Made by a program: the position numbers and the translations under genes. A model generated the notes under the pieces. The model was not told the DNA's origin and made no database searches. It was given only the letters and a program-made list of their open reading frames with translations. Shown here piece by piece: positions 1 to 64,000 of a DNA stretch of 64,000 nt (the first letter of the stretch is position 1; each line of letters starts with the position of its first letter). This DNA comes from Pseudobdellovibrionaceae bacterium (GTDB taxonomy: Bacteria; Bdellovibrionota; Bdellovibrionia; Bdellovibrionales; UBA1609): assembly GCA_947444305.1 (NCBI GenBank), contig CANEZP010000013.1, forward strand, positions 1 to 64,000, in the 5' to 3' direction.

Positions 1-448
1 AATCATCACGTGGATGATCGGTTTTTTCCTTAGGCCCCCAAAGGATTGGCCTGCCGACGGCTTTTTTCGTGGACTGAAATGTAACCGAGAAGTCTTTCGT
101 ATTTGGATTCTTCGCTTTACCAAACACAACATGATGAGCAGTTACGAAAATGCATGGCGAAATCATAAATCCCGTACCGGCCACACCATCAAGCAAAGAG
201 ATTTGGCCGGTTTCAAAGTCCTTTATCGGCAAGGCTTGGTTGGCGAAGACCCGCCCGATCATCGCGTACTTCTTGCCCGCGCCTTTGAAGCTTACATAAC
301 GGCGCGGATCCTTGCCGTTGGCCGAGAAGATGGTGGCGTTTTCGACGTTGGTCGGACGCTGGCTGGAAAAGAGCTGCGGATCGATACTCAAGGGCGCTGC
401 GTGAAGCGGGAGAGCAAGCAACATTACGACTAAAAGTGTGTTTTTCAT
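1..448 (-). CDS. Secreted trypsin-like (S1) serine protease, C-terminus cut by window edge
   Basis: Reading leftward from an ATG at 446-448 gives a signal peptide (MKNTLLVVMLLALPLHA) followed by a chymotrypsin-fold N-terminal half. The motif GTGFMISPCIFVTAAHHVV is the strand around the catalytic His of S1 peptidases (consensus GSGF...lTAAHc); the His is in the TAAHH segment at about residue 106. The Asp and Ser of the triad lie beyond position 1 and cannot be seen. About 149 codons are present. No clear Shine-Dalgarno precedes the ATG. The role is probably proteolysis in the periplasm or outside the cell; the fold is well supported, the substrate is unknown. Confidence 0.75.
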   Translation of the reverse strand, partial: MKNTLLVVMLLALPLHAAPLSIDPQLFSSQRPTNVENATIFSANGKDPRRYVSFKGAGKKYAMIGRVFANQALPIKDFETGQISLLDGVAGTGFMISPCIFVTAHHVVFGKAKNPNTKDFSVTFQSTKKAVGRPILWGPKEKTDHPRDD

Positions 449-529
449 TTTGGGAGGATTTAACTCAACAAGCGGCAATTTGTCAGAGGGGGTTATAAAA
501 ATAACCAGGTTGATTAGATAACAAGCGAT

Positions 530-1168
530 CTAAAAGAAGTCGAAGGCGCCCACGAGGTCCTCGTGTAAGACGGCCGAGGTGAGGTCGGCACCGAGCTCCC
601 CGAGCCACGCGGTGAAGCGACGGAACTGTTTGACCGACGGCGAGTAATGCCCGCTATCGCGATCGAGGTAACTGATCTTCTGATCGTCGTTGAAGCAGAC
701 CTGCCCGGCGCAGGCCGCGGGGCCGCCGGCGATGGCGCTGGAGTGGTGATGAAGCCAGTCACCCTTGAGAATAAAAATTCGACCGATTCGATCGGCTACG
801 TAAAGGTAGCAACCGTAGATTTTCTTTCCGCTCAGAAGTTTTGCTGCGCCGTCGGCGAAGGTGATTTGCAATTGCCGGCGCTCGCTTCGGCCGTAGTATT
901 TGACCGGCTTCCTTGATTTGCGAGCCTTGCCGTTCCGTTCACCGATGTAATCGGGATCCATCGGTGAGAGTTGAAAGGGGCTGGGCCGCAAACCCCCGGC
1001 GACCAGGATAGATTTGCAAAGATCGGAAATCTCTTGGCTGAGCCGAACGCTTGCCGAGGCGGTCGAGGGCGGCAGTAAAAGCAGAATCGCGACTGTGAAG
1101 AGAACGCTAGTGCGAGAACTTAACAAGATTAAAGATCGCCGTAGTACTTGTGCATTGCACGGACCCAA
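530..1168 (-). CDS. Secreted protein of unknown function
   Basis: The product has a long hydrophobic N-terminal segment (VLFTVAILLLLPPSTASA) that looks like a signal peptide, then a soluble body with four well-spaced Cys residues and a basic stretch near residue 90. I recognise no domain. The ATG at 1168 overlaps the end of the upstream same-strand gene by 40 bp. A TTG at 1126, just past that gene's stop, would give a tidier signal peptide, so the start is uncertain. It probably forms a two-gene unit with 1129-1680. Confidence 0.6.
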   Translation of the reverse strand: MGPCNAQVLRRSLILLSSRTSVLFTVAILLLLPPSTASASVRLSQEISDLCKSILVAGGLRPSPFQLSPMDPDYIGERNGKARKSRKPVKYYGRSERRQLQITFADGAAKLLSGKKIYGCYLYVADRIGRIFILKGDWLHHHSSAIAGGPAACAGQVCFNDDQKISYLDRDSGHYSPSVKQFRRFTAWLGELGADLTSAVLHEDLVGAFDFF

Positions 1169-1680
1169 TCCGCGATCGGAAGCAGCGGGTAGATTTCGTT
1201 CCCGCCCGGCGGCGTGTAGGCCTCGATGATGTCACGTGAGAAGACCGTCTCGTAATTTCTAAGTCGCTGGATGACGAAGTAAGAAGTGCCTCGTTCACCT
1301 GGCACTTCTTTGTAAAGCACAAAAAGCCGAAACGTGACCAACCTTAGAATCTCTTGATTAGTCAGAACTTTAAGGTTGCCGTCGCCGGGAGTTTGCGGAA
1401 GTCCCGTAAACACTTCATCCCGGCAAACGACCGCCGCGATCTTAATTTCCTTCGTCAGGAGTTCTTTGTTTTCGGGGCTGGTCATTTTGGCGAGCACCCC
1501 GGGCGCGCGTTTAGCTTCAAGGCAGTACATGGCGCCGATCTCGGTCATTTGATTTTGTAGATAGCTGATGTCTTTGTAAGCCTTAGGCAGGTTGACCGGA
1601 AAGGGCGGCGCCGTGGTCTCGGCGAAAACGGCGTGACCGAGAAGACTAGTGATGAGCATCGCAAAATTCAGAATTTTCAT
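1129..1680 (-). CDS. Secreted protein of unknown function
   Basis: 183 residues with a signal peptide (MKILNFAMLITSLLGHAVFA) followed by a soluble domain rich in helix-forming residues and two Cys (YCLEA, VCRDE). No family is recognised. It is upstream of, and slightly overlaps, another secreted-protein gene on the same strand, which suggests co-transcription. Confidence 0.65.
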   Translation of the reverse strand: MKILNFAMLITSLLGHAVFAETTAPPFPVNLPKAYKDISYLQNQMTEIGAMYCLEAKRAPGVLAKMTSPENKELLTKEIKIAAVVCRDEVFTGLPQTPGDGNLKVLTNQEILRLVTFRLFVLYKEVPGERGTSYFVIQRLRNYETVFSRDIIEAYTPPGGNEIYPLLPIADWVRAMHKYYGDL

Positions 1681-1845
1681 TTCAACTCCAGGATCTCGAG
1701 CGGCAATCAGGGATTTATAGATGAAGATGAAGCAACATTCACCTGTTAAAATATAAGCGGCTGATGGACAAAAAAGAGCCTTTTGCTCGCCCGGCGCGCG
1801 TTATATCCAACCCGGTGGGCTTCGGAATTGCTTTAAAAGGATTCT

Positions 1846-2370
1846 ATGAAATTCATACTTCTTTTACTGTGTTTTTCCTCATCGCTGGCCTTCGCCGAAT
1901 CCTTGGCGACTTCCGACGAAGCGCCGGCACCGGCCAAACGTTCGGATTTTATATTCGAGTCCGCCCTGCCCCTCACCTATCAGAAGTCCGCCTCGGCCGA
2001 TAAATACACTAAGTGCGAAGTATATACGCGGATCTCCTCGCGAAAACTTTGGTCCGCGGTGGTTTTAAGATCGCCATCGGGAAAAATATTTGCGTCGGGT
2101 GGCCCCGTCAGCGTCGACAATGTGCCCTTGGCGAAAGGTTGGCGAACGGCGAAGAATGACGAGTTGGATTTTGCCTTGGCTCATAAAGTCGAGAAGTCGT
2201 ACGACGGTGGAGAATTAAAGTTCGTTTATAAATCCGGAGAGTTCACCATACATGGCGCGTTCACCGTCGATCCTAACGGCAATAAGATTTCGTCGGCCAG
2301 GTACTGGGCGGTCGATCATAACGGCAAAGAAGTCGAACGCTTCCATTGCGGCGACGATTATTCTTCGTAG
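1846..2370 (+). CDS. Secreted protein of unknown function
   Basis: 174 residues starting with a clear signal peptide (MKFILLLLCFSSSLAFA). The mature part alternates short beta-type segments and has two Cys (KCEVY near the middle, FHCGDD at the end) that could form a disulfide. AAAAGG precedes the ATG by about 8 bases. No known domain seen. It stands alone, with 241 bp to the next gene. Confidence 0.7.
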   Translation: MKFILLLLCFSSSLAFAESLATSDEAPAPAKRSDFIFESALPLTYQKSASADKYTKCEVYTRISSRKLWSAVVLRSPSGKIFASGGPVSVDNVPLAKGWRTAKNDELDFALAHKVEKSYDGGELKFVYKSGEFTIHGAFTVDPNGNKISSARYWAVDHNGKEVERFHCGDDYSS

Positions 2371-2611
2371 TTCTTAATCATCATCGGATGCGACTAGGGT
2401 TTTGACGGGCGAAGACCGATCGTGCGGACCTGTCCTCATCGTGGACACCCCCAGCGTTTCATTCTGAACCGGCGTTTTGCATCACTTTGATCCACCTTCG
2501 CCACGAATCAGGTACTTCGCACGCGAACCCCAAACGGGTCGGCCGTGGTTTACCGCTTGCAAAGTTATCCAGCGACGACCGCAAACAATTTTAAAATGAC
2601 ATGGGGAACAT

Positions 2612-3538
2612 ATGAAGACTTCGCAGATTTTCGCCTTGGGCCTGCTCTTCTCGGGAACATTACTATCTTCCGTATCCGCGCAAGCCGCGTGTTACTACAA
2701 TGATCCCACCGTGTTCTTAAGTATTCGAAGCCCCGGCTCGAGCGCGGACGTCGAGATCGGCGTCGCTCGCATCAGCGTGTCGGTTTCAGAAGGATCTTTG
2801 CGTTCAGGCTCGAGCATCGGTTGCAACAACAGTTCAAACTCAACAACCTCTATATACGTAGACAACCGCTACCTGGGTAATAACTTCGTCAATTTCAACA
2901 CCGCGGAAGTCGCCGACGGTGAACACACCATCCGCGTTCAAACGTCCGACAATAACGGCGGTTCTTCTTCAACTTCGCAAAGAATCACCGTGCGCAACAA
3001 CTGGATCAGACCGGAAGTCTACAATCAAGGTGACTACCTCGCCCTCAACCCGGATGTCCTCGGCGCTTACGGCGGTGACGCCGGCCGCACTTTACAACAT
3101 TGGCTATTGTTCGGAGTTCGTGAAGGCAGACAAGCCAACTTAACTTTCGCCACGCGCGAATACTTAGAAAACCACGGTGACTTGGCCGCGGCCTTCGGCG
3201 CAGATTTCCCGCGCGCGATCGATCATTACATTCTCTTCGGCATCAATGAGGGGCGGGTCGGCGTTTTCTCGCTACGCTCGGAAGTGTTCAACGTTGATTA
3301 CTACTACGCGATGAACGGAGATCTACAAGCGGCGTTCGGACCTAACGTCAACGCCTTGAAGCGCCACTGGCTCGAGTACGGAGTGAACGAGGGCCGCCGC
3401 GGTAACGACAGCTTCTCGCCCCGCACTTACATGGACCGCTACGGCGATTTGCAAGCGGCTTTCGGCGGCGGCAACTACCGCGCCGGTATCAAACATTATC
3501 TACAGTACGGGCGCGGCGAAGGCCGCTCCGGCAATTAG
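2612..3538 (+). CDS. Secreted Ig-like protein with four YL..NPDL/AFG/HW/EGR tandem repeats
   Basis: A signal peptide ending SAQA is followed by an Ig-like beta domain (about residues 30-130, ending in the DGEHTIRVQTSDNNG type turn typical of bacterial Ig folds). Four tandem repeats of about 42-46 residues occupy residues 135-308. Each repeat reads roughly Y-x-x-x-N/H/Y-x-D-L/V-x-A-A-F/Y-G ... A-x-x-HW/HY-x-x-x-G-x-x-EGR. Repeats of this kind occur in large secreted or surface proteins of other bacteria, often near calcium-binding or adhesion modules; that is family knowledge, not a function. GGGGAA lies just before the ATG. Its last 4 bp overlap the end of the convergent gene 3535-3876. Confidence 0.75.
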   Translation: MKTSQIFALGLLFSGTLLSSVSAQAACYYNDPTVFLSIRSPGSSADVEIGVARISVSVSEGSLRSGSSIGCNNSSNSTTSIYVDNRYLGNNFVNFNTAEVADGEHTIRVQTSDNNGGSSSTSQRITVRNNWIRPEVYNQGDYLALNPDVLGAYGGDAGRTLQHWLLFGVREGRQANLTFATREYLENHGDLAAAFGADFPRAIDHYILFGINEGRVGVFSLRSEVFNVDYYYAMNGDLQAAFGPNVNALKRHWLEYGVNEGRRGNDSFSPRTYMDRYGDLQAAFGGGNYRAGIKHYLQYGRGEGRSGN

Positions 3539-3876
3539 TAACAGGCGGTGGTCCACGGGAAAATGCCCGTGAGCTGGCCCGCTTCGGTCAATCTGACGAC
3601 GACTGAACAAATCTTCCCGTTACTCATTTGGTAAGTGATGTGCCCGCGTTGCGGTTGCGACGCGGTAATTTCGGCTTCACCGACGACCTTCGCATTCGCG
3701 ACGCGCTCCGCTTCAAACCGACTGTATTTTAAAGAATCGTTTTCTAAACGTGTCGACCGGGCCGCGGCTTCCGCGGCGTTGGTGTCTTGCAAGCGGCGAT
3801 CGAACTCGTCACGCAAAGTCGCGTGCGCCGAGGATACAACAAATGAAAGTGCGAGTAAAAAAACTAAGGACTTCAT
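3535..3876 (-). CDS. Small secreted protein of unknown function
   Basis: 113 residues: signal peptide (MKSLVFLLALSFVVSSAHA), a charged helical segment rich in Arg, Glu and Ala (residues 20-60), then a beta-type C-terminal part ending TACY with two Cys. The layout (signal, charged helix, beta tail) resembles the unrelated-looking gene at 26799-27263. Its stop codon overlaps that of the convergent repeat protein gene. Confidence 0.6.
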   Translation of the reverse strand: MKSLVFLLALSFVVSSAHATLRDEFDRRLQDTNAAEAAARSTRLENDSLKYSRFEAERVANAKVVGEAEITASQPQRGHITYQMSNGKICSVVVRLTEAGQLTGIFPWTTACY

Positions 3877-4012
3877 GAGACTCCCGTTGGTGTGATTCAG
3901 AGCCGGGAGTTAATACCAAGCGCGGCCTACGGTCCAGCGGGATAAGCCAGAATCCCGCGGAGCCATGAGTCACGAGCCCGGCTTGATCGCGACACACTTT
4001 TCACCGGTTCGC

Positions 4013-4028
4013 GAAGGAATATTCCTTC
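4013..4028. repeat. 16-bp perfect palindrome in an intergenic region
   Basis: GAAGGAATATTCCTTC is perfectly self-complementary with no spacer. It lies in the 240-bp gap between the divergent genes 3535-3876 and 4117-4512, about 90 bp before the latter. The form suits a dimeric repressor operator; there is no T-run, so it is unlikely to be a terminator. Confidence 0.4.
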
Positions 4029-4116
4029 ACAAAAGCGGATTCCCTGGCTACATCCTCGTAGCTAGGAACATCAACCCCCTGCCCTATTTTAAAATTGCCC
4101 CGCGAGATCACCACCG

Positions 4117-4512
4117 ATGAACCCGAAATATTCCGCGTTGCTCCTGACGATCGTAGTGTCGATCTTCCAATCTTCTAGCGCTTCCGCCTTGGTTAAATGC
4201 ATCGTTTACGACGGCACTTACTTCTTCGCCGCGCAAGAAGCGAGTTACATGGCCTCCTACGAAACGGCGATGCTCGCGTGCGAAGCAAACCGGCAAAATC
4301 CCGCCGTTACCCGCGGACCGTACGACTGCCAGCTCTTTGAAGAATGCAAATTCACCTACAATTCGGGCAACCGCGAGATTCCCGTCTTACCTAAGCGTGA
4401 GTCCCGGACTTACTTCGGGAGTTGCACGGCGCGCCTCATCCGCAACGGCTGCGAGACCGTTTACAGCGGTGCGGGCATGGTGACTAGCGACCCGAGCTGC
4501 CGCTGTCCTTGA
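4117..4512 (+). CDS. Secreted Cys-rich protein of unknown function
   Basis: 131 residues with a signal peptide (MNPKYSALLLTIVVSIFQSS...ASA) and eight Cys in the mature part (VKCIVY, LACEA, YDCQ, EECK, GSCT, NGCET, PSCRCP). The even number and spacing suggest a disulfide-stabilised periplasmic or extracellular fold. No named family recognised. Confidence 0.65.
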   Translation: MNPKYSALLLTIVVSIFQSSSASALVKCIVYDGTYFFAAQEASYMASYETAMLACEANRQNPAVTRGPYDCQLFEECKFTYNSGNREIPVLPKRESRTYFGSCTARLIRNGCETVYSGAGMVTSDPSCRCP

Positions 4513-4543
4513 CGAGGGCAATTGGGCCCGGAACAATCATCGC

Positions 4544-4765
4544 ATGAGCAAAATCATTCGTTACGGCGCGGGTTTCGTTGCGGTCACGGGTCTGTTCGGT
4601 ATGTTAGGCGCGATCGTCGCAATGATCTATGAGCCACAGGACCGCGCGGATATTGCCGTCGTTGTGGTAATCGTGGGGTTTGGAATATACGTCATGGGTC
4701 ACGTCGCAATCTTAGGCAAACCTCCGGCATTTCTTTCATGGACCTCGCGAAAGCTTGGAAAATAA
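4544..4765 (+). CDS. Small two-helix membrane protein
   Basis: 73 residues with two hydrophobic helices (about 8-30 and 38-58) joined by a short acidic loop (EPQDRAD), with a basic C-terminus. No domain recognised. It lies 31 bp after the Cys-rich gene, which could mean co-transcription. Confidence 0.5.
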   Translation: MSKIIRYGAGFVAVTGLFGMLGAIVAMIYEPQDRADIAVVVVIVGFGIYVMGHVAILGKPPAFLSWTSRKLGK

Positions 4766-4822
4766 AGCGAGCTACGCCAGCGTGTTGGTTGATCGAAAAA
4801 CTATTACACCTTGGAGTTGAAA

Positions 4823-5170
4823 ATGAAGATTATGCTGACGGCTTTCGCACTCACCGTTTCGTTCTCCGCAACCGCGACGCCCGCGACCGACGCCGCCCAA
4901 AAAAATTATGTTCAGGCGATCGATCGCTTCAACGTGGGTGAGGTCACCCGCACCGACGTGGCCGCCGCCCAACTGCTTTCTTTAAAAGCACGCTTAGACG
5001 CGAAAGAAATGATTAAAATTCAGTACTGCTACGAAGCGCCCGAAGTTGCCGAAATCCTCGTAGCCGGAATGCAGGAAGAATCGCGTTTAGGCATGCGCGA
5101 GCCCGCCGAAGTCAAGGCAAGCGAAAAGACGAAAGCCGACGTGACTTCGTACTGCGCTAGTCGAGAATAA
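4823..5170 (+). CDS. Small secreted helical protein of unknown function
   Basis: The ATG at 4823 is chosen because a GGAG lies 10 bases before it; an in-frame TTG at 4811 is also possible. The product (115 aa) has a signal peptide (MKIMLTAFALTVSFSATA) and an almost entirely helical, charged mature part with two Cys (YCYE and YCAS). Family not recognised. Confidence 0.6.
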   Translation: MKIMLTAFALTVSFSATATPATDAAQKNYVQAIDRFNVGEVTRTDVAAAQLLSLKARLDAKEMIKIQYCYEAPEVAEILVAGMQEESRLGMREPAEVKASEKTKADVTSYCASRE

Positions 5171-5226
5171 TTGCTCCAGGGACTCATGAATTGTAACCGG
5201 GCGTTTCGCGCGCTAAGGTTTTATGC

Positions 5227-5967
5227 ATGAGTCTTTTGGCAAAAGTTCGCTTATTAGTCGTCGATGATGATCAGGATTTATTAGAAACCTACGTTCTGCT
5301 TTTGACGAACCTCGGCTTCACCGTGAGTTCAGCCGCAAACGGTAAGATCGCTTGGGAACTTATGCAGACCCAAGATTTCGATATCGTGTTTACCGACATC
5401 AAGATGCCGGTCATGACCGGCGTGGATCTCCTCAAAAAAATCCGGCAGCGCGATCCTTCTTCACCGAGCGTCATGCTGACCTCAGGTTATTCGGACTTTG
5501 CGAACGACGTCTTGTTTAGCCTCGGCGCAAACGGATTCTTAGCTAAGCCGGTGGGTGCGCTGTCGATCCGCGAAGCATTGAACCGGTCCCTGCTCCAAAA
5601 AGAACATCTTTGGGCCCAGCCCGCGGCGTTTAACGTGGTGTCTACGGTCGCGAAACGCTTTTCATCATTTGAAGAGATGATCGACGGCGGAGAAGTCCGC
5701 TTCGGCAACGGCGGGTTTTATATCCGCCAGACGGTCCCGGGCGCGGCCGCACAGAGCTACATCAAGTTTACCCTAACGTTCGACGATCAAGAGTCGTTCC
5801 CAAAAATTGAAGGTTCCGGACTTATACAGTGGGTCCACTTAATGGATTCGGAAGGCCGTGGCAAAGGCCTGGGAATCGAAATCAAATTCCTACAGCCCGC
5901 CTGCCGGGCCGCGCTTTGCGCCTGGCTGAAAGAGCAAAAAATCGCCGCGTTTATCCCGATGGTTTAA
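5227..5967 (+). CDS. Response regulator with C-terminal PilZ-like domain
   Basis: Residues 5-125 form a receiver domain: acidic pair D14/D15, phospho-acceptor D57 (in VFTDIKMPVMTG), T85/S86 (MLTSG) and conserved K107 (LAKPVG) are all present, so it should be phosphorylated by a histidine kinase. Residues 140-246 resemble a PilZ domain: a FGNGGFYI segment where PilZ has D/NxSxxG, and a GSGLIQWVH...GLGIEIKF strand pair. The canonical RxxxR is not obvious, so c-di-GMP binding is uncertain. No kinase gene is adjacent. It probably links phosphorelay to c-di-GMP-type output such as motility or surface behaviour. Confidence 0.8.
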   Translation: MSLLAKVRLLVVDDDQDLLETYVLLLTNLGFTVSSAANGKIAWELMQTQDFDIVFTDIKMPVMTGVDLLKKIRQRDPSSPSVMLTSGYSDFANDVLFSLGANGFLAKPVGALSIREALNRSLLQKEHLWAQPAAFNVVSTVAKRFSSFEEMIDGGEVRFGNGGFYIRQTVPGAAAQSYIKFTLTFDDQESFPKIEGSGLIQWVHLMDSEGRGKGLGIEIKFLQPACRAALCAWLKEQKIAAFIPMV

Positions 5968-5994
5968 CCTCTGTGATCAAAGGAGAGATGTAGA

Positions 5995-6528
5995 ATGAAG
6001 CAACAAAATTCTTGGGGTCTGCTGTTTACGCTCGGTTTACTAGTCGCTCCCGTAACGGTCTTCGGTGAAGACACTCGCGTCGAAGATTGCTTAAAAGAGA
6101 TTACTCAAAACAAAATCAAAAGTTCGAAAGTATTGGCGACCGAACTCACGAAAGCTTTGCGCGAAAGCAGTAGCTTCAAAACTCAGATAGCAACCGTGCA
6201 GCGTTTTTCGGCTTGCGCCGCCCACGAGCCCGGCACCGATGCTTACCTCGTTTACTCAACCGCCGACGTAACGGTTCAAAGTGACCAACTGATCATTTCC
6301 TACAAAGGTGTCAACGACGTCACGACTGAAGACGGCAAAAGCTACGCTCTGTCGGGCCCGCCTAAATCGGTGGAAATAAAATTCCAAATCTTTACCACCG
6401 ACAAAGGCCTACGTATTGGGGACAAGACAACCCGGCTGATCTTGGGAGAAGGCCTGTTCCTCAGTAAAAAAGCCGCGGATGACCGATTTAAATTTGCGAA
6501 TCCTCCGCCTGCCGCCCTTCCGAGATGA
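5995..6528 (+). CDS. Secreted protein of unknown function
   Basis: 177 residues preceded by AAAGGAGA at a good distance from the ATG. Signal peptide (GLLFTLGLLVAPVTVFG), two Cys (DCLKE, SACAA) and a beta-rich C-terminal half ending in a proline-rich tail (FANPPPAALPR). It sits 27 bp after the REC-PilZ gene and may share its transcript. Family not recognised. Confidence 0.65.
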   Translation: MKQQNSWGLLFTLGLLVAPVTVFGEDTRVEDCLKEITQNKIKSSKVLATELTKALRESSSFKTQIATVQRFSACAAHEPGTDAYLVYSTADVTVQSDQLIISYKGVNDVTTEDGKSYALSGPPKSVEIKFQIFTTDKGLRIGDKTTRLILGEGLFLSKKAADDRFKFANPPPAALPR

Positions 6529-6605
6529 GTAAGACGATCAATTGGCGTTGCGGATCTTCATTCGAATAAACTTGCCTCAGGCGAACCTTCTATCGATGAT
6601 TAATA

Positions 6606-7688
6606 ATGCGAGTTCTATGTCACTTGATCACGATCCTGTTTTTCTTCGCGGGCGACCTGTCTAGCGCCGCCGAGCCAAAGCCGTTATCCCAAGCCGACGT
6701 TGATGAAATCAAATGTCTCGTTCAATTGGACAGAGAGGCTTGCCACTCGGCTTACTATCGTTCACCCGAAAGCCACGACGGGATGGAGTTTGCGCGCGCC
6801 GGCTGTAACGAACTGCGCTCGCCGGAATCATGCGTTCATCTTGCCGATTGGTATCGTGGCCACGACAAGTTCGATCAAGCCATGCCGCTTTATTCCGCGG
6901 CTTGTGAGCAAAAAATAACTCAGGCTTGCGAGCGTTTAGTTGCGCAAAAACGACTCGACGCCGAGAACTTGCACGGGCCCGAGCTTTCTTCCGCGGTAAC
7001 AAGCATTACTCCTTTGGTGGACAAGATTTGTGCCGGTGAAAATGCAAGCTCGACGGGCTGCACTTCGGCCACCGGTGCGCTCGCCGAAGTGAAGCGTGGT
7101 TTAGATGCAACGTTCGGCCGTTGCGAACTGCGATACCAGAACTTCAAAGCCGGCGGCGCGGCCGAATCCGAAGATTCTACCGGAATGGGCGATGGCCTTA
7201 CCCACTTGCTTACGCAAGACGCTTGCCTTAGCCAGTGCAAACTCGCCTTTAGCCAATTCAGGCTTGCGGCCGAACTTCCGGTTTTTCGGGGGCGCTGTTT
7301 TCACGGCGGCAAATCGATCGATTCACCTTGGTGGCGCACGCTCGCGAGTACGGAAAAATGTCCGTCACTCGGCCGCGTGATCGGTGAAGAAGACGCTCAG
7401 CTCTACGCCAAGTGCCACTGCGAACGACAGATGTTCACCTCCGCCAACAAACTCGCCGAACCTTACGGAGTCTATTTGCGCGCCGAGATCGCCTACGCCA
7501 AAAAAGTCGGCAGCGAACAATGGTTCCGCTGCGGAGCGGGTCTTTATTTTGATGATCCGAAAGAGGCGGCCGCAGATAAAAGCGTCTGCAAAAAGAACGT
7601 CCAAGCGCTGAAAAAAGCTCTTCGTTCGGACGCCGAGTTGGCGACTTACGTTCTTAATTTCAAACCACTTATCTGCGGGGGCAACTAA
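6606..7688 (+). CDS. Secreted Sel1-like repeat protein, Cys-rich
   Basis: Signal peptide ending SSAA, then two or three Sel1-type helical hairpins (residues about 40-125) with the G/A-C-...-SC-..LADWY..G.DKFDQAMPLYSAACE pattern, in which Cys pairs within each repeat recall the disulfide-stapled SLR proteins. The C-terminal two-thirds is helical with many further Cys and no recognised domain. It is first of three closely spaced genes (1 bp, then a 1-bp overlap) ending in a pseudopilin, suggesting a shared envelope or secretion task. The Sel1 assignment is from the sequence pattern only. Confidence 0.65.
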   Translation: MRVLCHLITILFFFAGDLSSAAEPKPLSQADVDEIKCLVQLDREACHSAYYRSPESHDGMEFARAGCNELRSPESCVHLADWYRGHDKFDQAMPLYSAACEQKITQACERLVAQKRLDAENLHGPELSSAVTSITPLVDKICAGENASSTGCTSATGALAEVKRGLDATFGRCELRYQNFKAGGAAESEDSTGMGDGLTHLLTQDACLSQCKLAFSQFRLAAELPVFRGRCFHGGKSIDSPWWRTLASTEKCPSLGRVIGEEDAQLYAKCHCERQMFTSANKLAEPYGVYLRAEIAYAKKVGSEQWFRCGAGLYFDDPKEAAADKSVCKKNVQALKKALRSDAELATYVLNFKPLICGGN

Positions 7689-7689
7689 T

Positions 7690-8409
7690 ATGAGCGCGCC
7701 TCGACCGTGGTACGTCCGGTTCAAATATTTGCTCATTGTTTTATTTGCGATCGCCATAGGCTTTCGCGTGTATACCTTGAATACTAAAAAAGAAATATTT
7801 GGCGATCGTCAGGACGTTCCGCTCGCGCAACGTGAACGGATCGCTAAAGCGTACGAAGATAAGATGCGCAAACGCGAGGCGGACCGTAAGAATCCCCCCG
7901 CCGCGGCCCCCGCGAAGGAAGTCGCGGAGACGAAGGTTATAAAATCCAATCAGCCACGCCTGATCTACCTACGATTGAATAACGGCAACGTCGCACGATT
8001 TAAGTTCGCTAATCAGACCGGCACCGCGGAAGCCCTCAAGGTCGCCGAGCAGCTCGAAGGAAGCTGCCTTAGCGCAACGGGCAGCCCGAAAGAAAGCACC
8101 GGGATATGCAAACTCGTCGTCGCCATCGGTGAAGCTCCGGCAAAAACAATTCTTGGTTGTGCCGCCGCTAATGAAAATGAACTCCTGAAAGATCTTGCGG
8201 GACTAGAGCGGGTACTTCCGGTGGAAAAACATTATTTGCTCATCGACTCCGCGACCGCGGCACGGATCGAAATCATGTCGAGCGAGCCGCCAAAATACGC
8301 GGGCGAATTATTCTATGTTCTGCGCAAACCCTGCGCCGACTCTACGAAAGTTGAAATCACCACGGGTGAAATCGTGAAGGTGTACGTGATGACCAGGGGT
8401 AAAGGTTAA
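7690..8409 (+). CDS. Single-pass membrane protein of unknown function
   Basis: One N-terminal transmembrane helix (residues about 11-28, YLLIVLFAIAIGFRVYTL), a charged and Pro/Ala-rich linker (30-75), then a periplasmic domain with four Cys (GSCLS, GICKL, LGCAA, KPCAD). It begins 1 bp after the Sel1-like gene and its stop overlaps the pseudopilin start codon (TAATG), so translation is probably coupled. The topology resembles minor inner-membrane components of pilus or secretion machines, but that is only suggested by the neighbour. Confidence 0.6.
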   Translation: MSAPRPWYVRFKYLLIVLFAIAIGFRVYTLNTKKEIFGDRQDVPLAQRERIAKAYEDKMRKREADRKNPPAAAPAKEVAETKVIKSNQPRLIYLRLNNGNVARFKFANQTGTAEALKVAEQLEGSCLSATGSPKESTGICKLVVAIGEAPAKTILGCAAANENELLKDLAGLERVLPVEKHYLLIDSATAARIEIMSSEPPKYAGELFYVLRKPCADSTKVEITTGEIVKVYVMTRGKG

Positions 8410-8969
8410 TGGAGTTCAGATTGAAAATGAATTCGCGCGGATTTTCTCTCATCGAGCTGATGGTCACGGTGTCCATCATCGGCATTCTCGCCACCATCGC
8501 GTTCCCGGCTTACGACGGTATGATGCTAAAGGCCCGCTACGGCCGCGCCAAGGGCGAGATGTCATTGATCAGAAACGTGATCATGGGACTTCGGATTTCC
8601 GAAGATAAGATGCTCGTGGATATCATGGGCACCGGCTCCACCGGTTTTTATTTTCAGGGCCGAAGCACCAACACGATTCCCGTATGCGCCACGCCCGCCG
8701 CCGCCGCCGGGCAATGGCTTAAGTTAGGGATCGATTACTTGCCGACCGACCCTTGGGGAAACTGCTACCTACTCGATGAGAACGAGGGGGAATTCGGTTC
8801 GACCGACTGCCGCTTCGACGTCATCATGAGCGGCGGGCAAGACCGTATGTGGGCTTACAGCGGCGACGGTGACGACGTTCTCGCCGATGACATCATCGTA
8901 AGAGTACCTTACTACGCTTCACGCCCCGGATGCACCGGCAACCTCGACGGGCAATTCGGCGGAAACTAA
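8409..8969 (+). CDS. GspG-like type II secretion pseudopilin / type IV pilin-like protein
   Basis: The N-terminus has the class III prepilin signal RG^FSLIELMVTVSIIGILATIAFPAY, with the Glu at position +5 of the mature protein. The C-terminal part has LPTDPWGNCYLL, the GspG 'DPWGNPY' signature, and GDGDDVLADDI at the place where GspG binds calcium. An in-frame ATG at 8427 would give a short leader; both starts are plausible. It should be processed by a prepilin peptidase and join a pseudopilus. No other pilus or T2SS gene is in the window, so it looks like an orphan or accessory pseudopilin. Confidence 0.8.
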   Translation: MEFRLKMNSRGFSLIELMVTVSIIGILATIAFPAYDGMMLKARYGRAKGEMSLIRNVIMGLRISEDKMLVDIMGTGSTGFYFQGRSTNTIPVCATPAAAAGQWLKLGIDYLPTDPWGNCYLLDENEGEFGSTDCRFDVIMSGGQDRMWAYSGDGDDVLADDIIVRVPYYASRPGCTGNLDGQFGGN

Positions 8970-9102
8970 AGCTCTCGCGAATGATCATCATACTTATCTA
9001 GAAGCTTAAGTCTTGATTTTATCTTTGCGAGCTTTTCCCATCCCCAGATTCTCTCATCATTCGGATGAAGATGTCATTACACAGACATTGCGTGGGCGTG
9101 CA

Positions 9103-9507
9103 CTAAAAACTTAAATGCAGGTACTCACCATACTTACGTCGAAGAGCATGAACATCATTCGCTTCACGGGCGCGAAAAGCATCTTCCACGAAGTCCATAA
9201 AAATGGCCCGGGGCAGAAGACTAAATATTTGTCCGACCATGTCGGCGTAGACCCTACGCTCCGTTTTTCCCGTTAGTTCCTGAATCAAACCTTGGATTTT
9301 CGATTTCATAATTTCGCCGAAGATAAACTGCCGGATTTCGGCGACGTTTGAGTTCGTTAATTCTTCGATCACGACTCTCTCCGCCTTAGTTAAAATGGAG
9401 CGTTGAGTGGCTTCGAGACCGGTCGCGATTTGAAAAGCGGCCTTGCCCGCCTCGTGCGCGAGAATCAGCGCGTTTTGCCCAACGGCAACCGCCCTCGCCC
9501 GCTTCAC
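9103..9507 (-). CDS. DUF2294-like protein, possibly 5'-truncated
   Basis: The C-terminal two-thirds matches the DUF2294 pattern: an LTKAER turn where the family has LTpaEk, a helix with FIFGEIMKSKIQGLI, then ELTGKTERRVYADM where the family has eLtGvkV. The reading frame stays open upstream only to about 9540 and offers just a GTG (9507) as start, with no ribosome site seen. The N-terminus therefore looks short and may have been lost in a rearrangement, as the facing frame at 9535-9818 also lacks a start. Function of the family is unclear to me. Confidence 0.5.
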   Translation of the reverse strand: MKRARAVAVGQNALILAHEAGKAAFQIATGLEATQRSILTKAERVVIEELTNSNVAEIRQFIFGEIMKSKIQGLIQELTGKTERRVYADMVGQIFSLLPRAIFMDFVEDAFRAREANDVHALRRKYGEYLHLSF

Positions 9508-9534
9508 TTCAAGGTAGCTTTCACCTAATAGACC

Positions 9535-9818
9535 GGAGACCCGGTCGCACTCCGTACATTAGGCGAGACGGCGATATCCTCGCATTCATCATCGGCAGCG
9601 GTGTATTTTTAGCTTTTCTATTTTGTATCCAAACACTCGGATTGACGTGGCTCATCTTGCCGGCCGTGATCTTTGCGCCGATGTCCATCCTCGGGATGGC
9701 GGGCGAGGTCCTTGATGGTCCTACCGCAACGGTCTTGCTGACCGTGCTGATCACGGTCCTGCAAGGGCTGCTTTATTTAGGTTTGTATCGGCTCTTCTTA
9801 AAACTTAAAAAAGTTTAA
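9535..9818 (+). pseudogene. Remnant of a small membrane protein gene
   Basis: One frame stays open from before 9535 to a TAA at 9816-9818. It reads as a natural membrane protein: a helix around ILAFIIGSGVFLAFLFC, a second with TWLILPAVIFAPMSILG, a third with TVLLTVLITVLQGLLYLGLY, and a basic tail. There is no ATG, GTG or TTG near the expected N-terminus, so it is probably a 5'-deleted gene. It faces the DUF2294-like fragment head to head. It explains most of the otherwise empty 9508-9824 interval. Confidence 0.4.
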
Positions 9819-9824
9819 GATAAT

Positions 9825-10436
9825 TTATTGGCCGTTCATGCGAACGATTTGCAGGTTTCCGTAGGGAACGCCGGCCTCTAAGCCATTACGATAGCCCAAA
9901 AGAAAAACTTTATCGTCGGGTCCGACGATAGGATCATAATGGTGTCGTGTCAGGTAACCGACCGAGCCACCGAGCGCTAAGAAGGCGTACGAAGCTTGCA
10001 AACCGTCGAATCTACCGATGATAGGATTTCCGTCATACGTTTTTACCATAATCAAAGTTACACCGTAAGAGAGACCTACGAACGTTTGAATATTTAAAAC
10101 ACCGTAAGCTTCATTATTTTCGGTCAGGCACGCAAGGCCCTGTGCGCCCGCAAACAGTAAACCCACGCCACCATTCACGCAGAATAGGGCCGTCCATTTT
10201 GACTGGCGCGAATTTGCCAAAGAAACTTCCGGTTCATTGCGAACGGCGGCGGCCTGGGACTCGGCCTGCATCAGAGAGGCTGCTTCAGTTTCCGTCAGCT
10301 TCCGGCCGAGCGCATTTTCCAAGCGTATCGTCATCGACGACTTCGCGCCGGGTGCCGTCTTCATTAAATTCCCGACCACGGCGAAAGATGGCGCGGATGA
10401 CACTAGCGTAAGGAAGAGCAAAGCTTTTTTAAACAT
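9825..10436 (-). CDS. Secreted protein with hydrophobic segments, unknown function
   Basis: 203 residues: signal peptide (MFKKALLFLTLVSSAPSFA), a helical acidic region (residues 35-70), then three moderately hydrophobic Gly-rich segments (about 80-105, 118-135, 150-165). The Gly-rich segments could be membrane helices or outer-membrane strands. Two Cys are in the middle (FCVNGG and LACLT). No family recognised. Confidence 0.6.
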   Translation of the reverse strand: MFKKALLFLTLVSSAPSFAVVGNLMKTAPGAKSSMTIRLENALGRKLTETEAASLMQAESQAAAVRNEPEVSLANSRQSKWTALFCVNGGVGLLFAGAQGLACLTENNEAYGVLNIQTFVGLSYGVTLIMVKTYDGNPIIGRFDGLQASYAFLALGGSVGYLTRHHYDPIVGPDDKVFLLGYRNGLEAGVPYGNLQIVRMNGQ

Positions 10437-10566
10437 GAGTACGTGCCCTTTCTGTTAGATTAATTTTTAGGTGACAAGGAGCAACTGCAAGCGTGCCACC
10501 TGGCAATTCTAGCCGAAAAGGTGTTGAACTCATTTACGATCGAGCCAGGGCAAAAAAGGAGCAAAC

Positions 10567-10929
10567 ATGAAACGAATTTTCTTGCTCATTCTCACGTTAA
10601 CCGGCGCTTTCGCGATGGCCGAAGGTCCCTGCGCGAAGGATCGCGAAACGTTATGCGCCGGCGTCTCCCATGGCGACGGCCGTATGATGAAATGCATGAA
10701 AGAAAATGAAGCGAAGCTCTCACCCGAGTGCAAAGCTTCTTGGGCAAAGAATATGGAAAACATGAAAGAGCTTAAAGCCGCTTGCCACGACGATGCCGAA
10801 ACTCTCTGCGCCGGGAAAACTCATCGCGATTTGGCTAAGTGCATGCGCCAAAACAAAGAGAAATTAAGCGAAGGCTGTAAAGCCGAGTGGAAAGAAATGA
10901 AAGAGTCGCGCAAAGGCCGGAAGGGTTAA
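10567..10929 (+). CDS. Secreted protein with two GLG1-type Cys-rich repeats
   Basis: Signal peptide MKRIFLLILTLTGAFAMA, then two copies of a Cys-rich repeat: C-x3-RETLCAG...MMKCMKENEAKLSPEC (residues 22-55) and C-x3-AETLCAG...LAKCMRQNKEKLSEGC (72-107). The pattern C-x(6-7)-LC-x(6-12)-KCM-x-x-N-x-x-KLS-x-x-C is that of the cysteine-rich GLG1/ESL-1 repeat (PF00839), also found in proteobacterial periplasmic proteins. Each unit should form two disulfides. The linker and tail are highly basic. Role unknown. Confidence 0.8.
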   Translation: MKRIFLLILTLTGAFAMAEGPCAKDRETLCAGVSHGDGRMMKCMKENEAKLSPECKASWAKNMENMKELKAACHDDAETLCAGKTHRDLAKCMRQNKEKLSEGCKAEWKEMKESRKGRKG

Positions 10930-11023
10930 ACTTCGGCGAGCGCCTCCGTGATGTGTCCAAAACTGTCTACATATTCTTACTCTTTGCGTTGACCAACGGT
11001 CATGCCACGGGCAACCAGACTCA

Positions 11024-11284
11024 ATGAAAACGATTTTGTCTGTTTCTGTTTTGGTGTGTTCCTTGTTGTCTTCAACCGTCGCTCTCGCGGGTGACTGGAA
11101 CTGCTTCGGCGTTCTTATCCGTAACGACCGTGTCGTCGACGGGGGCGGTCTGATCGTCGTCGGCACCTGGCCGAGCCCCAATAACCCCGGTAGCGAACTC
11201 GTTATGTTGGGTTACTCAAAAGCGAAGAACGCTCGCGTCGTCGCCATTCGCGATTGCTTCCCCGCAACTGAAAAAGCGGACTAA
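11024..11284 (+). CDS. Small secreted protein of unknown function
   Basis: 86 residues: signal peptide (MKTILSVSVLVCSLLSSTVALA), then a short beta-type mature part (about 64 aa) with one Cys pair (NCFG and DCFP). No family recognised. Confidence 0.55.
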   Translation: MKTILSVSVLVCSLLSSTVALAGDWNCFGVLIRNDRVVDGGGLIVVGTWPSPNNPGSELVMLGYSKAKNARVVAIRDCFPATEKAD

Positions 11285-11307
11285 AAAACACGCATTGGGC
11301 GGAATGT

Positions 11308-12174
11308 TTAAAGGCGGTTGAGGTTTTTCCAATCGAACAAAAATTGAAATCCGGCGGCGCGAAAATCTTTAATTAGTCCCGGTTTTGATTTGAAGAATAC
11401 AATGGCGATCGTGGAAAGATGGAAAGTCCTGCCCGGCTCCTTGAACGCATTCAAGCCGGCGGCCACGTCGTAGAATATCCTGTTCCCGTCTTTCGGGCCG
11501 AACTGAACCCATTCGTCATCGATTCGCAGATGATCGACGGACAAGGGGTCGTCCGGGTGGCTGTTTCTCGCAATCGCCTTTTGGTTCGGCAAAGCTAAAA
11601 ATGGTGCCGTCGCCCAGGCCTGGAGTTCCTTTTTCAATCGCAGGTATTTCTCAACATCATTTTCTTGCATCGCTAAAGTCTGAATACGCCGTGCTTCGGC
11701 GAACCGAATCCAAACTTCGATAGACACGCTAAGAAGCTCTCGTTCCACTTCGGGTTTGATAAAATAGCCGGCCTTCAGAAGACCACGCATAGAATTTTTG
11801 GCCCGAAAAGCCGCCACGAAATCGATATTGATTCCGTGCTTACGACGAAAGTTCCGACATAGCTCTTTTAGTTCCGCGGTGTATAGATTGGACGCTTTGC
11901 CGACGACCGCCAGATCAATATCAAAACCCTGCCGCCACAATTTATGCGCTCGGCTGCCGGTGAAGATGACGGCCTCGACTCCCCCGTACTTTTCTAATGC
12001 CGAAAGGATAGGAAGAAGATCTGCAAATTGCTCCGGGTTAAGGGAAACGTGCTGCGCAAGTTGTTGGGCTTCGGCCGTCAGGTCATTAAGGCAGCCACGC
12101 TCCGCAACCGCCCAAGATCTGAGCGGTACTAAAACAAATACCAAATATAGCGCGAGGAGACGGCAGAGGTTCAT
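11308..12174 (-). CDS. Nucleotidyltransferase-fold protein with a signal peptide
   Basis: Residues 66-120 show a DNA polymerase beta-type nucleotidyltransferase core: IFTGSRAHKLWRQGFDIDLA gives the GS motif (G73-S74) and the metal-binding D85 and D87; INIDFVAAF supplies the third carboxylate at D118. All three catalytic acids are present. The N-terminus (MNLCRLLALYLVFVLVPLRSWA) looks like an export signal, which is unusual for an enzyme that uses nucleotides. The C-terminal half is helical, then beta, with no further domain recognised. It may be a secreted nucleotidylating effector or toxin, or the hydrophobic start may be a membrane anchor. Confidence 0.65.
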   Translation of the reverse strand: MNLCRLLALYLVFVLVPLRSWAVAERGCLNDLTAEAQQLAQHVSLNPEQFADLLPILSALEKYGGVEAVIFTGSRAHKLWRQGFDIDLAVVGKASNLYTAELKELCRNFRRKHGINIDFVAAFRAKNSMRGLLKAGYFIKPEVERELLSVSIEVWIRFAEARRIQTLAMQENDVEKYLRLKKELQAWATAPFLALPNQKAIARNSHPDDPLSVDHLRIDDEWVQFGPKDGNRIFYDVAAGLNAFKEPGRTFHLSTIAIVFFKSKPGLIKDFRAAGFQFLFDWKNLNRL

Positions 12175-12222
12175 TGCTCGTTAGGCAAACGCAATACTCG
12201 CACCAGCCGCAAGCCCACCGGG

Positions 12223-13440
12223 CTAGTAATTAAACTGCAGCTGCATGCGGATTAAGTTGCCCTGCTCGTTGGCGTAGGGTTTGACCGAGCTGGTGCGATC
12301 CGTCCACGTGTACATGCCCGTGAGTTCGATGGCCGAATTAGGGCGCCACTCCACGCCGAGTTCGGTCTCGTCAACGCGCTGGCGGGGCGAATAAGCCTCG
12401 TGCTTACGTCCACCGCGATAGGTCTGCGTGCGGGTGAACAACATGGTTTTACGCCACTGATACATGAGTTGGGCGTAACCGCCATGAAGCGCTTCGGTCG
12501 TGACCTCGGTTTGGGCGCTATTCAACTCCGGCCCGTCGCCCACGTTGTACTCCGCTTGAAAACCAAAGGGCTGCGGATAAAAGATGAACGAAGCGGCCAC
12601 ACGGCGATCCAAGTAGCGCGCGGCAGGTGCGGTCTTGATCGGCGAACCCGTCGTGGTCGGCGTGGTAAAGTAGCCGGTGTACGCCTGGAGGCTCGCCTCT
12701 AGGAACTGCCCATTCTCGAAAAGGAAGGGATAAGTCGCGCGCGCGACGTAGTGCATGTCATTGTTGGCTTCGGAGCGGTTCGCGGTTTGACCGTTGTAAG
12801 CTCCGACCGCGAAGACCCCGTAATCGCCCGAGCCTTTTAACCCTGAGTCGACCAACGTTTTGAAACGCTGGCGAGCTTCGCGGCTGGCCCAGTAATAAAA
12901 GACGCCGAGATCACGTTCGTCTTTTACGGCGCTGTTTAAAGCGTCGTTACGATCTAGGGCCAAACGATTTTGGCTGGACTGCATATTCTCAAACCCGTAC
13001 GGGATTTTTGACTGCCCGACGCGAATCCGCGATTCTTTATGTTCGTCCAAAGAGATGTCGACGTAGTAGTCGCGCAACTGCGAGAAGTTTCCGGAAGCCG
13101 AACCATCCGGCGTCGACGCAAAATCAGGTTGAATGTAGATGTAAACATTGTCGGCCACGTCGCCGAAGAAAATCATTCGCGCACGGCGGATAAAAAAGTT
13201 GTTCGTTCCGCCGACCGAACGGTCGCCTTGCGCGCTCAACAAGTCCGCGTTGGGACGGCCGGCCCGGTTGTAACGAATTTGACCATAGCCGCGGAGGTTG
13301 ATCTTTTCGAACCACATCTTTTTCGGCGCTTCGGCCGGCGAAGAATCCGGCGCCGTGACCGGAGTCACCTGAACGACCGGGGCGACTTGGGCATTCGCGA
13401 GCGGGACACACATCAAAACCAAGAACAACAAAGCTTTCAC
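12223..13440 (-). CDS. Outer-membrane porin, phosphate-selective porin O/P type
   Basis: A GTG at 13438-13440 preceded by GGAGG is the likely start (an in-frame TTG lies at 13464). The product (405 aa) has a signal peptide ending NAQ, a Pro/Val-rich linker, then alternating beta strands of a 16- to 18-stranded barrel: LRGYGQIRYN, NFFIRRARMIFFGDV, VYIYIQPDF, LRDYYVDISL, RIRVGQSKIPYGFENMQSS. The last two are the OprO/OprP (PF07396) signatures. It ends in NLIRMQLQFNY, an aromatic C-terminus suited to BAM insertion. It probably lets anions such as phosphate or polyphosphate through the outer membrane; substrate is inferred. Confidence 0.8.
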   Translation of the reverse strand: MKALLFLVLMCVPLANAQVAPVVQVTPVTAPDSSPAEAPKKMWFEKINLRGYGQIRYNRAGRPNADLLSAQGDRSVGGTNNFFIRRARMIFFGDVADNVYIYIQPDFASTPDGSASGNFSQLRDYYVDISLDEHKESRIRVGQSKIPYGFENMQSSQNRLALDRNDALNSAVKDERDLGVFYYWASREARQRFKTLVDSGLKGSGDYGVFAVGAYNGQTANRSEANNDMHYVARATYPFLFENGQFLEASLQAYTGYFTTPTTTGSPIKTAPAARYLDRRVAASFIFYPQPFGFQAEYNVGDGPELNSAQTEVTTEALHGGYAQLMYQWRKTMLFTRTQTYRGGRKHEAYSPRQRVDETELGVEWRPNSAIELTGMYTWTDRTSSVKPYANEQGNLIRMQLQFNY

Positions 13441-13630
13441 GAGCAAACCTCCACCTTTAAGCAAGATGTTTAATCGGATTGCGTGACGAAGGATTGTTAA
13501 AGTTTGGTTATCTCTTTTTGCCGAGATTGGCGCGTTCGGTGCCGAAGATAGGTACCCCTAAGGCTTCCCGAGGCTCCAAAACTCACGGATTGGCTGCGGC
13601 CCCGGCGGTGGATTTGCAGATTGCTCTTCC

Positions 13631-14407
13631 ATGCTCAAATTTAAGTCCCTGCTCATATTGTTGTTCGTGGCCGCGGCCTTGCCTTTTTCCCACGCCCAAT
13701 CGGCCGTTGGGTCCGCGGCGCTTCGCCAGGATACGGCGGGGTATACCCAGGCGACCACTCAACTCAAGGACATTTACGGTGGCTACATCGTCGAGGGTTC
13801 CGTCGCCCACGGCGGCCTTCAGCCTAACTACATCATCGATACCGAATCCCCGCTTCTACGCACATTTCTAAGCCACGCTGCCGGCCTTAAAACGTTGCCG
13901 CCGAACGAAAGAATCAGCGCGGTGATCGATTTCATCCGTCACGAAGTTATTCTCGACCGCGATCAAGAAGGCGCTAAGTACATGAGCTTGATGGCGAAGT
14001 ACCGCGAGCGTGGGTTGAACATTCCCCTATCCGCTTACATCGAAGCGCAGGTCGGCGTTTGCCGTGAACATGCCATGTTGTTGCACCTGGCGTTGAAAGA
14101 AGCCGGCATCGCCAGCCGCTACGCTTACGGCCGCGTGGGATTCTTGCATTACCCCGCGGTCGATCACGCTTTCGTCGTCATCACGGCCAAAGGCGGAACG
14201 CAGTACATCATCGATGCCTACAATCTCAACTTGAACGGACGCAAGCTTAGCGACGTGACCCGGCCGGGCGGCAGTCAGGTCACCGACGCCGTGACGTCGT
14301 ACGCAGGACAACTTCGCGGACTTCTGAGTTCCGCTTTCGCCATTCACGTGAAATTAGTGGATTACCCGAAGGTTTGGGCGCCGGTGAATCTCGCGTATCA
14401 ACAATGA
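13631..14407 (+). CDS. Secreted transglutaminase-like (papain-fold) protein
   Basis: Signal peptide (residues 1-22), then a transglutaminase-like core: C144 in GVCREHAMLLHLAL, H179 in AVDHAFVVI and D195 in YIIDAYN, the Cys-His-Asp triad with usual spacing. An upstream helical part includes ISAVIDFIRHEVILDRD. Bacterial members are mostly proteases, amidases or structural modules acting in the periplasm. The triad is complete, so it is probably active. Its stop overlaps the ATG of a tiny downstream frame (14404). Confidence 0.75.
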   Translation: MLKFKSLLILLFVAAALPFSHAQSAVGSAALRQDTAGYTQATTQLKDIYGGYIVEGSVAHGGLQPNYIIDTESPLLRTFLSHAAGLKTLPPNERISAVIDFIRHEVILDRDQEGAKYMSLMAKYRERGLNIPLSAYIEAQVGVCREHAMLLHLALKEAGIASRYAYGRVGFLHYPAVDHAFVVITAKGGTQYIIDAYNLNLNGRKLSDVTRPGGSQVTDAVTSYAGQLRGLLSSAFAIHVKLVDYPKVWAPVNLAYQQ

Positions 14408-14592
14408 GCCGAATTGTTTTTTCGCTCCTGGCTTTATTTATTTCCAAGAGCGTCTTCGCTGCTTTAACGAACGCGACGAATGGTTCAAGAAAACTGCAAT
14501 ATCGATTTAAAGATCTAAGGCGTCACCACGTAATGATAGGTGGCATCTTGCTCGTTCTTATTCATCGGTTGGTTCAAAAGTCGCAGCGTTAA
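14404..14592 (+). pseudogene. Tiny secreted-protein frame, possibly a truncated gene
   Basis: An ATG at 14404 overlapping the previous stop (ATGA) opens a 62-codon frame with a good signal peptide (MSRIVFSLLALFISKSVFA). It then reads GSRKLQYRFKDL, which resembles GSQKLRYELINK after the signal peptide of the gene at 21780. After about residue 40 the frame runs antisense into the end of 14515-15294 and no longer looks like protein. It is probably the surviving 5' end of a paralogue, but could be chance. Confidence 0.3.
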
Positions 14593-15294
14593 AACAGGAC
14601 CACGAACGGACGACAGTAAATCCTGTAACGTTACCGCGAACCGTTTGCTCTCGGGCAAAACATAGCGTCCGTAAAGGTGCGCGGCCCCGACGCTCACCAA
14701 AGTTTTTTTGCATCGGCCACTTTGCAGTAAAGTCTTAATCTCGTGGGCCATAAAAGCATTACGGGTGATGTAATTGTATTCCAATTTTTCTTCGAGCGAG
14801 CCCCGGTCTGGATCCGGAATATTTAGCTCCCGATAATCCGTATCGATGGCGAAGAGCTTCAGTTTGCGATCACGAGCCTCGCGCAACAATTTGTGCCGGT
14901 AGTCGAGAGCTTCTCGCTGGACGGGCGAGGTCCAATCGATTTCACGCTTTTGACCGGGAAAGAACGGCAGCGAGAAAAAAGCCTTGTTTGCTTCGAGGAC
15001 CGACTCTTCGAACGACGCTCCCGATGAGTAAGCGGTGTAGGATTTCTGGAAAATGTATTTCGGGATTTCGAGCAGCAAGCAATCAAAGCCCGATCCTTCC
15101 GCGGCGGCGAGCAGGGTTTCGTAGGTCTCGTCAATGCTGAATCCTGACAAGTGAGATTCACCCACGAGCACGATCCGGGCATTCTTAAAATCTTTCTCGT
15201 CTTTTAATTTTTGTATCGATAAGAACGGAGTTTCCGCGAGGACGGCCGACGCACAAAAAAGAATTATTATGTTTAAATAGAGCATTTTAGACAT
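14515..15294 (-). CDS. Secreted TraB/TIKI/ChaN-like superfamily protein
   Basis: Signal peptide (LNIIILFCASAVLA), then the two hallmark motifs of the TIKI/TraB/ChaN/EreA superfamily: GE-x-H in ARIVLVGESHLSG (E46, H48) and the C-terminal VGAAHLYGRY. In between lie acidic and aromatic residues on helices (LLLEIPKY, AIDTDYREL) seen in these folds. Members include TIKI metalloproteases, heme-binding ChaN and erythromycin esterases, so the exact reaction cannot be named. A second protein with the same two motifs is encoded immediately upstream on the same strand. Confidence 0.65.
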   Translation of the reverse strand: MSKMLYLNIIILFCASAVLAETPFLSIQKLKDEKDFKNARIVLVGESHLSGFSIDETYETLLAAAEGSGFDCLLLEIPKYIFQKSYTAYSSGASFEESVLEANKAFFSLPFFPGQKREIDWTSPVQREALDYRHKLLREARDRKLKLFAIDTDYRELNIPDPDRGSLEEKLEYNYITRNAFMAHEIKTLLQSGRCKKTLVSVGAAHLYGRYVLPESKRFAVTLQDLLSSVRGPVLTLRLLNQPMNKNEQDATYHYVVTP

Positions 15295-15358
15295 TTGGTA
15301 TTCTCATTTTAACCGCAAAGTTCATTTGTATATAAGCTCGAACATTGTGCATTTCCAA

Positions 15359-16345
15359 TTACCTTGTCGCATCCGTCACCTGCTTCATCGGGGTGAGTTC
15401 AGCGCTCTCCGGTTTCTCTTGGCAAGATGTTTTTATAAGCTCTTTGTTGAGGGCGATAGTTTCCAGGCGTTGCCGCATTTCTTTCGAAAGGTCTGCATCT
15501 TTCGAGTTCCCAAGGCGAATGGCATTACTCTCGCTCTGGTTGAAACCTTCGGCGATTAATAACTTCGCCACGCCGGTGACGTGTCCACTACCCCACGGTA
15601 AAATGGCGCGGTGACTTTTTTGGAGCGCACGCTTCGTTTCATTGACGAGAATAAAGTTCCGGTAGTCCATCGAAAACCAATTGTGAATGCCGCCACGGGT
15701 ATTCTCGCCGGTCTCGCCATCCTTCATGCTAACGTTTGAATAGCCAAGACTCGCGAGAACTTGGGCCGCCGGCGCCAAACGATCTAATTGTAAGTCACCG
15801 GATTGAATCTCGATCCCGGCTCCCTTCGGGTAATCCATAGCCCAGTGACAAGCGTCACCCGAACGACTTGTCGCCTCACAAGCTTCGCGATTGCGTCTCA
15901 CGATGTACTCGGGACGATAGGTTTTACCGTCTACGTCGAGTACGCACGGAATAAACGCGGTTTGATTTCGGGTGAGCTTCTTCGCCTCGGGAAGTCCGCC
16001 GTTAAACGATTGTGAGAGCGCCAACAATTGTGGCCCGGTGAGACCCGCCGCGGGTTTGATCCCCGTTGAGGGACCGGAACAGGTAAATAGCTCGGTGAGA
16101 ATAGTCGTTTCTGTTTTGCCCTCGGCAATCCACGTTTTCATTTCGTGATCGACGCTCGTGAAGAATTTCTTCGAAGCGTAGTGCTCCATCCCGACCAGAA
16201 GAACACGCTTATCATCTTTGCTGAACTCCACCATCGGCATAAAAACGGTACCGGAAGAATCCACGCACGCCCAATCGGTCGCGGCATTTGACTGAGTGCT
16301 AAGGATCGTCAGGAGCGTAAGGAGTAAGTTTCTTCTAAGAGCCAT
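15359..16345 (-). CDS. Secreted TraB/TIKI-like superfamily protein
   Basis: The ATG at 16345 gives a signal peptide (MALRRNLLLTLLTILSTQSNA); the in-frame ATG at 16438 would add an unlikely 31-residue leader. Motif one is RVLLVGMEHYASKKF (residues about 50-64) and motif two is ILPWGSGHVTGVAKLLIAEGF near residue 265, the G-x-x-H-x-x-G of TraB/PrgY/TIKI proteins. Between them are several Cys (TCSG, PCVL, EACEA, DACHW) that may pair. It lies 64 bp upstream of the other TraB/TIKI-like gene on the same strand. Confidence 0.6.
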   Translation of the reverse strand: MALRRNLLLTLLTILSTQSNAATDWACVDSSGTVFMPMVEFSKDDKRVLLVGMEHYASKKFFTSVDHEMKTWIAEGKTETTILTELFTCSGPSTGIKPAAGLTGPQLLALSQSFNGGLPEAKKLTRNQTAFIPCVLDVDGKTYRPEYIVRRNREACEATSRSGDACHWAMDYPKGAGIEIQSGDLQLDRLAPAAQVLASLGYSNVSMKDGETGENTRGGIHNWFSMDYRNFILVNETKRALQKSHRAILPWGSGHVTGVAKLLIAEGFNQSESNAIRLGNSKDADLSKEMRQRLETIALNKELIKTSCQEKPESAELTPMKQVTDATR

Positions 16346-16554
16346 ATCCAGTGAGTTTGCAAACTTCAGCCCAAATGCCCCGCCTCTCAATGCTTGACGA
16401 TGTATCAATATGAGAAAAAACGGCGGTCTATTTTTCAACGGCGCAAAATCGGCAACTGAACGTCAAGCCTAGGGCACCCAGAACCGCCTTGAGGTTCGCT
16501 TACCGGTCCCGGCGTTGCAATATGTGCTTCGTAAGGAACCAGTGAGGAACCAAA

Positions 16555-16983
16555 ATGAAGAAATCGAAAATCGCAGCGTTGGCCTTTACGTTTTTATGTA
16601 GCCCGATCGGCTACGCGAAGTTGACGGTCACGGCCGACAATCTCTACGTGAAAGAAAACTTCCAGGTCTGCGCCGACCAATGGTTAAAAATTATTGAAGA
16701 TGTCGGCGGTAACAGCGAGAAGGCGACCGAGTTCCGCGTCTTGATGTCCATCAAATGCGGAAACAAAATAAAGAACGGAATGCATTTCGGTCAGATCACT
16801 CCGCAAAATGCGAGCGATAAACTTGTGAACGCCGTGAAGATTTTAAAAGAAATTTACCCACGCGTTTCGAGCCTCGATAAGCAACAACGCGTGCAAGAAT
16901 GGATTCAGCGGATTAAACAAAGACCTGAGTATCCGAAAGAGACCGCCCACAGCGCTCCGGCAGAGGCCGAGGCGGTCCGCTAG
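16555..16983 (+). CDS. Small secreted helical protein of unknown function
   Basis: 142 residues: signal peptide (IAALAFTFLCSPIGYA), then a helical domain with two Cys (VCADQW, IKCGN) and an acidic Ala/Pro-rich tail. A GGAACC lies before the ATG. It is convergent with the GH16 gene. Family not recognised. Confidence 0.6.
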   Translation: MKKSKIAALAFTFLCSPIGYAKLTVTADNLYVKENFQVCADQWLKIIEDVGGNSEKATEFRVLMSIKCGNKIKNGMHFGQITPQNASDKLVNAVKILKEIYPRVSSLDKQQRVQEWIQRIKQRPEYPKETAHSAPAEAEAVR

Positions 16984-16992
16984 TACGCTCGG

Positions 16993-17829
16993 TTACCCGC
17001 CGACCGCTCCGGGTGGTAAAGCATCGGGCAGACCGTTCGGAACGCGTTTAAAAACACGGACGCTATCGATCACGTACTGCGCGGGGAAACGCGTCGAGCC
17101 GTCGGGATTACCCGGTCAGCCCCCGCCTACCGCGAGGTTAAGCAAAAGGTAAGAGGCCTTGGCGGAAACATCCGGGCCGGCCACGCGATGTCTTTCAACT
17201 CCATCAACGTACCAGATCAGAAGACCCGGCTGCCAATCGAGGCCGAAGCGGTGAAACGCCGCCGAGTAGTCGGGACCGTAAAATGCTTTGCCGTTTGATT
17301 TGTGCGCGCCTCTGGAGTCCTTATAGTGATAAGTCAGGTGCACCGTTTTCGTGTCATGGCCGAGGTTTTCCATTATGTCCATTTCCGGTGGCCAGGCGCC
17401 ATCGGCGGGCATCAACCAGAACGCCGGCCAGAGCCCACGGCCCGCCGGAAGTTTCGCGCGGACTTCAAAATAACCGTACAGTTGCGAAAAGCCATTGAGA
17501 CCTGCGCAGTGCGCGCCCGTTTCCCAGGGGTTACACTTAGCGGTGGTGATCATGCCGGACGAAAAGGTTTGATCCTTAGTCGCGTTCTTACATTCGCTTC
17601 GGGGCGTCGCGTGCGGCTTGGCGATGATCTTAAGCGTGTGACCACCGACGGCAAAAGCGTCGGGCAGATAACACTGGAGTTCGGAACCCAACGTTTGGTT
17701 ACCCCAAAAATCCTTAGTCTTCCAAACGCTGCGATTAAGAGACGTGCCCAAGAAGTCTTCGGTAAAAGTTCTTTGCCAGCCCGCGTGCGCTGAGAAACTC
17801 GTGAATAAAAATATAAATAAAAATTTCAT
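16993..17829 (-). pseudogene. Secreted GH16 glucanase (laminarinase type) interrupted by in-frame TGA
   Basis: Signal peptide (MKFLFIFLFTSFSAHA), then a GH16 jelly roll: SSGMITT, YGYFEVRAKLPAGRGLWPAF and the active site PPEMDIME with nucleophile E149, D151 and acid/base E154. This is the beta-1,3-glucanase subgroup. Translation stops at a TGA (17116-17118) after LLLNLAVGGG. The same frame continues for 40 codons (PGNPDGSTRFPAQYVIDSVR...) to a TAA at 16993-16995, exactly as GH16 proteins end after LNLAVGG-x-W-PG. The TGA stands where the family has Trp (TGG), so one G-to-A change explains it. TGA is a normal stop elsewhere in the window. The conceptual product without the tail is 237 aa and lacks the last core strand. 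Confidence 0.8.
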
Positions 17830-17925
17830 CTGATTCTCCCCTAATTCTCTGCATCGTAACTCCGCAGGCCGATGGGGTCCACGATATCAGCCCCGGAGCG
17901 CAAATCCCCGCCTTCGATCTAGTTT

Positions 17926-18288
17926 TTATGAATGCACGAACGCTTCGAATTCACCCATCGTGAAACGCTTCATATCGAAGGGCATTGGGCCTTTAAAGTT
18001 TTCCGGCTGCATCATCGGGTCTTTATGCACCTTTGCGGTCACCTGATCGCGGTGTTTTTTAGATTTATAAACGATGAAGGCGAAAATAACCGTCTCGTCC
18101 TTTTTTAGTTTGCAGAGTTTTGTAAAGGGTATGCCCCATTCACTATCCATTTTCGCGCCGACGCATTCGTAATAATCAAGGGCGCCGTACTTCATCCATA
18201 GCTTGCGACCGACCATGGCCATCTTTTTGTACGCTTTAAGCTTACTTTTCTTCAGTGGAATAATAAAACCGTCGACGTATTTACTCAC
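17926..18288 (-). CDS. DUF1428 (YbaA-like) family protein
   Basis: 120 residues beginning MSKYVDGFIIPLKKSKLKAY and continuing KLWMKYGALDYYECVG, both diagnostic for DUF1428; the C-terminal MKRFTMGEFEAFVHS also fits. It is a cytoplasmic ferredoxin-like (dimeric alpha/beta barrel) protein with no signal peptide. Length equals that of the family. Biochemical role unknown. A GGATTG precedes the start. Confidence 0.9.
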   Translation of the reverse strand: MSKYVDGFIIPLKKSKLKAYKKMAMVGRKLWMKYGALDYYECVGAKMDSEWGIPFTKLCKLKKDETVIFAFIVYKSKKHRDQVTAKVHKDPMMQPENFKGPMPFDMKRFTMGEFEAFVHS

Positions 18289-18452
18289 AACAATCCTTTC
18301 GCTTGGTTAACTAAAAACGATAGTCACGAATTATTTATTTAACAACCAAATGTCCGAGCCTGGCCTTCACGTACCATGATCTTCGTCGGGTTCAGAAGAT
18401 GGGATAAGCAGATACGTGGTTCAAGAGGTTTACGTGATGTTAAACTATCTAA

Positions 18453-19445
18453 ATGCTCATTAAGTCGTTCGGTTATTTTTGTATGATTCACCTCGCGTTT
18501 TCTTTTGCGTTCGTAGCGAACGCCGCCGTCAAAGACTGCTCAACGATCGAAGACCTCTCAAAAGATTTGGGACCGGCGTGGAATCAAGGCAAGACCTCAT
18601 GGTGCCACTCCTTCACCGCGACTGATGCCATGACTCGCCACCTCTTAAACTTAGAAACGCTGAAACCGGGCGAACGATTACATCCACTAAGAATCGCCGC
18701 CGCAATCCCGATGATAAGAGGAAAATCCGTAACGGGATCAACGTCCGAACCGAATACGATGCACGCAAATATCGGTGATCTCAGAGATGCAAAAAATAGC
18801 AAAGCCGGTCTTTGTAAGGAAACAGACCTTTCACCCGCCGCGGACCGGTCAAGAGCCCTCTACAACGAAGAATGGGAAGATGCCGAAAAAATTTGGCAGG
18901 TGGAAGAATCTGAAGATGCAGAAGCAGACCAAAATAAACCCTGCAGACCGAAAAAAAATTTTTACGGAACGATTACAAATCTCGAAGATCAATTAACGAA
19001 AGACGAAGCGAATTATTGGGAAACGACCTTTATGGCCAAGTGCAAAATTCCTATGCCTAAGGTAAAGCTTTTAGGTTTTCAAAACCGTTTCAGAGCCGAC
19101 CGAATAAACTTAGCCCGCAAACCCGCAATTAGTAATCCTCTTTTTGAACAGAATATTGCGGGCCTGATAGATACCGTATTGAAATCCAACGAACTTGCCG
19201 GGATTGGGTACGATGCCAATTTTCTTCGCGTGAACAAGGCCGGCCCGACGCACGGCCATTGGAGTTCGATCGTTGGCAGGAAATTAGATGATTCCGGAAA
19301 ATGCGTTTACCTCGTGCGCAATTCCTGGGGCGCAGACTGCAAGCAATATAAACCTGAATTTAAATGCGAAGAAGGGCATCTTACGGTTCCCGCCGATCAA
19401 CTCTTAAGAAATGTCCACACGGTCGAATACATCGGCAAGCCTTAG
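18453..19445 (+). CDS. Secreted papain-like (C1) cysteine protease homologue
   Basis: Signal peptide (about residues 1-24), then AWNQGKTSWCHSFTATDAMT: Q45 and C51 have the oxyanion-hole/nucleophile spacing of papain (QGxCGSCWAF). Near the C-terminus THGHWSSIVGRK gives the catalytic His (267 or 269) and LVRNSWGADC gives N290 in the papain NSWG motif. All catalytic residues are present, there is no obvious pro-region, and an acidic insertion (residues 130-160) is unusual. It is probably an exported protease. By eye it is richer in A and T than its neighbours. Confidence 0.75.
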   Translation: MLIKSFGYFCMIHLAFSFAFVANAAVKDCSTIEDLSKDLGPAWNQGKTSWCHSFTATDAMTRHLLNLETLKPGERLHPLRIAAAIPMIRGKSVTGSTSEPNTMHANIGDLRDAKNSKAGLCKETDLSPAADRSRALYNEEWEDAEKIWQVEESEDAEADQNKPCRPKKNFYGTITNLEDQLTKDEANYWETTFMAKCKIPMPKVKLLGFQNRFRADRINLARKPAISNPLFEQNIAGLIDTVLKSNELAGIGYDANFLRVNKAGPTHGHWSSIVGRKLDDSGKCVYLVRNSWGADCKQYKPEFKCEEGHLTVPADQLLRNVHTVEYIGKP

Positions 19446-19465
19446 CCGCCGTTTACGTCGCGCAA

Positions 19466-21052
19466 TTAAAAATCAAAGCCCACAACGCGTGTCGGAACGT
19501 GAAGGTTCGGGCCGAAGAGGACCGCGGTGCCGCCTTCGCCGAAATACTGGTGACCCCAGAAGTAAGTCGCTCCGCCCGGTAAGATCGCCAAGGTGGCGAA
19601 GTTGCCGAGCGCCATCGCCACCGGGGTTGCAGAAAGGCCCATGAGTCGCACGGGTGCGGCGGCGTTCTTTCCACCGGTTGAAGACGAAGTGCCGTCGCCG
19701 ATTTGACCGGCGTAATTATCGCCCCAGCACCAGGTCGTCGCATCGGCTTTGATTGCGCACGCGTGAAAATCACCGGCGTACGCCGCGCGCACGTTGCTCA
19801 TACCCGTGACGGCCAGCGCGACGGTGCTTTTCGCAACGTTGACGCCGGAACCTAATTCAAAATTTGTGTTGCGACCCCAGCACTTGAGGGTGTCGTTCAT
19901 ATCGATCACGCAATTGAAAGCTCCACCGGCGATCAACTTCTTCGCGCGCAAGGTTGCCGAAACTTTTACGGGAGCGTGTGAAGTTTCGGCCGTGCCCGCA
20001 AGTTCACCGAGCTGGGCTGCGTGGTTATCGCCCCAGCACCAAACGGAATCATCCGCTTTCATCGAAGCGCAGTTATGCCCGGCGCCTACGCCGAGTGATT
20101 TAGCGGGACCAAGATTCGGAACCTTCGTCGCTACGGGGTTCGTGATTACGGAGGCCGGTTGACCGAGCTGACCTAATTTATTATTGCCCCAACACCATAC
20201 TTCACCGTTCGCGAGCAGAGCGCACGCGTGGTTGGGAGTGTCGTTCGTAAACCCAAGCTTTATCTGCGTGACGAACATATTGAACGGCCGCGCGAGCCCA
20301 AGATCGACGATCTGCACGTCTTGCGGAAGGCCCTTCACTTTCGTTTCGATACTTGTGCGGCCAACGAAATCACCCGTACCTAAATTACCGTCCACGTTTT
20401 GCCCGAAACAATAGACCTCGTTCGCGGTACTTTTTGCGCAAGACCAATGAGTCCCCGCGCGGACGAGTTCGTACTTGCGCGACGTATGCTTGAAAGGAAC
20501 GTTCTGACTTTTATTCGATAGATAACCGAGCTGACCAAGAGTCGCCCGGCCCCAGCACCAAAGAAAATGATCCTCGCCGATCGCGCAAGTGTGGTGCGTA
20601 CCGACGGTGGTCGCCATCCGGCGCGGTACGATGCGAACCTCGGTCAAGGCCTGATTATTCGCGCCGCAATCCACGTTCACGCTGGCGGTTTCGATTTGTG
20701 AAAGCTCAAGGTTCTCACGGGCTTTTATCTGGAGCGAAACTTTTTGTCCGTCTTGCATCCGTAAACTTGTCGTCGTCAACTCGAGCGCTGATCCAGTTCC
20801 GCCGAATACGCTCACGTTGCACTCGAGCGTTCCCCCGGTGGCTTCAAACTCGAGCGTTCCCGAACTGCCTTCGAAAAGCGTGCGTTCTTGCTCGCTCGTC
20901 GTAACCGCAAATTGGGCGGAACTTTCGGCCGTGTTCGGCTCGATACTCGCCGACGAAGGTTTTGAATCGACGGATTTAAACGCGGGGCCGCAGGCTTGGA
21001 ACGTAATCACGATCGAGAACACGAAAACCGCGACGAATATCTTAGACACCAT
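19466..21052 (-). CDS. RCC1-repeat lipoprotein
   Basis: The ATG at 21052 follows a GGGAGA and gives a signal ending ITFQACG, a lipobox with Cys at about residue 21; the ATG at 21166 adds an unlikely 38-residue leader. After a Ser-rich linker and an Ig-like segment, residues about 165-525 hold seven or so RCC1 blades. Each contains the HxCA...WCWGxNxxGQLG signature with a conserved Cys pair (HTCAIGE...LWCWG, WSCAK...VYCFG, HACAL...VWCWG). The fold is a beta propeller displayed on the outer membrane, likely for protein or glycan binding. Confidence 0.85.
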   Translation of the reverse strand: MVSKIFVAVFVFSIVITFQACGPAFKSVDSKPSSASIEPNTAESSAQFAVTTSEQERTLFEGSSGTLEFEATGGTLECNVSVFGGTGSALELTTTSLRMQDGQKVSLQIKARENLELSQIETASVNVDCGANNQALTEVRIVPRRMATTVGTHHTCAIGEDHFLWCWGRATLGQLGYLSNKSQNVPFKHTSRKYELVRAGTHWSCAKSTANEVYCFGQNVDGNLGTGDFVGRTSIETKVKGLPQDVQIVDLGLARPFNMFVTQIKLGFTNDTPNHACALLANGEVWCWGNNKLGQLGQPASVITNPVATKVPNLGPAKSLGVGAGHNCASMKADDSVWCWGDNHAAQLGELAGTAETSHAPVKVSATLRAKKLIAGGAFNCVIDMNDTLKCWGRNTNFELGSGVNVAKSTVALAVTGMSNVRAAYAGDFHACAIKADATTWCWGDNYAGQIGDGTSSSTGGKNAAAPVRLMGLSATPVAMALGNFATLAILPGGATYFWGHQYFGEGGTAVLFGPNLHVPTRVVGFDF

Positions 21053-21185
21053 AGAAACGTTCTCTCCGGGAGACGGAACTTCTTCAAGCTTACTTCGCAA
21101 CACATCCCTATCGGTACTTTCGTCCTGAAAGTGTACGAATTGAGCCGCCTCAATTTGAGAATTCAACGTCCTTCATGGGTGAAGC

Positions 21186-21650
21186 CTACAACACGTTCTC
21201 GATAATGGGAGAGCAGGAGATCACGGCGGGTGCTCCCTTAATATCTGAACGGGCGTCGTACACACGTACCCTGACGAGTCCGCCCCTTTCCGCGTAGAAG
21301 GAATCCTTCGCCGCGAGAACTTTAGGCTCGCCGTGAACGACCGCGGACATCTGGAAGATCATGTTCATCCGTCCGCCTTCACAAGCAGCGCGGTACTCCG
21401 CCTTCTTCTCCGCCGAACCGAACACGCCCGTGCGTGCGGTGCCGTCCGCGATGACCTGATAGGGCTCTTCCGATCCCGTGCGAATCGTGTAGACGTTGCC
21501 TTCCGTGCGAATGCTGAGCCGAAGATTTTTCTCGCCCCCTTTAGGTCCGCATAAATATAAACCTTGCAGGACAGGGCAAGCCGGCTGCGCCATGGCTTGT
21601 TGATGTAAAATAATTCCTAGAAATGCTAGCGTGATGGACCAAACCTTCAT
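21186..21650 (-). CDS. Small secreted protein of unknown function
   Basis: 154 residues: signal peptide (MKVWSITLAFLGIILHQQAMA), then a beta-rich lipocalin-sized domain starting CPVLQGLYLCGPKGG, with further Cys (AACEGG, ISCSP). The opening 'C..L.G.Y.C' is frequent in small Bdellovibrio-type secreted proteins, but I cannot name a family. It is divergent from 21780. Confidence 0.6.
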   Translation of the reverse strand: MKVWSITLAFLGIILHQQAMAQPACPVLQGLYLCGPKGGEKNLRLSIRTEGNVYTIRTGSEEPYQVIADGTARTGVFGSAEKKAEYRAACEGGRMNMIFQMSAVVHGEPKVLAAKDSFYAERGGLVRVRVYDARSDIKGAPAVISCSPIIENVL

Positions 21651-21779
21651 AGCGACTCCTCTACAAACTCGGGCACAAGGTGCACCCGAATCCCACCCAT
21701 GGCTACGTGGTAGAAGTCCGCATGAGGATTTTCCTAGTCATCATTTGACAGGCTAAGGAGTGCCAGCGACCCTAAGTGT

Positions 21780-22173
21780 ATGGGAAACACATTATGGCTA
21801 CTCATTTTTTTCAGCAACATAGTCGCCTCCGCTGCCGATGGATCACAAAAGTTGCGTTACGAACTTATTAATAAAATCAAGGAAGGCAATCACATTACAT
21901 TGGTCGGAAAAAAACATTGCGACAGCTTTATCAAAAATGGGAAGAGCACGGTCGGACAGTTTATGGCCTGGAATTTATCTTTTTTTGGGAAGGACCAAGA
22001 AAACAGCGTCGAGGCCTCGTGCAACAAACAAGATGGCGCCAATGTCTGCGCTCTAACCTTTAATGCCGATTCCAAGAGCGAATCACTTTGGTCCTGGTGG
22101 ACTCCGCTTTCATTACGATTCTAAGGGAAAGAAAATTATAACTTCCACGATGGAATGCATCGGAACCTGCTAA
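21780..22173 (+). pseudogene. Secreted-protein gene with a probable 1-base frameshift near its 3' end
   Basis: From ATG 21780 the product has a signal peptide (MGNTLWLLIFFSNIVASA) and a body with three Cys (KKHCDSF, ASCNKQ, NVCALTF). The frame stops at 22122-22124 with an unnatural tail (WSWWTPLSLRF). The +1 frame from about 22095 continues smoothly as GLRFHYDSKGKKIITSTM and ends ECIGTC at a TAA at 22171-22173, adding the two Cys expected for pairing. Removing one base within TGGTCCTGGTGGA joins the two parts. Either the gene is broken or the assembly has an indel. Confidence 0.5.
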
Positions 22174-22184
22174 GAGTTTTACTT

Positions 22185-22330
22185 TTAGTTTCTAGAATCT
22201 TTCGCAACACATTTGAATTGGGTTCGTTCCTGCCGATAGCCGTTCGTCTCTCCCAATTTCAGCGAAAGGCACTCGCCCAGGTGGCGCACGCATTCCTTTT
22301 GAAGATCTGCTATCCTGCACTCCCTGGTGT
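22185..22330 (-). pseudogene. Possible 3' remnant of a Cys-containing protein gene
   Basis: On the minus strand a frame ending at 22185-22187 reads CRIADLQKECVRHLGECLSL and then KLGETNGYRQERTQFKCVAK, a natural-looking Cys-rich C-terminus. Further upstream the same frame is antisense or out of phase with the membrane-protein gene 22310-22612 and looks like noise. No start is visible. I read it as a gene fragment left by a deletion. Confidence 0.25.
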
Positions 22331-22612
22331 TTTCCGAAACAACGCGCCAAACATGTAGCCCGGAATCATGGAGAGGAATACGACCAGAGAAAGGCCGGGC
22401 GTTATGATGAGATACGCGGCCATGAGTTTTTCGAAATCGGCGGGGTCCGGCGTGCTGCCGAATGCAAGGAAGTAACCGGCGATGATCGCGAGACCGCACA
22501 AACCTAGCTTGACCAGATGTTGATTGAGACTGCCCTTACGCAAAGTCGCGACAGCCGCGGAAACCACGAAGCTTACGACTGAAATTAGAATCAAGGTCTG
22601 CGTGTCGGACAT
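22310..22612 (-). CDS. Small three-helix membrane protein
   Basis: Starting at the ATG at 22612 (an in-frame ATG at 22678 would add a polar leader), the product has about 100 residues. Hydrophobic helices lie at about 3-23, 38-55 and 67-92, and the tail is basic (ALFRKT). No domain recognised. The stop falls in a region with signs of gene decay just downstream, so the C-terminus might not be the original one. Confidence 0.45.
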   Translation of the reverse strand: MSDTQTLILISVVSFVVSAAVATLRKGSLNQHLVKLGLCGLAIIAGYFLAFGSTPDPADFEKLMAAYLIITPGLSLVVFLSMIPGYMFGALFRKTPGSAG

Positions 22613-22687
22613 CGAACGCGAACTTAGGGTAAACCATCCGATATGTCTAGAAGTAGCTAGGGAAAATCGACGAGACAATCAAGCCGC

Positions 22688-23836
22688 CTAGTTGGACCAC
22701 GGCTGCGAGACAAAACGCAGAATCAGTGAACCCGTACCCGGGCCCGCCGCGACGGCCGGCACGCCGACGGTGATCGCCTTGACCATCCCGACGTGATCGA
22801 CGTTCTGAAGCGTTTTGTATTGGCATGTTGGAAGGCCTTCGCAAATACGCGTGATCAAATTTGAATCCACTCCGCCCAACATCATATCGTCACGCGACCC
22901 CATCAGGACCAGAATCGGGGGCTTGATGAAGCTAAATGCGGAGTAACCCGGTCGCTTGCTTTCTTGTTGCATGACCGAAGCTAATTCTTGAACTTGTTTA
23001 CCGGCCGACGCCGGCGCGAAGCCGTTGCCGGTTTTGCACGAAGCGGGTTCACCATGGATGTCGTTCAGCGTGATGCCGAATAAATCACCGAAACTCGCGC
23101 CGAGGTTCACGAGGTTCGACGCGCGCCACGCGGGTGACAACAAAAGCAAACGCTCGACGTCTTCGGGATGCTTAAGCGCGATGTCGCTCGCGAGCAAGCC
23201 GCCGAGAGAATAACCCGCGATCAGCATCTTCTGCGCGCTGAACTCTTTCGTTAAAGCGTAGACTTCTTCCGCATCGTTACGCCAGGCAGCGAACCGTGCA
23301 TCCGCGATGTCGCGAATATCTTTGTTGAAGTGACCCGACAGGCGCGGTGCGACCACGTTAAAACCCGCATCTAGCAAAAGCAAAACGATCGGGCGCATGG
23401 CCTCTGGATTCGAGAACACTCCGTGCAGCACGAGCGCGACCTTGCGGCCGGCACCGGGCTGAACGTAAACGGCCGAGTCGACTCGCGACGAGCACGCCTC
23501 ATCCCGCTGAGCACGCCAGGCATCCCAATTCGCGAGCGCCGAACTCACCCCCGGATCATCGACCAGACGACGGTAAAACGAGGAGAGATCGCCGCCCTTG
23601 ACCGCGCAATCCTGGCTGGTTTCATCAAAGCCGATCAGCTTAATGTTGGGACGCAAAGGATGACCTTCGACAACGAGCTTCCCGCTGTCGGTCTGAAACG
23701 CGAGCTCACCTTCGACGCGAGCCCACGGCATCACCGTATTGGATTCGAGCAAAATAACGGCACCGCACGTAAACGTAGGCTCATTTTGGGCGTGCGCCCA
23801 CGGGCCCATAAGCAATGCGATCAATATTGAGGTCAT
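22688..23836 (-). CDS. Secreted alpha/beta-hydrolase
   Basis: Signal peptide (MTSILIALLMGPWAHA), an N-terminal beta domain (to about residue 125), then an alpha/beta-hydrolase core. LVLHGVFSNPEAMRP is the oxyanion segment, IAGYSLGGLLASD holds the nucleophile Ser, VLMGSRDDMM gives the acid Asp and VDHVGM the catalytic His. It is therefore a complete Ser-Asp-His enzyme, probably an esterase, lipase or thioesterase acting outside the inner membrane. Residues after AITVGVPAVAAGPGTG form a tail. Substrate unknown. Confidence 0.8.
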   Translation of the reverse strand: MTSILIALLMGPWAHAQNEPTFTCGAVILLESNTVMPWARVEGELAFQTDSGKLVVEGHPLRPNIKLIGFDETSQDCAVKGGDLSSFYRRLVDDPGVSSALANWDAWRAQRDEACSSRVDSAVYVQPGAGRKVALVLHGVFSNPEAMRPIVLLLLDAGFNVVAPRLSGHFNKDIRDIADARFAAWRNDAEEVYALTKEFSAQKMLIAGYSLGGLLASDIALKHPEDVERLLLLSPAWRASNLVNLGASFGDLFGITLNDIHGEPASCKTGNGFAPASAGKQVQELASVMQQESKRPGYSAFSFIKPPILVLMGSRDDMMLGGVDSNLITRICEGLPTCQYKTLQNVDHVGMVKAITVGVPAVAAGPGTGSLILRFVSQPWSN

Positions 23837-23869
23837 GGTGTTGGTATTAGCAAAGTTGATGCCCGGCCG

Positions 23870-25024
23870 TCACTTGTTCTCGTGCCCTTTATCGCAGCTT
23901 CCATCGATGGTCTCGATCCGGCTCGGGGTCAAGGGAATCGCCTTGGATCTTGGTCCACCAAAATAAATCCGATACCGACAAGGGCTGTACGTGGATGAGC
24001 TCGGATAAACCGAAGCCAGCCATACCGTTTCACCCTCCAACGATGGTTCCGGCCGGACGGCGACGTCGCTTTTGAACTCGCCTCTCTGCAGTGAGATCGC
24101 TCGAATGACGGATTGCCGGTACAGCGCGCGCGTCGCTCGCTTCGAGACGTTTGCTCTTGAAAACTGAGGCTCGTTTGAAGGCCGATGGTTGAAATAATTC
24201 GGTCGTCGCGTTGAAAAGTGAGTGAGTGGATCAGCATCTAGGTCTTGAGCGAAAAAGATTTTCCCCTCATTCTTTTTGATGCTCGCTACGATGTTCGCAA
24301 AATTTCGCTCGAGCGCTTCTTGGCTAAAATCTTTCCCATCAACCGGTATCGCTTTTACCAACGACGACCCGGGAACTCCCCGCTTGGATTTGGCGTAGCG
24401 ATCAAAGTCTTTCGTGTCGTGCTCCGTAGTCCACTCTAATTCGGCGGTCATCTCTTCTAAGATTTCAGGACGGCCGAAACTCCAGGAAGCAATGACTTTC
24501 GGCGAGCAGATCAAATAATCCAAGGCGACGGAATCTCTGAGGTGGATCACGTAAACCGTTTCATCAACAAATTTTTGCAGATTACAGTCGCGCGAACCCC
24601 GGTCCACTTCGGCGAATTTCACATTAGACTTAAGCTTGAATCTTAAAAGCGTGTCCCCGTAACCAAATGTTCCCAGCGGCGTTCGCCACAGGTAGACCCC
24701 CGAATAATAGTTCCCGCCATCCATCGGATAGAGGTTGTCCGGTGTCATATTCGCGAGGATCGAATCCAGGGCCGCACGAGATTTCCATGAGTAAAGCGTA
24801 TCCGGCGCGCACTCAGGAAGAAATTTTCCATCTTTATCGAACGGGATAGTTATGCCTTCAAGCTCAGGACGTTCACACTTCTTCCAAACGTAGCCGTGAT
24901 CTGAGCGGCTATGACCGAGCGATGGGCTCGTCAATGCCAAAAATAAGCCGGCAATCGTCAGTATGTTCGACAGTTCGAATCGTCTCTCGCGCGCTAATCT
25001 CACTTGATCACCTTTTGTATGCAA
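23870..25024 (-). CDS. Secreted protein of unknown function
   Basis: 384 residues with a hydrophobic stretch at 19-36 (ILTIAGLFLALTSPSLG) preceded by a basic leader, consistent with export. The mature part has six Cys and beta-rich regions (YYSGVYLWRTPLGTFGYGD, TVYVIHLRDSVALDYLICSP) with no recognised domain. It lies 33 bp upstream of the hydrolase gene on the same strand, which suggests co-expression. Confidence 0.6.
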   Translation of the reverse strand: MHTKGDQVRLARERRFELSNILTIAGLFLALTSPSLGHSRSDHGYVWKKCERPELEGITIPFDKDGKFLPECAPDTLYSWKSRAALDSILANMTPDNLYPMDGGNYYSGVYLWRTPLGTFGYGDTLLRFKLKSNVKFAEVDRGSRDCNLQKFVDETVYVIHLRDSVALDYLICSPKVIASWSFGRPEILEEMTAELEWTTEHDTKDFDRYAKSKRGVPGSSLVKAIPVDGKDFSQEALERNFANIVASIKKNEGKIFFAQDLDADPLTHFSTRRPNYFNHRPSNEPQFSRANVSKRATRALYRQSVIRAISLQRGEFKSDVAVRPEPSLEGETVWLASVYPSSSTYSPCRYRIYFGGPRSKAIPLTPSRIETIDGSCDKGHENK

Positions 25025-25241
25025 GCAAGAGACAATTGCAGGATCAACGCCAGCGTATAGCGAATAAATCAGCTTAAGCTGCGCCGCGAGTGCTCGGTTA
25101 CACGGGTGGTGAAAGAGGATTGGCTCTCATTACGAACTACATACCCGACGCATTCTTTAAGTGAAGAAAGGCCCAGATTGAACCTGCGCCCAGTAGCCCA
25201 AAACCATTAAAACCAACAGTGATGCCCTCTCGAGCCTCAAA

Positions 25242-26759
25242 ATGAACTCCCTCGATTCAATATCCAGATTCAGTCTCAAAGTAATGCTAAGATTTGGCAT
25301 GAGATTTCAAAAAAAATTGGCCGTTAGGATCTTTGCCGTCGCCGTCCTTACGATCGCAAGTATCTCGCCATTTCAAAACTGTTCATCGGGTTTTCAATCA
25401 CTTGAATCATCGAAAGTCGCCACGACGACAACGAGGGTCGACCCAGTACCCAATCCAGAAATTCTCAAACCATTAGACGAGGCCGGATACGATATTATCA
25501 TCACCGCGGGACAATCGAATTCAACGATGGCTGGCCAAGGAAGCTTTCAAGATCCTGTGGGCAGCGGGTACGACGCACAAATCTTCCAGATCGGCCGGGA
25601 ACCTCAAGTCAATTTAAAGGTGATCCCCGCTGGTGACGCCATTCAAGCCTGGGGTTACGCGCCTTCACTTGAAGGAAAACGGGCCGCGTTCGTTATGTCC
25701 TTCGCACGACAATACGCAAAAGAAAGATTGAGTTCTAAACGAAAAGTATTGATCGTTGCCGGTGGCTACGGAGGCACCAGTTTGCTTTTTTGGGACGATA
25801 AAGTTGAGTTTACCGGCGATAACACGATCCTCGCCGATGATCTCAAAGCCCGCGTGGCCGCGGCTTTACGTCAACCGGGTCAAAACCGCGTCGTGGCTTT
25901 TCTTTGGCATCAAGGCGAAACGGACGTAGGCGTTGCCTACCATTTAAGAAACAACCTTTCCACTTTCAGCGTACCTTACCCCGGTGGATCAGCCGAAGTT
26001 CCTACCTCTCTGGGAGGATTTAGTCAGCACGCCCAGCGCCTCGCTAACCTTATCGCAAAAGTCCGACTTGAGTTAGATGAACCACATTTACCTTTCATCA
26101 AAGGTGAATTGAGCGAGCGGCACTTTCGCGACCTCGGCAGTGTCACCGTAGGAAGCGGAGCGAACGCCAAAACATTCAACTACGCCGATCAATATTTAAT
26201 GCTGAATGATTTTTACGAAGCCCATCGCCAGTTAGAACCTATGATCGGCGATACGGGTTTTGCTTCCTCACAAGGTTTGCCGTCGAATGGCGACGCCGGA
26301 TTTGCCGAATGCAGTGGTTCGGGCCTTGAGCCCGTCGCCAAATGCCACGTTCACTTCAGTGCCCAAGGGCAGATCGAATTCGGGAAGAGATATTTCAATA
26401 AGTGGCGCGACATCAAAAAGGTTTTTGGGAATGTTGAGAGCGCGACACGAGAAACCGATGGTACCGTAACTGTCGTTGGCTGGACATGCGAACGAGGCTC
26501 AACTCAAAAAGAGATTGTTCATGCTATAGCCAGCCCAACGGGCGCAACCGAGCCAACACCGGTCGCATCGGCTTATGTTGACGCAGCTAACGAACCCGAA
26601 GTTTCAAGCTTGTGCGGTACCGCCGGACCACATCGCTTTAAAATTTTAATCCCGGCACATTTGGCAAAATCTCTCTCGGGTCAAAAAATTGAGGTTCAGC
26701 TCGTGCTGAATGATCGCTCAAAAGTGATAGTGCCGGGACTACCCCTTTATTATCCTTAA
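25242..26759 (+). CDS. Lipoprotein SGNH acetylesterase (CE6/SASA type)
   Basis: The signal ends ISPFQNCSSGF, an 'FQNC' lipobox with lipid-accepting Cys at residue 47 (28 if the ATG at 25299 is the true start). Residues about 80-395 form a SASA/CE6 esterase: IIITAGQSNSTMAG (block with nucleophile Ser), VAGGYGGTSLLFW, FLWHQGETDVG (block III) and CHVHFSAQGQIEFGKRY (catalytic His). Such enzymes remove acetyl groups from xylan or sialic acid. A C-terminal beta domain of about 95 residues (VVGWTCERGS...) follows. It should act at the cell surface on acetylated glycans. Confidence 0.8.
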   Translation: MNSLDSISRFSLKVMLRFGMRFQKKLAVRIFAVAVLTIASISPFQNCSSGFQSLESSKVATTTTRVDPVPNPEILKPLDEAGYDIIITAGQSNSTMAGQGSFQDPVGSGYDAQIFQIGREPQVNLKVIPAGDAIQAWGYAPSLEGKRAAFVMSFARQYAKERLSSKRKVLIVAGGYGGTSLLFWDDKVEFTGDNTILADDLKARVAAALRQPGQNRVVAFLWHQGETDVGVAYHLRNNLSTFSVPYPGGSAEVPTSLGGFSQHAQRLANLIAKVRLELDEPHLPFIKGELSERHFRDLGSVTVGSGANAKTFNYADQYLMLNDFYEAHRQLEPMIGDTGFASSQGLPSNGDAGFAECSGSGLEPVAKCHVHFSAQGQIEFGKRYFNKWRDIKKVFGNVESATRETDGTVTVVGWTCERGSTQKEIVHAIASPTGATEPTPVASAYVDAANEPEVSSLCGTAGPHRFKILIPAHLAKSLSGQKIEVQLVLNDRSKVIVPGLPLYYP

Positions 26760-26798
26760 TCTGCATATCTAGACTGCGTCAGGTCTGGTGGTTAGAAT

Positions 26799-27263
26799 TT
26801 AGATGATCGTTGGCGCGATGTTCTTCAACACCACATTTTTGCGCGCAGACTTTCCGGTTGTGGGATTTACGCAATCTAAAATAACGCTGTTCCGGTAACC
26901 GTTGTTGTCCTGATAAAAACTGAGGAACACACCGCACTCCGATCGATCCCCCGTCGAAAATGACAAGATCAACCGGGCCTGTAACGAACCAAGCTGCGGC
27001 ACGACGACTTCCGCTAGAGGCTGATTGGACCCAAACCGTTTCGTTTCACCTACGTAACCTCCGTGCGCGCTCGCGAAAGAATCCGACAACGAAGCGTAGA
27101 CCCGCTCGCGGGCCGCCTCGTCCCGACGGTAGCTCTCGGCCTTCTCAGCCTTCCACTGTTGTGTTTGACGAGTGGCCTCCGCCCGCGAAGCTTCTAGGTA
27201 ATCGGCGCCCGCCGTTTGCGAGAGGGCTGAAACGGCTAAGAAAACCAATGCACAGTGTTTCAT
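26799..27263 (-). CDS. Small secreted protein of unknown function
   Basis: 154 residues: signal peptide (CALVFLAVSALSQTAGA), a charged helix rich in Glu, Ala and Arg (residues 22-60), then a beta-type domain with two Cys (SECGVFL, LDCVNP). The order of signal, charged helix and beta tail is shared with 3535-3876. Family not recognised. Confidence 0.6.
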   Translation of the reverse strand: MKHCALVFLAVSALSQTAGADYLEASRAEATRQTQQWKAEKAESYRRDEAARERVYASLSDSFASAHGGYVGETKRFGSNQPLAEVVVPQLGSLQARLILSFSTGDRSECGVFLSFYQDNNGYRNSVILDCVNPTTGKSARKNVVLKNIAPTII

Positions 27264-27352
27264 GTCTGATCCTTCGTCTGAGTTAGTGAAATCGCCTTTT
27301 CAATACACCCACCCGACGGAGATAAACAATCACTCTTCGCCTTCGACGCGCT

Positions 27353-27973
27353 TTAGCGGCCTTCGTCGGCGACGGAAATATCATCGTTAGGCGCGTCACC
27401 GAAGCGGTAATTGAGAAACCTCCCCGAGGCTTGCGCCGCATTGATTTTTACTTGGATCTTTTGGCGATCCTCTTCGCAAGCCTCCGAGGAAAGCCCCTCG
27501 TAGCGGGAGGTCGCGTAGATGACGATGCCGCTCACTTTCAAGATGAACCGCTTATCCAGTCCGTCTAAATCCATATCCCTACAAGCGGCAACTAAACCGA
27601 CGGGAGAAATATTCGTTACGCCAGACCCGTCTGCATTTATGATTCGAAAATCTTTTGCGATATCGTCCGAAGAACCAAACTGGATAAGTTTTCCGGATAG
27701 GCCGGCCAGATTGACTAAGGCTCGCAAACGAAATGCTTCTTGAGAGCAACGGCTTCCGGTCCAATAAGAAGATGATCTATAGATATCGTCCCACCGGTTA
27801 TGCTGCGTTGCCGATTCTTCGTTATATGATCTAACCGCCTTTGAGACTTTGAGTTCGTGCCAATAAATCGAACAGGCCACGGTTAAACCATTTGGCGACA
27901 CGACGAGATCCGCACCCCAGCACGCCAACGGGAAAAAGCTTACGAAAAGCAAAATAAATTTTTGCGACCACAT
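27353..27973 (-). CDS. Secreted protein of unknown function
   Basis: 206 residues: signal peptide (FILLFVSFFPLACWG), then a mature part with Cys at VACSIYW, RCSQEA, AACRDM and EACEED. The spacing would allow two disulfides. No family recognised. Separated from the next same-strand gene upstream by only 38 bp. Confidence 0.6.
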   Translation of the reverse strand: MWSQKFILLFVSFFPLACWGADLVVSPNGLTVACSIYWHELKVSKAVRSYNEESATQHNRWDDIYRSSSYWTGSRCSQEAFRLRALVNLAGLSGKLIQFGSSDDIAKDFRIINADGSGVTNISPVGLVAACRDMDLDGLDKRFILKVSGIVIYATSRYEGLSSEACEEDRQKIQVKINAAQASGRFLNYRFGDAPNDDISVADEGR

Positions 27974-28011
27974 TTTAAATACCCAAATCGCTCATGACGT
28001 TCTCCGCACTT

Positions 28012-28347
28012 TCAATTCGCACTGTAATCATCGAGATCGTAAACTGCATTCGCGAATCCGTAGACGGAGAGAACACAATCCGCCACGAGCTGCTGCAGAA
28101 CAAGCGGCTGACCTTCGTACTTCCGACAAGTCGCGATCAACGGTAAATACGTTTGGCTGTTTTCAAATTGGTCCGCGCAAACCTTGATGACGTGATTTTT
28201 CTCGGTAAGCCGTTGTTGACCCTCGGCCGTTGATCGATTCAGCTTCTCAATTTCGCTCCGACAGCTGATGGCTTGCGAATGGTTCGAGCCGGCGGAAGCG
28301 ACGAACGGGGTACCCGTCAGCACGAGGGCCAAATAAACTTTCAACAT
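28012..28347 (-). CDS. Small secreted helical protein of unknown function
   Basis: The ATG at 28347 is preceded by AAAGGAGT at ideal spacing and gives a signal peptide (MLKVYLALVLTGTPFVASA); an ATG at 28371 is less likely. The mature 90 residues are helical with four Cys (SCRSE, VCADQ, TCRKY, DCVLS). It probably heads a transcript with 27353-27973. Confidence 0.6.
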   Translation of the reverse strand: MLKVYLALVLTGTPFVASAGSNHSQAISCRSEIEKLNRSTAEGQQRLTEKNHVIKVCADQFENSQTYLPLIATCRKYEGQPLVLQQLVADCVLSVYGFANAVYDLDDYSAN

Positions 28348-28571
28348 TACAGACTCCTTTTTTAAAATCATGAGTGGTTACTGGCCGGACAATAGCGCCA
28401 CCGGCGAATTCAGACAAAAAACTGTGCACGCGACGTCAATAAAATCGGTTAAGTGACTGATTCTGCTGGAGGTACTGTATTCGACCCGGTCGTCTACCGG
28501 TGCTTCTCCACATCGAAATTTGGCGTGTGATTTGCAATTTACGGCGCGTGACCTTGTTGAAATCGCACTCA

Positions 28572-30134
28572 ATGGCGTGGCGCTGTTTAGCGGCTGCAAT
28601 ACTTACCTTATCGTGTGCTCAAGCGAGCGCCGATCAACCTTCTTTGAATATTCCTCGGCTTCAATCGGGGCGGGCCTCCGTCTTTCGCGCGACTCTCATC
28701 GGGCCTTTTTTGCACACGAGTGATTGCACGTCGCTGCTGTCCGCGGGCGCTTTCTCGGCGTGGAATCAGACCAAATTAATAACGGACTTCAGCAACCAAA
28801 ACTTCGAACGCCGCGGCTGGAGTGCCGATTTCCTGGCGGAAAGATTGCCGCTGGCGTGGAAGTACCGGCATCGCTCGCAATACGTCGCGCTGACGAGAGC
28901 GACGGGATCAAGCGAGCTTGTCGCCTCCGTAGGTCTTTCGTGGACGACGTACACGGCGGCTTCGATCCCTGCCGCCGAAAGCCGAATAACTTCAGCCGAA
29001 GTCTCTTCGTCACTGCCGGGAGAACTTTCGCTGGGGGCCCGGCCTTTCCCACGACCTTTAAGCACAAACGGTCAAGGCATCGTTTTCGAGCTACGTACCT
29101 GGGCGATCGCCAAAGACGGACTGAGCGCGGAAGAAAGAGGCGAAGCGTTCGGTACTCTCCTTTCGCATCTTCTCCCGATGGTTTTTGAAAAGATCGAACA
29201 CCTCCCCGACCTTTACGATCAATCCATTCTGTACACTTACGGCGACAAGACATCGTTGAAGCTATACGGGATGATGGGGTTCGAAAATATTTCCGCCACG
29301 CCCATTCATCATGAAGGAGCGGACTGGTGGATATTGGCGATCAGCCCCAAAGGTCTGGAAGCTCTCGTCTCGCGCATGAAATCACCGGCTTTTATTTACG
29401 ATCTCAATCAAGAACTCGAGGTCAATTTACCGCAAGGCCGCTTCAAGGTTCAGGCGACGCGCGGCTTCGGGCACGACGGTGCGGTTTACACCCGCCACGC
29501 CGAAGGCCCGAGTGGTGAACCGCGCACGATCATCGAGAACTTGGCTTATCCGACCACCCTCTCCGGGGACATTTCGCTGCTCAGTGGAAGCAACGTGGTG
29601 TGGAGCGAAGATGGTGGGCTCGAGGCCGTGACAGGGATCATGAAACCGCACACGATGGAACCGGGAATCGTCGCCGGCGTGGGAAGTTCAATTGCGAAAC
29701 TTAAAGCCAACGAAGAAGTAGAATTTGGCTTCAACGAAAAAGGTGACCTTTTTTCTTCGCGAAGATCCATTCACCAAAGCCAACGCCCGGCGCGTTTCGA
29801 ACGAGAACTCAAGTACATAAAATTCCTCGCGATAGAAGCGGAAATGGCACGCGGACTTTGGGCGGCGGAAGGGTCCGCAGTGGCGTGGACGACCGATCGC
29901 TCCACCCTTCTGATCAAAGAGCTCGGCCGGAGTGGTTCATTCACGGTCTCGGGAGTGCGCCTACGGGCCGCACAAGGTTCGTCTCTCCACATCGATCCGT
30001 GGCGGGTCGTCGTATCGCAAATTGTGAATAGATTGCGCCTTCCGAATGGCAAATGGATTGAGCCCGGCAAAGGCCTCGAGATCCCGCTAAAGAGTAACGG
30101 GACGGCAAACTGGTCAAAGGTAAAAGTCTTATGA
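28572..30134 (+). CDS. Secreted protein with GNAT-like N-terminal region
   Basis: The ATG at 28572 gives a signal peptide (MAWRCLAAAILTLSCAQASA). Residues about 25-290 look like an acyltransferase of the GNAT/acyl-homoserine-lactone-synthase kind: RHRSQYVALTRATGSSELVA, VFELRTWAIAKDGLSAEERG and the closing SLKLYGMMGFENIS followed by DWWILAISPKGLEALV, the 'lYrklGFe' end of GNAT folds. The remaining 240 residues are a beta-rich domain with no recognised family. A GNAT fold behind a signal peptide is odd because acyl-CoA is not exported. Its stop overlaps the start of a TetR regulator gene (ATGA). Confidence 0.55.
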   Translation: MAWRCLAAAILTLSCAQASADQPSLNIPRLQSGRASVFRATLIGPFLHTSDCTSLLSAGAFSAWNQTKLITDFSNQNFERRGWSADFLAERLPLAWKYRHRSQYVALTRATGSSELVASVGLSWTTYTAASIPAAESRITSAEVSSSLPGELSLGARPFPRPLSTNGQGIVFELRTWAIAKDGLSAEERGEAFGTLLSHLLPMVFEKIEHLPDLYDQSILYTYGDKTSLKLYGMMGFENISATPIHHEGADWWILAISPKGLEALVSRMKSPAFIYDLNQELEVNLPQGRFKVQATRGFGHDGAVYTRHAEGPSGEPRTIIENLAYPTTLSGDISLLSGSNVVWSEDGGLEAVTGIMKPHTMEPGIVAGVGSSIAKLKANEEVEFGFNEKGDLFSSRRSIHQSQRPARFERELKYIKFLAIEAEMARGLWAAEGSAVAWTTDRSTLLIKELGRSGSFTVSGVRLRAAQGSSLHIDPWRVVVSQIVNRLRLPNGKWIEPGKGLEIPLKSNGTANWSKVKVL

Positions 30135-30811
30135 GCCGTCAGATAATCAAAGATGATCTTCGTTTCCTTTTGTTCTCTGAAATCTACTCACGCTTCGACG
30201 AGCCCAAAACGAAACGCAAAGCCTTCGCGCTTTTGGAAGCCGCCATTCAGTGCTTCGACCGCAAAGGCTTCGAAGGTACGACATTAAATATGATCGCGAG
30301 AGAAGCCGGCATCTCACGCCCTCTGCTCAACCATTACTTCAAAGGCATGCAAGAGATTCGGGAAACCTCGATCAAATACATTCGCGTGCTCTTTCAAAAG
30401 ATTGCCGTAGATGCCATGTCAAAAAGCGAGCGCCCAGACGAAATGCTCAAGCAATACATTGAGGCGTGTTTCTTTTGGGCGGAGAATTTCAAAACGCACC
30501 GGCACGTATGGCTGCGTTTTTTAAGTTCGTGCGGCAAGAGTAAATCCGATCGCCTACTTAATACCCGAAGCGTGAATGCGGGCAGCGAACGCCTCGCCCA
30601 GCTTTTGTCGAAGGGCCAATCGACCGGAGTTTTCACATGCTCCGATCACTGGCAAGCCGCGCGTTTGATTCAACTCACCGTCCTCGGTGCTTTAACAGCC
30701 TACGCGACGGAAAACTCGTCAAGCAATGTCGACCTCTCAAGTTCCGTCATCCGGCAATGCATGATCATAGCCGGGGCCGATCTGAAATTCAGTCAATCGA
30801 CCCCGCGTTGA
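30131..30811 (+). CDS. TetR/AcrR-family transcriptional regulator
   Basis: Residues 25-75 carry a TetR helix-turn-helix: ALLEAAIQCFDRKGFEGTTLNMIAREAGISRPLLNHYFKGMQEI. The C-terminal ligand-binding part (residues 80-226) is helical. It overlaps the secreted GNAT-like gene by 4 bp, so the two are translated together; the regulator probably controls its own operon in response to a small molecule. Confidence 0.9.
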   Translation: MSRQIIKDDLRFLLFSEIYSRFDEPKTKRKAFALLEAAIQCFDRKGFEGTTLNMIAREAGISRPLLNHYFKGMQEIRETSIKYIRVLFQKIAVDAMSKSERPDEMLKQYIEACFFWAENFKTHRHVWLRFLSSCGKSKSDRLLNTRSVNAGSERLAQLLSKGQSTGVFTCSDHWQAARLIQLTVLGALTAYATENSSSNVDLSSSVIRQCMIIAGADLKFSQSTPR

Positions 30812-30953
30812 CCTTAGCAAAACAACTTGGCACCATTTGCACATGGTAAAACTCTTAAGACTTATCCTTGCCGGAAGTACGGGCTAGGAGACCTCGTTAA
30901 ATAATCAACCAAAAACCTGCAGCAGTCGGCAGGCGCCCGGCCCGATTAGGAAT

Positions 30954-31583
30954 TCACTTCTTCTGCGAAAGCACGCACTTCGTGCCGTCGGGCTCATCCA
31001 TCACGGCGGACGATCCTAGCATTTCGATCTGCTTATTCGTTTTCATTTTCAAACGCTGGAATTTATCTGTCGATTCCGCCGGCTCAAGGATTTCGATCCA
31101 CAAGGGCTTGTCTTTGACGACCTTGAACGTAAACGCTCCTTCACCTTCCATTGAGATATGTTTTGGCTGAATAGAAAACTTCCGATCCGCAGGACAATCC
31201 TCGTTCGTCGATACCCACTGCCCAACGAATTCTTTAAGCGCGCCTTTCACCGGCGTTTCGTGAGCAGGCAGGGACTTGTCCCGGTAGCAGTCGCGTAGCT
31301 TTTTAGACTGGCCGGAGAATATTTCAAGAATTTCTTTAGTAGACTTGTTGGCCTTTACCTTGATGCACACGCAATATCGGCCGTAGGTTCCATTCGAAAA
31401 CTCTTGCTCGCCCGATGGACTCCAATCGCTTTTAGCTTCGTAAAGCCCCTGCTTCGAAACGGTCCAAACCCCGTCCTTATCAATAAATTCGACGTTACCG
31501 GGCGAGGAATTCTCCCACCAACCGCAACGATTTTCAGCGGAATCCGCGAACGTCAGTGACAACATGAAGAAGAAATTTAGCAT
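30954..31583 (-). CDS. Secreted DUF4087-type protein
   Basis: A short signal peptide (MLNFFFMLSLTFADS) is followed by ENRCGWWENSSPGNVEFID and DGVWTVSKQGLYEA, then GTYGRYCVCIKV, matching the DUF4087 pattern (E-RCGW-NPTPGN...W.I..QG...YG.CAC). Unlike a minimal family member it has a second beta domain (residues 115-209) resembling a small lipocalin-like or META-type fold (FVGQWVSTNEDC...). Function unknown; periplasmic or extracellular. Confidence 0.65.
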   Translation of the reverse strand: MLNFFFMLSLTFADSAENRCGWWENSSPGNVEFIDKDGVWTVSKQGLYEAKSDWSPSGEQEFSNGTYGRYCVCIKVKANKSTKEILEIFSGQSKKLRDCYRDKSLPAHETPVKGALKEFVGQWVSTNEDCPADRKFSIQPKHISMEGEGAFTFKVVKDKPLWIEILEPAESTDKFQRLKMKTNKQIEMLGSSAVMDEPDGTKCVLSQKK

Positions 31584-31711
31584 TTAAAAAGCATCCACGG
31601 AGTGAGCCTAAGGAGGCAAGCGCTATTCATGCGTATTCTGCAAAGCCTCTAGCGCTCTGCAAGTTTAGCAGGAATTATCTGCCATTGCTTACGCAGAAGA
31701 ACGCCTCAAAC

Positions 31712-31948
31712 CTAAAAACCGGTCTTGGGCTTGCCTCGCCGATATTGTTCTTCAGTGATCTCAGCACCGTGAAGTAGAGCTTCGTTAAAAAGCTTATTCG
31801 AATGTTCAACGGGAACCCCAAACATCTCGCCGTAAAACTTCCGGTAAATAATTTTAGCTTTATGATCCCACCAGAACATGACGTCCTCAAATTCGTAATC
31901 AACGAATATGTCTTGCGACTCAAGTCGTGGTCCTTTTTCTAAGCCCAT
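31712..31948 (-). CDS. Small cytoplasmic protein of unknown function
   Basis: From the ATG at 31948 the product is 78 residues (MGLEKGPRLESQDIF...), acidic and aromatic-rich (DVMFWWDHKAKIIYRKFYGE), with no signal peptide. An ATG at 31984 adds 12 residues. No ribosome site seen for either. The size and composition recall immunity or antitoxin-like proteins, but nothing confirms that. It lies close to another short, broken minus-strand gene. Confidence 0.45.
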   Translation of the reverse strand: MGLEKGPRLESQDIFVDYEFEDVMFWWDHKAKIIYRKFYGEMFGVPVEHSNKLFNEALLHGAEITEEQYRRGKPKTGF

Positions 31949-32091
31949 ATTGCATATGCTAATTCGTGACCGCAGCACGATCAAGACTTACAGATATGTA
32001 AGAAATGAAGGTGTTGCTGGATTTCTATACGGCATTGAGCTGGCTTCTAGGAAGGCCACTAACGCCCGCGCTAAAAGTTGTTATTGGGACA

Positions 32092-32365
32092 TTAACAAAG
32101 CCCTGAATAGCGCCACTTCCATGGGATAGGCATACCATTCTTATCTAGGGCTCTGATCCAGCCTTTCTTCGTCCATTTTTCTTTAGGAGAGTCTTCGCAA
32201 GATTCAATTTTCTTTTTAAACTTCCTTAGAAACACTTCCGCCCACTGGCCATTGAATTTTCCGGTTAATTCGATTTCTTCGTCGGTCCAATGTCCACTCT
32301 AAACGAGAGTCGCAATCGTCGCGGAAGTATTTGCGGGCGAGCTTTTGATGAAGAATAATCGCCAT
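32092..32365 (-). pseudogene. Small protein gene frameshifted by a 7-bp duplication
   Basis: From the ATG at 32365 the frame reads MAIILHQKLARKYFRDDCDS and RLEWT; the protein then continues in the other frame as WTDEEIELTGKFNGQWAEVF and onward to a TAA at 32092-32094. The switch lies at a near-duplicated TGGACAT/TGGACC. Deleting seven bases gives RLEWTDEEIELTGKF without a break and an intact product of 88 residues. There is no signal peptide and no family recognised. It begins just past the stop of 32386-33525, so it was probably its operon partner. Confidence 0.5.
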
Positions 32366-32385
32366 CGCAAATGGATGCGCAAAAT

Positions 32386-33525
32386 CTATTCTGATGGATC
32401 TGACCAGGTCCAGACTGAACCATCCTTTTTCAGCATCAGATAGTGGCGATCACCAAATTGAAGGTCAGCTAATTCAGAAGCCTCGGAGGGATTCAGTTTA
32501 GCGACCAATTCCTCCCGATCAAAGTATCGAATTTTTTTTAGTTCATTCGTTTTAGTTAAAATAAGAAACTCTCCTGCCGCTCCCTGAAAGACTCTGGCTA
32601 CCCCATCCCAGCTTAAAATTTTGTTTTTGGCATCTTGACCTAGATTAAGGCCAACATCGGCGGTTATAAGAAGGAGACGATCCTTTTCTGTAAGGATCAC
32701 GAATGCGTCTTTGTTGTTTCGAGACGAGACGAACACATCACGCACCGGCTCTTCGATCAGTGCACGAAAGAATTTGTTAATGCTTTTTGTTCGAGACAGA
32801 TAGAGATCGGACGCCCAATCCTCAGAAATAATCGGGATTTGATTCTGGTCCAAGTACCCAAAGTATCTGTCATCGGATCCAACAAAAGCTCGAATGTGGG
32901 CAGGTAATTTCGAGAGTATGCGGGGTGCTTCAAATGTCCACTCCGCTGCAATCATATCAGGTTGGCCAGACCTCCATGTCCAGATTCGCTGTTGATCGTC
33001 TACTGCCGCTGATCGGACTCTTGCTCCTCCATTTTTGCCGATCATCACCTGAACAACATTGCGCACCTCTTTAATTTCAAAGGGTTTCCTGAAATCGGCT
33101 CTTTCAAAGCCAAAAGCGTCCACTATCCACCGGCTCAGGAAAAAGCGACGCTTCGGCTCAACGTAGGCATTCGAATTGCCCCATGTAAAAACACGACCAT
33201 CCAACGTTTTTGCTAAGATATGAGAATTTACAGAAATGAAATTCGAAGGGGGCAGATCAAATTTCGATGGAATATTCGATAGCGCAATTTCGCCCATACC
33301 AATGTTCGAATTCCCCCAACCGTAAATTTCTCCCTTCGAATTGAGCGCCCATGATGAATGTCCGTAAGCTCCAATTTCAACAACTGAAGCCAGATCGTTA
33401 ATCTGTACAAATCTAACGTCCGAGATTTCAAGTCCATTTGCCATACACACATCAATTTGTGAAAAACTGCCGACGATTAACCAAGCTAGAATCGTTGTAG
33501 CAGTAAGTCCGTAAGCTCTTCTCAC
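32386..33525 (-). CDS. Secreted RCC1-like beta-propeller protein
   Basis: 379 residues with a signal-like N-terminus (TTILAWLIVGSFSQIDVCMA). Degenerate RCC1 blades follow: GHSSWALNSKGEIYGWGNSN, SHILAKTLDGRVFTWGNSN, RSAAVDDQQRIWTW, EFLILTKTNELKKIRYF and a closing HYLMLKKDGSVWTWSD. Blades are more divergent than in 19466-21052 and lack the paired Cys. It likely folds as a seven-blade propeller. By eye it is A+T-richer than most of the window, as are its two downstream fragments. Confidence 0.7.
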   Translation of the reverse strand: MRRAYGLTATTILAWLIVGSFSQIDVCMANGLEISDVRFVQINDLASVVEIGAYGHSSWALNSKGEIYGWGNSNIGMGEIALSNIPSKFDLPPSNFISVNSHILAKTLDGRVFTWGNSNAYVEPKRRFFLSRWIVDAFGFERADFRKPFEIKEVRNVVQVMIGKNGGARVRSAAVDDQQRIWTWRSGQPDMIAAEWTFEAPRILSKLPAHIRAFVGSDDRYFGYLDQNQIPIISEDWASDLYLSRTKSINKFFRALIEEPVRDVFVSSRNNKDAFVILTEKDRLLLITADVGLNLGQDAKNKILSWDGVARVFQGAAGEFLILTKTNELKKIRYFDREELVAKLNPSEASELADLQFGDRHYLMLKKDGSVWTWSDPSE

Positions 33526-33690
33526 ACAAAAATGCTATGAGCTGTCGTGAGGAAGATCAACAATCAAATTCTTCGAACTCACTGCGGCTATATCATTGTG
33601 TTCGTTCAAATGGCGCGGCGGCCGACTAGGGAGATTCCGTTCTGGACCGCTTTCTAAAGGCATGACTACAATAAGTCTGGGGGAAGCAGC

Positions 33691-34611
33691 GTGGATGTTG
33701 AAACCTTAAGAACAAATTTTAGACTTCGTTTTGTATGCATAGCGGTGCCAGCGTCGTTGACCGTTGCCGCACTATTTTATTTTGCCCCTTTGTGGCTCAC
33801 ATTGATTTTTGCCGTAGGCGTAGCGCCATTCGTTCTAGCAGTCATAAGTCTTCGAGAAAATTTTGAGCGTACTTACATAAATGAGAAAGTTTTACCCTTT
33901 ATCAAATTGCAACCTAGGCCATTGGATTTTCAAGATTCCGATATTGATTTCAACAGCGCCGTGCTCAACAAACTTAAATTTAGTAGTCATTTTTATGAGA
34001 CAAAAAAATACGTTTCAGGAAGTCTCGGAACCGAACCAGTTCATGTTTCCCTCGTAGGCTTAGAAGCGAGATGGCTCCCCGGTCTCGGTCGATTTCTACT
34101 ATACGGAGCGGTTTTGTTTATGCCCGGCGGGTCGCCGTTCGCAAGTTACCATTGGGAAAGGGAATATGCGCGCACGAGTCTCGGACGATGGATGAAGGTC
34201 ATTTTCGGCGTGTGGCTCTTTAGTTGTGGAATACTATTAGCAGTTAAGGTGTCGGAGCCATTTGCTGGACTGTTGAGGGTCGTGGCTGGTTTTGGCATTA
34301 TGATTGTGCTTGCGCTATCTATCGTCTGGCTTATGCGTCCTCGTGATAAAGACATCGAACCTCCCGCTCTGGCCAAGGCGGTCGAAAAGATGCTTCAAGG
34401 AACGTACTTGACCTGCATGGCGGCAGGAAGGCATGAGTCTGGCAGTTATTTGATTGTCTCCTTTGGGCGGCGTTATTTCTTGCCTCGCGTTTTTCTTCCA
34501 ATTGATTGCCAACCCAAAGAGTGGCCGAAGGTTTGGAGCAGTATCGCGGGGACCGCCGACGAATTGGAAAAAACCATTCCCAACGGAGCTGCCCGACCTT
34601 TCCGTGCTTGA
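33691..34611 (+). CDS. DUF3137-like membrane protein
   Basis: A GTG start at 33691 gives 306 residues. Two helices lie at about 14-52 (VCIAVPASLTVAALFYF, LWLTLIFAVGVAPFVLAVI). A conserved-looking cytosolic block follows with NEKVLPFIKLQPRPLDFQDS and LNKLKFSSHFYETKKYVSGS, the layout of DUF3137 proteins. A second helix pair sits at about 165-212 (VIFGVWLFSCGILLAVKV, GFGIMIVLALSIVWLM). Function of the family is unknown to me; the match is by pattern only. Confidence 0.55.
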   Translation: MDVETLRTNFRLRFVCIAVPASLTVAALFYFAPLWLTLIFAVGVAPFVLAVISLRENFERTYINEKVLPFIKLQPRPLDFQDSDIDFNSAVLNKLKFSSHFYETKKYVSGSLGTEPVHVSLVGLEARWLPGLGRFLLYGAVLFMPGGSPFASYHWEREYARTSLGRWMKVIFGVWLFSCGILLAVKVSEPFAGLLRVVAGFGIMIVLALSIVWLMRPRDKDIEPPALAKAVEKMLQGTYLTCMAAGRHESGSYLIVSFGRRYFLPRVFLPIDCQPKEWPKVWSSIAGTADELEKTIPNGAARPFRA

Positions 34612-34699
34612 ATAAACCACTTCAATCCTGCACAAACGAGGCGCCGAATCGTGCAGGATTTGAGAATTGGCTTGTCCGTCAACAGAACGGAGCAACGCC

Positions 34700-35020
34700 A
34701 TGAAGAGAACTCAATCTTAAATAAAAAGGAAATTAGAAGCAACGGACGCCGGTTAACCAAAAGGCTCACCCGGCTTGCCGATGCGGATCGCTTTTACGCT
34801 GAGAAGAAGCGCGAGAAAGAATTAGTCGAGCGGACTAACCCCCACTGCCCAAGAAACCTTGTTAGCTGACTACACGGCCACATGGCTGGCCAGATGCCGG
34901 CAGCAGGGCAAACTCCCCACCTTCGGCCAACGCGTCCTTCAAAGAATCAACTCGCAAGAGATTGAAGAAAAAACCTCAGCCACCAACACCCCGATTACAA
35001 AACTTAAAGTAGTTCCGTAA
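34700..35020 (+). pseudogene. Decayed small gene with frameshift in a C5 run
   Basis: A GGAG followed by ATG (34700) starts a frame that ends after six codons. The next frame reads RRLTKRLTRLADADRFYAEK and KREKELVERT up to a run of five C (34839-34843). Dropping one C lets it continue NPTAQETLLADYTATWLARC and RQQGKLPTFGQRVLQRINSQ to a TAA at 35018-35020, in the frame of the original ATG. The product would be a basic, helical cytoplasmic protein of about 105 residues with no recognised family. It accounts for most of the gap between 34612 and the tRNA-Leu. Confidence 0.45.
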
Positions 35021-35057
35021 GCAGCACCGCGCACGCGCACAAAAACGCGCGAAGCGC

Positions 35058-35094
35058 AGTGAGCCTTCGGGCGAACAGTGAGCCGGAGGCGAAC
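35058..35094 (-). repeat. Tandem 18-19 bp repeat in tRNA-flanking element
   Basis: Two adjacent copies, AGTGAGCCTTCGGGCGAAC (35058-35076) and AGTGAGCCGGAGGCGAAC (35077-35094) on the + strand. Read on the minus strand they give the TCGCCTCCGGCTC motif also found after tRNA-Ala at 48142-48155. Confidence 0.6.
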
Positions 35095-35154
35095 CACACA
35101 ATAGCAAAATCGAAACTGGGGAGGAGAAAGCCGACCGCGAGAGAGGAGAGATTT
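35077..35154 (-). repeat. tRNA-linked repeat, copy downstream of tRNA-Leu
   Basis: Reading the minus strand from the end of the tRNA, this 78-bp stretch shares ordered blocks with the 78 bp after tRNA-Ala (48079-48156): TCGGCTTTCT, CCTCC, TTTGCTA-TGT and TCGCCTCCGGCTC, at the same distances from the CCA end. The copy at 48404-48470 shares the same blocks. Confidence 0.6.
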
Positions 35155-35245
35155 TGGTGCCCCGGGCCAGACTTGAACTGGCACGACAGAATGACCCGTC
35201 CCAGGATTTTAAGTCCTGTGCGTCTACCAGTTTCGCCACCGGGGC
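35155..35245 (-). tRNA. tRNA-Leu (anticodon TAA)
   Basis: The minus strand gives a 91-nt class II tRNA. The acceptor GCCCCGG pairs with CCGGGGC before A-CCA (CCA encoded, 35155-35157). The anticodon arm GGACTTAAAATCC has loop CTTAAAA and anticodon TAA. There is a long variable arm, and a T arm with GTTCAAGTC. It decodes UUA/UUG. Confidence 0.95.
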
Positions 35246-35279
35246 AAAGCTAAAGCGTCGTGGCCTAAAAAGTGACTTT

Positions 35280-36014
35280 ATGCGCGCCGTCTGTCAATCT
35301 CTCAAATCCATGAACGTAGCTAAAAATCCAATTCAATGCGCCGCGACCCTGACCCGTGACCTTCTTTCACGCCAAGCCAAACCCTTGCTCTTTATTTTTG
35401 CCTTTGGTTGCCTAATAAGTTTGCAACTTGAAGATCTCGTGCGCGAACTTGGTCCGACCGAAGACACCGCGCGGTGGGTACTTCAACTTTCGCTGGGGCT
35501 TACCGATCTGTTCGAAGGTATCCTGATTTTCCTGGTGCTGAGCTGGGGTATTCCGAAGGTCCGTGATCTCTCGCCGTTGAAGTTCGAGAAAAATCCTTTC
35601 GCCGAGCCTTACCTGGATAGCTTCTTCGCCGAATACTTGCGAATGCTCGCGACCGTTCTGCTGTTTGCGTTGATGCTCCTGATTCCGGGGTTGATCGCTT
35701 ACTGTTTTTTGATGTTTGTTCCGTACATCGCGATTTTTTCGAAACCGTACCGGTCAGATCAAGTTTCGGCGCTCCGGTATTCCTACGAATTAACGAAGAA
35801 GTTTTTCTGGCGTGTCTTTGCGGTTTTTATTGTAACGACCGCGCTGCAGCTCGGCCTTGAGTTCTTGCCCAAACTTTACGAGCCGCTGCACAACTGGCCC
35901 GCGCGGGTCGCGCTGATGGGCGTAAGTTCGCTGATTGTTTTTTGGACCTATAGCTTTATGTTCATTACTTTTGAACAAGCCGTGTTGGAGGATAAAGATG
36001 GAATTAACGTTTAA
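35280..36014 (+). CDS. Polytopic membrane protein of unknown function
   Basis: The frame is open from 35154, but that part is antisense to the tRNA. The ATG at 35280 (or 35310) is the sensible start. About 235-245 residues with five or six helices: PLLFIFAFGCLISLQLE, LGLTDLFEGILIFLVLSWG, MLATVLLFALMLLIPGLIAY, CFLMFVPYIAIF, FWRVFAVFIVTTALQLG and VALMGVSSLIVFWTYSFMFI. The layout recalls glycerophosphoryl-diester phosphodiesterase-type membrane domains but no signature is clear. Its end overlaps the IMP dehydrogenase start by 17 bp. Confidence 0.6.
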   Translation: MRAVCQSLKSMNVAKNPIQCAATLTRDLLSRQAKPLLFIFAFGCLISLQLEDLVRELGPTEDTARWVLQLSLGLTDLFEGILIFLVLSWGIPKVRDLSPLKFEKNPFAEPYLDSFFAEYLRMLATVLLFALMLLIPGLIAYCFLMFVPYIAIFSKPYRSDQVSALRYSYELTKKFFWRVFAVFIVTTALQLGLEFLPKLYEPLHNWPARVALMGVSSLIVFWTYSFMFITFEQAVLEDKDGINV

Positions 36015-37047
36015 CGCTTCGGGAATCGCCAAGCGAGGCAAAGGCCTCACCTTCGATGACGTGCTGATCGTACCGAGCAAATCGGCGGTGCGCTCGCGTA
36101 GGGATCCGAATCTCTCGACCCGCCTGACTCGTAATTTCAAAATCGACATGCCGTTTATCTCCGCCAACATGGACACCGTGACCGAAAGCCCGATGGCGAT
36201 CGCGATGGGCAACCTCGGCGGATTCGGGATCCTTCATCGCTTCATGAATACCGAAGAACAAATCAAAGAAGTCCACCGCGTGCGTGATGCGGGTTTGAAG
36301 ATTATCGGCGCTTCGATCGGCGTAAATGAAGAAGGCCGCGTGCGTGCCGAAGCCTTGGTGAAGGAAGGCGTGAACCTGCTGACGATCGACATCGCCCACG
36401 GTCACTCGGTCGCCATGATCGAAACCGTACAATGGTTGCGCGATAAATTTCAGGACAAAGTCGATTTGATCGCGGGCAACGTCGCGACTCCGGAAGCGAC
36501 CGAAGAATTGATTCACGCCGGTGCCGACGCGATCAAGGTCGGCATCGGGCCGGGCTCGATGTGCACGACCCGGATCATCACGGGCGCGGGCGTTCCGCAA
36601 TTGACGGCCGTCGCGTGGTGCGCGGAAGTCGCGCGTGCCTTTAAGATTCCCGTTATCGCCGACGGTGGTTTGAAAAGTTCGGGTGATATCGTCAAAGCGC
36701 TCGCCGCCGGTGCCGAGACCGTCATGCTCGGCTCACTGCTCGCCGGTTGCTTAGAAACTCCCGGTGAGATCGCCGCGGGTAAGAAGCGTTACCGCGGTAT
36801 GGCCTCGCGCGCGGCCCAAGTGTCGTGGCGTGGAGGCTTACCCGAGGGCATGGCGCCCGAAGGCGAAGCGACCGCGGTACCCGTCAAAGGCAGCGTTAAA
36901 GACGTGATCATGGAACTCGCCGGTGGTTTACGTTCCGGCATGAGCTACATCAGCGCCGAAACTTTGCCCGAGATTCTAGAAAAAGCGCGATTCATGGAAA
37001 TGTCGGCGAATGGTTTTCGGGAATCCGTCGCGCACGGATTAAAATAA
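35998..37047 (+). CDS. guaB: IMP dehydrogenase lacking CBS domains
   Basis: The start at 35998 is set by GGAGG nine bases before. The product has 349 residues, against about 490 for ordinary bacterial GuaB. It holds the whole TIM-barrel core: [52 protein letters not shown] with catalytic C189, [20 protein letters not shown] and the GGLRSGMSY end. The two CBS (Bateman) domains normally inserted after about residue 90 are absent. The C-terminus ([11 protein letters not shown]) and the PEG segment look like IMPDH rather than GMP reductase, but the [12 protein letters not shown] part is intermediate, so GuaC activity is not excluded. It converts IMP to XMP with NAD in guanine nucleotide synthesis. 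Confidence 0.85.
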
Positions 37048-37048
37048 C

Positions 37049-37828
37049 GTGCAGGCGATCGGGGTTTTCGATTCGGGGGTGGGTGGCCTGACGGTTTTAC
37101 GTGCGCTCAAGGCACGCTGGCCCGCCGAGAATTTCATCTACCTCGCCGACACTGCCCGCCTACCCTACGGTAATAAATCTTTAAGCACGGTTCACAATTA
37201 CGTCGGCCAATGTCTTAAATTCTTTAAGGCTTATGACCTGAAGGCGGTGGTCGTCGCGTGCAACACGGCCTCGGCCGCCATTATCGAAAAGCCGATCGCC
37301 TCCGAAGTCCCGGTGTTTAACGTGATTGAACCGGGCGCGCGCAAAGCCGTCGAGGCGTCGGGCACCGGTCGCGTCGGCATACTGGCGACGCGGGCGACCG
37401 TTCACGCCGAAGCTTACCCGCACGCGATTCTTCGATTGAAACCCGACGCCGAAGTCTTCCAGCAGGCTTGCCCCTTGTGGGTGCCGTTGGTGGAGGAAGG
37501 CTGGATCGATGATCCCGTGACCAACATCATCGTCTACCGGTACGTCAGCGCCATTTTGAAAAACAACTTAGACACCTTGATCATGGGTTGCACGCACTAC
37601 CCGGTCTTGCGCGAAGCCATCGCGAAGGCCGCGGGCAATTCCATCGCGCTGGTCGATTCGAGCCAAGGTTTGGTCGAGGATTTGAAATCGCGCATCGAGA
37701 TGAATGAAGAAGCTACGACGGGCACGGTAAAGATCCTCGCCACGGACTTCTCGCCGCGGCTGGAAGAAACCGCGCGCTTAATCTTGCGGGGCACGACGTT
37801 CGATTCGATCGAGCCGGTGGACCTGTAG
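37049..37828 (+). CDS. murI: Glutamate racemase
   Basis: A GTG start lies one base after the guaB stop. Family landmarks: GVFDSGVGGLTVLRAL at the N-terminus, ADTARLPYGNKS, VVVACNTASA with catalytic C71, and LIMGCTHYPVL with the second catalytic Cys. 259 residues is the usual length. The enzyme makes D-glutamate for peptidoglycan in the cytoplasm. Operon with guaB; a strong hairpin (37855-37886) follows. Confidence 0.95.
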   Translation: MQAIGVFDSGVGGLTVLRALKARWPAENFIYLADTARLPYGNKSLSTVHNYVGQCLKFFKAYDLKAVVVACNTASAAIIEKPIASEVPVFNVIEPGARKAVEASGTGRVGILATRATVHAEAYPHAILRLKPDAEVFQQACPLWVPLVEEGWIDDPVTNIIVYRYVSAILKNNLDTLIMGCTHYPVLREAIAKAAGNSIALVDSSQGLVEDLKSRIEMNEEATTGTVKILATDFSPRLEETARLILRGTTFDSIEPVDL

Positions 37829-37854
37829 GCGTTCCGACGGGTTCGCTTTCTAAC

Positions 37855-37886
37855 GCAGCACTTCCTGTCCAGACAGGAAATGCTGC
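37855..37886 (+). terminator. Hairpin after murI, probable terminator
   Basis: GCAGCA-C-TTCCTGTC, loop CA, GACAGGAA-A-TGCTGC: a 14-bp stem with one mismatch, 27 bp after the murI stop. There is no T-run, so termination may need help, or the hairpin may be a processed RNA 3' end. Confidence 0.55.
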
Positions 37887-38055
37887 GGCTAAACAATATC
37901 AGATTAGATGAGATGAATCGGCTATTTCCGGTAGGCGTTCGCGGGCCGGACAATCGTAAGCTAAATTTTGCGCCATCTGCGCTTCGAACCGGTAGATCGC
38001 CAGGATGCACCGTTTAAATTCCAGAAAAGAAACAGTGCAGCTAAACAGATTTTAT

Positions 38056-38075
38056 CACCCGCGCCGGCGCGGGTG
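38056..38075 (-). terminator. 20-bp perfect G+C palindrome after the aldehyde dehydrogenase gene
   Basis: CACCCGCGCCGGCGCGGGTG is perfectly palindromic and lies 3 bp past the stop of 38078-39448. Read on the minus strand it is followed by ATAAAATCTGTTT, a weak T-containing tail. Likely terminator for the leftward lysA operon. Confidence 0.55.
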
Positions 38076-38077
38076 GA

Positions 38078-39448
38078 TTAATCGCCCGCTTTGATATCCG
38101 CGCCCTTCGCGGGTGGCGTGAAAACGGATTTCACGACCGTGAATTCGAAGCAGCCCTCGCGGCCCAGCTCGCGGCCTAACCCTGAGTCCTTCACGCCGCC
38201 GAACGGGGCGCTGGCGTCGGACTTCACGAAGTCATTGATGCACACCATGCCGCAGTCCATTTCAATGCGGGCGAGCTCTTGGGCGCGCTTCACGTCGCGG
38301 GAAAAGATGGCGCCGCCCAAGCCGTAGATGGACCGGTTGGCTAAGGCGATCGCCTGTTTTTCGTCTAGAGCTTCGATGACGGCCGCAACGGGGCCGAACA
38401 ATTCATCATCGAACGCGGGCATCCCCGGCTTCACGCCGGCGAGCACGCTCGCGGGATAGTAGAAGCCTTTGCCCTCGGGAATTTCGCCGCCGAGCACGAG
38501 CCGTGCGCCTTGCTTCACGCTATCGAGAACTTGTTTGTGAAGTTCTTCGCGCAGATCTTTGCGAGCCATGGGCGCGGGCTTGGGCGCGGCTTTCATCTCG
38601 GCCGCGAGCTTAGTGGTGAAAGCTTCGCTGTTTTTCTTGGTCACGATGAAACGTTTCGCGGCGACGCAACTTTGACCGGCGTTGACCAAGCGGCCGGCCG
38701 CGCACATCTTGGCGGCGAGATCCAGATCGGCGTCGTCCAGGATGACGTAAGCATCGCTGCCACCCAGCTCCAGTACGCATTTCTTTAAATGTTCGCCCGC
38801 CAATTTGCCTACGGTCACGCCCGCCTTGCGCGAGCCGGTCAACGAAATCCCGCGCACCCGCCGGTCGGCGATGATGCGTGCCGATTCGTCGTGACCGATC
38901 AAAAGATTTTGGTAAAGACCGTCGGGAAAAGCCTGGCGGAAAATGTCGGCCATGAACTCGGCGCTACCGAAGGTCATCGCCGCGTGCTTTAAGACGATCG
39001 CGTTACCGCCGAGCAATGCCGGCACCGCGAAGCGCACGACCTGCCAAAGCGGAAAGTTCCACGGCATGATACCGAACAGTAAGCCCATCGGCTCAAACGT
39101 TACGGAAAATCCATTGGCCTCGCTGTGCTCGTGCTCCGCTTTCCATTTCGGATAGTTCTCGCGCAGATACAAACAACTCTTGATGCACTTGTCGATCTCA
39201 GATTGTGAGTCGGCCAAAGTTTTACCCATCTCGGCGCTCATCAATTCGGCCAGCGTCATCTTCGCCGCCTTGAGCCCTTCGGCGAACACGCGTACGCATT
39301 CGAGCCTGGTGGCCATGGGCACCAAACGCCAGTGCTGAAAAGCTTCATGCCCGGTCGCTAACGCGGCTTCGATCGCCTCGTCATCTTCGTAGGTGTACTC
39401 GCGCAAAGTTTCTTCGGTCGCGGGATTGATCGTGCTTACGGTTTTCAC
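38078..39448 (-). CDS. Aldehyde dehydrogenase, succinate-semialdehyde dehydrogenase type
   Basis: A GTG at 39446-39448 follows GGAG at good spacing and overlaps the DUF502 stop (GTGA). 456 residues with the ALDH signatures: MPWNFPLWQV, the NAD-binding region around GISLTGSRKAGV, ELGGSDAYVILDDADLD with the general-base Glu, and NAGQSCVAAKRFIV with the catalytic Cys. The GQSCVAAKR form is typical of Sad/YneI-like succinate-semialdehyde dehydrogenases. It would oxidise succinate semialdehyde to succinate. Last gene of a lysA-DUF502-ALDH operon. Confidence 0.85.
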   Translation of the reverse strand: MKTVSTINPATEETLREYTYEDDEAIEAALATGHEAFQHWRLVPMATRLECVRVFAEGLKAAKMTLAELMSAEMGKTLADSQSEIDKCIKSCLYLRENYPKWKAEHEHSEANGFSVTFEPMGLLFGIMPWNFPLWQVVRFAVPALLGGNAIVLKHAAMTFGSAEFMADIFRQAFPDGLYQNLLIGHDESARIIADRRVRGISLTGSRKAGVTVGKLAGEHLKKCVLELGGSDAYVILDDADLDLAAKMCAAGRLVNAGQSCVAAKRFIVTKKNSEAFTTKLAAEMKAAPKPAPMARKDLREELHKQVLDSVKQGARLVLGGEIPEGKGFYYPASVLAGVKPGMPAFDDELFGPVAAVIEALDEKQAIALANRSIYGLGGAIFSRDVKRAQELARIEMDCGMVCINDFVKSDASAPFGGVKDSGLGRELGREGCFEFTVVKSVFTPPAKGADIKAGD

Positions 39449-40047
39449 ACTTGCTCCAATTTCTTGTCTTCGCCCGGCAGCCAAGCCGTGATGATCGAGC
39501 GCATCGCGGCCTCGACGCTAAGGTTTGTCGGGTGCACCCAATCGCGCGGAATGAACAGCGTGCAGCCGCCGAACTGGTAACTCATCGGAAAATAGACCGC
39601 AACCTTGCCTTCCTTCGTGACGGCAGGCGGAAGGTCGCGCAAATGCTCGCGGGTCATCAAACCGACCATCTCGACCGCTTGCCCCGGCCAGCGCACTAGG
39701 ACGACCTGATTGCTCTTGGCTTTGCCGGGTTTGAGGTATTCGGTGAAATCTTTAAGCGCGACGTAAACCGACTTCACCACCGGTAACTCGCGGAACAAAC
39801 CTTCGACCAGGTTGAACATCCAACGCGTGAGCGGTTGGTCGACGACGGCACCAAAACCGTAGATGAGCAAAAAACAAACCGCGACGCCCATCCCGGGAAG
39901 ATACCAGGACGCCGGCCAAAAAAGTGAAATCGCGTCGCGCGCAAAACTTTCGACGCTCGAAAGAAACCAAATGAAAACGTAGATCGAAAGCATGAGCGGG
40001 AGCAGCGTGAACAAACCTTTAAAGAACGTCGTCGTAATATGTTTCAT
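39445..40047 (-). CDS. DUF502 family membrane protein
   Basis: The ATG at 40047 overlaps the lysA stop (ATGA). 200 residues: MKHITTTFFKGLFTLLPLMLSIYVF gives the DUF502 N-terminal helix (residues 8-30), with a second helix at about 53-75. The conserved PVVKSVYVALKDFTEYL and the VVLVRWPGQAVEMVGLMT and YFPMSYQFGG segments follow. Family members are two-helix inner-membrane proteins with a cytosolic beta domain; function unknown. Confidence 0.85.
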   Translation of the reverse strand: MKHITTTFFKGLFTLLPLMLSIYVFIWFLSSVESFARDAISLFWPASWYLPGMGVAVCFLLIYGFGAVVDQPLTRWMFNLVEGLFRELPVVKSVYVALKDFTEYLKPGKAKSNQVVLVRWPGQAVEMVGLMTREHLRDLPPAVTKEGKVAVYFPMSYQFGGCTLFIPRDWVHPTNLSVEAAMRSIITAWLPGEDKKLEQV

Positions 40048-41213
40048 GTCACTTCCATCGCGCCGTTGAGGACGCTCCACTCGGCGGGCAATTGGCTTTC
40101 GTTGTAAGTATTGGCCATCACGGCCCCGTAGGCGCCGGCGTCAAAGATTCCGACCCAGTCCCCGCGCTCGACCACATTCATGCGGCGATCGGCGGCAAAC
40201 ACGTCGGTGGATTCGCAGATGGGGCCGACGATCGAGTAGTTCTCGGAGCCTTCGCGCGGCGCAAGCGGTTCGATGCGATGGTAGGATTGGTAAAGAGCCG
40301 GGCGCATCAGATTGTTCATGCCCGCGTTCAGTATGACAAATTGCCGGTCGGCGGTTTTTTTAACGTACACGACTTTCGCCAGCAACACGCCCATGCGTGC
40401 GACCAAGAAGCGCCCGGGTTCGAGCATAATCTCGGCGCCGGTGGCGTGCGATTGCAATAGCACTTTCATGTACTGCTCGAGACGAGCGAGGTCATCCTCA
40501 CCTTTGGTTTTATAATCGATGCCTAGTCCGCCGCCTAAATCCAAACGCTCGAGCGAAAAACCTTGCGCCTTAACGCCGGAATAAATCTTACCGATCTCGA
40601 CGCTCATCTTTTCGAAAACCGGCACGTCTAAGATTTGCGATCCTATGTGCACCGTCAGCGATTTTAACTTTACACGACGGGGCGAAGCTTTGAGCCAGCC
40701 GAGCACGTCGGGCAGTTGACGCTGATCCAAACCAAATTTACTTTCGGGCGTCGCGGTCTGGATGTTTTTGTGGGTCGGTGCTTCGAGGTGAATATTTAAG
40801 CGAAGCGCGATGTCCATGTGCGCGCGGCGTTCTTGGCAAATGGCTTCGAGGTGCTGAAGCTCTTCAAAACTTTCCACATTGATTTGCAAGATGCGGTGTT
40901 GGAGCGCGCTTTCGAGTTCCTCCCGGTCTTTGCCGACACCCGAGAAAATAATTTTTTTAGGATCTAACCCTAGCGCTAAGGCTTTTTGCATTTCGCCGAG
41001 CGAAACGACGTCGACTCCGAGCCCCTCACGCGCGAACGCTTGCAGTAATCGCGCGTTCGAGTTGGCTTTCATCGCGTAGTGCACGCGGGTGCCGTGCTTC
41101 ATGAAAGCACGGGCGCGCGTGACCGCGTCGTCGAGATTGTAGAAATAAAATGGCCGCGAATGGTTCGCGGTCAGTTGAACAAGATCGGTTTTGCCGAAGA
41201 AGAATTGGGACAC
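40044..41213 (-). CDS. lysA: Diaminopimelate decarboxylase
   Basis: A GGAGG six bases before a GTG at 41213 sets the start; the ATG at 41219 sits directly on the GGAGG. PLP-barrel enzyme of about 389 residues: HYAMKANSNARLLQAF holds the PLP lysine, LTVHIGSQI, LDLGGGLGIDY (phosphate site), and EPGRFLVARMGVLL, with GPICESTDVFA carrying the active-site Cys. It decarboxylates meso-DAP to lysine. It is divergent from an M14 amidase-like gene and dapD, so DAP supply and use are encoded side by side. Confidence 0.93.
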   Translation of the reverse strand: MSQFFFGKTDLVQLTANHSRPFYFYNLDDAVTRARAFMKHGTRVHYAMKANSNARLLQAFAREGLGVDVVSLGEMQKALALGLDPKKIIFSGVGKDREELESALQHRILQINVESFEELQHLEAICQERRAHMDIALRLNIHLEAPTHKNIQTATPESKFGLDQRQLPDVLGWLKASPRRVKLKSLTVHIGSQILDVPVFEKMSVEIGKIYSGVKAQGFSLERLDLGGGLGIDYKTKGEDDLARLEQYMKVLLQSHATGAEIMLEPGRFLVARMGVLLAKVVYVKKTADRQFVILNAGMNNLMRPALYQSYHRIEPLAPREGSENYSIVGPICESTDVFAADRRMNVVERGDWVGIFDAGAYGAVMANTYNESQLPAEWSVLNGAMEVT

Positions 41214-41268
41214 TGCCATCCTCCGTGAGCCTTGACCTTCCCCCTAAGATAATTAAAACTCAAGGCCC

Positions 41269-41928
41269 ATGAAAAGTTTTTTTCTCCCGCAAACTAGCAC
41301 GGGTCTCGAGATTCCCGTTTACTCATTCGGTACGGCCGGCCCCAACGTTTTGATCCTCGGCGGCGTGCACGGTGACGAGCGCGAAGGCGTCGAAGCCGCC
41401 TACGGCCTGATCAATCGCTGGAGCAAAGCGTTCCCCTTCCAGCTGAAGGTGACGGTCATGCCTGCGTTCAATCTCGACGGAGTTATTCGAAGCACCCGTG
41501 GCAACGCCAACGGTGTGGATCTCAATCGCAACATGGCCACCAAAGATTGGTCACCCGAAGTCAAAACGCCCCGCTACAATCCCGGGCACGCCGCAAACTC
41601 CGAACCCGAGACTCAATTGCTCACCGCTTGGCTTAATGAGCACAAACCGAAATTCATTTTGTCGCTCCATTCGTGGCACCCGGTTTTGAACGTCAACGGG
41701 GATTGCACCGGCGAGGCCGAGGCCATAGCGGCGCTCACGGGTTACAAAATCGACGCGTCCATCGGCTACCCTACCCCGGGGTGTCTCGGCACTTACACGG
41801 GCATCGAACGCAACATGCCGACCCTCACCTACGAAATTGAACGCGGGCTCGCCACCCAAGAAATTTTGCGCGTGCACCTGCCCGCGATCGAAGAAGGCCT
41901 AAAATTTACCGAAAAAACAAGGCAGTAA
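41269..41928 (+). CDS. M14-family zinc carboxypeptidase/amidase, MpaA-like
   Basis: 219 residues, no signal peptide. Zinc ligands H34 and E37 (GGVHGDEREG) and H134 (ILSLHSWH), substrate residues R77 and N86-R87 (VDLNRNM), catalytic E189 (LTYEIERG). Size and the GG-x-HGDE-x-E opening fit the MpaA branch, which cleaves the gamma-D-Glu-meso-DAP bond of murein peptides in the cytoplasm. Its place next to dapD and divergent from lysA supports a role in recovering DAP from peptidoglycan peptides. Confidence 0.75.
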   Translation: MKSFFLPQTSTGLEIPVYSFGTAGPNVLILGGVHGDEREGVEAAYGLINRWSKAFPFQLKVTVMPAFNLDGVIRSTRGNANGVDLNRNMATKDWSPEVKTPRYNPGHAANSEPETQLLTAWLNEHKPKFILSLHSWHPVLNVNGDCTGEAEAIAALTGYKIDASIGYPTPGCLGTYTGIERNMPTLTYEIERGLATQEILRVHLPAIEEGLKFTEKTRQ

Positions 41929-41932
41929 ACCT

Positions 41933-42784
41933 ATGATCTCAAATACCGTCCGCCCGGTTGAAACGCTAAAACCTTTGATCGAACAAGCCGTTCAATACAC
42001 GGTCGAAAATCCAAGGCTGCCTTTGACCGAAGATTACACGCAGGCCATCGAAGAAGTGATTGGCATGATCGACCGCGGTCGCGCACGCATTTCCACTCCC
42101 AACGCCGACGGCACGTGGTCAACCCACGCGTGGCTTAAAAATACGATCATGCTTTATTTCCGCGCTCGCATGATGGAAGAGTCGCACGCCGGCGATTTAC
42201 GCTGGGTCGATAAAATCCCGCTTAAGAAATGGGAAATTAAAATGGGCGTTCGCGTGGTGCCCCCGGCGGTCGTGCGCTACGGCGCGTTCGTTGCTTCGGG
42301 CTGCGTGCTCATGCCCTCTTACATCAACGTCGGCGCCTACGTCGGCGAAGGCACCATGGTCGACACTTGGGCGACCGTCGGATCTTGCGCGCAAATCGGT
42401 AAAGGCGTTCATCTCTCGGGCGGCGTCGGCATCGGTGGCGTACTCGAACCCGCGCAAGCCCAACCGGTCATCATCGAGGACGACGTATTCGTCGGCAGCC
42501 GCTGCGTTGTCGTAGAAGGTGTGCACGTGAAGCGCGGGGCCGTGCTCGGCGCGGGCGTTGTCTTGACGAAATCAACGACGATCGTCGACACGACCCAACC
42601 GGGCGCGATGTCAAAAGGCGTGATCCCGGAAAACTCGGTGGTCATACCCGGTACGATGAACAAGAGATTTCCGGGCGGTGAATTCGGCGTGCCGTGCGCG
42701 CTCATCATCGGCAAACGCACGGAATCAACCGACCGTAAGGTTTCACTTAATCAGGCGTTGCGAGATTTTGAGGTCCCCGTCTAA
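41933..42784 (+). CDS. dapD: 2,3,4,5-tetrahydropyridine-2,6-dicarboxylate N-succinyltransferase
   Basis: 283 residues. The C-terminal half is a left-handed beta helix of hexapeptide repeats (YINVGAYVGEGTMVDTWATV, GSCAQIGKGVHLSGGVGIGG), with DapD-specific LEPAQAQPVIIEDDVFVGSR. It makes N-succinyl-L-2-amino-6-oxopimelate in the succinylase DAP route. Starts 4 bp after the M14 gene. Its last 38 bp overlap the convergent LolC/E-type gene. Confidence 0.95.
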   Translation: MISNTVRPVETLKPLIEQAVQYTVENPRLPLTEDYTQAIEEVIGMIDRGRARISTPNADGTWSTHAWLKNTIMLYFRARMMEESHAGDLRWVDKIPLKKWEIKMGVRVVPPAVVRYGAFVASGCVLMPSYINVGAYVGEGTMVDTWATVGSCAQIGKGVHLSGGVGIGGVLEPAQAQPVIIEDDVFVGSRCVVVEGVHVKRGAVLGAGVVLTKSTTIVDTTQPGAMSKGVIPENSVVIPGTMNKRFPGGEFGVPCALIIGKRTESTDRKVSLNQALRDFEVPV

Positions 42785-44000
42785 GCGCGGCCGAAGGATT
42801 GTCGATCACGTAACGCCAGATCGGCAGCCAACTTCCGAGTACCGCGATGAAGGTGGAACAACCGATCACGAAAAGTAGAATCCGCGGCGTAAGCTTCGCC
42901 GGCAACGTCGAGTCCGTGTAAATGTCGGGCAAAAGCTCCATCGGGTACCAATCAAGAAGAAGGCAAACCCAGCTACCGAACCATATCCCGCCCAAGATTC
43001 CCATGTAGCTGAGCATCAAACCCACCCGTAGAAAAACCATACGCGTGCGCTTCACGCTTAAGCCAAGCGCCATCAACATGCCGATGTCTTGCCGCTTTTG
43101 ATTCATCAGCAAAACCATCACCGTAACGATCGAGAAACTCGTGATCAATACGGCCAACGAGAGGAACAACGCCATCGCGTAGCTTTCCAATTTGAGAGCG
43201 AAGAACAAGGAAGTGTCCCGCTCGCCCCAAGTTTGCGCCGCGATGCCTTTCTCCTTCAGCTTTTTCTTTACGTAGTCGGCTTGGTAAGCGTCGACCAAAC
43301 GAATCTCGAAACCCATTTCCCGGCTTAGACCCCGCAGGCGCTTCGATAAAGTGTCGATGTTGTAAAACATGAGCTTCGAATCAAATTCGGGCATTTGGGT
43401 GTTGAGCAGCGATTTTACGCGAAACTTCTGGAAGCGCGGGATTTCACCCTTCGGTAATAATAGAGTTTCCGGGGGCACCAGAATGACCTCGTCGCCTTCA
43501 AAAATGCCTAAGCCGCGAGCGAGATCAATGCCGAGGATGACTTCGTTTTCCTTTAAGTCGGAAGTCTGCACGACGGGCGGCGGCGTTTCCTTCTTCATGG
43601 AGGCCCAGACCCGGGACATCATCTGGTGCATCGAAGTGCGATCGTAACCTTTTGCGATGGCGCTGCCGAAAACTCCGTCGACCGAGCGCAAGATAAGATC
43701 TTGAGTTTCGAACCGCTCGACCCCGACGATGCCCTTGGGCAAAATTTGTTCGAGCCGTGTGCGCATCTTGCCGAAATCGGCAGTGGTCGGAGCGGTTTCT
43801 TGGGTGACGACCAAATGCGGTTCGACGCTGAGCATGCGGCTACGGATGGTAAGGTTGAAACCGTTCATCACGCTCAGCACGATGATCAAAGCGGCGACAC
43901 CCATGCCGATACCGATCACGCAGTGCCAGGCGATGATACGAACTAAGGCGCCCGAGCGGCGCGAGAGCAGATAATTACGAAAGATTAAATACGAGAGCAT
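42747..44000 (-). CDS. LolC/LolE-type lipoprotein-releasing ABC permease
   Basis: Starting at the ATG 44000, about 417 residues: MLSYLIFRNYLLSRRSGALV then helix one with GIGMGVAALIIVLSVMNGFN, the LolC/E signature. A periplasmic MacB-like domain (about residues 50-265) follows, then three C-terminal helices (ALFLSLAVLITSFSIVTVMV, GLMLSYMGILGGIWFGSWVC, ILLFVIGCSTFIAVLGSWLP). It would extract lipoproteins from the inner membrane with LolD, which is not in the window. Downstream of mlaD in the same leftward operon. Confidence 0.85.
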   Translation of the reverse strand: MLSYLIFRNYLLSRRSGALVRIIAWHCVIGIGMGVAALIIVLSVMNGFNLTIRSRMLSVEPHLVVTQETAPTTADFGKMRTRLEQILPKGIVGVERFETQDLILRSVDGVFGSAIAKGYDRTSMHQMMSRVWASMKKETPPPVVQTSDLKENEVILGIDLARGLGIFEGDEVILVPPETLLLPKGEIPRFQKFRVKSLLNTQMPEFDSKLMFYNIDTLSKRLRGLSREMGFEIRLVDAYQADYVKKKLKEKGIAAQTWGERDTSLFFALKLESYAMALFLSLAVLITSFSIVTVMVLLMNQKRQDIGMLMALGLSVKRTRMVFLRVGLMLSYMGILGGIWFGSWVCLLLDWYPMELLPDIYTDSTLPAKLTPRILLFVIGCSTFIAVLGSWLPIWRYVIDNPSAALRRGPQNLATPD

Positions 44001-44054
44001 GGTTGAGAGTGTCGGCCGAAATGCCGGCGAAACCAACTTGAAAAGCGGCGCAGC

Positions 44055-44936
44055 TTAAGGCTCTGAGGTATTGGCGGGCCGGCGATTCTCTTCTTTATGT
44101 ACTTCGTCGACGCCGGCTTTGAACAAAAAGGACTTTTGCATGGCCTTTAAGAGCACCACGGTTTCGTCCAACGCCTCGATCGCCCGGCGGGAGGTACGGG
44201 GCAGTTCCGGGGCGATGGCGCCGATCGCCGGGGTCAACTTCTGAAATTCGGCGGTAAGGACATTTAAGTTTTTTACGATTTGGCCAAGTTGCGCACCGAG
44301 ATCAGGCACTTCACGGCCGGTCGACTTCGTGATCTTGGCTACCTCGAGTGACATCGTATTCAAATTTTCGACCAGCGGATACAAACGATCCAGGACTCCG
44401 ACCAAGGCCTTCGTGCGCTTCGGATCGGCGAAGGCTTCACCCGCGATTTTCAACGATTCGGCAAGCTTATCAAAGCTCGCCAAGGCCATGCCCATCTTCT
44501 TACCGCTGAGTAAATCCATAATGTCGGTGCTGCTTACGGTGGGAACGAGGTCCCCGGCCGCGACGAGCTGTTCGGACTCGGCGCCTGCGCTCACTTCCAA
44601 AACTTTTTCGGCCAAAATAAAAGGGCGAAACATATGTACGCGGCTATCGGCACGAACCTTCGTCTGAAATTTTTCGAGGATTTCGAATTTCACCATCACG
44701 CGGTCGTTCGATTCGAGATCGACGTCCGTCACCGAGCCGACCCGCAAACCCGCAATCTGTACGGTCGTGCCGACGTGAATTCCGTCGGCCGATTCGAGTT
44801 CGGTTGCGTACTTAACTTTGCGTGAGAACCAGCCGTTTTTAACCGCGATGCCTACCGAACCGAGGACCGACGCTAAGATGGCTAGACAGACAAAGAGGCC
44901 GGCGACTTTTTCGAGTTTATTAAAACGTATCTTCAT
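44055..44936 (-). CDS. mlaD: MlaD-like MCE-domain phospholipid-transport protein
   Basis: One N-terminal helix (LFVCLAILASVLGSVGIAV), then the MCE domain (residues 38-120) with GIHVGTTVQIAGLRVGSVTD, the diagnostic VGxxVxxxGxxVG. A long helical tail (130-290) is helical and Ala/Leu-rich, as in tube-forming MCE proteins. It binds lipids in the periplasm and sits on the MlaFE transporter. Start codon overlaps the mlaF stop (TAATG). Confidence 0.88.
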   Translation of the reverse strand: MKIRFNKLEKVAGLFVCLAILASVLGSVGIAVKNGWFSRKVKYATELESADGIHVGTTVQIAGLRVGSVTDVDLESNDRVMVKFEILEKFQTKVRADSRVHMFRPFILAEKVLEVSAGAESEQLVAAGDLVPTVSSTDIMDLLSGKKMGMALASFDKLAESLKIAGEAFADPKRTKALVGVLDRLYPLVENLNTMSLEVAKITKSTGREVPDLGAQLGQIVKNLNVLTAEFQKLTPAIGAIAPELPRTSRRAIEALDETVVLLKAMQKSFLFKAGVDEVHKEENRRPANTSEP

Positions 44937-45634
44937 TACGCCACCGCCCTAGTCGTGAACCAATCCGTTGAGATAAGCAATTCTTCCGCCTTGAACCGAT
45001 TCGCCAACACCGCGCTCTCCGAAGTGAAGAAAACTTGGCGCAAGCCCCGGGTCGCAAACGATTCTTCCATGTAGTACATAAGATCGTTGATATTATCCTC
45101 TTTCAAGCCCGTGAGCGGTTCGTCTAAGAACACGATTTGCGGCCAGTGCTGAAAGGCGCGAACGATGCACGTTAATTTACGGAGCGAGCCCGGCACCGCG
45201 AACGGACGCTGATCTTTGGATAACGTCATGCCGAACATGTCGATCGCTTGGGTAATCCGGTCGGCCGCTTCTTCATCACTGCACACCTTGTGGTATTGCA
45301 GCGGCAAAATTAGGTTCTCGTATAAACTTTTATTGTTAAGCAAGCCGCCCATGTCGAATCCGAAGCCCATGCTTAAGCGGTAGGCTAAGAACTCTTCGAA
45401 CGAAAGATCGGTGACGTTTTCCCCGTTGATCAAGAGTTTGCCTTGTTGGGGCGCGATTAGCCCGAACAAGAGCCTCAGCAGCGTGGACTTGCCACGGCCA
45501 CCGGGCGAGCGAACCCAAACCGCCTTCGATTTTGGAATCTCGATCGTGATGTTTTCAAACAGCGCCGGCGAATCAGGATAAGCGAAGGTGATATTCTCGA
45601 GCGCGAACGAATGAATCGATTTACGTTGCATCAT
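44936..45634 (-). CDS. mlaF: MlaF-like ABC ATPase with degenerate motifs
   Basis: 232 residues between MlaE and MlaD genes. Walker A is SPGGRGKST (residues 43-51; the first Gly is Ser), Walker B is QIVFLDEP (D171, E172). Other motifs deviate: the Q-loop Gln is replaced (FGFDMGGLL, D94), the signature LSGGQ reads VPGSLRK (147-153), and the switch His is absent (FFTSES, S205). ATP binding looks possible, hydrolysis may be altered. By position it should power MlaE. It overlaps mlaE by 4 bp and mlaD by 1 bp. Confidence 0.8.
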   Translation of the reverse strand: MMQRKSIHSFALENITFAYPDSPALFENITIEIPKSKAVWVRSPGGRGKSTLLRLLFGLIAPQQGKLLINGENVTDLSFEEFLAYRLSMGFGFDMGGLLNNKSLYENLILPLQYHKVCSDEEAADRITQAIDMFGMTLSKDQRPFAVPGSLRKLTCIVRAFQHWPQIVFLDEPLTGLKEDNINDLMYYMEESFATRGLRQVFFTSESAVLANRFKAEELLISTDWFTTRAVA

Positions 45635-46443
45635 ACGAATAACCCCAGCGCCATCAACCGGCTCAGGTAAAATAAAATAGTGACGGCCATGTTAAATAAA
45701 ACGACGTAAATCACGCTATTCACGACGGCTTTAGTCGTCACCTGCGGGACTTCGTGCGGTGCACTCGAGACCATGAGCCCCTGGTGGCAAGCGATGATAA
45801 AAATAATCAAACCGCTAAAAGAATTTTTGAGCAGAAAGAGCCCGACGTCGGCTCCCGAAAAAGCTCTCGCTAGAATATCTAAGTAAAACGAAAACGACAG
45901 GTTGTGCATCAATGAGGTCACCACGTAACCGCCGAAGCAAGCGACCATCACGAAGTAAACGGCCAAGCAGAGAACGCTGATCACGCCGCCCATCAAGCGA
46001 GGAAACACGACGTAGCTCAGAGGATGAATGCCCATGGCTTCGAGCGCTTCGACCTCGCGGTTCACGCGCATGTTACCGATCTCGCTCGACACCGCCGTGC
46101 CCGAACGCGCGATCACGATCAGCGCCGTCAAGAGCGGCGCCAATTCGCGAACGACGACCGCGACCATAACGTCACCGAGGATGGCTCCCCCACCGAGTAA
46201 ATTCATGCTCGTCGAGGCTTGCAGAATGACGATTGAACCGCACGCGAGGCCGAGTACCGAAATCAACGGCAACGCTTGGTAACCGGTGAAATAGATTTGT
46301 GCGGAGACAACGGTGAAAACGGTGCGCAAACCTTGCGCTTGATCAAAGAATGCCGCGCGCACGGAAAGATAGATCATCAAGAACACCTCAAGGGTGTACT
46401 CAATCGGACTTAAAATCCAACGGCCAAATGCGGCTAAAGACAT
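45631..46443 (-). CDS. mlaE: MlaE-family lipid ABC permease
   Basis: 270 residues with five or so helices and the MlaE family landmarks: LISVLGLACGSIVILQAS, GGGAILGDVMVAVVVRELAP, LIVIARSGTAVSSEIGNMRV (the conserved elbow/coupling region), EALEAMGIHPLSYVVFPRLM. It is the membrane subunit that moves phospholipids with MlaF and MlaD. An N-terminal amphipathic segment precedes the first helix. Followed by mlaF with a 4-bp overlap. Confidence 0.93.
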   Translation of the reverse strand: MSLAAFGRWILSPIEYTLEVFLMIYLSVRAAFFDQAQGLRTVFTVVSAQIYFTGYQALPLISVLGLACGSIVILQASTSMNLLGGGAILGDVMVAVVVRELAPLLTALIVIARSGTAVSSEIGNMRVNREVEALEAMGIHPLSYVVFPRLMGGVISVLCLAVYFVMVACFGGYVVTSLMHNLSFSFYLDILARAFSGADVGLFLLKNSFSGLIIFIIACHQGLMVSSAPHEVPQVTTKAVVNSVIYVVLFNMAVTILFYLSRLMALGLFV

Positions 46444-46458
46444 GCTTTCTTATCGGAA

Positions 46459-47016
46459 TTAGTAAGCCCACAGTGAGTAGAAAAGTGACTTCAGGACCTC
46501 GAAGGACACGTCACTCGACCGTGCGGGAATGGCGCCTGAGCTAACGGCCCGCGTGAGGATCAATTGTTCGGGCGGATACACCTGGCGAAAGGTCTTAAAC
46601 GCGCGGCGCATATGCAAATGCGAAGTGATCAAGACAAGGCTGCGACAACGTAGCGCCTCGACCAACGGCAGGCTTTGCTGAGCGTTGCCGTAAGTGGTTG
46701 CGCTGCGCCGCTCAAGCACGACGTCTTCGGCGCGAAGCGATCCGTAGTAAGGCCACTGTGGAAAGATATCACGAAGCGTGGCGCGCGGATTCACGCCGGA
46801 AATGATCAACTTGTGCACTTGTCCCTGCGCAAGCAGGTCGAAACCTTCGCGCACCCGCCCCGGCCCGCCCGTCAAAACAATCGCGCAATCGGCGCGGTGA
46901 TCTTCGGTCCAAGCCGAGATCGGCTCGGCGGTGATTAGTTTTTTTTCGCGCCGGTACATCCAGCCGCAAAAAACGACGAGGAGGACCAGCCCGGCCACGG
47001 TCAACGCACGGGTCAT
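46459..47016 (-). CDS. YdcF/ElyC-like DUF218 protein
   Basis: 185 residues: one N-terminal helix (TVAGLVLLVVFCGWMY), then the DUF218 core with DCAIVLTGGPGRVREGFDLL, VHKLIISGV, AEDVVLERRSATTYGNAQQS and LVLITSHLHMRRAFKTF, the family's three conserved blocks (TGG, E-x2-ST-T-N, SxxxHxxRA). Relatives (SanA, ElyC, YdcF) act in envelope integrity and lipid carrier metabolism. The ATG directly follows the ridA stop. Confidence 0.88.
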   Translation of the reverse strand: MTRALTVAGLVLLVVFCGWMYRREKKLITAEPISAWTEDHRADCAIVLTGGPGRVREGFDLLAQGQVHKLIISGVNPRATLRDIFPQWPYYGSLRAEDVVLERRSATTYGNAQQSLPLVEALRCRSLVLITSHLHMRRAFKTFRQVYPPEQLILTRAVSSGAIPARSSDVSFEVLKSLFYSLWAY

Positions 47017-47394
47017 TTATCTTTTTGCGAGAACTTCGATCTCGACGTGGACACCCTTGGGGAGTCCCGAAACAGCGACCGTCGAGCGCGCCGGCGGTTG
47101 TTCGGTAAAATACTTTGCGTACACTTCATTCACGGCCGCGAAGTCATTCATGTTGATAAGGTAAATCGTCGTCTTCACGATATTGCCGAAGCTTAAACCC
47201 GCTTCGTTCAAAACCGCTTTGATATTTTCCATCACGATTTTGGCTTGCTCTTCGATCGGGCCGTTATGAACGACGTTCGTGCGCGGATCGATGGCGATTT
47301 GACCCGAACAAAAAACGAAACCACCGGCGTCAACGGCTTGGGAGTAAGGGCCGACGGGTGCGGGGGCTCGGTCTGTGCGAATGATAGTTTTCAT
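47017..47394 (-). CDS. ridA: RidA/YjgF/YER057c-family enamine/imine deaminase
   Basis: 125 residues covering the full trimeric fold: PVGPYSQAV, FVFCSGQIAIDP, EEQAKIVMENIKAVLNEAG, VKTTIYLINMNDFAAVNEVY and the terminal PPARSTVAVSGLPKGVHVEIEV with the substrate Arg (PARSTV). It hydrolyses reactive 2-aminoacrylate-type imines in the cytoplasm. Adjacent to the YdcF-like gene (0 bp gap) at the head of the mla operon. Confidence 0.95.
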   Translation of the reverse strand: MKTIIRTDRAPAPVGPYSQAVDAGGFVFCSGQIAIDPRTNVVHNGPIEEQAKIVMENIKAVLNEAGLSFGNIVKTTIYLINMNDFAAVNEVYAKYFTEQPPARSTVAVSGLPKGVHVEIEVLAKR

Positions 47395-47407
47395 CTTTAG
47401 CTCCTGT

Positions 47408-47911
47408 TTAAAAATAAAAGAAAATACCGGCGCGAAGCGGATGGTCGCCGATGGTACGAAAGCGAACTTCGTTGTCGATGGACGTGACGCCTACCCCTGT
47501 CTCAACGTTGAAACCGAGATTTTCAAGACCGGGCGCAAAAAATTCGGCACCCACAAAACCGGTGAGATCGAAGCCGGAGTTGTTCTTACCCGCTTTTTCC
47601 TCACTGACGAGACCGGCGCCGGCCCCGGTGTAGAAGTTGAGGTTGTCTTCCTTGAATACGATTTTAAGGATTTTCGCCTGAGCCCCGAAACGCGAATTGT
47701 TTTCGCGCGTGTCGACTCCGAGCGCCCCCATGATGCCGTAATCACCATTTGGGTAGTAGCGCATCGCGATGCTCGGCAAGTCGTTTTCGAGCCCGAACTG
47801 ATTGGCGTAACCAATACCCAAACGAGTGCTTAAATCTTTAGCATGAACCTCGGAAACCCCCGCAACGGAGACGCCCACGAACAGAGCGAGAAACAAAAAA
47901 CCGACGCGCAT
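47408..47911 (-). CDS. Small outer-membrane beta-barrel protein
   Basis: 167 residues: signal peptide ending VHA, then about eight amphipathic Gly/aromatic strands (STRLGIGYANQFG, SIAMRYYPNG, GIMGALGVDTREN, NFYTGAGAGLVSE, GFVGAEFF, GFNVETGVGVTS) and a terminal PLRAGIFFYF, the aromatic BAM signal. It is probably an eight-stranded barrel. It lies 13 bp upstream of ridA and may lead the mla operon. Confidence 0.7.
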   Translation of the reverse strand: MRVGFLFLALFVGVSVAGVSEVHAKDLSTRLGIGYANQFGLENDLPSIAMRYYPNGDYGIMGALGVDTRENNSRFGAQAKILKIVFKEDNLNFYTGAGAGLVSEEKAGKNNSGFDLTGFVGAEFFAPGLENLGFNVETGVGVTSIDNEVRFRTIGDHPLRAGIFFYF

Positions 47912-48002
47912 TCAAAAACCCCCTCAGACATGTGCGATAGGTATTGATAATAGCTGGACAATCGTTCGGGGCAAGTTTAAATTCCTGGCTTCGAAATATA
48001 GT

Positions 48003-48078
48003 GGGCCTGTAGCTCAGTTGGGAGAGCGCGAGCATGGCATGTTCGAGGTCGCAGGTTCAATCCCTGTCAGGTCCACCA
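48003..48078 (+). tRNA. tRNA-Ala (anticodon GGC)
   Basis: 76 nt. Acceptor GGGCCTG pairs with CAGGTCC (one G-T), followed by A-CCA. D arm AGCTCAGTTGGGAGAGC. Anticodon stem CGAGC/GTTCG with loop ATGGCAT and anticodon GGC. T arm around GGTTCAATCC. It decodes GCC/GCU. Copies of its 3' part lie downstream in both orientations. Confidence 0.95.
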
Positions 48079-48142
48079 AACCTTCTCGCCGAGTTTAGTC
48101 GGCTTTCTGCCTCCTCATTTCAGGTTTGCTAATGTTGACTCG
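48060..48142 (+). repeat. Direct repeat copy 1: tRNA-Ala 3' end plus downstream tail
   Basis: The 83 bp from within the T arm to 48142 recur at 48385-48467 with only a handful of mismatches (for example GTCAGGTCC versus GTCAGCTCC). The spacing is 325 bp. The repeat contains the tRNA 3' end, CCA, the hairpin at 48088-48103 and the start of the tRNA-linked element. Confidence 0.8.
48088..48108 (+). terminator. Hairpin terminator after tRNA-Ala
   Basis: GCCGA-GTTTAG-TCGGC followed by TTTCT, 10 bp past the tRNA CCA. A five-bp stem with a short T-rich tail; likely tRNA terminator. A second copy stands at 48413-48433 in the repeat. Confidence 0.5.
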
Positions 48143-48240
48143 CCTCCGGCTCGCTGCTCGCGGGGCTCGCGCCTTCTCGCTACCTATTGTCGTTTCACTC
48201 CCTAATTCATTTTTCTAACATTGGTTCGCGTTCCGCTCAC

Positions 48241-48265
48241 TTTGGTGGACCTGACAGGGATTGAA
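48241..48265 (-). repeat. Inverted 25-bp copy of the tRNA-Ala 3' end
   Basis: The reverse complement of this stretch is identical to 48056-48080, from the T-loop TTCAATCC through CCA and two following A's. It lies 160 bp downstream of the tRNA and in opposite orientation. Confidence 0.85.
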
Positions 48266-48305
48266 GCGAGGAGCGGCCGCGACGGATGCGCAGCATTCGG
48301 CGTGG

Positions 48306-48330
48306 TAAGTCGCGCACGACGCGCGACTTA
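48306..48330. repeat. Perfect hairpin, 10-bp stem
   Basis: TAAGTCGCGC, loop ACGAC, GCGCGACTTA. G+C-rich palindrome of the size of REP units, inside the tRNA-Ala repeat mosaic. Confidence 0.7.
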
Positions 48331-48354
48331 GCGACGAGTCAGGCGGTCTGCAGA

Positions 48355-48375
48355 CTTTTCGCAGGATGCGAAAAG
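48355..48375. repeat. Perfect hairpin, 9-bp stem
   Basis: CTTTTCGCA, loop GGA, TGCGAAAAG. It lies 10 bp before the second direct copy of the tRNA-Ala 3' end. Confidence 0.7.
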
Positions 48376-48384
48376 GCGTAAGAC

Positions 48385-48467
48385 ATCCCTGTCAGCTCCA
48401 CCAAACCTTCTCGCCGAGTTTAGTCGGCTTTCTGCCTCCTTATTTCAGGTTTGCTATTGTTGGCTCG
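48385..48467 (+). repeat. Direct repeat copy 2: tRNA-Ala 3' end plus downstream tail
   Basis: Near-identical to 48060-48142. The tRNA part is only the last 20 or so bases (ATCCCTGTCAGCTCCACCA) so it cannot encode a tRNA. It keeps the GCCGA...TCGGC hairpin and the TCGGCTTTCT block. The layout resembles an att-like duplication of a tRNA 3' end. Confidence 0.8.
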
Positions 48468-48786
48468 CGGGGCCCCGCCCTCCGGCGGCCGTGCGCTTCG
48501 CTGCGGGGCTGCGTTTTCGATGCGATTTGGATGATCTCGAACACAAATTTTTAAAAAATCTAATCTCCGGTCCAAAAAACAATTTAAATTTCTTTTGTAT
48601 ATAGTTTCCTTCGCCGCGGACGGCGAAGGAAGGCCCCTGTCAGGACGCAAACTCCCCGCATAACCGGATCAGGCTAGTCGAAGACGAAAACCAAAAGCAT
48701 CCAGATCCCCTCCGAATTACATCAGACCAAAAAATCAGAGCAGCCAAAAGGAGCGATGGTCTGACCGTAACAATCGCAATGGCGGG

Positions 48787-49947
48787 TTCAACTTCGAAGT
48801 GCAACGCCTAAATCCAAGCTCTACATATTAAGTTTATAAGTAAGTTCATTAGCCGTTTGATAACCTAGAACTTTCTTAGGCGTAGAGTTCAACCTTTTCT
48901 CCAAAGAAGCAATTTGCTTTTGCGTGACGTTGCGGAAATCCGTTCCTTTTGGATACGTGCGACGAATGACTCCGTTAGCATTTTCGATTGAGCCTCGTTC
49001 AAAAGATGCGTACGGATTTGAGAAGTATACTTTCACGCCCATTTGTTTTGTAAGATCGACGTGGCAGCTAAATTCACGGGCGTTATCTAAAGTTAAAGTT
49101 TTCGGTTTCGGCATTCGCTTCATCGCTCGGAGAAACGCATCTCTAACTGAATTCCGGTCCCGCTTCGCTAGCAGTTCAATCGCAATTTGTCTCGAGACGC
49201 GGTCAACAACGGTGAGTAAATAGCTCTCACTTTTGCTTCCTACAATTAGATCACCTTCGAGATCTCCGAGCCGTCTTCGAGCGTTAACGACAGCGGGTCG
49301 TTGTTCAATTCCAACTCTTTTAGGAATAAGTTCTCGGTTATAATTTCTTTCCGAAATTCGATTTTTCCTTTTGCCAAATCTAGTCAACGACCGATAAATT
49401 TTTCCACCTTTTTTCTTGTCTGCGATAATCATGCGGTAAACGGATTCGTGGCTGATTGATTTGGTGCATTCTTGCTTCGACCTGCCAGCAACTTGATCGG
49501 GCGTCCAGCCGGCTCGTAATTGCTTGAAAACCCAAAGCCGTGTTGCCGTGGGGATCTTCGTTCGCTTGACTGATTTTTTCGCTTTGAATTTAGCTTTCTT
49601 TTCGGCGTACTTAGATTCATATCGAATTGTCTTTTCAATATTTGATTGATTCTTAATTTCGGCATAACGATCGAGCAATCCCAGCTCTAGGAAAAGTTTT
49701 TTCTTGTAGGTGATATCACGAACAATCTTTTGCCCGTTTCGACGTATTTCCCGACTGATCGTCGATTTATCAACACCAATTACTTTTGCAATCTGCGATA
49801 AACTGAAACTGTGGGATTTCATTTTTCCGATCTTCACGCGATCGCGCTTCGATAAGTGGCGATAATGTTTCATGACTAGCTGCATATCAAATTCCTCCGA
49901 GTTCTCAAAACCCGCTCAGAGCGAAATCGTTGCACTTCGAAGTTGAA
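48787..49947 (-). mobile_element. IS30-family insertion sequence, 1161 bp
   Basis: Terminal inverted repeats TTCAACTTCGAAGTGCAACG at 48787-48806 and its exact complement at 49928-49947 (20 of 20 bases), with a TTCGAA core. They enclose one complete transposase gene. No target-site duplication is evident in the immediate flanks (GGG versus GAA). The gene is intact, so the element may still be active. Confidence 0.9.
48821..49885 (-). CDS. IS30-family transposase
   Basis: 354 residues. The N-terminal helix-turn-helix (residues 6-55: YRHLSKRDRVKIGKMKSHSF, IAKVIGVDKSTISREIRRNG) is that of IS30. The catalytic DDE core has D in LGDLEGDLIVG, D in LTLDNAREF and E in YASFERGSIENANGVIRR, with the PKGTDF block typical of the family. 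Full length and lies wholly inside the 20-bp inverted repeats. Confidence 0.95.
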   Translation of the reverse strand: MQLVMKHYRHLSKRDRVKIGKMKSHSFSLSQIAKVIGVDKSTISREIRRNGQKIVRDITYKKKLFLELGLLDRYAEIKNQSNIEKTIRYESKYAEKKAKFKAKKSVKRTKIPTATRLWVFKQLRAGWTPDQVAGRSKQECTKSISHESVYRMIIADKKKGGKIYRSLTRFGKRKNRISERNYNRELIPKRVGIEQRPAVVNARRRLGDLEGDLIVGSKSESYLLTVVDRVSRQIAIELLAKRDRNSVRDAFLRAMKRMPKPKTLTLDNAREFSCHVDLTKQMGVKVYFSNPYASFERGSIENANGVIRRTYPKGTDFRNVTQKQIASLEKRLNSTPKKVLGYQTANELTYKLNM

Positions 49948-49993
49948 GAAGGGATGCGTAATATACGTTTTTAATTTATCATAAACACAATAA

Positions 49994-50533
49994 GTGCTAA
50001 ATGATTTCATGGCGAAACGGCGGGCGCAGCAAGAGTTTGTAGGCAGAGGTTTTGGGCGTGCTGCCGATAGTTTCGGTGGGGCGTCGCTTAAGGGAAATCC
50101 TAAAGGTAAACGTCCCTTGGATTCGAAATTTCCGATTCATTTAACTTTGCGTGCGACGAAAAGTGTTTTGCGATTGCCAAAGAATTTTCGGTTGGTTGAA
50201 TCGTTGGTTTCCGAAGTCGCGCGTAAGCACGGTGTGAAGATCTACAAATGGGCTAACGTGGGTAATCATTTGCACCTGGTAATTAAAATTTTGCACGTGA
50301 GGCGATGGGCTGCATTTATTCGTGAGTTGACCGGCCGGCTTGGGTTGGCGCTGCGGTCCTCTTTAGCCGGTGAAAAGCTTTGGCTGTTTAGGCCGCATAC
50401 GCGGATCGTTCGTGGGTGGAAGAAAGCGTACGGTACGGTCAAAAAGTACGTCGAACTAAATATCTTGGAAGGTGAAAACCTTATTTCGCGGTGGGATGGG
50501 AAAAGGACAAATGCCGGTAGGCCGCCAAGTTAA
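49994..50533 (+). CDS. Y1 (REP-associated type) tyrosine transposase
   Basis: A GTG at 49994 or ATG at 50009 starts a basic protein of about 175-179 residues. Landmarks of the Y1/IS200-like fold in its REP-associated (RAYT) branch: FPIHLTLRATKS, the metal-binding HUH-type motif GNHLHLVIKI, and the catalytic Tyr in TVKKYVELNIL. No left and right IS ends are visible, as expected for single-copy RAYTs that act on REP palindromes. It lies 47 bp from the IS30 element and about 1.5 kb from the palindrome-rich tRNA mosaic. Confidence 0.75.
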   Translation: MLNDFMAKRRAQQEFVGRGFGRAADSFGGASLKGNPKGKRPLDSKFPIHLTLRATKSVLRLPKNFRLVESLVSEVARKHGVKIYKWANVGNHLHLVIKILHVRRWAAFIRELTGRLGLALRSSLAGEKLWLFRPHTRIVRGWKKAYGTVKKYVELNILEGENLISRWDGKRTNAGRPPS

Positions 50534-50710
50534 GTTCAGGATCATCAACTCATTTCACGTACGTGGAGGCCAAATTAAGTACGAGCTGGCTTACGTTTTT
50601 AGGTAGACCTTTCAAAAATAATATAAATGACGACTTACTTTCAACCATGAAGCGACTAAGCACCAAAACCTGGTGTATGAAAATTCCTCAAAGCACAAAT
50701 AGGAGTTTTC

Positions 50711-51508
50711 GTGGACGTCGTGAAATTTTCGTTTCTTATTTTTTCGCTCCTACCGATTTTCGCCGGCGCGAGTAACCTAGCCGCTAAGAATTATGTTGTA
50801 CTCGAATTTATCGCCGACGAATTTCTAGACACCACGCCGCGATTTATTTCTTCACCGATGGCACGACCGGCTTCCGTGCCTATAAAGGCTACCAAAGAAT
50901 ACGCCGAAGCTCGTTTATATTTTGCGCCCCGGATTCCACGTGCTCCGGTGTATTTGGCCGTGAAATACAATTTTCGAAAAGAAAATCATACCTGGGTGAA
51001 TTACGATACTGGTCTACGCTGGGTTGAGCTAGTACCGGCCGCGGAAGAGAATCGCTTTTTGATTGAGGCCGCAAAGGATTTGGCCGTACAAGCAAAAAAA
51101 TTCGGCGTGCCCGCCGACTTTTCGGAACCACCGTTTGATTCATCGCATACGCTCGCGATGACCTCGAACCGCTCGAACGCGGAGCTCCCGGAGCGGGTTG
51201 AGCAAATGTATGAAGTACTCAATGGAAAAAGCGCGAGCCTCGAGGAGATTGGATTAAGAGACGACGTTGCGTTTTCATATCCCACCGATTCCGAAGGCGG
51301 ACTTGGTGTTGTGGTGCGCGCTCAACTTTCGGCCGCGTACGCCAAGCCCGATGACGATCCCAGAAAGTCCGTTTTCATAAAACGAAGATACAACGGTTTA
51401 GCGACGACCCGTAATTTAAACGATCAGGAGATCGTAAGCATCAATCAACTCTCATTGCTTATGAACTGCAATGCGAGTCTGAAAACCAAGAAAACGAAAC
51501 TAAATTAG
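50711..51508 (+). CDS. Secreted protein of unknown function
   Basis: A GTG preceded by TAGGAG starts 265 residues with a signal peptide (FSFLIFSLLPIFAGA). The mature part has a beta-rich first half (YVVLEFIADEF, YLAVKYNFRKENHTWVNY) and a helical, acidic second half with a single late Cys (LMNCNAS). No family recognised. It stands between the mobile island and the c-heme operon. Confidence 0.55.
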   Translation: MDVVKFSFLIFSLLPIFAGASNLAAKNYVVLEFIADEFLDTTPRFISSPMARPASVPIKATKEYAEARLYFAPRIPRAPVYLAVKYNFRKENHTWVNYDTGLRWVELVPAAEENRFLIEAAKDLAVQAKKFGVPADFSEPPFDSSHTLAMTSNRSNAELPERVEQMYEVLNGKSASLEEIGLRDDVAFSYPTDSEGGLGVVVRAQLSAAYAKPDDDPRKSVFIKRRYNGLATTRNLNDQEIVSINQLSLLMNCNASLKTKKTKLN

Positions 51509-51619
51509 GGCGAAAACCTCGTAACCCGGATAAAACCGAAAAAACTTAAGCGCAGTTGTCTCACATTGGAGCAACCCGCCTAAAGGCTACATCAAGATTT
51601 CCCGATATATAGATATCGC

Positions 51620-52759
51620 ATGATGAAATCCCCGGGGTCGTTCTTTTCAAAATTAAAGCTAAGCATTGGATTAGCTTCGTGTCTCTTCGTCGTCCTTGGA
51701 TGCAACTCAAATTTTTTATCCGCTAAGCCCGAGCTCTCCCTTACCGCCACCGGTTCCGAAAAAACATTCTTAGAAAAACTCTACAAGTCGAACACTTTGT
51801 TGTTCTGGTTCAACGGTGAAGAAGCCGCAACGACCCTCGAGGCGGATACCCTCAAAAATCATAATAGCGAATTTTTCGCGGACGTTGAATTCGTTGCGGG
51901 CACCCCGGGCATCCTCGATAAAGTCAGCGTACCAAAAACCATTTCGATCAAACCTGACGCGAACAAACTAGGGCTTTACTCCAGCCCCGACGTGGACATC
52001 CGGCTTCAAGAAACAACAATCGCGATGGTTTTGAAACCTACCGCGGGCAACGTCTTTTCCTTCGATCCGTTCGATCAAAGTAACGAGGCCTTGGTACTTT
52101 CTTACTCCGCCGCCACGGGCTTCACCGGAAGTTTTTTTACTTCGCCGTCGGATTATTACGCGGCAAAAGTGCCGACGACGTACTCGGATTACGTTTTGGT
52201 TACTCTCACGCTGACGAAATCGGCGTCCGCGCCGATGATCATGACCGTGAACGGCAAAGTGGCCCAAGCAAAAGCCGAGGGAACCACGGCCCTGCCCTCG
52301 CTGGTCAACCGCACTCTGTTCCTGGGTCCCGATATCGCAGCACCGCTAAACGTGAAAGACTTCGCAGTTTTTCGCCGTGAACTTTCGCTTTCCGAACTCG
52401 GTGCCGTCATACGCCAAATGGCGGAACGAAACTCGCTCGCCGGCGTATCGACCGATGCGTCGCTCGCGTGGACCGGAAGCCTGACCGATACCGGGCCGAT
52501 CGACCCTGCGTTTGCCGAAGCTAAGGCGATCATCGCTACCAAGTGCGCGAGCTGCCACACGCACGGCGCATGGGTCGGCAAAAACGCGCAGTACTTCAAA
52601 ACGGAAAACTTAGTCGTCGCCAAAGATCCTGAGAATTCACGTCTGTACTACCGCATTACGGGTAGCACCGGCGCGAACGGTCCGAAGAATATGCCGGCGA
52701 GCGGAACCATCACGGGTGCCGAAGCCGACAAAATCAAAGAGTGGATAAATAGCCTATGA
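51620..52759 (+). CDS. c-type heme lipoprotein with LamG-like region
   Basis: Signal ending CLFVVLGCNSN (lipoprotein Cys at about residue 28). Residues 55-270 have the strand pattern and ...DFAVFRRELSLSELGAVIRQ ending of LamG/concanavalin-like modules. Residues 300-379 form a mono-heme cytochrome c: IIATKCASCHTHGAWVG (CxxCH) and KNMPASGTIT giving the axial Met. It would carry electrons or act as a redox anchor on the outer membrane. First gene of a four-gene operon; its stop overlaps the next start by 4 bp. Confidence 0.75.
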   Translation: MMKSPGSFFSKLKLSIGLASCLFVVLGCNSNFLSAKPELSLTATGSEKTFLEKLYKSNTLLFWFNGEEAATTLEADTLKNHNSEFFADVEFVAGTPGILDKVSVPKTISIKPDANKLGLYSSPDVDIRLQETTIAMVLKPTAGNVFSFDPFDQSNEALVLSYSAATGFTGSFFTSPSDYYAAKVPTTYSDYVLVTLTLTKSASAPMIMTVNGKVAQAKAEGTTALPSLVNRTLFLGPDIAAPLNVKDFAVFRRELSLSELGAVIRQMAERNSLAGVSTDASLAWTGSLTDTGPIDPAFAEAKAIIATKCASCHTHGAWVGKNAQYFKTENLVVAKDPENSRLYYRITGSTGANGPKNMPASGTITGAEADKIKEWINSL

Positions 52760-54351
52760 TTAAATATCTCATCGCGATGCTCATGATACCGGCCGCGGTC
52801 CAAGCCAAACCCTTGGACGAAAACGCGTTTCTCAATCGGTGCTACGCGCACCTTACCGGTCGTAGCCTGCGGCTTGATCACGTCTATCGCACGCAAGTAA
52901 AGAACGGCACGAAGACGGCGCTGCAAATCTGTGATTCACTCATCGACCAAAGTGTTCTCAATAAAACGGATTACAAAACTCCGACCTCAGCGGGCGCCGA
53001 AGGTTTGCAAGTTCTTCGCAATTTTTACGACTTCCATCGCACTTGGTTTGATTCGAACGTCTTCGAACAGATGCAAGGGAGTAACTACCGCCACCTTTAC
53101 GGCACCTACGATAATTTCGATTCGACCGAACCTGCCCTATCGCTTACGTACAATCTTTTTGCGCCGGCGGACCTCAACGTTCCTTACAAACAAGTGATTC
53201 AAGGTAAGGCCGGTTACTACGCATTGCGCGAGCTAGACCCGGTCGTGAACGCACGCGCCGCTTTTCCCGATTTCACTTTGGCCTCGCGCAAAGAAGGCGC
53301 CGGATACAATCTGTCGGTGGCGCAAATTATGGTGCGCGTACCGGGCATCGGATTTAAAAGAGCCGATAGCTTAAATTCAAGCTTCGTTCAGGTTCCGCAA
53401 CCGATACAGATCGGTGAACTCGTCGGAATAAAGCCGGACACTCGCTCACTCAACATAACGAATTACGCCCCCTACATTGCCCGTCACAAGATTCCGTTCG
53501 CGTTGAACGCCTTGAATCTAGAAGCGGCCTCGACGACGCCCGACATGGTTCCGGGGATCAATATCTATGAGAACCAGGGCAGCGGGATCCTCGGCATGAA
53601 TTCCTTTATCTTCCTGAACTGGGGTCACGACCCGGGCGTTCTATTGAATGGTGCCGAGAAAATGTCGCGACGCTGGAGCCAAGCTTTTATGAAGTCGATG
53701 CTCTGCCGCGAACTTCCCTTACTTCGGCAGAGTGACGTCGGCGCGTACGTTTCGACCGATACCGACCCGAAGGTAGCGCCCTTTCGTAAATCAACGACGT
53801 GCTTAACTTGCCACGCGACGGCCGATCAGTTGTCGGCGGCGGCACGTAACATTCTGATCAGCAATTCCGAGGCGGATTACGCGTTCTTTACGAACCCGGA
53901 CAACTCAAAAACCCCGAAGGTTACGCAAGTCATCGGCCGCTTCAACGCAACGAACGCCACCGGGTACCGCTGGCCCGCAATGGCCGAAGCCAACTACCAT
54001 AAGCAGACGCCGAACGGCGTACTCATGTTCCGTTCGGCTTCCGGCAAGCTTGTCGAGCGTGAGATCACCGGGATCACCGGCGTCGGCGATATCATCGCGA
54101 ACGAAGTCGATATCTACCAATGTGCGGCCAAGCGTTACCTTAATTACTTTACCGGCCTGGATATAGATATTTACGACCCGGGTGACCCAGCGAACGCCGC
54201 GAAGATTAACGGCGAAGATATCGCGACCAAGAAATTACGCAAGCTTGTGCAAACGCTCGGCACGAACTTGCAAACGACGCAGTCTTTAAGAACGATGATG
54301 AAAGAACTCATGCGCACGGAATATTACCGTGACGAAAATTACCTTCAGTAA
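52756..54351 (+). CDS. Secreted mono-heme c-type protein of a planctomycete-cytochrome-like group
   Basis: Signal peptide (IKYLIAMLMIPAAVQA). The protein opens with ENAFLNRCYAHLTGRSLRLD and ends LRTMMKELMRTEYYRDENY, both like the helical ends of DUF1549/DUF1592-type proteins. One heme site, TTCLTCHATADQLS, lies at about residue 350, after TDTDPKVAPFRK. The rest is mixed alpha/beta with an FIFLNWGHDPG loop. It overlaps the heme lipoprotein gene by 4 bp and is followed 9 bp later by a DUF1501-like gene; that pairing is known from other phyla. Family placement is inference from the pattern. Confidence 0.55.
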   Translation: MIKYLIAMLMIPAAVQAKPLDENAFLNRCYAHLTGRSLRLDHVYRTQVKNGTKTALQICDSLIDQSVLNKTDYKTPTSAGAEGLQVLRNFYDFHRTWFDSNVFEQMQGSNYRHLYGTYDNFDSTEPALSLTYNLFAPADLNVPYKQVIQGKAGYYALRELDPVVNARAAFPDFTLASRKEGAGYNLSVAQIMVRVPGIGFKRADSLNSSFVQVPQPIQIGELVGIKPDTRSLNITNYAPYIARHKIPFALNALNLEAASTTPDMVPGINIYENQGSGILGMNSFIFLNWGHDPGVLLNGAEKMSRRWSQAFMKSMLCRELPLLRQSDVGAYVSTDTDPKVAPFRKSTTCLTCHATADQLSAAARNILISNSEADYAFFTNPDNSKTPKVTQVIGRFNATNATGYRWPAMAEANYHKQTPNGVLMFRSASGKLVEREITGITGVGDIIANEVDIYQCAAKRYLNYFTGLDIDIYDPGDPANAAKINGEDIATKKLRKLVQTLGTNLQTTQSLRTMMKELMRTEYYRDENYLQ

Positions 54352-54360
54352 GGAACGACC

Positions 54361-56010
54361 ATGCGCAAGAATAACCGCCGCAATTTTTTGAAAGCCGCCG
54401 GAATCGTCGGCGCCGGAGCCGGCGCCGCTATGCTGCCGGAAAATCTTTTGTTCAACGCCCTGCTCGGGGATCTGTTCACCCAGTCCACCGCCCACGCCGC
54501 GGACTTACTGAGCCCGCGCAACTACATCAATATTAGCTTAGGTGGCGGGCCTATCCGTTACGCTTTTGACCACTGGCTTAAAACCGCCCCGAACGAACCG
54601 GCGATGATCCACTCATCCCATAACTCGACCGGCTTTAATTACGATTCGGCCATGAAAGTGACCGGCAGCGAGTACAAAACGTTCGAGTACAAAGGCTATT
54701 TGGTCCCGAGCTTTTTTCTCGGCTTCCCGACGGCACAACGAAATAAGTTTTTAGATTCTTTCTTAATGATTCGCGGTTACGGCACGGGTATCGACGGTCA
54801 CGGTGTGAACAGCGATTTGCAAAAACATCCGTTAGCTAGCGCGCCTTCAATCACGGGCTTAATGGCTGATCATTCGAACCGGACTTTTCAGGCGGTCCAA
54901 TATCCACCCATGAATAGCCCTTTCTCCGCCCGCTCGAGCGCAACTTTAAATGCGCTGTCGGGTTCGACGCCGCTAAAATCTTTGCTTAGTCCCCTAACTT
55001 CGACGAAGCGGGTAAGAAATCTTTCGCGCTCGATGCCGACGGCTTTCGACGATGTTCGCCGCGCATTGAATTCCATCAACGAACCGGCTGCCTCGGTTAA
55101 GATTGCGAAAGCGAGTTTAAATAATACCTACTCGTTATTGAAGAGCAGCCTAACTGATTTCGATACGCAGTGGCCGCTCTTACTCGCGAAATATCAAACG
55201 GCCATCGTCAATGCGATGAAGGATCAATTCATCCCCGGGCTAAACGCCACCGAAGACGGCAGCCGGCAGATCTCTTACCTGACCAACCAAACGGACATCG
55301 GCTTCGATACGGGCGGCGCGGACGGCTTTATCAACGCAAACAGCAACCTTTGCGCCCTCGGTGAATTCGTTACGGCTTCACCGCTCGCGGCCGGCCTCGC
55401 GCTGGCCGAGTATTGTATTAAGAATAAACTCGTTTCGGCGTTCGAGATCGGCGCCGGCGTCGGGCAAGACGGTTTAAATTTGGCCGCCGGAAACGGCAAA
55501 TCGCTGTTTAGCTCGAGCAACGACAATCACGGCGGCGGCGGTCACGTCGACTTCGTCGCCAAATCGCTTTATTTTCGGGGCATCGTCGCCGGCCTGCTGA
55601 CTTTGCAAACCGAACTCGAAGCGACCAACGACTGGCAAAATACGATCGTGCACCTCGTTTCCGAATTCAACCGCACCATCGGCCGAAGCAACGGCGGCTC
55701 GGGGCACGGAACCGAACAAATGGTTTCGTCGGTTTTCTCGGGCGTGTTCACGGGTGGTCCGTACGTCGTCGGTAACGTCGGCACGAGCGGCGATCTCCTT
55801 AAAGGTGCACCCACGCAAGGTATTGCGCTCCCTATCAGTAATTACAACGTCAGTGACCGGCCCACGCCGATCATGATGACTTCGACCGTAGCCGAACTCA
55901 TGGGTGTTTCGTACAACCCATGGCGCAACTTTCAGGCGCCGTTGATCACGCTCTCGGGCGGCCGCCTGACCTTGCCCTTCGGCCGGGGAAAGATGTCGGT
56001 GATTTCATGA
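54361..56010 (+). CDS. Tat-exported DUF1501-like protein
   Basis: 549 residues. The N-terminus NRRNFLKAAGIVGAGAGAAM is a Tat signal (RRxFLK), so it is exported folded, possibly with a cofactor. The body shows DUF1501 traits: an early LGGGPIRYAFDHW block, FRGIVAGLLTLQTELEATND, and GGSGHGTEQMVSSVFSGVFT followed by GGPYVVGN where DUF1501 has DHG...GG.v.GG...G. His-rich GGGGHVDF could bind metal. Such alkaline-phosphatase-fold proteins usually accompany heme-containing DUF1549/1592 partners, as here. Ribosome site AAGGAA overlaps the preceding stop. Confidence 0.65.
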   Translation: MRKNNRRNFLKAAGIVGAGAGAAMLPENLLFNALLGDLFTQSTAHAADLLSPRNYINISLGGGPIRYAFDHWLKTAPNEPAMIHSSHNSTGFNYDSAMKVTGSEYKTFEYKGYLVPSFFLGFPTAQRNKFLDSFLMIRGYGTGIDGHGVNSDLQKHPLASAPSITGLMADHSNRTFQAVQYPPMNSPFSARSSATLNALSGSTPLKSLLSPLTSTKRVRNLSRSMPTAFDDVRRALNSINEPAASVKIAKASLNNTYSLLKSSLTDFDTQWPLLLAKYQTAIVNAMKDQFIPGLNATEDGSRQISYLTNQTDIGFDTGGADGFINANSNLCALGEFVTASPLAAGLALAEYCIKNKLVSAFEIGAGVGQDGLNLAAGNGKSLFSSSNDNHGGGGHVDFVAKSLYFRGIVAGLLTLQTELEATNDWQNTIVHLVSEFNRTIGRSNGGSGHGTEQMVSSVFSGVFTGGPYVVGNVGTSGDLLKGAPTQGIALPISNYNVSDRPTPIMMTSTVAELMGVSYNPWRNFQAPLITLSGGRLTLPFGRGKMSVIS

Positions 56011-56735
56011 GTAACGTTTTAAAACTTTTGTTCGCGCTGACGATCGTTTCGCTCATCGGTTGTTTACCGACCGGCAGCGGGACGCACGAAAATGCATCGG
56101 ACTTGCCGTCGGTATCGCCGGGCGGTAGCGGCGGCGACTCGAACGTGGCTCCGTTGCCCGATCTCCCCGATACGCTCGAAAAAACGAAGGTGCTCTACAC
56201 CGGACAAATGATGGGCCGGGAATTCGTCGCGTCCATGTTGCGGGAAATTTTTGGTTCGTCGACTTACGTCGTCGGTGCCGAGATCGCGGCCTTCGACACG
56301 ATTCTACGCAGCATAGAAGAAGAGCCGACCGTCTACGGAAGGGCTTGTAACGTCTATTCGTCCTTCTCCGGTCTTGACTGCGGAGACTCGCTGATTACTT
56401 CGTCGTCCTCTTCGATGATGCCCGTGTCCACGATCGTTCGTCAGATGAACAAACTGACCGCTTGCGAATCGATCGTCGAGCGTACCGCGCTCATGAAAGC
56501 CGCCGCCGAGAAGATACCCGGTGGTTTGACCGGCGCGAACCTTTCGGTCTTGGACCGCGCGAAGATAGAAAATTTGTATCGCCTCTTTTATCGCGCACGT
56601 GAACCACGCGCGACCGAGATCGACGCGATCAACAAATTTTCGACCGAACTGAAAAACGGCGGCGCGACGACTGAGAATCAATGGCGGGGTGTCTTGCAAA
56701 TCATTTGTGAACAGCCGGGCTGGGAAGCCGTCTAA
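56007..56735 (+). CDS. Lipoprotein, last gene of the c-heme/DUF1501 operon
   Basis: The ATG at 56007 overlaps the previous stop (ATGA). 242 residues: lipobox IVSLIGCLP (Cys at about 19), a Gly/Ser/Pro-rich linker to residue 50, then a helical domain (MMGREFVASMLREIFGSSTY ...) that resembles the helical start or end of DUF1592-like proteins. Two Cys pairs (RACNVYSS...LDCGD, TACESI...IICEQ). Probably an outer-membrane-tethered partner of the operon's other products. Confidence 0.65.
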   Translation: MSNVLKLLFALTIVSLIGCLPTGSGTHENASDLPSVSPGGSGGDSNVAPLPDLPDTLEKTKVLYTGQMMGREFVASMLREIFGSSTYVVGAEIAAFDTILRSIEEEPTVYGRACNVYSSFSGLDCGDSLITSSSSSMMPVSTIVRQMNKLTACESIVERTALMKAAAEKIPGGLTGANLSVLDRAKIENLYRLFYRAREPRATEIDAINKFSTELKNGGATTENQWRGVLQIICEQPGWEAV

Positions 56736-56816
56736 TTAGGTTTCAATAAGCTCGAAAACTTACTTTTTCTCGGCCGCGGTTTGCAAGCGGCGGATTTTTT
56801 CGCGTATATCGGTGGC

Positions 56817-57377
56817 GTGAAGAATTTAAATTACCTCGTTGTTCAGCTAGGCTTTTCGTTATTAACACTTTCTTTCTTGGCCCCGGCGCATGGGCAAGAC
56901 CGGCCGGCCCCCGAGTTTCTGGAAACGCTCGAAGGTCGCTACACGCAAAAATTTAAGGATCTAGGCACCAAAAAACCCGGCGTAGAAAACTTGTGCGAGG
57001 ATTTCAGTCTTGAAATCGTCGAATCGGAATTTCAATTTACGAGCTTTGACCGGGAGAACGTAATTCAGAAAATATTTTCGGTGAACATCTCAGACCCGGA
57101 AAGCCGTCCGCCGAGCGCGTGGGCCAATCTTGGAAACGATCACCAAACCGTCGCGGATGTTTTCGTCGGCGAAGATGAATTCAAGGTCGTACGCCGGTCC
57201 GAGCAGCCCGCGAACGCGCCCGGCTACGCCCGCACTAAAGAAACGTTTACGGTTCAGAAAAACGCCGACGGATCCCTGAGATCCGTCTCCCTCATTCGCA
57301 TGGATTACCGTGGGGCTTCTTCCAGGGCCGGCTCTTGGGTCCCAAAAATGGAATATCTTAAATGCGTGCCACACTAA
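56817..57377 (+). CDS. Secreted protein of unknown function
   Basis: A GTG at 56817 preceded by GGTGG gives a signal peptide (LVVQLGFSLLTLSFLAPAHG) and a mature beta-rich part of about 160 residues with two Cys (NLCEDF and the terminal LKCVPH). No family recognised. It is 81 bp after the operon and probably separate. Confidence 0.55.
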   Translation: MKNLNYLVVQLGFSLLTLSFLAPAHGQDRPAPEFLETLEGRYTQKFKDLGTKKPGVENLCEDFSLEIVESEFQFTSFDRENVIQKIFSVNISDPESRPPSAWANLGNDHQTVADVFVGEDEFKVVRRSEQPANAPGYARTKETFTVQKNADGSLRSVSLIRMDYRGASSRAGSWVPKMEYLKCVPH

Positions 57378-57459
57378 GCGTCTCAGATCGCGAAAAGCTT
57401 TAATTTGACCCCAGGGCCACCGCTTTACCAGGTAAAATATAGTGAAGCGAAGGTGTCCC

Positions 57460-58971
57460 ATGCCCTTGGATTGTCTCGACATAATGAAGGAAGCAAATCG
57501 GTTGATTCGCGCCGGGCAGAGGCACGAAGCTATTCGCTCGCTCACCAATTTCCCGCTTATTAAAGTTCCACGACGGCATCTTCTTGAATTTGCAAACTTA
57601 GCGCGCCGGACCGGATTATTTCACATCGGCCTGCGCGCGCTGCAACCGTTAGTCCGGCCTAAAGGCAAAACTAAACCGAAGGCAAACGCGGCGGAATCTG
57701 CCGCCTACGCTATGCTCCTTTCAAAAATCGGAGCGCGAAGCGAAGCACGCCGCTTACTGGAAAGCCACGACGACAAGTTACCGGAGAAACATCTTTACCT
57801 CGGTTTTATTAGCATGGCGAGCTGGGACTACGAAGCGGCGGCCGTCCACTTAACTAACTACCTCTCGCTCAATCATGGTTCGCCTTACGATCGCATGGTT
57901 GCCGAAGTAAACCTCATCGCTTCGCTCGTCACCCTCGGGAACGAAAACGCGAGCGTTCGGATCGAGGCGGCTTTAGCGCAATCGTCCGAAGCGGGATGGA
58001 CTTTACTCGAACAAAATTTGACCGAACTTAAAGTGCAGATGCTGGTCGCGCAGAAAAAATGGCACGAGTCTTTCGAACATCTCGATCGTTTAGCGACACG
58101 ACGGGATCCCCAAAACTCAAACTACCAGATCTTTAACAAAAAATGGATGGCACTTGCCAAACTTCAGGAGCTTGGACCGACCGCCGAAACCATTAGCGGA
58201 TTAGCCGAAGTCAGCCGGATTGCCGCCGCCGAACAACACTGGGAGACCGTTCGCGATTGCGCTTACCAAGAAAGTTTGGCGACCCGCAACCGGGAACTTT
58301 TCTTGCGCGTTTACTTCGGCACCCCTCTCGCCGCCTTCCGCTCGCGTATGAAAACAGCCGCCCGCGAGTGGATCCAATTGCCGGCCGCGCATGAAATCTA
58401 TTTTGGTGATCACTCGGTCGCGGCCAGAAGCTTTAATCTGTGGACCGGTGAAGAATCCGGGGCGAAGGTTCAGCTTAAGGCCGGCAAAGCAATGCACAAA
58501 ATCTTGGCCGCGCTCTTCAAGGACTTATACCGTCCAAAAATGATCGGTGATCTTTTCGCCGAGGTCTATCCCGGCGAATATTTTGATCCACAAACTTCGG
58601 CGTTAAAAATATCGCAGCTCGTATTCCGTCTTCGCAAATGGGTCGAGCAAAACGCCGTTCCGATCACGGTCGAAGTAAAGGACGAGCTTTACCAAGTTCA
58701 CGTCCACGGCGATTACAAACTCATCGTTCACGCCGAAGCGCCCATCGCGGAGTCCGCCTCGGGCAAATACACGAATCAAATTTTGTTATTGAAACTCCAG
58801 CGTGAATGGCAGCGTGATATCTTCTCGACCCGTGAGGCTTGCAATTTACTCAGCCTATCGCCGCGGACGTTGCAGAATATTTTTGACGTCGCTCTTCGCA
58901 ACAACATGATCGAAAAAATCGGCCAGGGCGCCGCAACCAGATATAGATTCACCGACGAGGTTGCCGTATGA
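57460..58971 (+). CDS. TPR-type protein with C-terminal winged helices, likely transcriptional regulator
   Basis: About 503 residues. Residues 1-300 are helical repeats (ANRLIRAGQRHEAIRSLTNF, ARSEARRLLESHDDKL, WTLLEQNLTELKVQMLVAQK). Residues about 350-425 resemble an OmpR-type winged helix (MHKILAALFKDLYRPKMIGD, LFAEVYPGEYFDPQ, KISQLVFRLRKWVEQN). The last 60 residues are a second helix-turn-helix (LLKLQREWQRDIFSTREACN, LLSLSPRTLQNIFDVALRNN). No signal peptide. The start codon of the FGE-like lipoprotein gene overlaps its stop, so it may control or respond to that gene's product. An in-frame GTG lies at 57442. Confidence 0.65.
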   Translation: MPLDCLDIMKEANRLIRAGQRHEAIRSLTNFPLIKVPRRHLLEFANLARRTGLFHIGLRALQPLVRPKGKTKPKANAAESAAYAMLLSKIGARSEARRLLESHDDKLPEKHLYLGFISMASWDYEAAAVHLTNYLSLNHGSPYDRMVAEVNLIASLVTLGNENASVRIEAALAQSSEAGWTLLEQNLTELKVQMLVAQKKWHESFEHLDRLATRRDPQNSNYQIFNKKWMALAKLQELGPTAETISGLAEVSRIAAAEQHWETVRDCAYQESLATRNRELFLRVYFGTPLAAFRSRMKTAAREWIQLPAAHEIYFGDHSVAARSFNLWTGEESGAKVQLKAGKAMHKILAALFKDLYRPKMIGDLFAEVYPGEYFDPQTSALKISQLVFRLRKWVEQNAVPITVEVKDELYQVHVHGDYKLIVHAEAPIAESASGKYTNQILLLKLQREWQRDIFSTREACNLLSLSPRTLQNIFDVALRNNMIEKIGQGAATRYRFTDEVAV

Positions 58972-60515
58972 AACAGAGTCTGCGCAAAAACCGCTTCTCG
59001 ACCTTGATGATCGTTTCGCTTTCCATGATCGTTTTGTTCCAGAACTGTTCCTGGATGCAAAAACCGGTAAGCTTCGGGACCGATTCGAACGCTTCTACTT
59101 TGCGCCAGTCGGGTAACGGCGACAGTTACGAAGGCAAACCCGAACCGGGCTTATACTTTCGCAGCATTCCCCTGAGCGCGTGCCAAGGCAGCCGCGCCAA
59201 AGATTATTCGGGTAAAATCACGGTCGATGATTCAAAGATAACGTTAGAGCAACAGAGCGAAGCCGACTGTGAAATGAAAACTTCGGAAATTGCTTTCGCG
59301 GAAGTTGAGGCCGGCCCGCGCTCTTTAGGTCTACTCGCGCACAAACAAGGCGTGTTCGAAAAACGAAACTCGCCTCCCCGTCAGCAAGATTTGGACAATA
59401 ATTTTGTTGAAGCTTGGTGCCGTACCGCCTTCGATGACCAAAGCACGCAGCGTACCGACATCACGATCTCGACGAATCCCGTGAGCCGAAAAACGCGCGC
59501 ACGAATTATTATCGGAGAAAAGAAGAACGGCCGCTGGGCCTTAACCGAAGATGAACGCGCAGATATCTCGCGTGAAGTAGGCGGTCAAAACGTTGCCTAC
59601 GGTCACGGCGACCTAAGTTTATCGATGAGTACGCAACGGGACGGCCTTAAGCCGCTCAACGGACATTTCACCGGCAACATCGGCGGCCAGGTGGTCGACG
59701 TACCGGTGATTTGTGAATCGGCGGGCCTAATGGACATCAAGACCTCGCCCGCCCCGCCCGTTTGCCCGGCCGACTTCGTTCCCGTGCCGGCACTTGCATC
59801 TTACACATCGTTTGGTTTTTGCGTCGCCAAGTACGAGGCTCGCCAAGCCGGAGTACGCGCATCGCTCGACCCTGTCGCAACACCTTGGGTTTCGTTGAAC
59901 CGCGCGCAAGCCGCCGAAGCTTGTAAGGCCAATGGAAGCGGTTACGAGCTGATCCGCAATGCCGAATGGCAAAGCGTCGCCCGCGAAATCGAAAGAGTAC
60001 CCGGTAACTGGAGCGGCGGTGCCGTGGGAACCGGATCTTTGAATACCGGTCATAGTGATGCCGCACCCAATTTCGTGCTTGCGGCGACGGCCGATGATGC
60101 CGATTCATGTTTTGCCACAGGGCAATCGTGCACTTCGGGAATTTGGAATTCACAGCGACGCACGCACCGGCTCTCGAACGGAGAATTCATTTGGGATTTC
60201 TCGGGGAACGTTTGGGAGTGGATGCTCGACGACAGCGCGATGGCCTTTAATAATGAAGGCTACATCTCGCTCATGAATGATCAACCCGTTTACCCGTCCG
60301 GGACGAAGGCGTTGTTCGGCCCCGCGGGCAATTACGTTTCGCTCAACAGCGGGTCGTACGGTGGCCTCGGTTACGCACTTCTCACGGCTAATAATGGAAC
60401 GATCATCCGCGGCGGCTCCTTCGACGAGCGCAGCGGTATTTTCTCGGCCGATACCTGGGACAGCCCCGCGGCCGTGTGGCCTAACTCAGGCTTTCGCTGC
60501 GTCTTTCACCCTTGA
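58968..60515 (+). CDS. Lipoprotein with FGE-sulfatase (SUMF1-like) domain
   Basis: Signal ending IVLFQNCSWMQ, an 'FQNC' lipobox (Cys at about residue 26). Residues 50-245 are a beta-rich region with no named family. Residues about 265-515 form an FGE/SUMF1-like C-type-lectin fold: YELIRNAEWQSVAREIE, NGEFIWDFSGNVWEWMLDD, TIIRGGSFDERSGIFSADTW and the closing NSGFRCVFH. Catalytic Cys residues of true FGE are not apparent, so a binding or adhesion role at the cell surface is more likely than sulfatase maturation. Overlaps the regulator gene (GTATGA). Confidence 0.8.
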   Translation: MKQSLRKNRFSTLMIVSLSMIVLFQNCSWMQKPVSFGTDSNASTLRQSGNGDSYEGKPEPGLYFRSIPLSACQGSRAKDYSGKITVDDSKITLEQQSEADCEMKTSEIAFAEVEAGPRSLGLLAHKQGVFEKRNSPPRQQDLDNNFVEAWCRTAFDDQSTQRTDITISTNPVSRKTRARIIIGEKKNGRWALTEDERADISREVGGQNVAYGHGDLSLSMSTQRDGLKPLNGHFTGNIGGQVVDVPVICESAGLMDIKTSPAPPVCPADFVPVPALASYTSFGFCVAKYEARQAGVRASLDPVATPWVSLNRAQAAEACKANGSGYELIRNAEWQSVAREIERVPGNWSGGAVGTGSLNTGHSDAAPNFVLAATADDADSCFATGQSCTSGIWNSQRRTHRLSNGEFIWDFSGNVWEWMLDDSAMAFNNEGYISLMNDQPVYPSGTKALFGPAGNYVSLNSGSYGGLGYALLTANNGTIIRGGSFDERSGIFSADTWDSPAAVWPNSGFRCVFHP

Positions 60516-60643
60516 TCTCGCGCTAGCGTCTCGTTCTGGTACACGTACTGCGCGAGCGTCGAGTGTCTCGCGCAAATTATGTAAATCATCGCACCCCGCT
60601 CCCGATGCTAAATTGGTTTCATAGGTTCCAACAGGAGGACGTA

Positions 60644-62320
60644 ATGAAATCAAAAATATGGCGAAGTGTTCCGGTTCTAGGTTTAAACATTTTAGCGGGC
60701 TGCCTGCTTTTCGCAAATCCGGTTTCCGCGCGTGGTGCTTTCGAAAACATCGCTTCTTACAGTTTCGATTCGACCAGCGGCGGCTTTTGTAAAGTCAACG
60801 GTGACGATCTTGGTTGCGCAAACAACGGTAAATATGTGGGCTACGATGACGTCGACTTCGGGTCGGCAACCTCGACGATGATGCAGATGAATTTAGGCGT
60901 GACCCGCAGAAACGCAAACATGTTGGTCGAAATCCGCACCGGCAGCGCGACCGGCCCGTTACTCGGCTCGTTCAATACCGTTTCGACCGACGGCGCTTAC
61001 AAAATGGTTTCGGTAAACCTCAAGCCCGTAACCGGAAAGCAAAAGATTTTCCTAACCTTCCCCGGCAGTCGCCCTACCGGCGGAATCGATCTTTTCAAAT
61101 TCGTGAAAAGCAATGTGACACCAACTCCGGTACCCGTACCGCCACCAACGCCGGTGCCGACGCCGACGCCGACTCCGGTTCCTTCGCCGATGCAACCCCC
61201 GGTAGGCGCGCGCTTTATCTCGCCGCAATTTTTCGGGATGCACCTTGAACAACAATTTGAGTTTGGATTCCCGTCGGTGTCCTTCGGCATCCAACGCACC
61301 TGGAATGCTTACCCCGCGGTCTTCTGGGAATCGGTGGCCCCTAACTCGGCAAACTACAACTGGACGAACTTAGACAACCTCGTTGCCGATTCACTCAGCC
61401 ATAACGTTGAGATTCTGTACACCATGGGCCACGTCCCGCGCTGGGCCTCGAGCAATCCGAATGGACCGTGCACCGACAGCGCGACCGGCACATGTTACGC
61501 ACCGGATATGAACGCCTACGCCCAGTACGTAACGCTGCTGGTGAATCGCTACAAAGGCAAAATCAAATACTACGAACTTTGGAACGAACCCGACGCCAAT
61601 TGGGCCGGCAGCCAAGCGCAACTCGTCGCCATGGCAAAAGTCGCTTACCCGATCATCAAAGCTGCGGGCGGGATCGTGTTGACGCCTTCGCCGCAAGGTA
61701 AAGCGGGCCCGCAATGGATGGAAGCTTACTTCGCCGCCGGCGGCGCTCCCTACTCGGACATTAACGCTTTCCACGCGTACCTTTACGACGCTCCGGAAGC
61801 TCTCGGCGCGCTGGTGAAAAGCTACCAAGCGGTTTACGCACGCTACGGTGTTTCGAAAAACCCGATGTGGGATACGGAACATAGCTGGGGTATCCCCACC
61901 GATCCTTTCGGCGGTGATATCGAATCGCAATCGGCCTGGCTCGCCCGTTTTCAAATCCTAAGTGCCGCGAACAACATCGAACGCAGCATCTGGTACGGCT
62001 GGGAATTTAACGACTGGGGCACGTTGTTCGACAAGGCCACCCGCAAGATCTTGAAGACGGGATTGGTTTATCAACAAGTGCACAACTGGCTCGTGAACAC
62101 CTCGATCGGAACTTGCACGCAAAGCGGTACGCTCTATCAATGCCCGCTTTACAAAACCGGTTACCAAGGTCTCACCGTTTGGGCGACGAGCGGAACGACC
62201 AAGTTCACGGTTCCCGCGGGCTACACCCGGTACCGCACGGTCGAAGGCACAACGGTCACGGTTTCCGCCGGAAGCGTACTGACCCTCGGCGCGAAGCCGT
62301 TCTTACTCGAAAAGAATTAG
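60644..62320 (+). CDS. Secreted glycoside hydrolase: CBM6-like module, PT-rich linker, clan GH-A barrel
   Basis: AGGAGG before the ATG at 60644 sets the start. Signal peptide ends VSARG. Residues 28-160 resemble CBM6: IASYSFDSTSGGF, VGYDDVDFGSATSTMMQMNL, VEIRTGSATGPLLGSF, KIFLTFPGSRPTGG. A Pro/Thr/Val linker (about 165-188) follows. Residues 195-480 form a TIM barrel of the GH39/GH5-like clan: FGIQRTWNAYPAVFWESVAP, IKYYELWNEPDANW with acid/base Glu, and NPMWDTEHSWGIP with nucleophile Glu. A small beta domain closes the protein. It likely cleaves plant-type or bacterial polysaccharide outside the cell. Confidence 0.8.
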   Translation: MKSKIWRSVPVLGLNILAGCLLFANPVSARGAFENIASYSFDSTSGGFCKVNGDDLGCANNGKYVGYDDVDFGSATSTMMQMNLGVTRRNANMLVEIRTGSATGPLLGSFNTVSTDGAYKMVSVNLKPVTGKQKIFLTFPGSRPTGGIDLFKFVKSNVTPTPVPVPPPTPVPTPTPTPVPSPMQPPVGARFISPQFFGMHLEQQFEFGFPSVSFGIQRTWNAYPAVFWESVAPNSANYNWTNLDNLVADSLSHNVEILYTMGHVPRWASSNPNGPCTDSATGTCYAPDMNAYAQYVTLLVNRYKGKIKYYELWNEPDANWAGSQAQLVAMAKVAYPIIKAAGGIVLTPSPQGKAGPQWMEAYFAAGGAPYSDINAFHAYLYDAPEALGALVKSYQAVYARYGVSKNPMWDTEHSWGIPTDPFGGDIESQSAWLARFQILSAANNIERSIWYGWEFNDWGTLFDKATRKILKTGLVYQQVHNWLVNTSIGTCTQSGTLYQCPLYKTGYQGLTVWATSGTTKFTVPAGYTRYRTVEGTTVTVSAGSVLTLGAKPFLLEKN

Positions 62321-62384
62321 TGAATTGGCCGGAATTATCGGTTGAGCGCCTGAGCTTAGGCTTAAGGACGCTCGACCCCTTTAA

Positions 62385-62460
62385 CCCCTCAGCATTCTGT
62401 GCGCATATACGCGAACAGTAATTTTATTGTGCCGATATTTCAGCACAGAATGCTGAGGGG
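62385..62460. repeat. 18-bp perfect inverted repeat with 40-nt loop
   Basis: CCCCTCAGCATTCTGTGC (62385-62402) and its exact complement (62443-62460) enclose 40 A+T-rich bases. It is 65 bp after the glycosidase stop and 40 bp past the end of the convergent gene 62500-63075. It could be a bidirectional terminator or a small non-autonomous mobile element. Confidence 0.7.
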
Positions 62461-62499
62461 CCTGATGACGCGGCCCCAACGAGGTTAGCGCCGACAAAA

Positions 62500-63075
62500 T
62501 CACCTAAAAAGAATGAGTGCGTTGACGATGTACAGGTCGGCTTCGATCGGTTCGAGATCGGCGCGGCCTTCTTCGGTCGCGTTGCGTGTGACTTGGAAGC
62601 CTAGAGTCTTCAGCGTAACGCTTCTTCGCGCCACTTCTTCCGTCAAATGTGGGCCCGGGAGTTCTCGCCCGCGAATCGTCGCTTTGAATAAATCTAAAGG
62701 TAAAGTCACGAGCGTTGCCGTGGACGGCGAGTGAAAATGTGCCTGGTACGTCATGATCGCGCCGTCACCACGGAGCCGGTCGGCCTCTTCGCTTGAATCC
62801 GTCGTCAATACGATGCTCCACTTGCGCCGAAGCTTCGCGGAAGCGGTGAACGCCAAGGCAAAGGACGAACCAACCGCGATGTCTGGAGTCATTGCTTTAA
62901 CTTGTGCGAAACCAACGTTGCGCCCGTTCTGCCCGCGAATTCCGTTTACGGTCGCTTCGATAAAGAAATACGCATCTCTCAGTTCGCAAGTGATCACCGA
63001 GCCGACGCTGCCCTCGGGAAGATTGCGTTCACTGCCGTCGGTGAGTGCGCGAAAGTTTTCCGGTTTCAAATTCAT
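62500..63075 (-). CDS. CIA30-like protein
   Basis: 191 residues without a signal peptide. The pattern of residues 30-190 fits the CIA30 (complex I intermediate-associated protein 30) beta-sandwich: an SFALAFTASAKLRR strand, LRGDGAIMTYQAHFHSP, VTLPLDLFKATIRGRELPG, then VTLKTLGFQVTRNATEEGRA and IYIV-type closing strands, as in 'yqa.F...w..v.lP...F...frG...pl....i..lGf.i'. It may bind a nucleotide cofactor or glycan; no neighbour clarifies this. Confidence 0.5.
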   Translation of the reverse strand: MNLKPENFRALTDGSERNLPEGSVGSVITCELRDAYFFIEATVNGIRGQNGRNVGFAQVKAMTPDIAVGSSFALAFTASAKLRRKWSIVLTTDSSEEADRLRGDGAIMTYQAHFHSPSTATLVTLPLDLFKATIRGRELPGPHLTEEVARRSVTLKTLGFQVTRNATEEGRADLEPIEADLYIVNALILFR

Positions 63076-63194
63076 GTGAACATCCTTTTTCGTAAGACAT
63101 AAACTTAGCTAATCACCGCTCTTAAAACATGCGATTTCGCATTTTGCTTGCGATGAGCTATTTTTTATCCGGGGTTTGGAACGGGGAATTGTTA

Positions 63195-63815
63195 ATGAAG
63201 AATTTAATCATCGGCCTTTTTGTTTTTGCCAGCGCGTACGCCGCTCACCACACCGACATGCCGTCGACGCACGGGATGGCCCTCGTCGGCACGGAAAAAA
63301 TATATCTTTCGCACCTACCGATGTTTCATTCGCCGCATGATTACCAAGTGATCCTCGAAGTTGAACTCGAAGACGCCGCAAAGGCTCTTTACTCCGCGAG
63401 CCGCGTTTTGAACAACGACACCGTTTACACGATCGCCCCCGAAACGGGCGTACTGACCGAAATGGCGAAGGCCGGCAAGATTTTTCGCGCCGATCTATAC
63501 CGGGGGCATTTCGAACGCGGCGGGACGCCGATCGCCGAGAAAACAGCCATTAAGGTGGTGCGTGTTCTCTACTTTAAGAAATTCGTGCCCGGCGAAGCGA
63601 AACCTGACGAAGAAGACTTCATCCTATTCGGTAACGCCAAGGAGCAATTCGGCGCGCATCTTATCAGCGCGGCCCCCGACTTCGATCGCCTGGTAAAGGT
63701 CAGCACCGATCCCCGTACGGCCGAGCTGCTCGAGCGAGGGCCGCAGATTCGCGCGGCCAAAGAGCTCAAGGTTCTTCAGCAACTCTATTTCGAAACGGAC
63801 GACCTGGCTAAATAG
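63195..63815 (+). CDS. Secreted protein of unknown function
   Basis: The ATG at 63195 follows GGGGAA and gives a signal peptide (MKNLIIGLFVFASAYA); an upstream in-frame ATG at 63129 would add 22 residues. The mature part begins THGMALVGTEKIYLSHLPMF followed by HSPHDYQVILEVEL, a conserved-looking His-rich block that I have seen in unnamed bacterial proteins. No Cys. The rest is mixed alpha/beta. Function unknown. Confidence 0.6.
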   Translation: MKNLIIGLFVFASAYAAHHTDMPSTHGMALVGTEKIYLSHLPMFHSPHDYQVILEVELEDAAKALYSASRVLNNDTVYTIAPETGVLTEMAKAGKIFRADLYRGHFERGGTPIAEKTAIKVVRVLYFKKFVPGEAKPDEEDFILFGNAKEQFGAHLISAAPDFDRLVKVSTDPRTAELLERGPQIRAAKELKVLQQLYFETDDLAK

Positions 63816-63822
63816 CCGGCGT

Positions 63823-64000
63823 CTAGTCTTTGTGATGGCGCGAGCGCCACAAGAAATAAGCGAAGTTCGCGATGGTTAATGCGATCGCGCCGAAGAACAG
63901 CCACTTGTCGACCGGATCATCGCTGCGCGTGTAGATCTGCCCAAGCCACACCACCGAAATTTTAGTGACGATGAAGGCGGTGAAGGTCATCCAGATGAAA
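63823..64000 (-). CDS. Membrane protein, N-terminus beyond window edge
   Basis: The minus strand carries the last 58 or so codons of a gene ending at TAG 63823-63825. It reads as two hydrophobic helices (WMTFTAFIVTKISVVWLGQI and WLFFGAIALTIANFAYFLW) joined by TRSDDPVDK, ending in a basic tail (RSRHHKD). Small inner-membrane protein or the end of a larger one. Confidence 0.55.
   Translation of the reverse strand, partial: FIWMTFTAFIVTKISVVWLGQIYTRSDDPVDKWLFFGAIALTIANFAYFLWRSRHHKD

Follow-up and report, generated by a model that had tools for sequence, protein, structure and literature searches.

The analysed window, 64,000 nucleotides of contig CANEZP010000013.1 from a Pseudobdellovibrionaceae bacterium, carries four co-directional genes, A–D. 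Genes A and B overlap by 4 bp (ATGA), B and C are separated by 9 bp, and C and D again overlap by 4 bp; no strong internal promoter or terminator was detected in the four-gene unit beyond shuffle expectation. The compact layout described in a first-pass annotation, made from the sequence alone, is therefore confirmed together with its coordinates. The motifs it had read, namely two CxxCH motifs (CASCH and CLTCH), a Tat signal and two lipoboxes, are all present, and are not chance matches because they are conserved across homologues.

Table 1. Genes of the operon and mobile-element-like neighbours in the window.
Feature	Position	Strand	Length	Assignment and context
Gene A	51620..52759	+	379 aa	Lipoprotein; LamG/ConA-like N-part (weak call), C-terminal class-I cytochrome c
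Gene B	52756..54351	+	531 aa	Sec-exported haem protein, PSD4-PSCyt3-PSD2 type
Gene C	54361..56010	+	549 aa	Tat-exported DUF1501-type protein, predicted alkaline-phosphatase-superfamily fold
Gene D	56007..56735	+	242 aa, counted from internal ATG	Cys-rich lipoprotein, no known family
Transposase ORF, presumably IS30-like	48821..49885	-		Upstream of operon, outside complex; sequence read directly
Y1/REP-associated transposase-like ORF	49994..50533	+		Operon context; own reading of sequence

The first transposase ORF, which we take from general knowledge to be IS30-like, is a possible mobility context for the operon, and the window copy may have been horizontally acquired. A composition check for recent transfer found nothing anomalous in either operon GC content (54%, against 52.6% for the window) or GC3 (0.63–0.68, against 0.61 ± 0.085).

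The window proteins lie under Pfam cut-offs, and their homologues were used to settle the families. Searched with Pfam HMMs, as the first-pass annotation had suggested, the homologues place A with cytochrome c, B with PSD2 and PSCyt3, and C with DUF1501. Gene A has a lipobox at Cys28 (VLGC) and its CASCH motif at residues 309–313; the CxxCH histidine is retained in 14 of 16 homologues and the axial Met358 in 15. A match to Cytochrome_CBB3 (E 3e-5) is shared by 13 of the 16 homologues. With a CxxCH and a downstream axial Met, the C-terminal part of A is, by sequence, a class-I cytochrome c, in keeping with its first description as a c-haem protein. The LamG-like module once read in the N-terminal part stands as a weak LamG/ConA-like call: Laminin_G_3 matches two of the 16 homologues (best 1.7e-5), and the A profile gives weak, sub-significant matches to ConA-like chains at profile positions ~80–232.

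The CLTCH motif at residues 349–353 is the sole CxxCH of B and is invariant in all 40 homologues. Cys29, Cys59, Cys317 and Cys456 are also invariant; the c-haem has no conserved distal Met. The window protein gives no PSD or PSCyt match in Pfam at E ≤ 1, and PSD2 is found in 27 and PSCyt3 in 16 of the 40 homologues. Aligned by hhalign with canonical DUF1592-type proteins, B scored 125.6 (E 8.9e-15) against a column-permuted maximum of 21.8, with homology spanning PSD4-PSCyt3-PSD2 and the conserved CxxCH falling in the PSCyt3 part. This profile homology shows B to be the PSD4-PSCyt3-PSD2 half (DUF1592/1588/1585 side) of the 'planctomycete-type' DUF1592 proteins. Of the DUF1549/DUF1592-type haem partner proposed earlier, the planctomycete-type PSD class is thus retained; assignment to DUF1549 or DUF1553 was rejected, as none of the 40 homologues matches either family in Pfam. 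An AF2 model of B (pLDDT 87.5) found no match in the PDB with Foldseek (best E 2), so no solved relative was detected; the model may resemble folds outside the PDB match list. PDB sequence searches with the C and B profiles likewise returned nothing meaningful.

Gene C begins its Tat motif, NRRNFLK, at residue 5, exceeds the TIGR01409 cut-off (21.9 against 16.7 bits) and keeps R6/R7 in at least 90% of 38 homologues. The window protein falls below the gathering cut-off of DUF1501 (PF07394; 14.3 bits, E 0.023, against 27 bits). DUF1501 matches 31 of the 38 homologues (best E 9.5e-10), several of which exceed the cut-off (e.g. G091:C67, G055:C53 and G005). Alignment of C with a DUF1501 set by hhalign (E 2.4e-17 over 115 columns, including the SEFxRT...G-DHG block) shows C, on profile evidence, to be a divergent DUF1501-type protein, which bears out its first reading as DUF1501-like and Tat-exported. 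In VIA-align, the AF2 model (pLDDT 81) was closest to ENPP7 (Z 13.7, rmsd 3.8, 243 aligned residues), and all 50 rows belonged to the alkaline phosphatase superfamily, from which an alkaline-phosphatase-like fold is predicted.

This predicted fold, together with the conserved residues D388-x-H390 and H449, would suit a working phosphatase, sulfatase or phosphodiesterase of that superfamily acting on surface polymers, with a separate or structural role for the haem proteins. Against such an enzyme, the window protein has Gly448 in place of the Asp of the DHG block (among the 38 homologues, D in 29 and G in 5). Furthermore, strand 1 ends in GG/GA-P-x-R where a ligand Asp is usual, and a conserved Ser, Thr or Cys nucleophile is not apparent, both as read from motifs rather than from a residue-level superposition. 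As C is also near-obligately linked to a haem protein, a hydrolase is considered quite unlikely.

Gene D has its lipobox at Cys19 (LIGC), and this Cys is retained in all 32 homologues; Cys153 and Cys234 are invariant and Cys114 nearly so. No relative was found in Pfam, NCBIfam or the PDB, and the Cys-rich domain of this lipoprotein is new. The description of D as a lipoprotein holds; it is not a generic one but a conserved domain that other genomes carry joined to cytochrome c. From the lipoboxes, A and D would lie on the outer membrane.

Fusions among relatives join the parts of the operon in several ways. Cytochrome c is fused to B at four loci (L123, L125, L126 and L134) and to a C-terminal D at three (L122, L034 and L049), and Ig repeats, cytochrome c and D form one chain at L036, L037 and L047. 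The window genome also encodes, beside a DUF1552 protein, an intact one-chain Big_13-cyt c-PSD3-PSD5-PSD4-PSCyt3-PSD2 protein (L128:6321-9362). The one-chain DUF1592 layout (cyt c, PSD3, PSD5, PSD4, PSCyt3, PSD2) is absent from the operon, and its parts lie in A, D and B. Together, the fusions and the intact copy suggest that A, D and B correspond to the canonical protein split into separate chains. The alignment of B covers the entire PSD4-PSCyt3-PSD2 half of the one-chain protein, the cytochrome c of A matches its N-terminal cytochrome, its N-terminal Ig repeats recall those of D relatives, and both systems adjoin a Tat-motif partner. In contrast, the operon is split over three genes, has a DUF1501-type rather than a DUF1552 partner, carries the unrecognised D in place of PSD3-PSD5, and adds the LamG/ConA-like part of A. 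The equivalence of D to PSD3-PSD5 rests on its place in the fusions and on a weak match between profiles, which scored 20.9, whereas permuted controls averaged 13.8 (sd 2.3) and peaked at 19.3 and the reversed control gave 18.8. Identification of D as PSD5 was dropped, the match being no more than suggestive under the permutation control.

Bdellovibrionota are a mostly predatory phylum. C is present in 47 of 141 genomes of the order, and the B-C-D core in roughly one in three genomes of the order and in 82 of 291 across the phylum. At 49 of the 55 C loci examined, B lies on the same strand within 100 bp of C; D is nearby on the same strand at 53. The first-pass annotation had looked to related genomes for this gene order; with the order recurring across Bdellovibrionota, its grouping of the genes stands.

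Presence in Bdellovibrio bacteriovorus and in one of every three genomes of the order, along with variable LamG/Ig ectodomains, would accord with a predation device in which the cytochrome lipoprotein attaches to the surface of prey and the complex causes oxidative damage to the prey envelope. However, roughly two in three genomes of the order lack the operon, and planctomycetes and verrucomicrobia, which are not predators of the Bdellovibrio kind, possess related PSD/PSCyt machinery. The analysis found no evidence for the prey-surface role that the first-pass annotation had suggested for the LamG-like module. Expression or phenotype support was not found in the literature, where no match for DUF1501 together with Bdellovibrio was retrieved; the text of a quantitative Bdellovibrio proteome mentions neither cytochromes nor DUF1501. 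Such a device is highly improbable.

In many relatives the operon adjoins a second module of a cytochrome c, a YceI gene and, beside it, gene E. Gene E lies within 8 kb at 23 of 65 loci, against 0.42 expected; most B-C-D loci have no gene E nearby, and in the window genome the module is unlinked to the operon, on contig C2. In another genome (G004), full-length A sits inside the YceI-E module, apart from B-C-D, and A therefore bridges the two modules. The gene E product (~390 aa) has one N-terminal CxxCH and a barrel-like remainder. Like Cyc2, a fused cytochrome-porin, it has the N-terminal CxxCH, the AxPxF-x7-CxxCH spacing and the length of ~390 aa; unlike Cyc2, it lacks the AR[QK][TY] residues of the diagnostic motif AXPXFAR[QK][TY] upstream of CXXCH (PMC8406198), having AYPxFIGYGYxSC instead. 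No NCBIfam family and no porin among PDB profiles matched it, and a barrel-composition test was weak (mean z 1.0). Gene E is a candidate Cyc2-like haem-barrel protein with a putative barrel.

The Cyc2 spacing and the strong linkage of gene E to operon loci would agree with general extracellular electron transfer, such as Fe(II) oxidation or metal/humic reduction, to which B-C-D would be accessory. The missing AR[QK][TY] residues, the majority of B-C-D loci that lack a nearby gene E, and a carbohydrate-type module and alkaline-phosphatase-fold partner that are unexpected for metal redox make this very unlikely.

The operon is instead read as a split PSD/PSCyt ('planctomycete-type') haem machinery with an alkaline-phosphatase-fold partner, forming a surface-polymer redox complex, a reading to which we give an even chance. 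The four products are proposed to assemble into a single outer-membrane complex, to which C would be exported folded via Tat. The LamG/ConA-like part of A (Ig repeats in relatives) would hold a surface-bound polymer, with a glycan the most likely kind, and the B/C pair would oxidise that polymer, with the c-haem of B beside the metal-site fold of C. Electrons would exit via the His/Met cytochrome c of A toward the YceI and Cyc2-like haem-barrel module and then enter the respiratory chain, the direction of flow being a proposal. A more tentative and rather unlikely extension is a two-module outer-membrane conduit, in which cytochrome lipoprotein, YceI and haem barrel join the split PSD/DUF1501 oxidase and carry electrons from or to prey or environmental glycans. 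If correct, this would be a previously undescribed redox processing of surface polymers by a bacterial predator.

Judged by its described domains, the nearest experimentally studied relative is Cbp2D of Cellvibrio japonicus, which combines CBM2, a YceI-like domain, FN3, c-type cytochromes and DUF1587 (PMC8981238). Its X183 cytochrome reduces LPMOs, and good growth on cellulose depends on the Cbp2D gene (PMC8981238). Cbp2D thus brings together a carbohydrate module, a YceI-like domain, c-type cytochromes and DUF1587, all in a single chain with CBM2, and the text seen mentions no DUF1501 partner (PMC8981238). By analogy with the route proposed for Cbp2D, electrons might instead pass outward via YceI, the haem barrel and A to an extracellular LPMO-like copper monooxygenase or other acceptor, with B/C serving docking or assembly. 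The window genome encodes LPMO_10-like proteins whose mature form starts with His. LPMO_10-like genes also stand ~3 kb away from the operon at one locus (L068) and, at another (L176), ~4 kb away from an A-YceI-E module. Nevertheless, just 6 of 140 order genomes carry such genes, against 47 of 141 for C; co-occurrence with LPMOs as a general rule was dropped, and this reductive supply is judged unlikely.

Elsewhere in the window genome (G000:C10, L050), a planctomycete-type DUF1501 + DUF1549/DUF1588 operon shares the pairing of DUF1501 with a haem PSD protein. The window C and B are far diverged from it (C, 35% over 55 aa), and its haem protein has PSCyt2 and PSCyt3 with two CxxCH motifs, whereas B has one. 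DUF1501-DUF1800 pairs of proteobacteria likewise place a Tat-exported DUF1501 protein beside a conserved partner in one operon (PMC5122149). That partner is DUF1800, to which B has no match; DUF1800 gave a very weak match on the L050 protein only. In Verrucomicrobia, sulfatases are found close to PSCyt genes that carry Laminin_G_3 modules, and a 2017 genome survey reported that nothing was known of the functions of the PSD/PSCyt/DUF1501 machinery (PMC5615132). Planctomycetes and verrucomicrobia carry this machinery in abundance. Here it is broken into separate genes, which makes its working parts visible, and fusion and linkage tie those parts to a cytochrome-YceI-haem-barrel route. Gene deletion is routine in the B. 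bacteriovorus type strain and the species carries a copy of the operon, so that the function of the whole class is directly testable.

The operon of genes A to D is a split, putatively LamG-bearing, DUF1501-partnered variant of a known, functionally obscure machinery. It encodes a cytochrome c lipoprotein (A), a PSD4–PSCyt3–PSD2-type haem protein (B), a Tat-exported DUF1501-type protein (C) and a Cys-rich lipoprotein (D). The first-pass annotation observed a four-gene operon with overlaps or 9 bp gaps, two CxxCH motifs, a Tat motif and two lipoboxes; this observation was confirmed, with co-directional genes and overlaps of 4 bp, and its interpretation was right in part. The motifs are kept in homologues: the CxxCH of B in 40/40, the CxxCH histidine and axial Met of A in 14/16 and 15/16, the Tat Arg-Arg of C in at least 90% and the lipobox Cys of D in 32/32. 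A has a His/Met cytochrome, whereas the invariant haem motif of B is followed by no conserved Met.

Features of the window and of related loci (G000, the window's own genome; other G numbers, other genomes; C2, C3, C10 and C23, contigs; L numbers, loci)
Feature	Position	Remarks
Gene A	51620–52759	Co-directional with B, C, D; CASCH, lipobox
Gene B	52756–54351	Co-directional with A, C, D; CLTCH
Gene C	54361–56010	Co-directional with A, B, D; Tat motif
Gene D	56007–56735	Co-directional with A, B, C; lipobox
IS30-like transposase and Y1/REP-associated transposase-like ORF	48821–50533	Just upstream of operon
515-aa lipoprotein-like ORF	58968–60515	FGE-sulfatase (sulfatase-modifying factor) match sub-threshold, E 0.045
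Second, more canonical DUF1501 operon	G000:C10 (L050:7041–11705)	DUF1501 protein; 263-aa unknown; PSCyt2+PSCyt3 protein, two CxxCH; 374-aa unknown
Two PSD-type proteins, each adjoining a DUF1552 protein	G000:C23 (L128:4845–9362), G000:C3 (L129:7551–10844)	One with full canonical chain
Giant Ig-type repeat chains, 1330–1380 aa	L036:9323–13459, L037:755–4849, L047:1962–5945	Cytochrome c + D domain at end; adjoin B and C
Module of cytochrome c, YceI and E	L171:6908–9698 (G000:C2); L172:10756–12878 (G117); L174:7185–11036 (G004)	Usually with ~210–230-aa protein F
Small secreted LPMO_10-like proteins	L175:7128–7622, L068:11122–11643, L176:8543–9028, L177:3475–4176, L178:4258–4800, L179:4765–5301	Predicted mature chain begins with His

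Because the window proteins fall below Pfam and NCBIfam thresholds, the Tat model excepted, homologues were gathered with their neighbourhoods from 141 genomes of the order and scanned as sets. DUF1501 was matched by 31/38 C homologues (best E 9.5e-10), and profile–profile comparison with DUF1501 proteins of the same order aligned the SEFxRT...DHG block of the C-terminal part at E 2.4e-17, bearing out the proposed DUF1501-like identity. The DUF1549-type identity suggested for B did not hold: none of its 40 homologues carried DUF1549/1553, and PSD2 (DUF1585) was found in 27 and PSCyt3 (DUF1588) in 16. Among 16 A homologues, 13 matched cytochrome c, three PSCyt1 and two Laminin_G_3, the last recalling the proposed LamG-like module. 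Scanning of the D set gave no family match.

PSD5-bearing proteins of this phylum are single chains, canonically cytochrome c–PSD3–PSD5–PSD4–PSCyt3–PSD2 with an adjoining DUF1552 partner. One in the window's genome adds Big_13 repeats before the cytochrome, and its DUF1552 neighbour carries a Tat-like motif. B matches the PSD4–PSCyt3–PSD2 half (E 2.9e-14), scoring 125.6 against the one-chain proteins compared with a maximum of 21.8 over 60 column permutations, and the A cytochrome aligns with their N-terminal cytochrome. D matches the PSD5 position weakly (score 20.9; permuted mean 13.8, SD 2.3, maximum 19.3; reversed profile 18.8), a match that the permutation control leaves suggestive at most; its proposed place in the canonical protein comes from position and linkage, its homology being putative. 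Independent support comes from fusions of cytochrome c with B (L123, L125, L126, L134) or D (L122, L034, L049), and from the giant Ig-repeat proteins, two of them (L036, L037) from the window's own genus. From the alignments, one-chain proteins and fusions, A, D and B are read as separated parts of the canonical protein, C standing where the DUF1552 partner would be.

C-type genes, often multi-copy, occur in 47/141 genomes of the order and 82/291 of the phylum, including Bdellovibrio bacteriovorus kdesi and Bdellovibrio sp. qaytius. The linkage recurs across Bdellovibrionota: B lies on the same strand within 100 bp of C at 49/55 loci, and D nearby on the same strand at 53/55. The order A-B-C-D, with A directly upstream of B, was found at none of the other loci examined. 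In one genome (G056:C131, L048) B-C-D is duplicated in tandem; the second copy has a 215 bp B–C gap and an in-frame TAG marked in its C gene.

A phylogeny built from 53 C proteins groups the window copy with G008 (support 100/98) and, at 100/100, with G089, both from other families, apart from its congeners G117 and G118. The operon shows no base-composition anomaly. This history is compatible with a transfer between members of the order or with ancient paralogy.

The predicted C structure (pLDDT 81) resembles alkaline-phosphatase-superfamily enzymes (ENPPs, PafA, sulfatases; Foldseek and VIA-align, best Z 13.7), with D388, H390 and H449 conserved. That C is an ordinary hydrolase is doubtful because the DHG aspartate is replaced by Gly448 in the window copy and no nucleophile was evident from a reading of the motifs. 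The B model (pLDDT 87.5) had no match in the PDB.

Genes for YceI and for E, which is ~390 aa long and has a single N-terminal CxxCH, lie near many of the operons. Long E lies within 8 kb of C at 23/65 loci (0.42 expected) and is commoner in genomes with C (Fisher p 4e-11, uncorrected for genome relatedness). The AxPxF-x7-CxxCH spacing known from Cyc2 is retained in E, but the diagnostic AR[QK][TY] of Cyc2 is missing, and E, a putative haem-barrel protein, is thus called Cyc2-like only. The conserved cytochrome c–YceI–E module may stand by itself or adjoin the DUF1501-type operon. A complete set is present in the window genome; on the single contig of G004, B-C-D lies at about 1.10 Mb and an A-YceI-E module apart, at about 2.43 Mb.

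By analogy, A to D would form a redox complex anchored in the outer membrane. A polymer held by its LamG/Ig parts would be the target of B/C, and electrons may pass via A to the YceI–E route, in a putative direction. The analogy is with Cbp2D, which combines CBM2, YceI-like, c-type cytochrome and DUF1587 domains, is required for good growth on cellulose and reduces LPMOs through its X183 cytochrome (PMC8981238). In Verrucomicrobia, sulfatases lie near PSCyt genes bearing carbohydrate-binding modules (PMC5615132). In L068 an LPMO_10-like gene with a mature N-terminal His neighbours the operon, and in L176 one neighbours an A-YceI-E module; such genes occur in only 6/140 genomes, the window's included, and most are paired with a gene for a ~170-aa Cys-rich lipoprotein.
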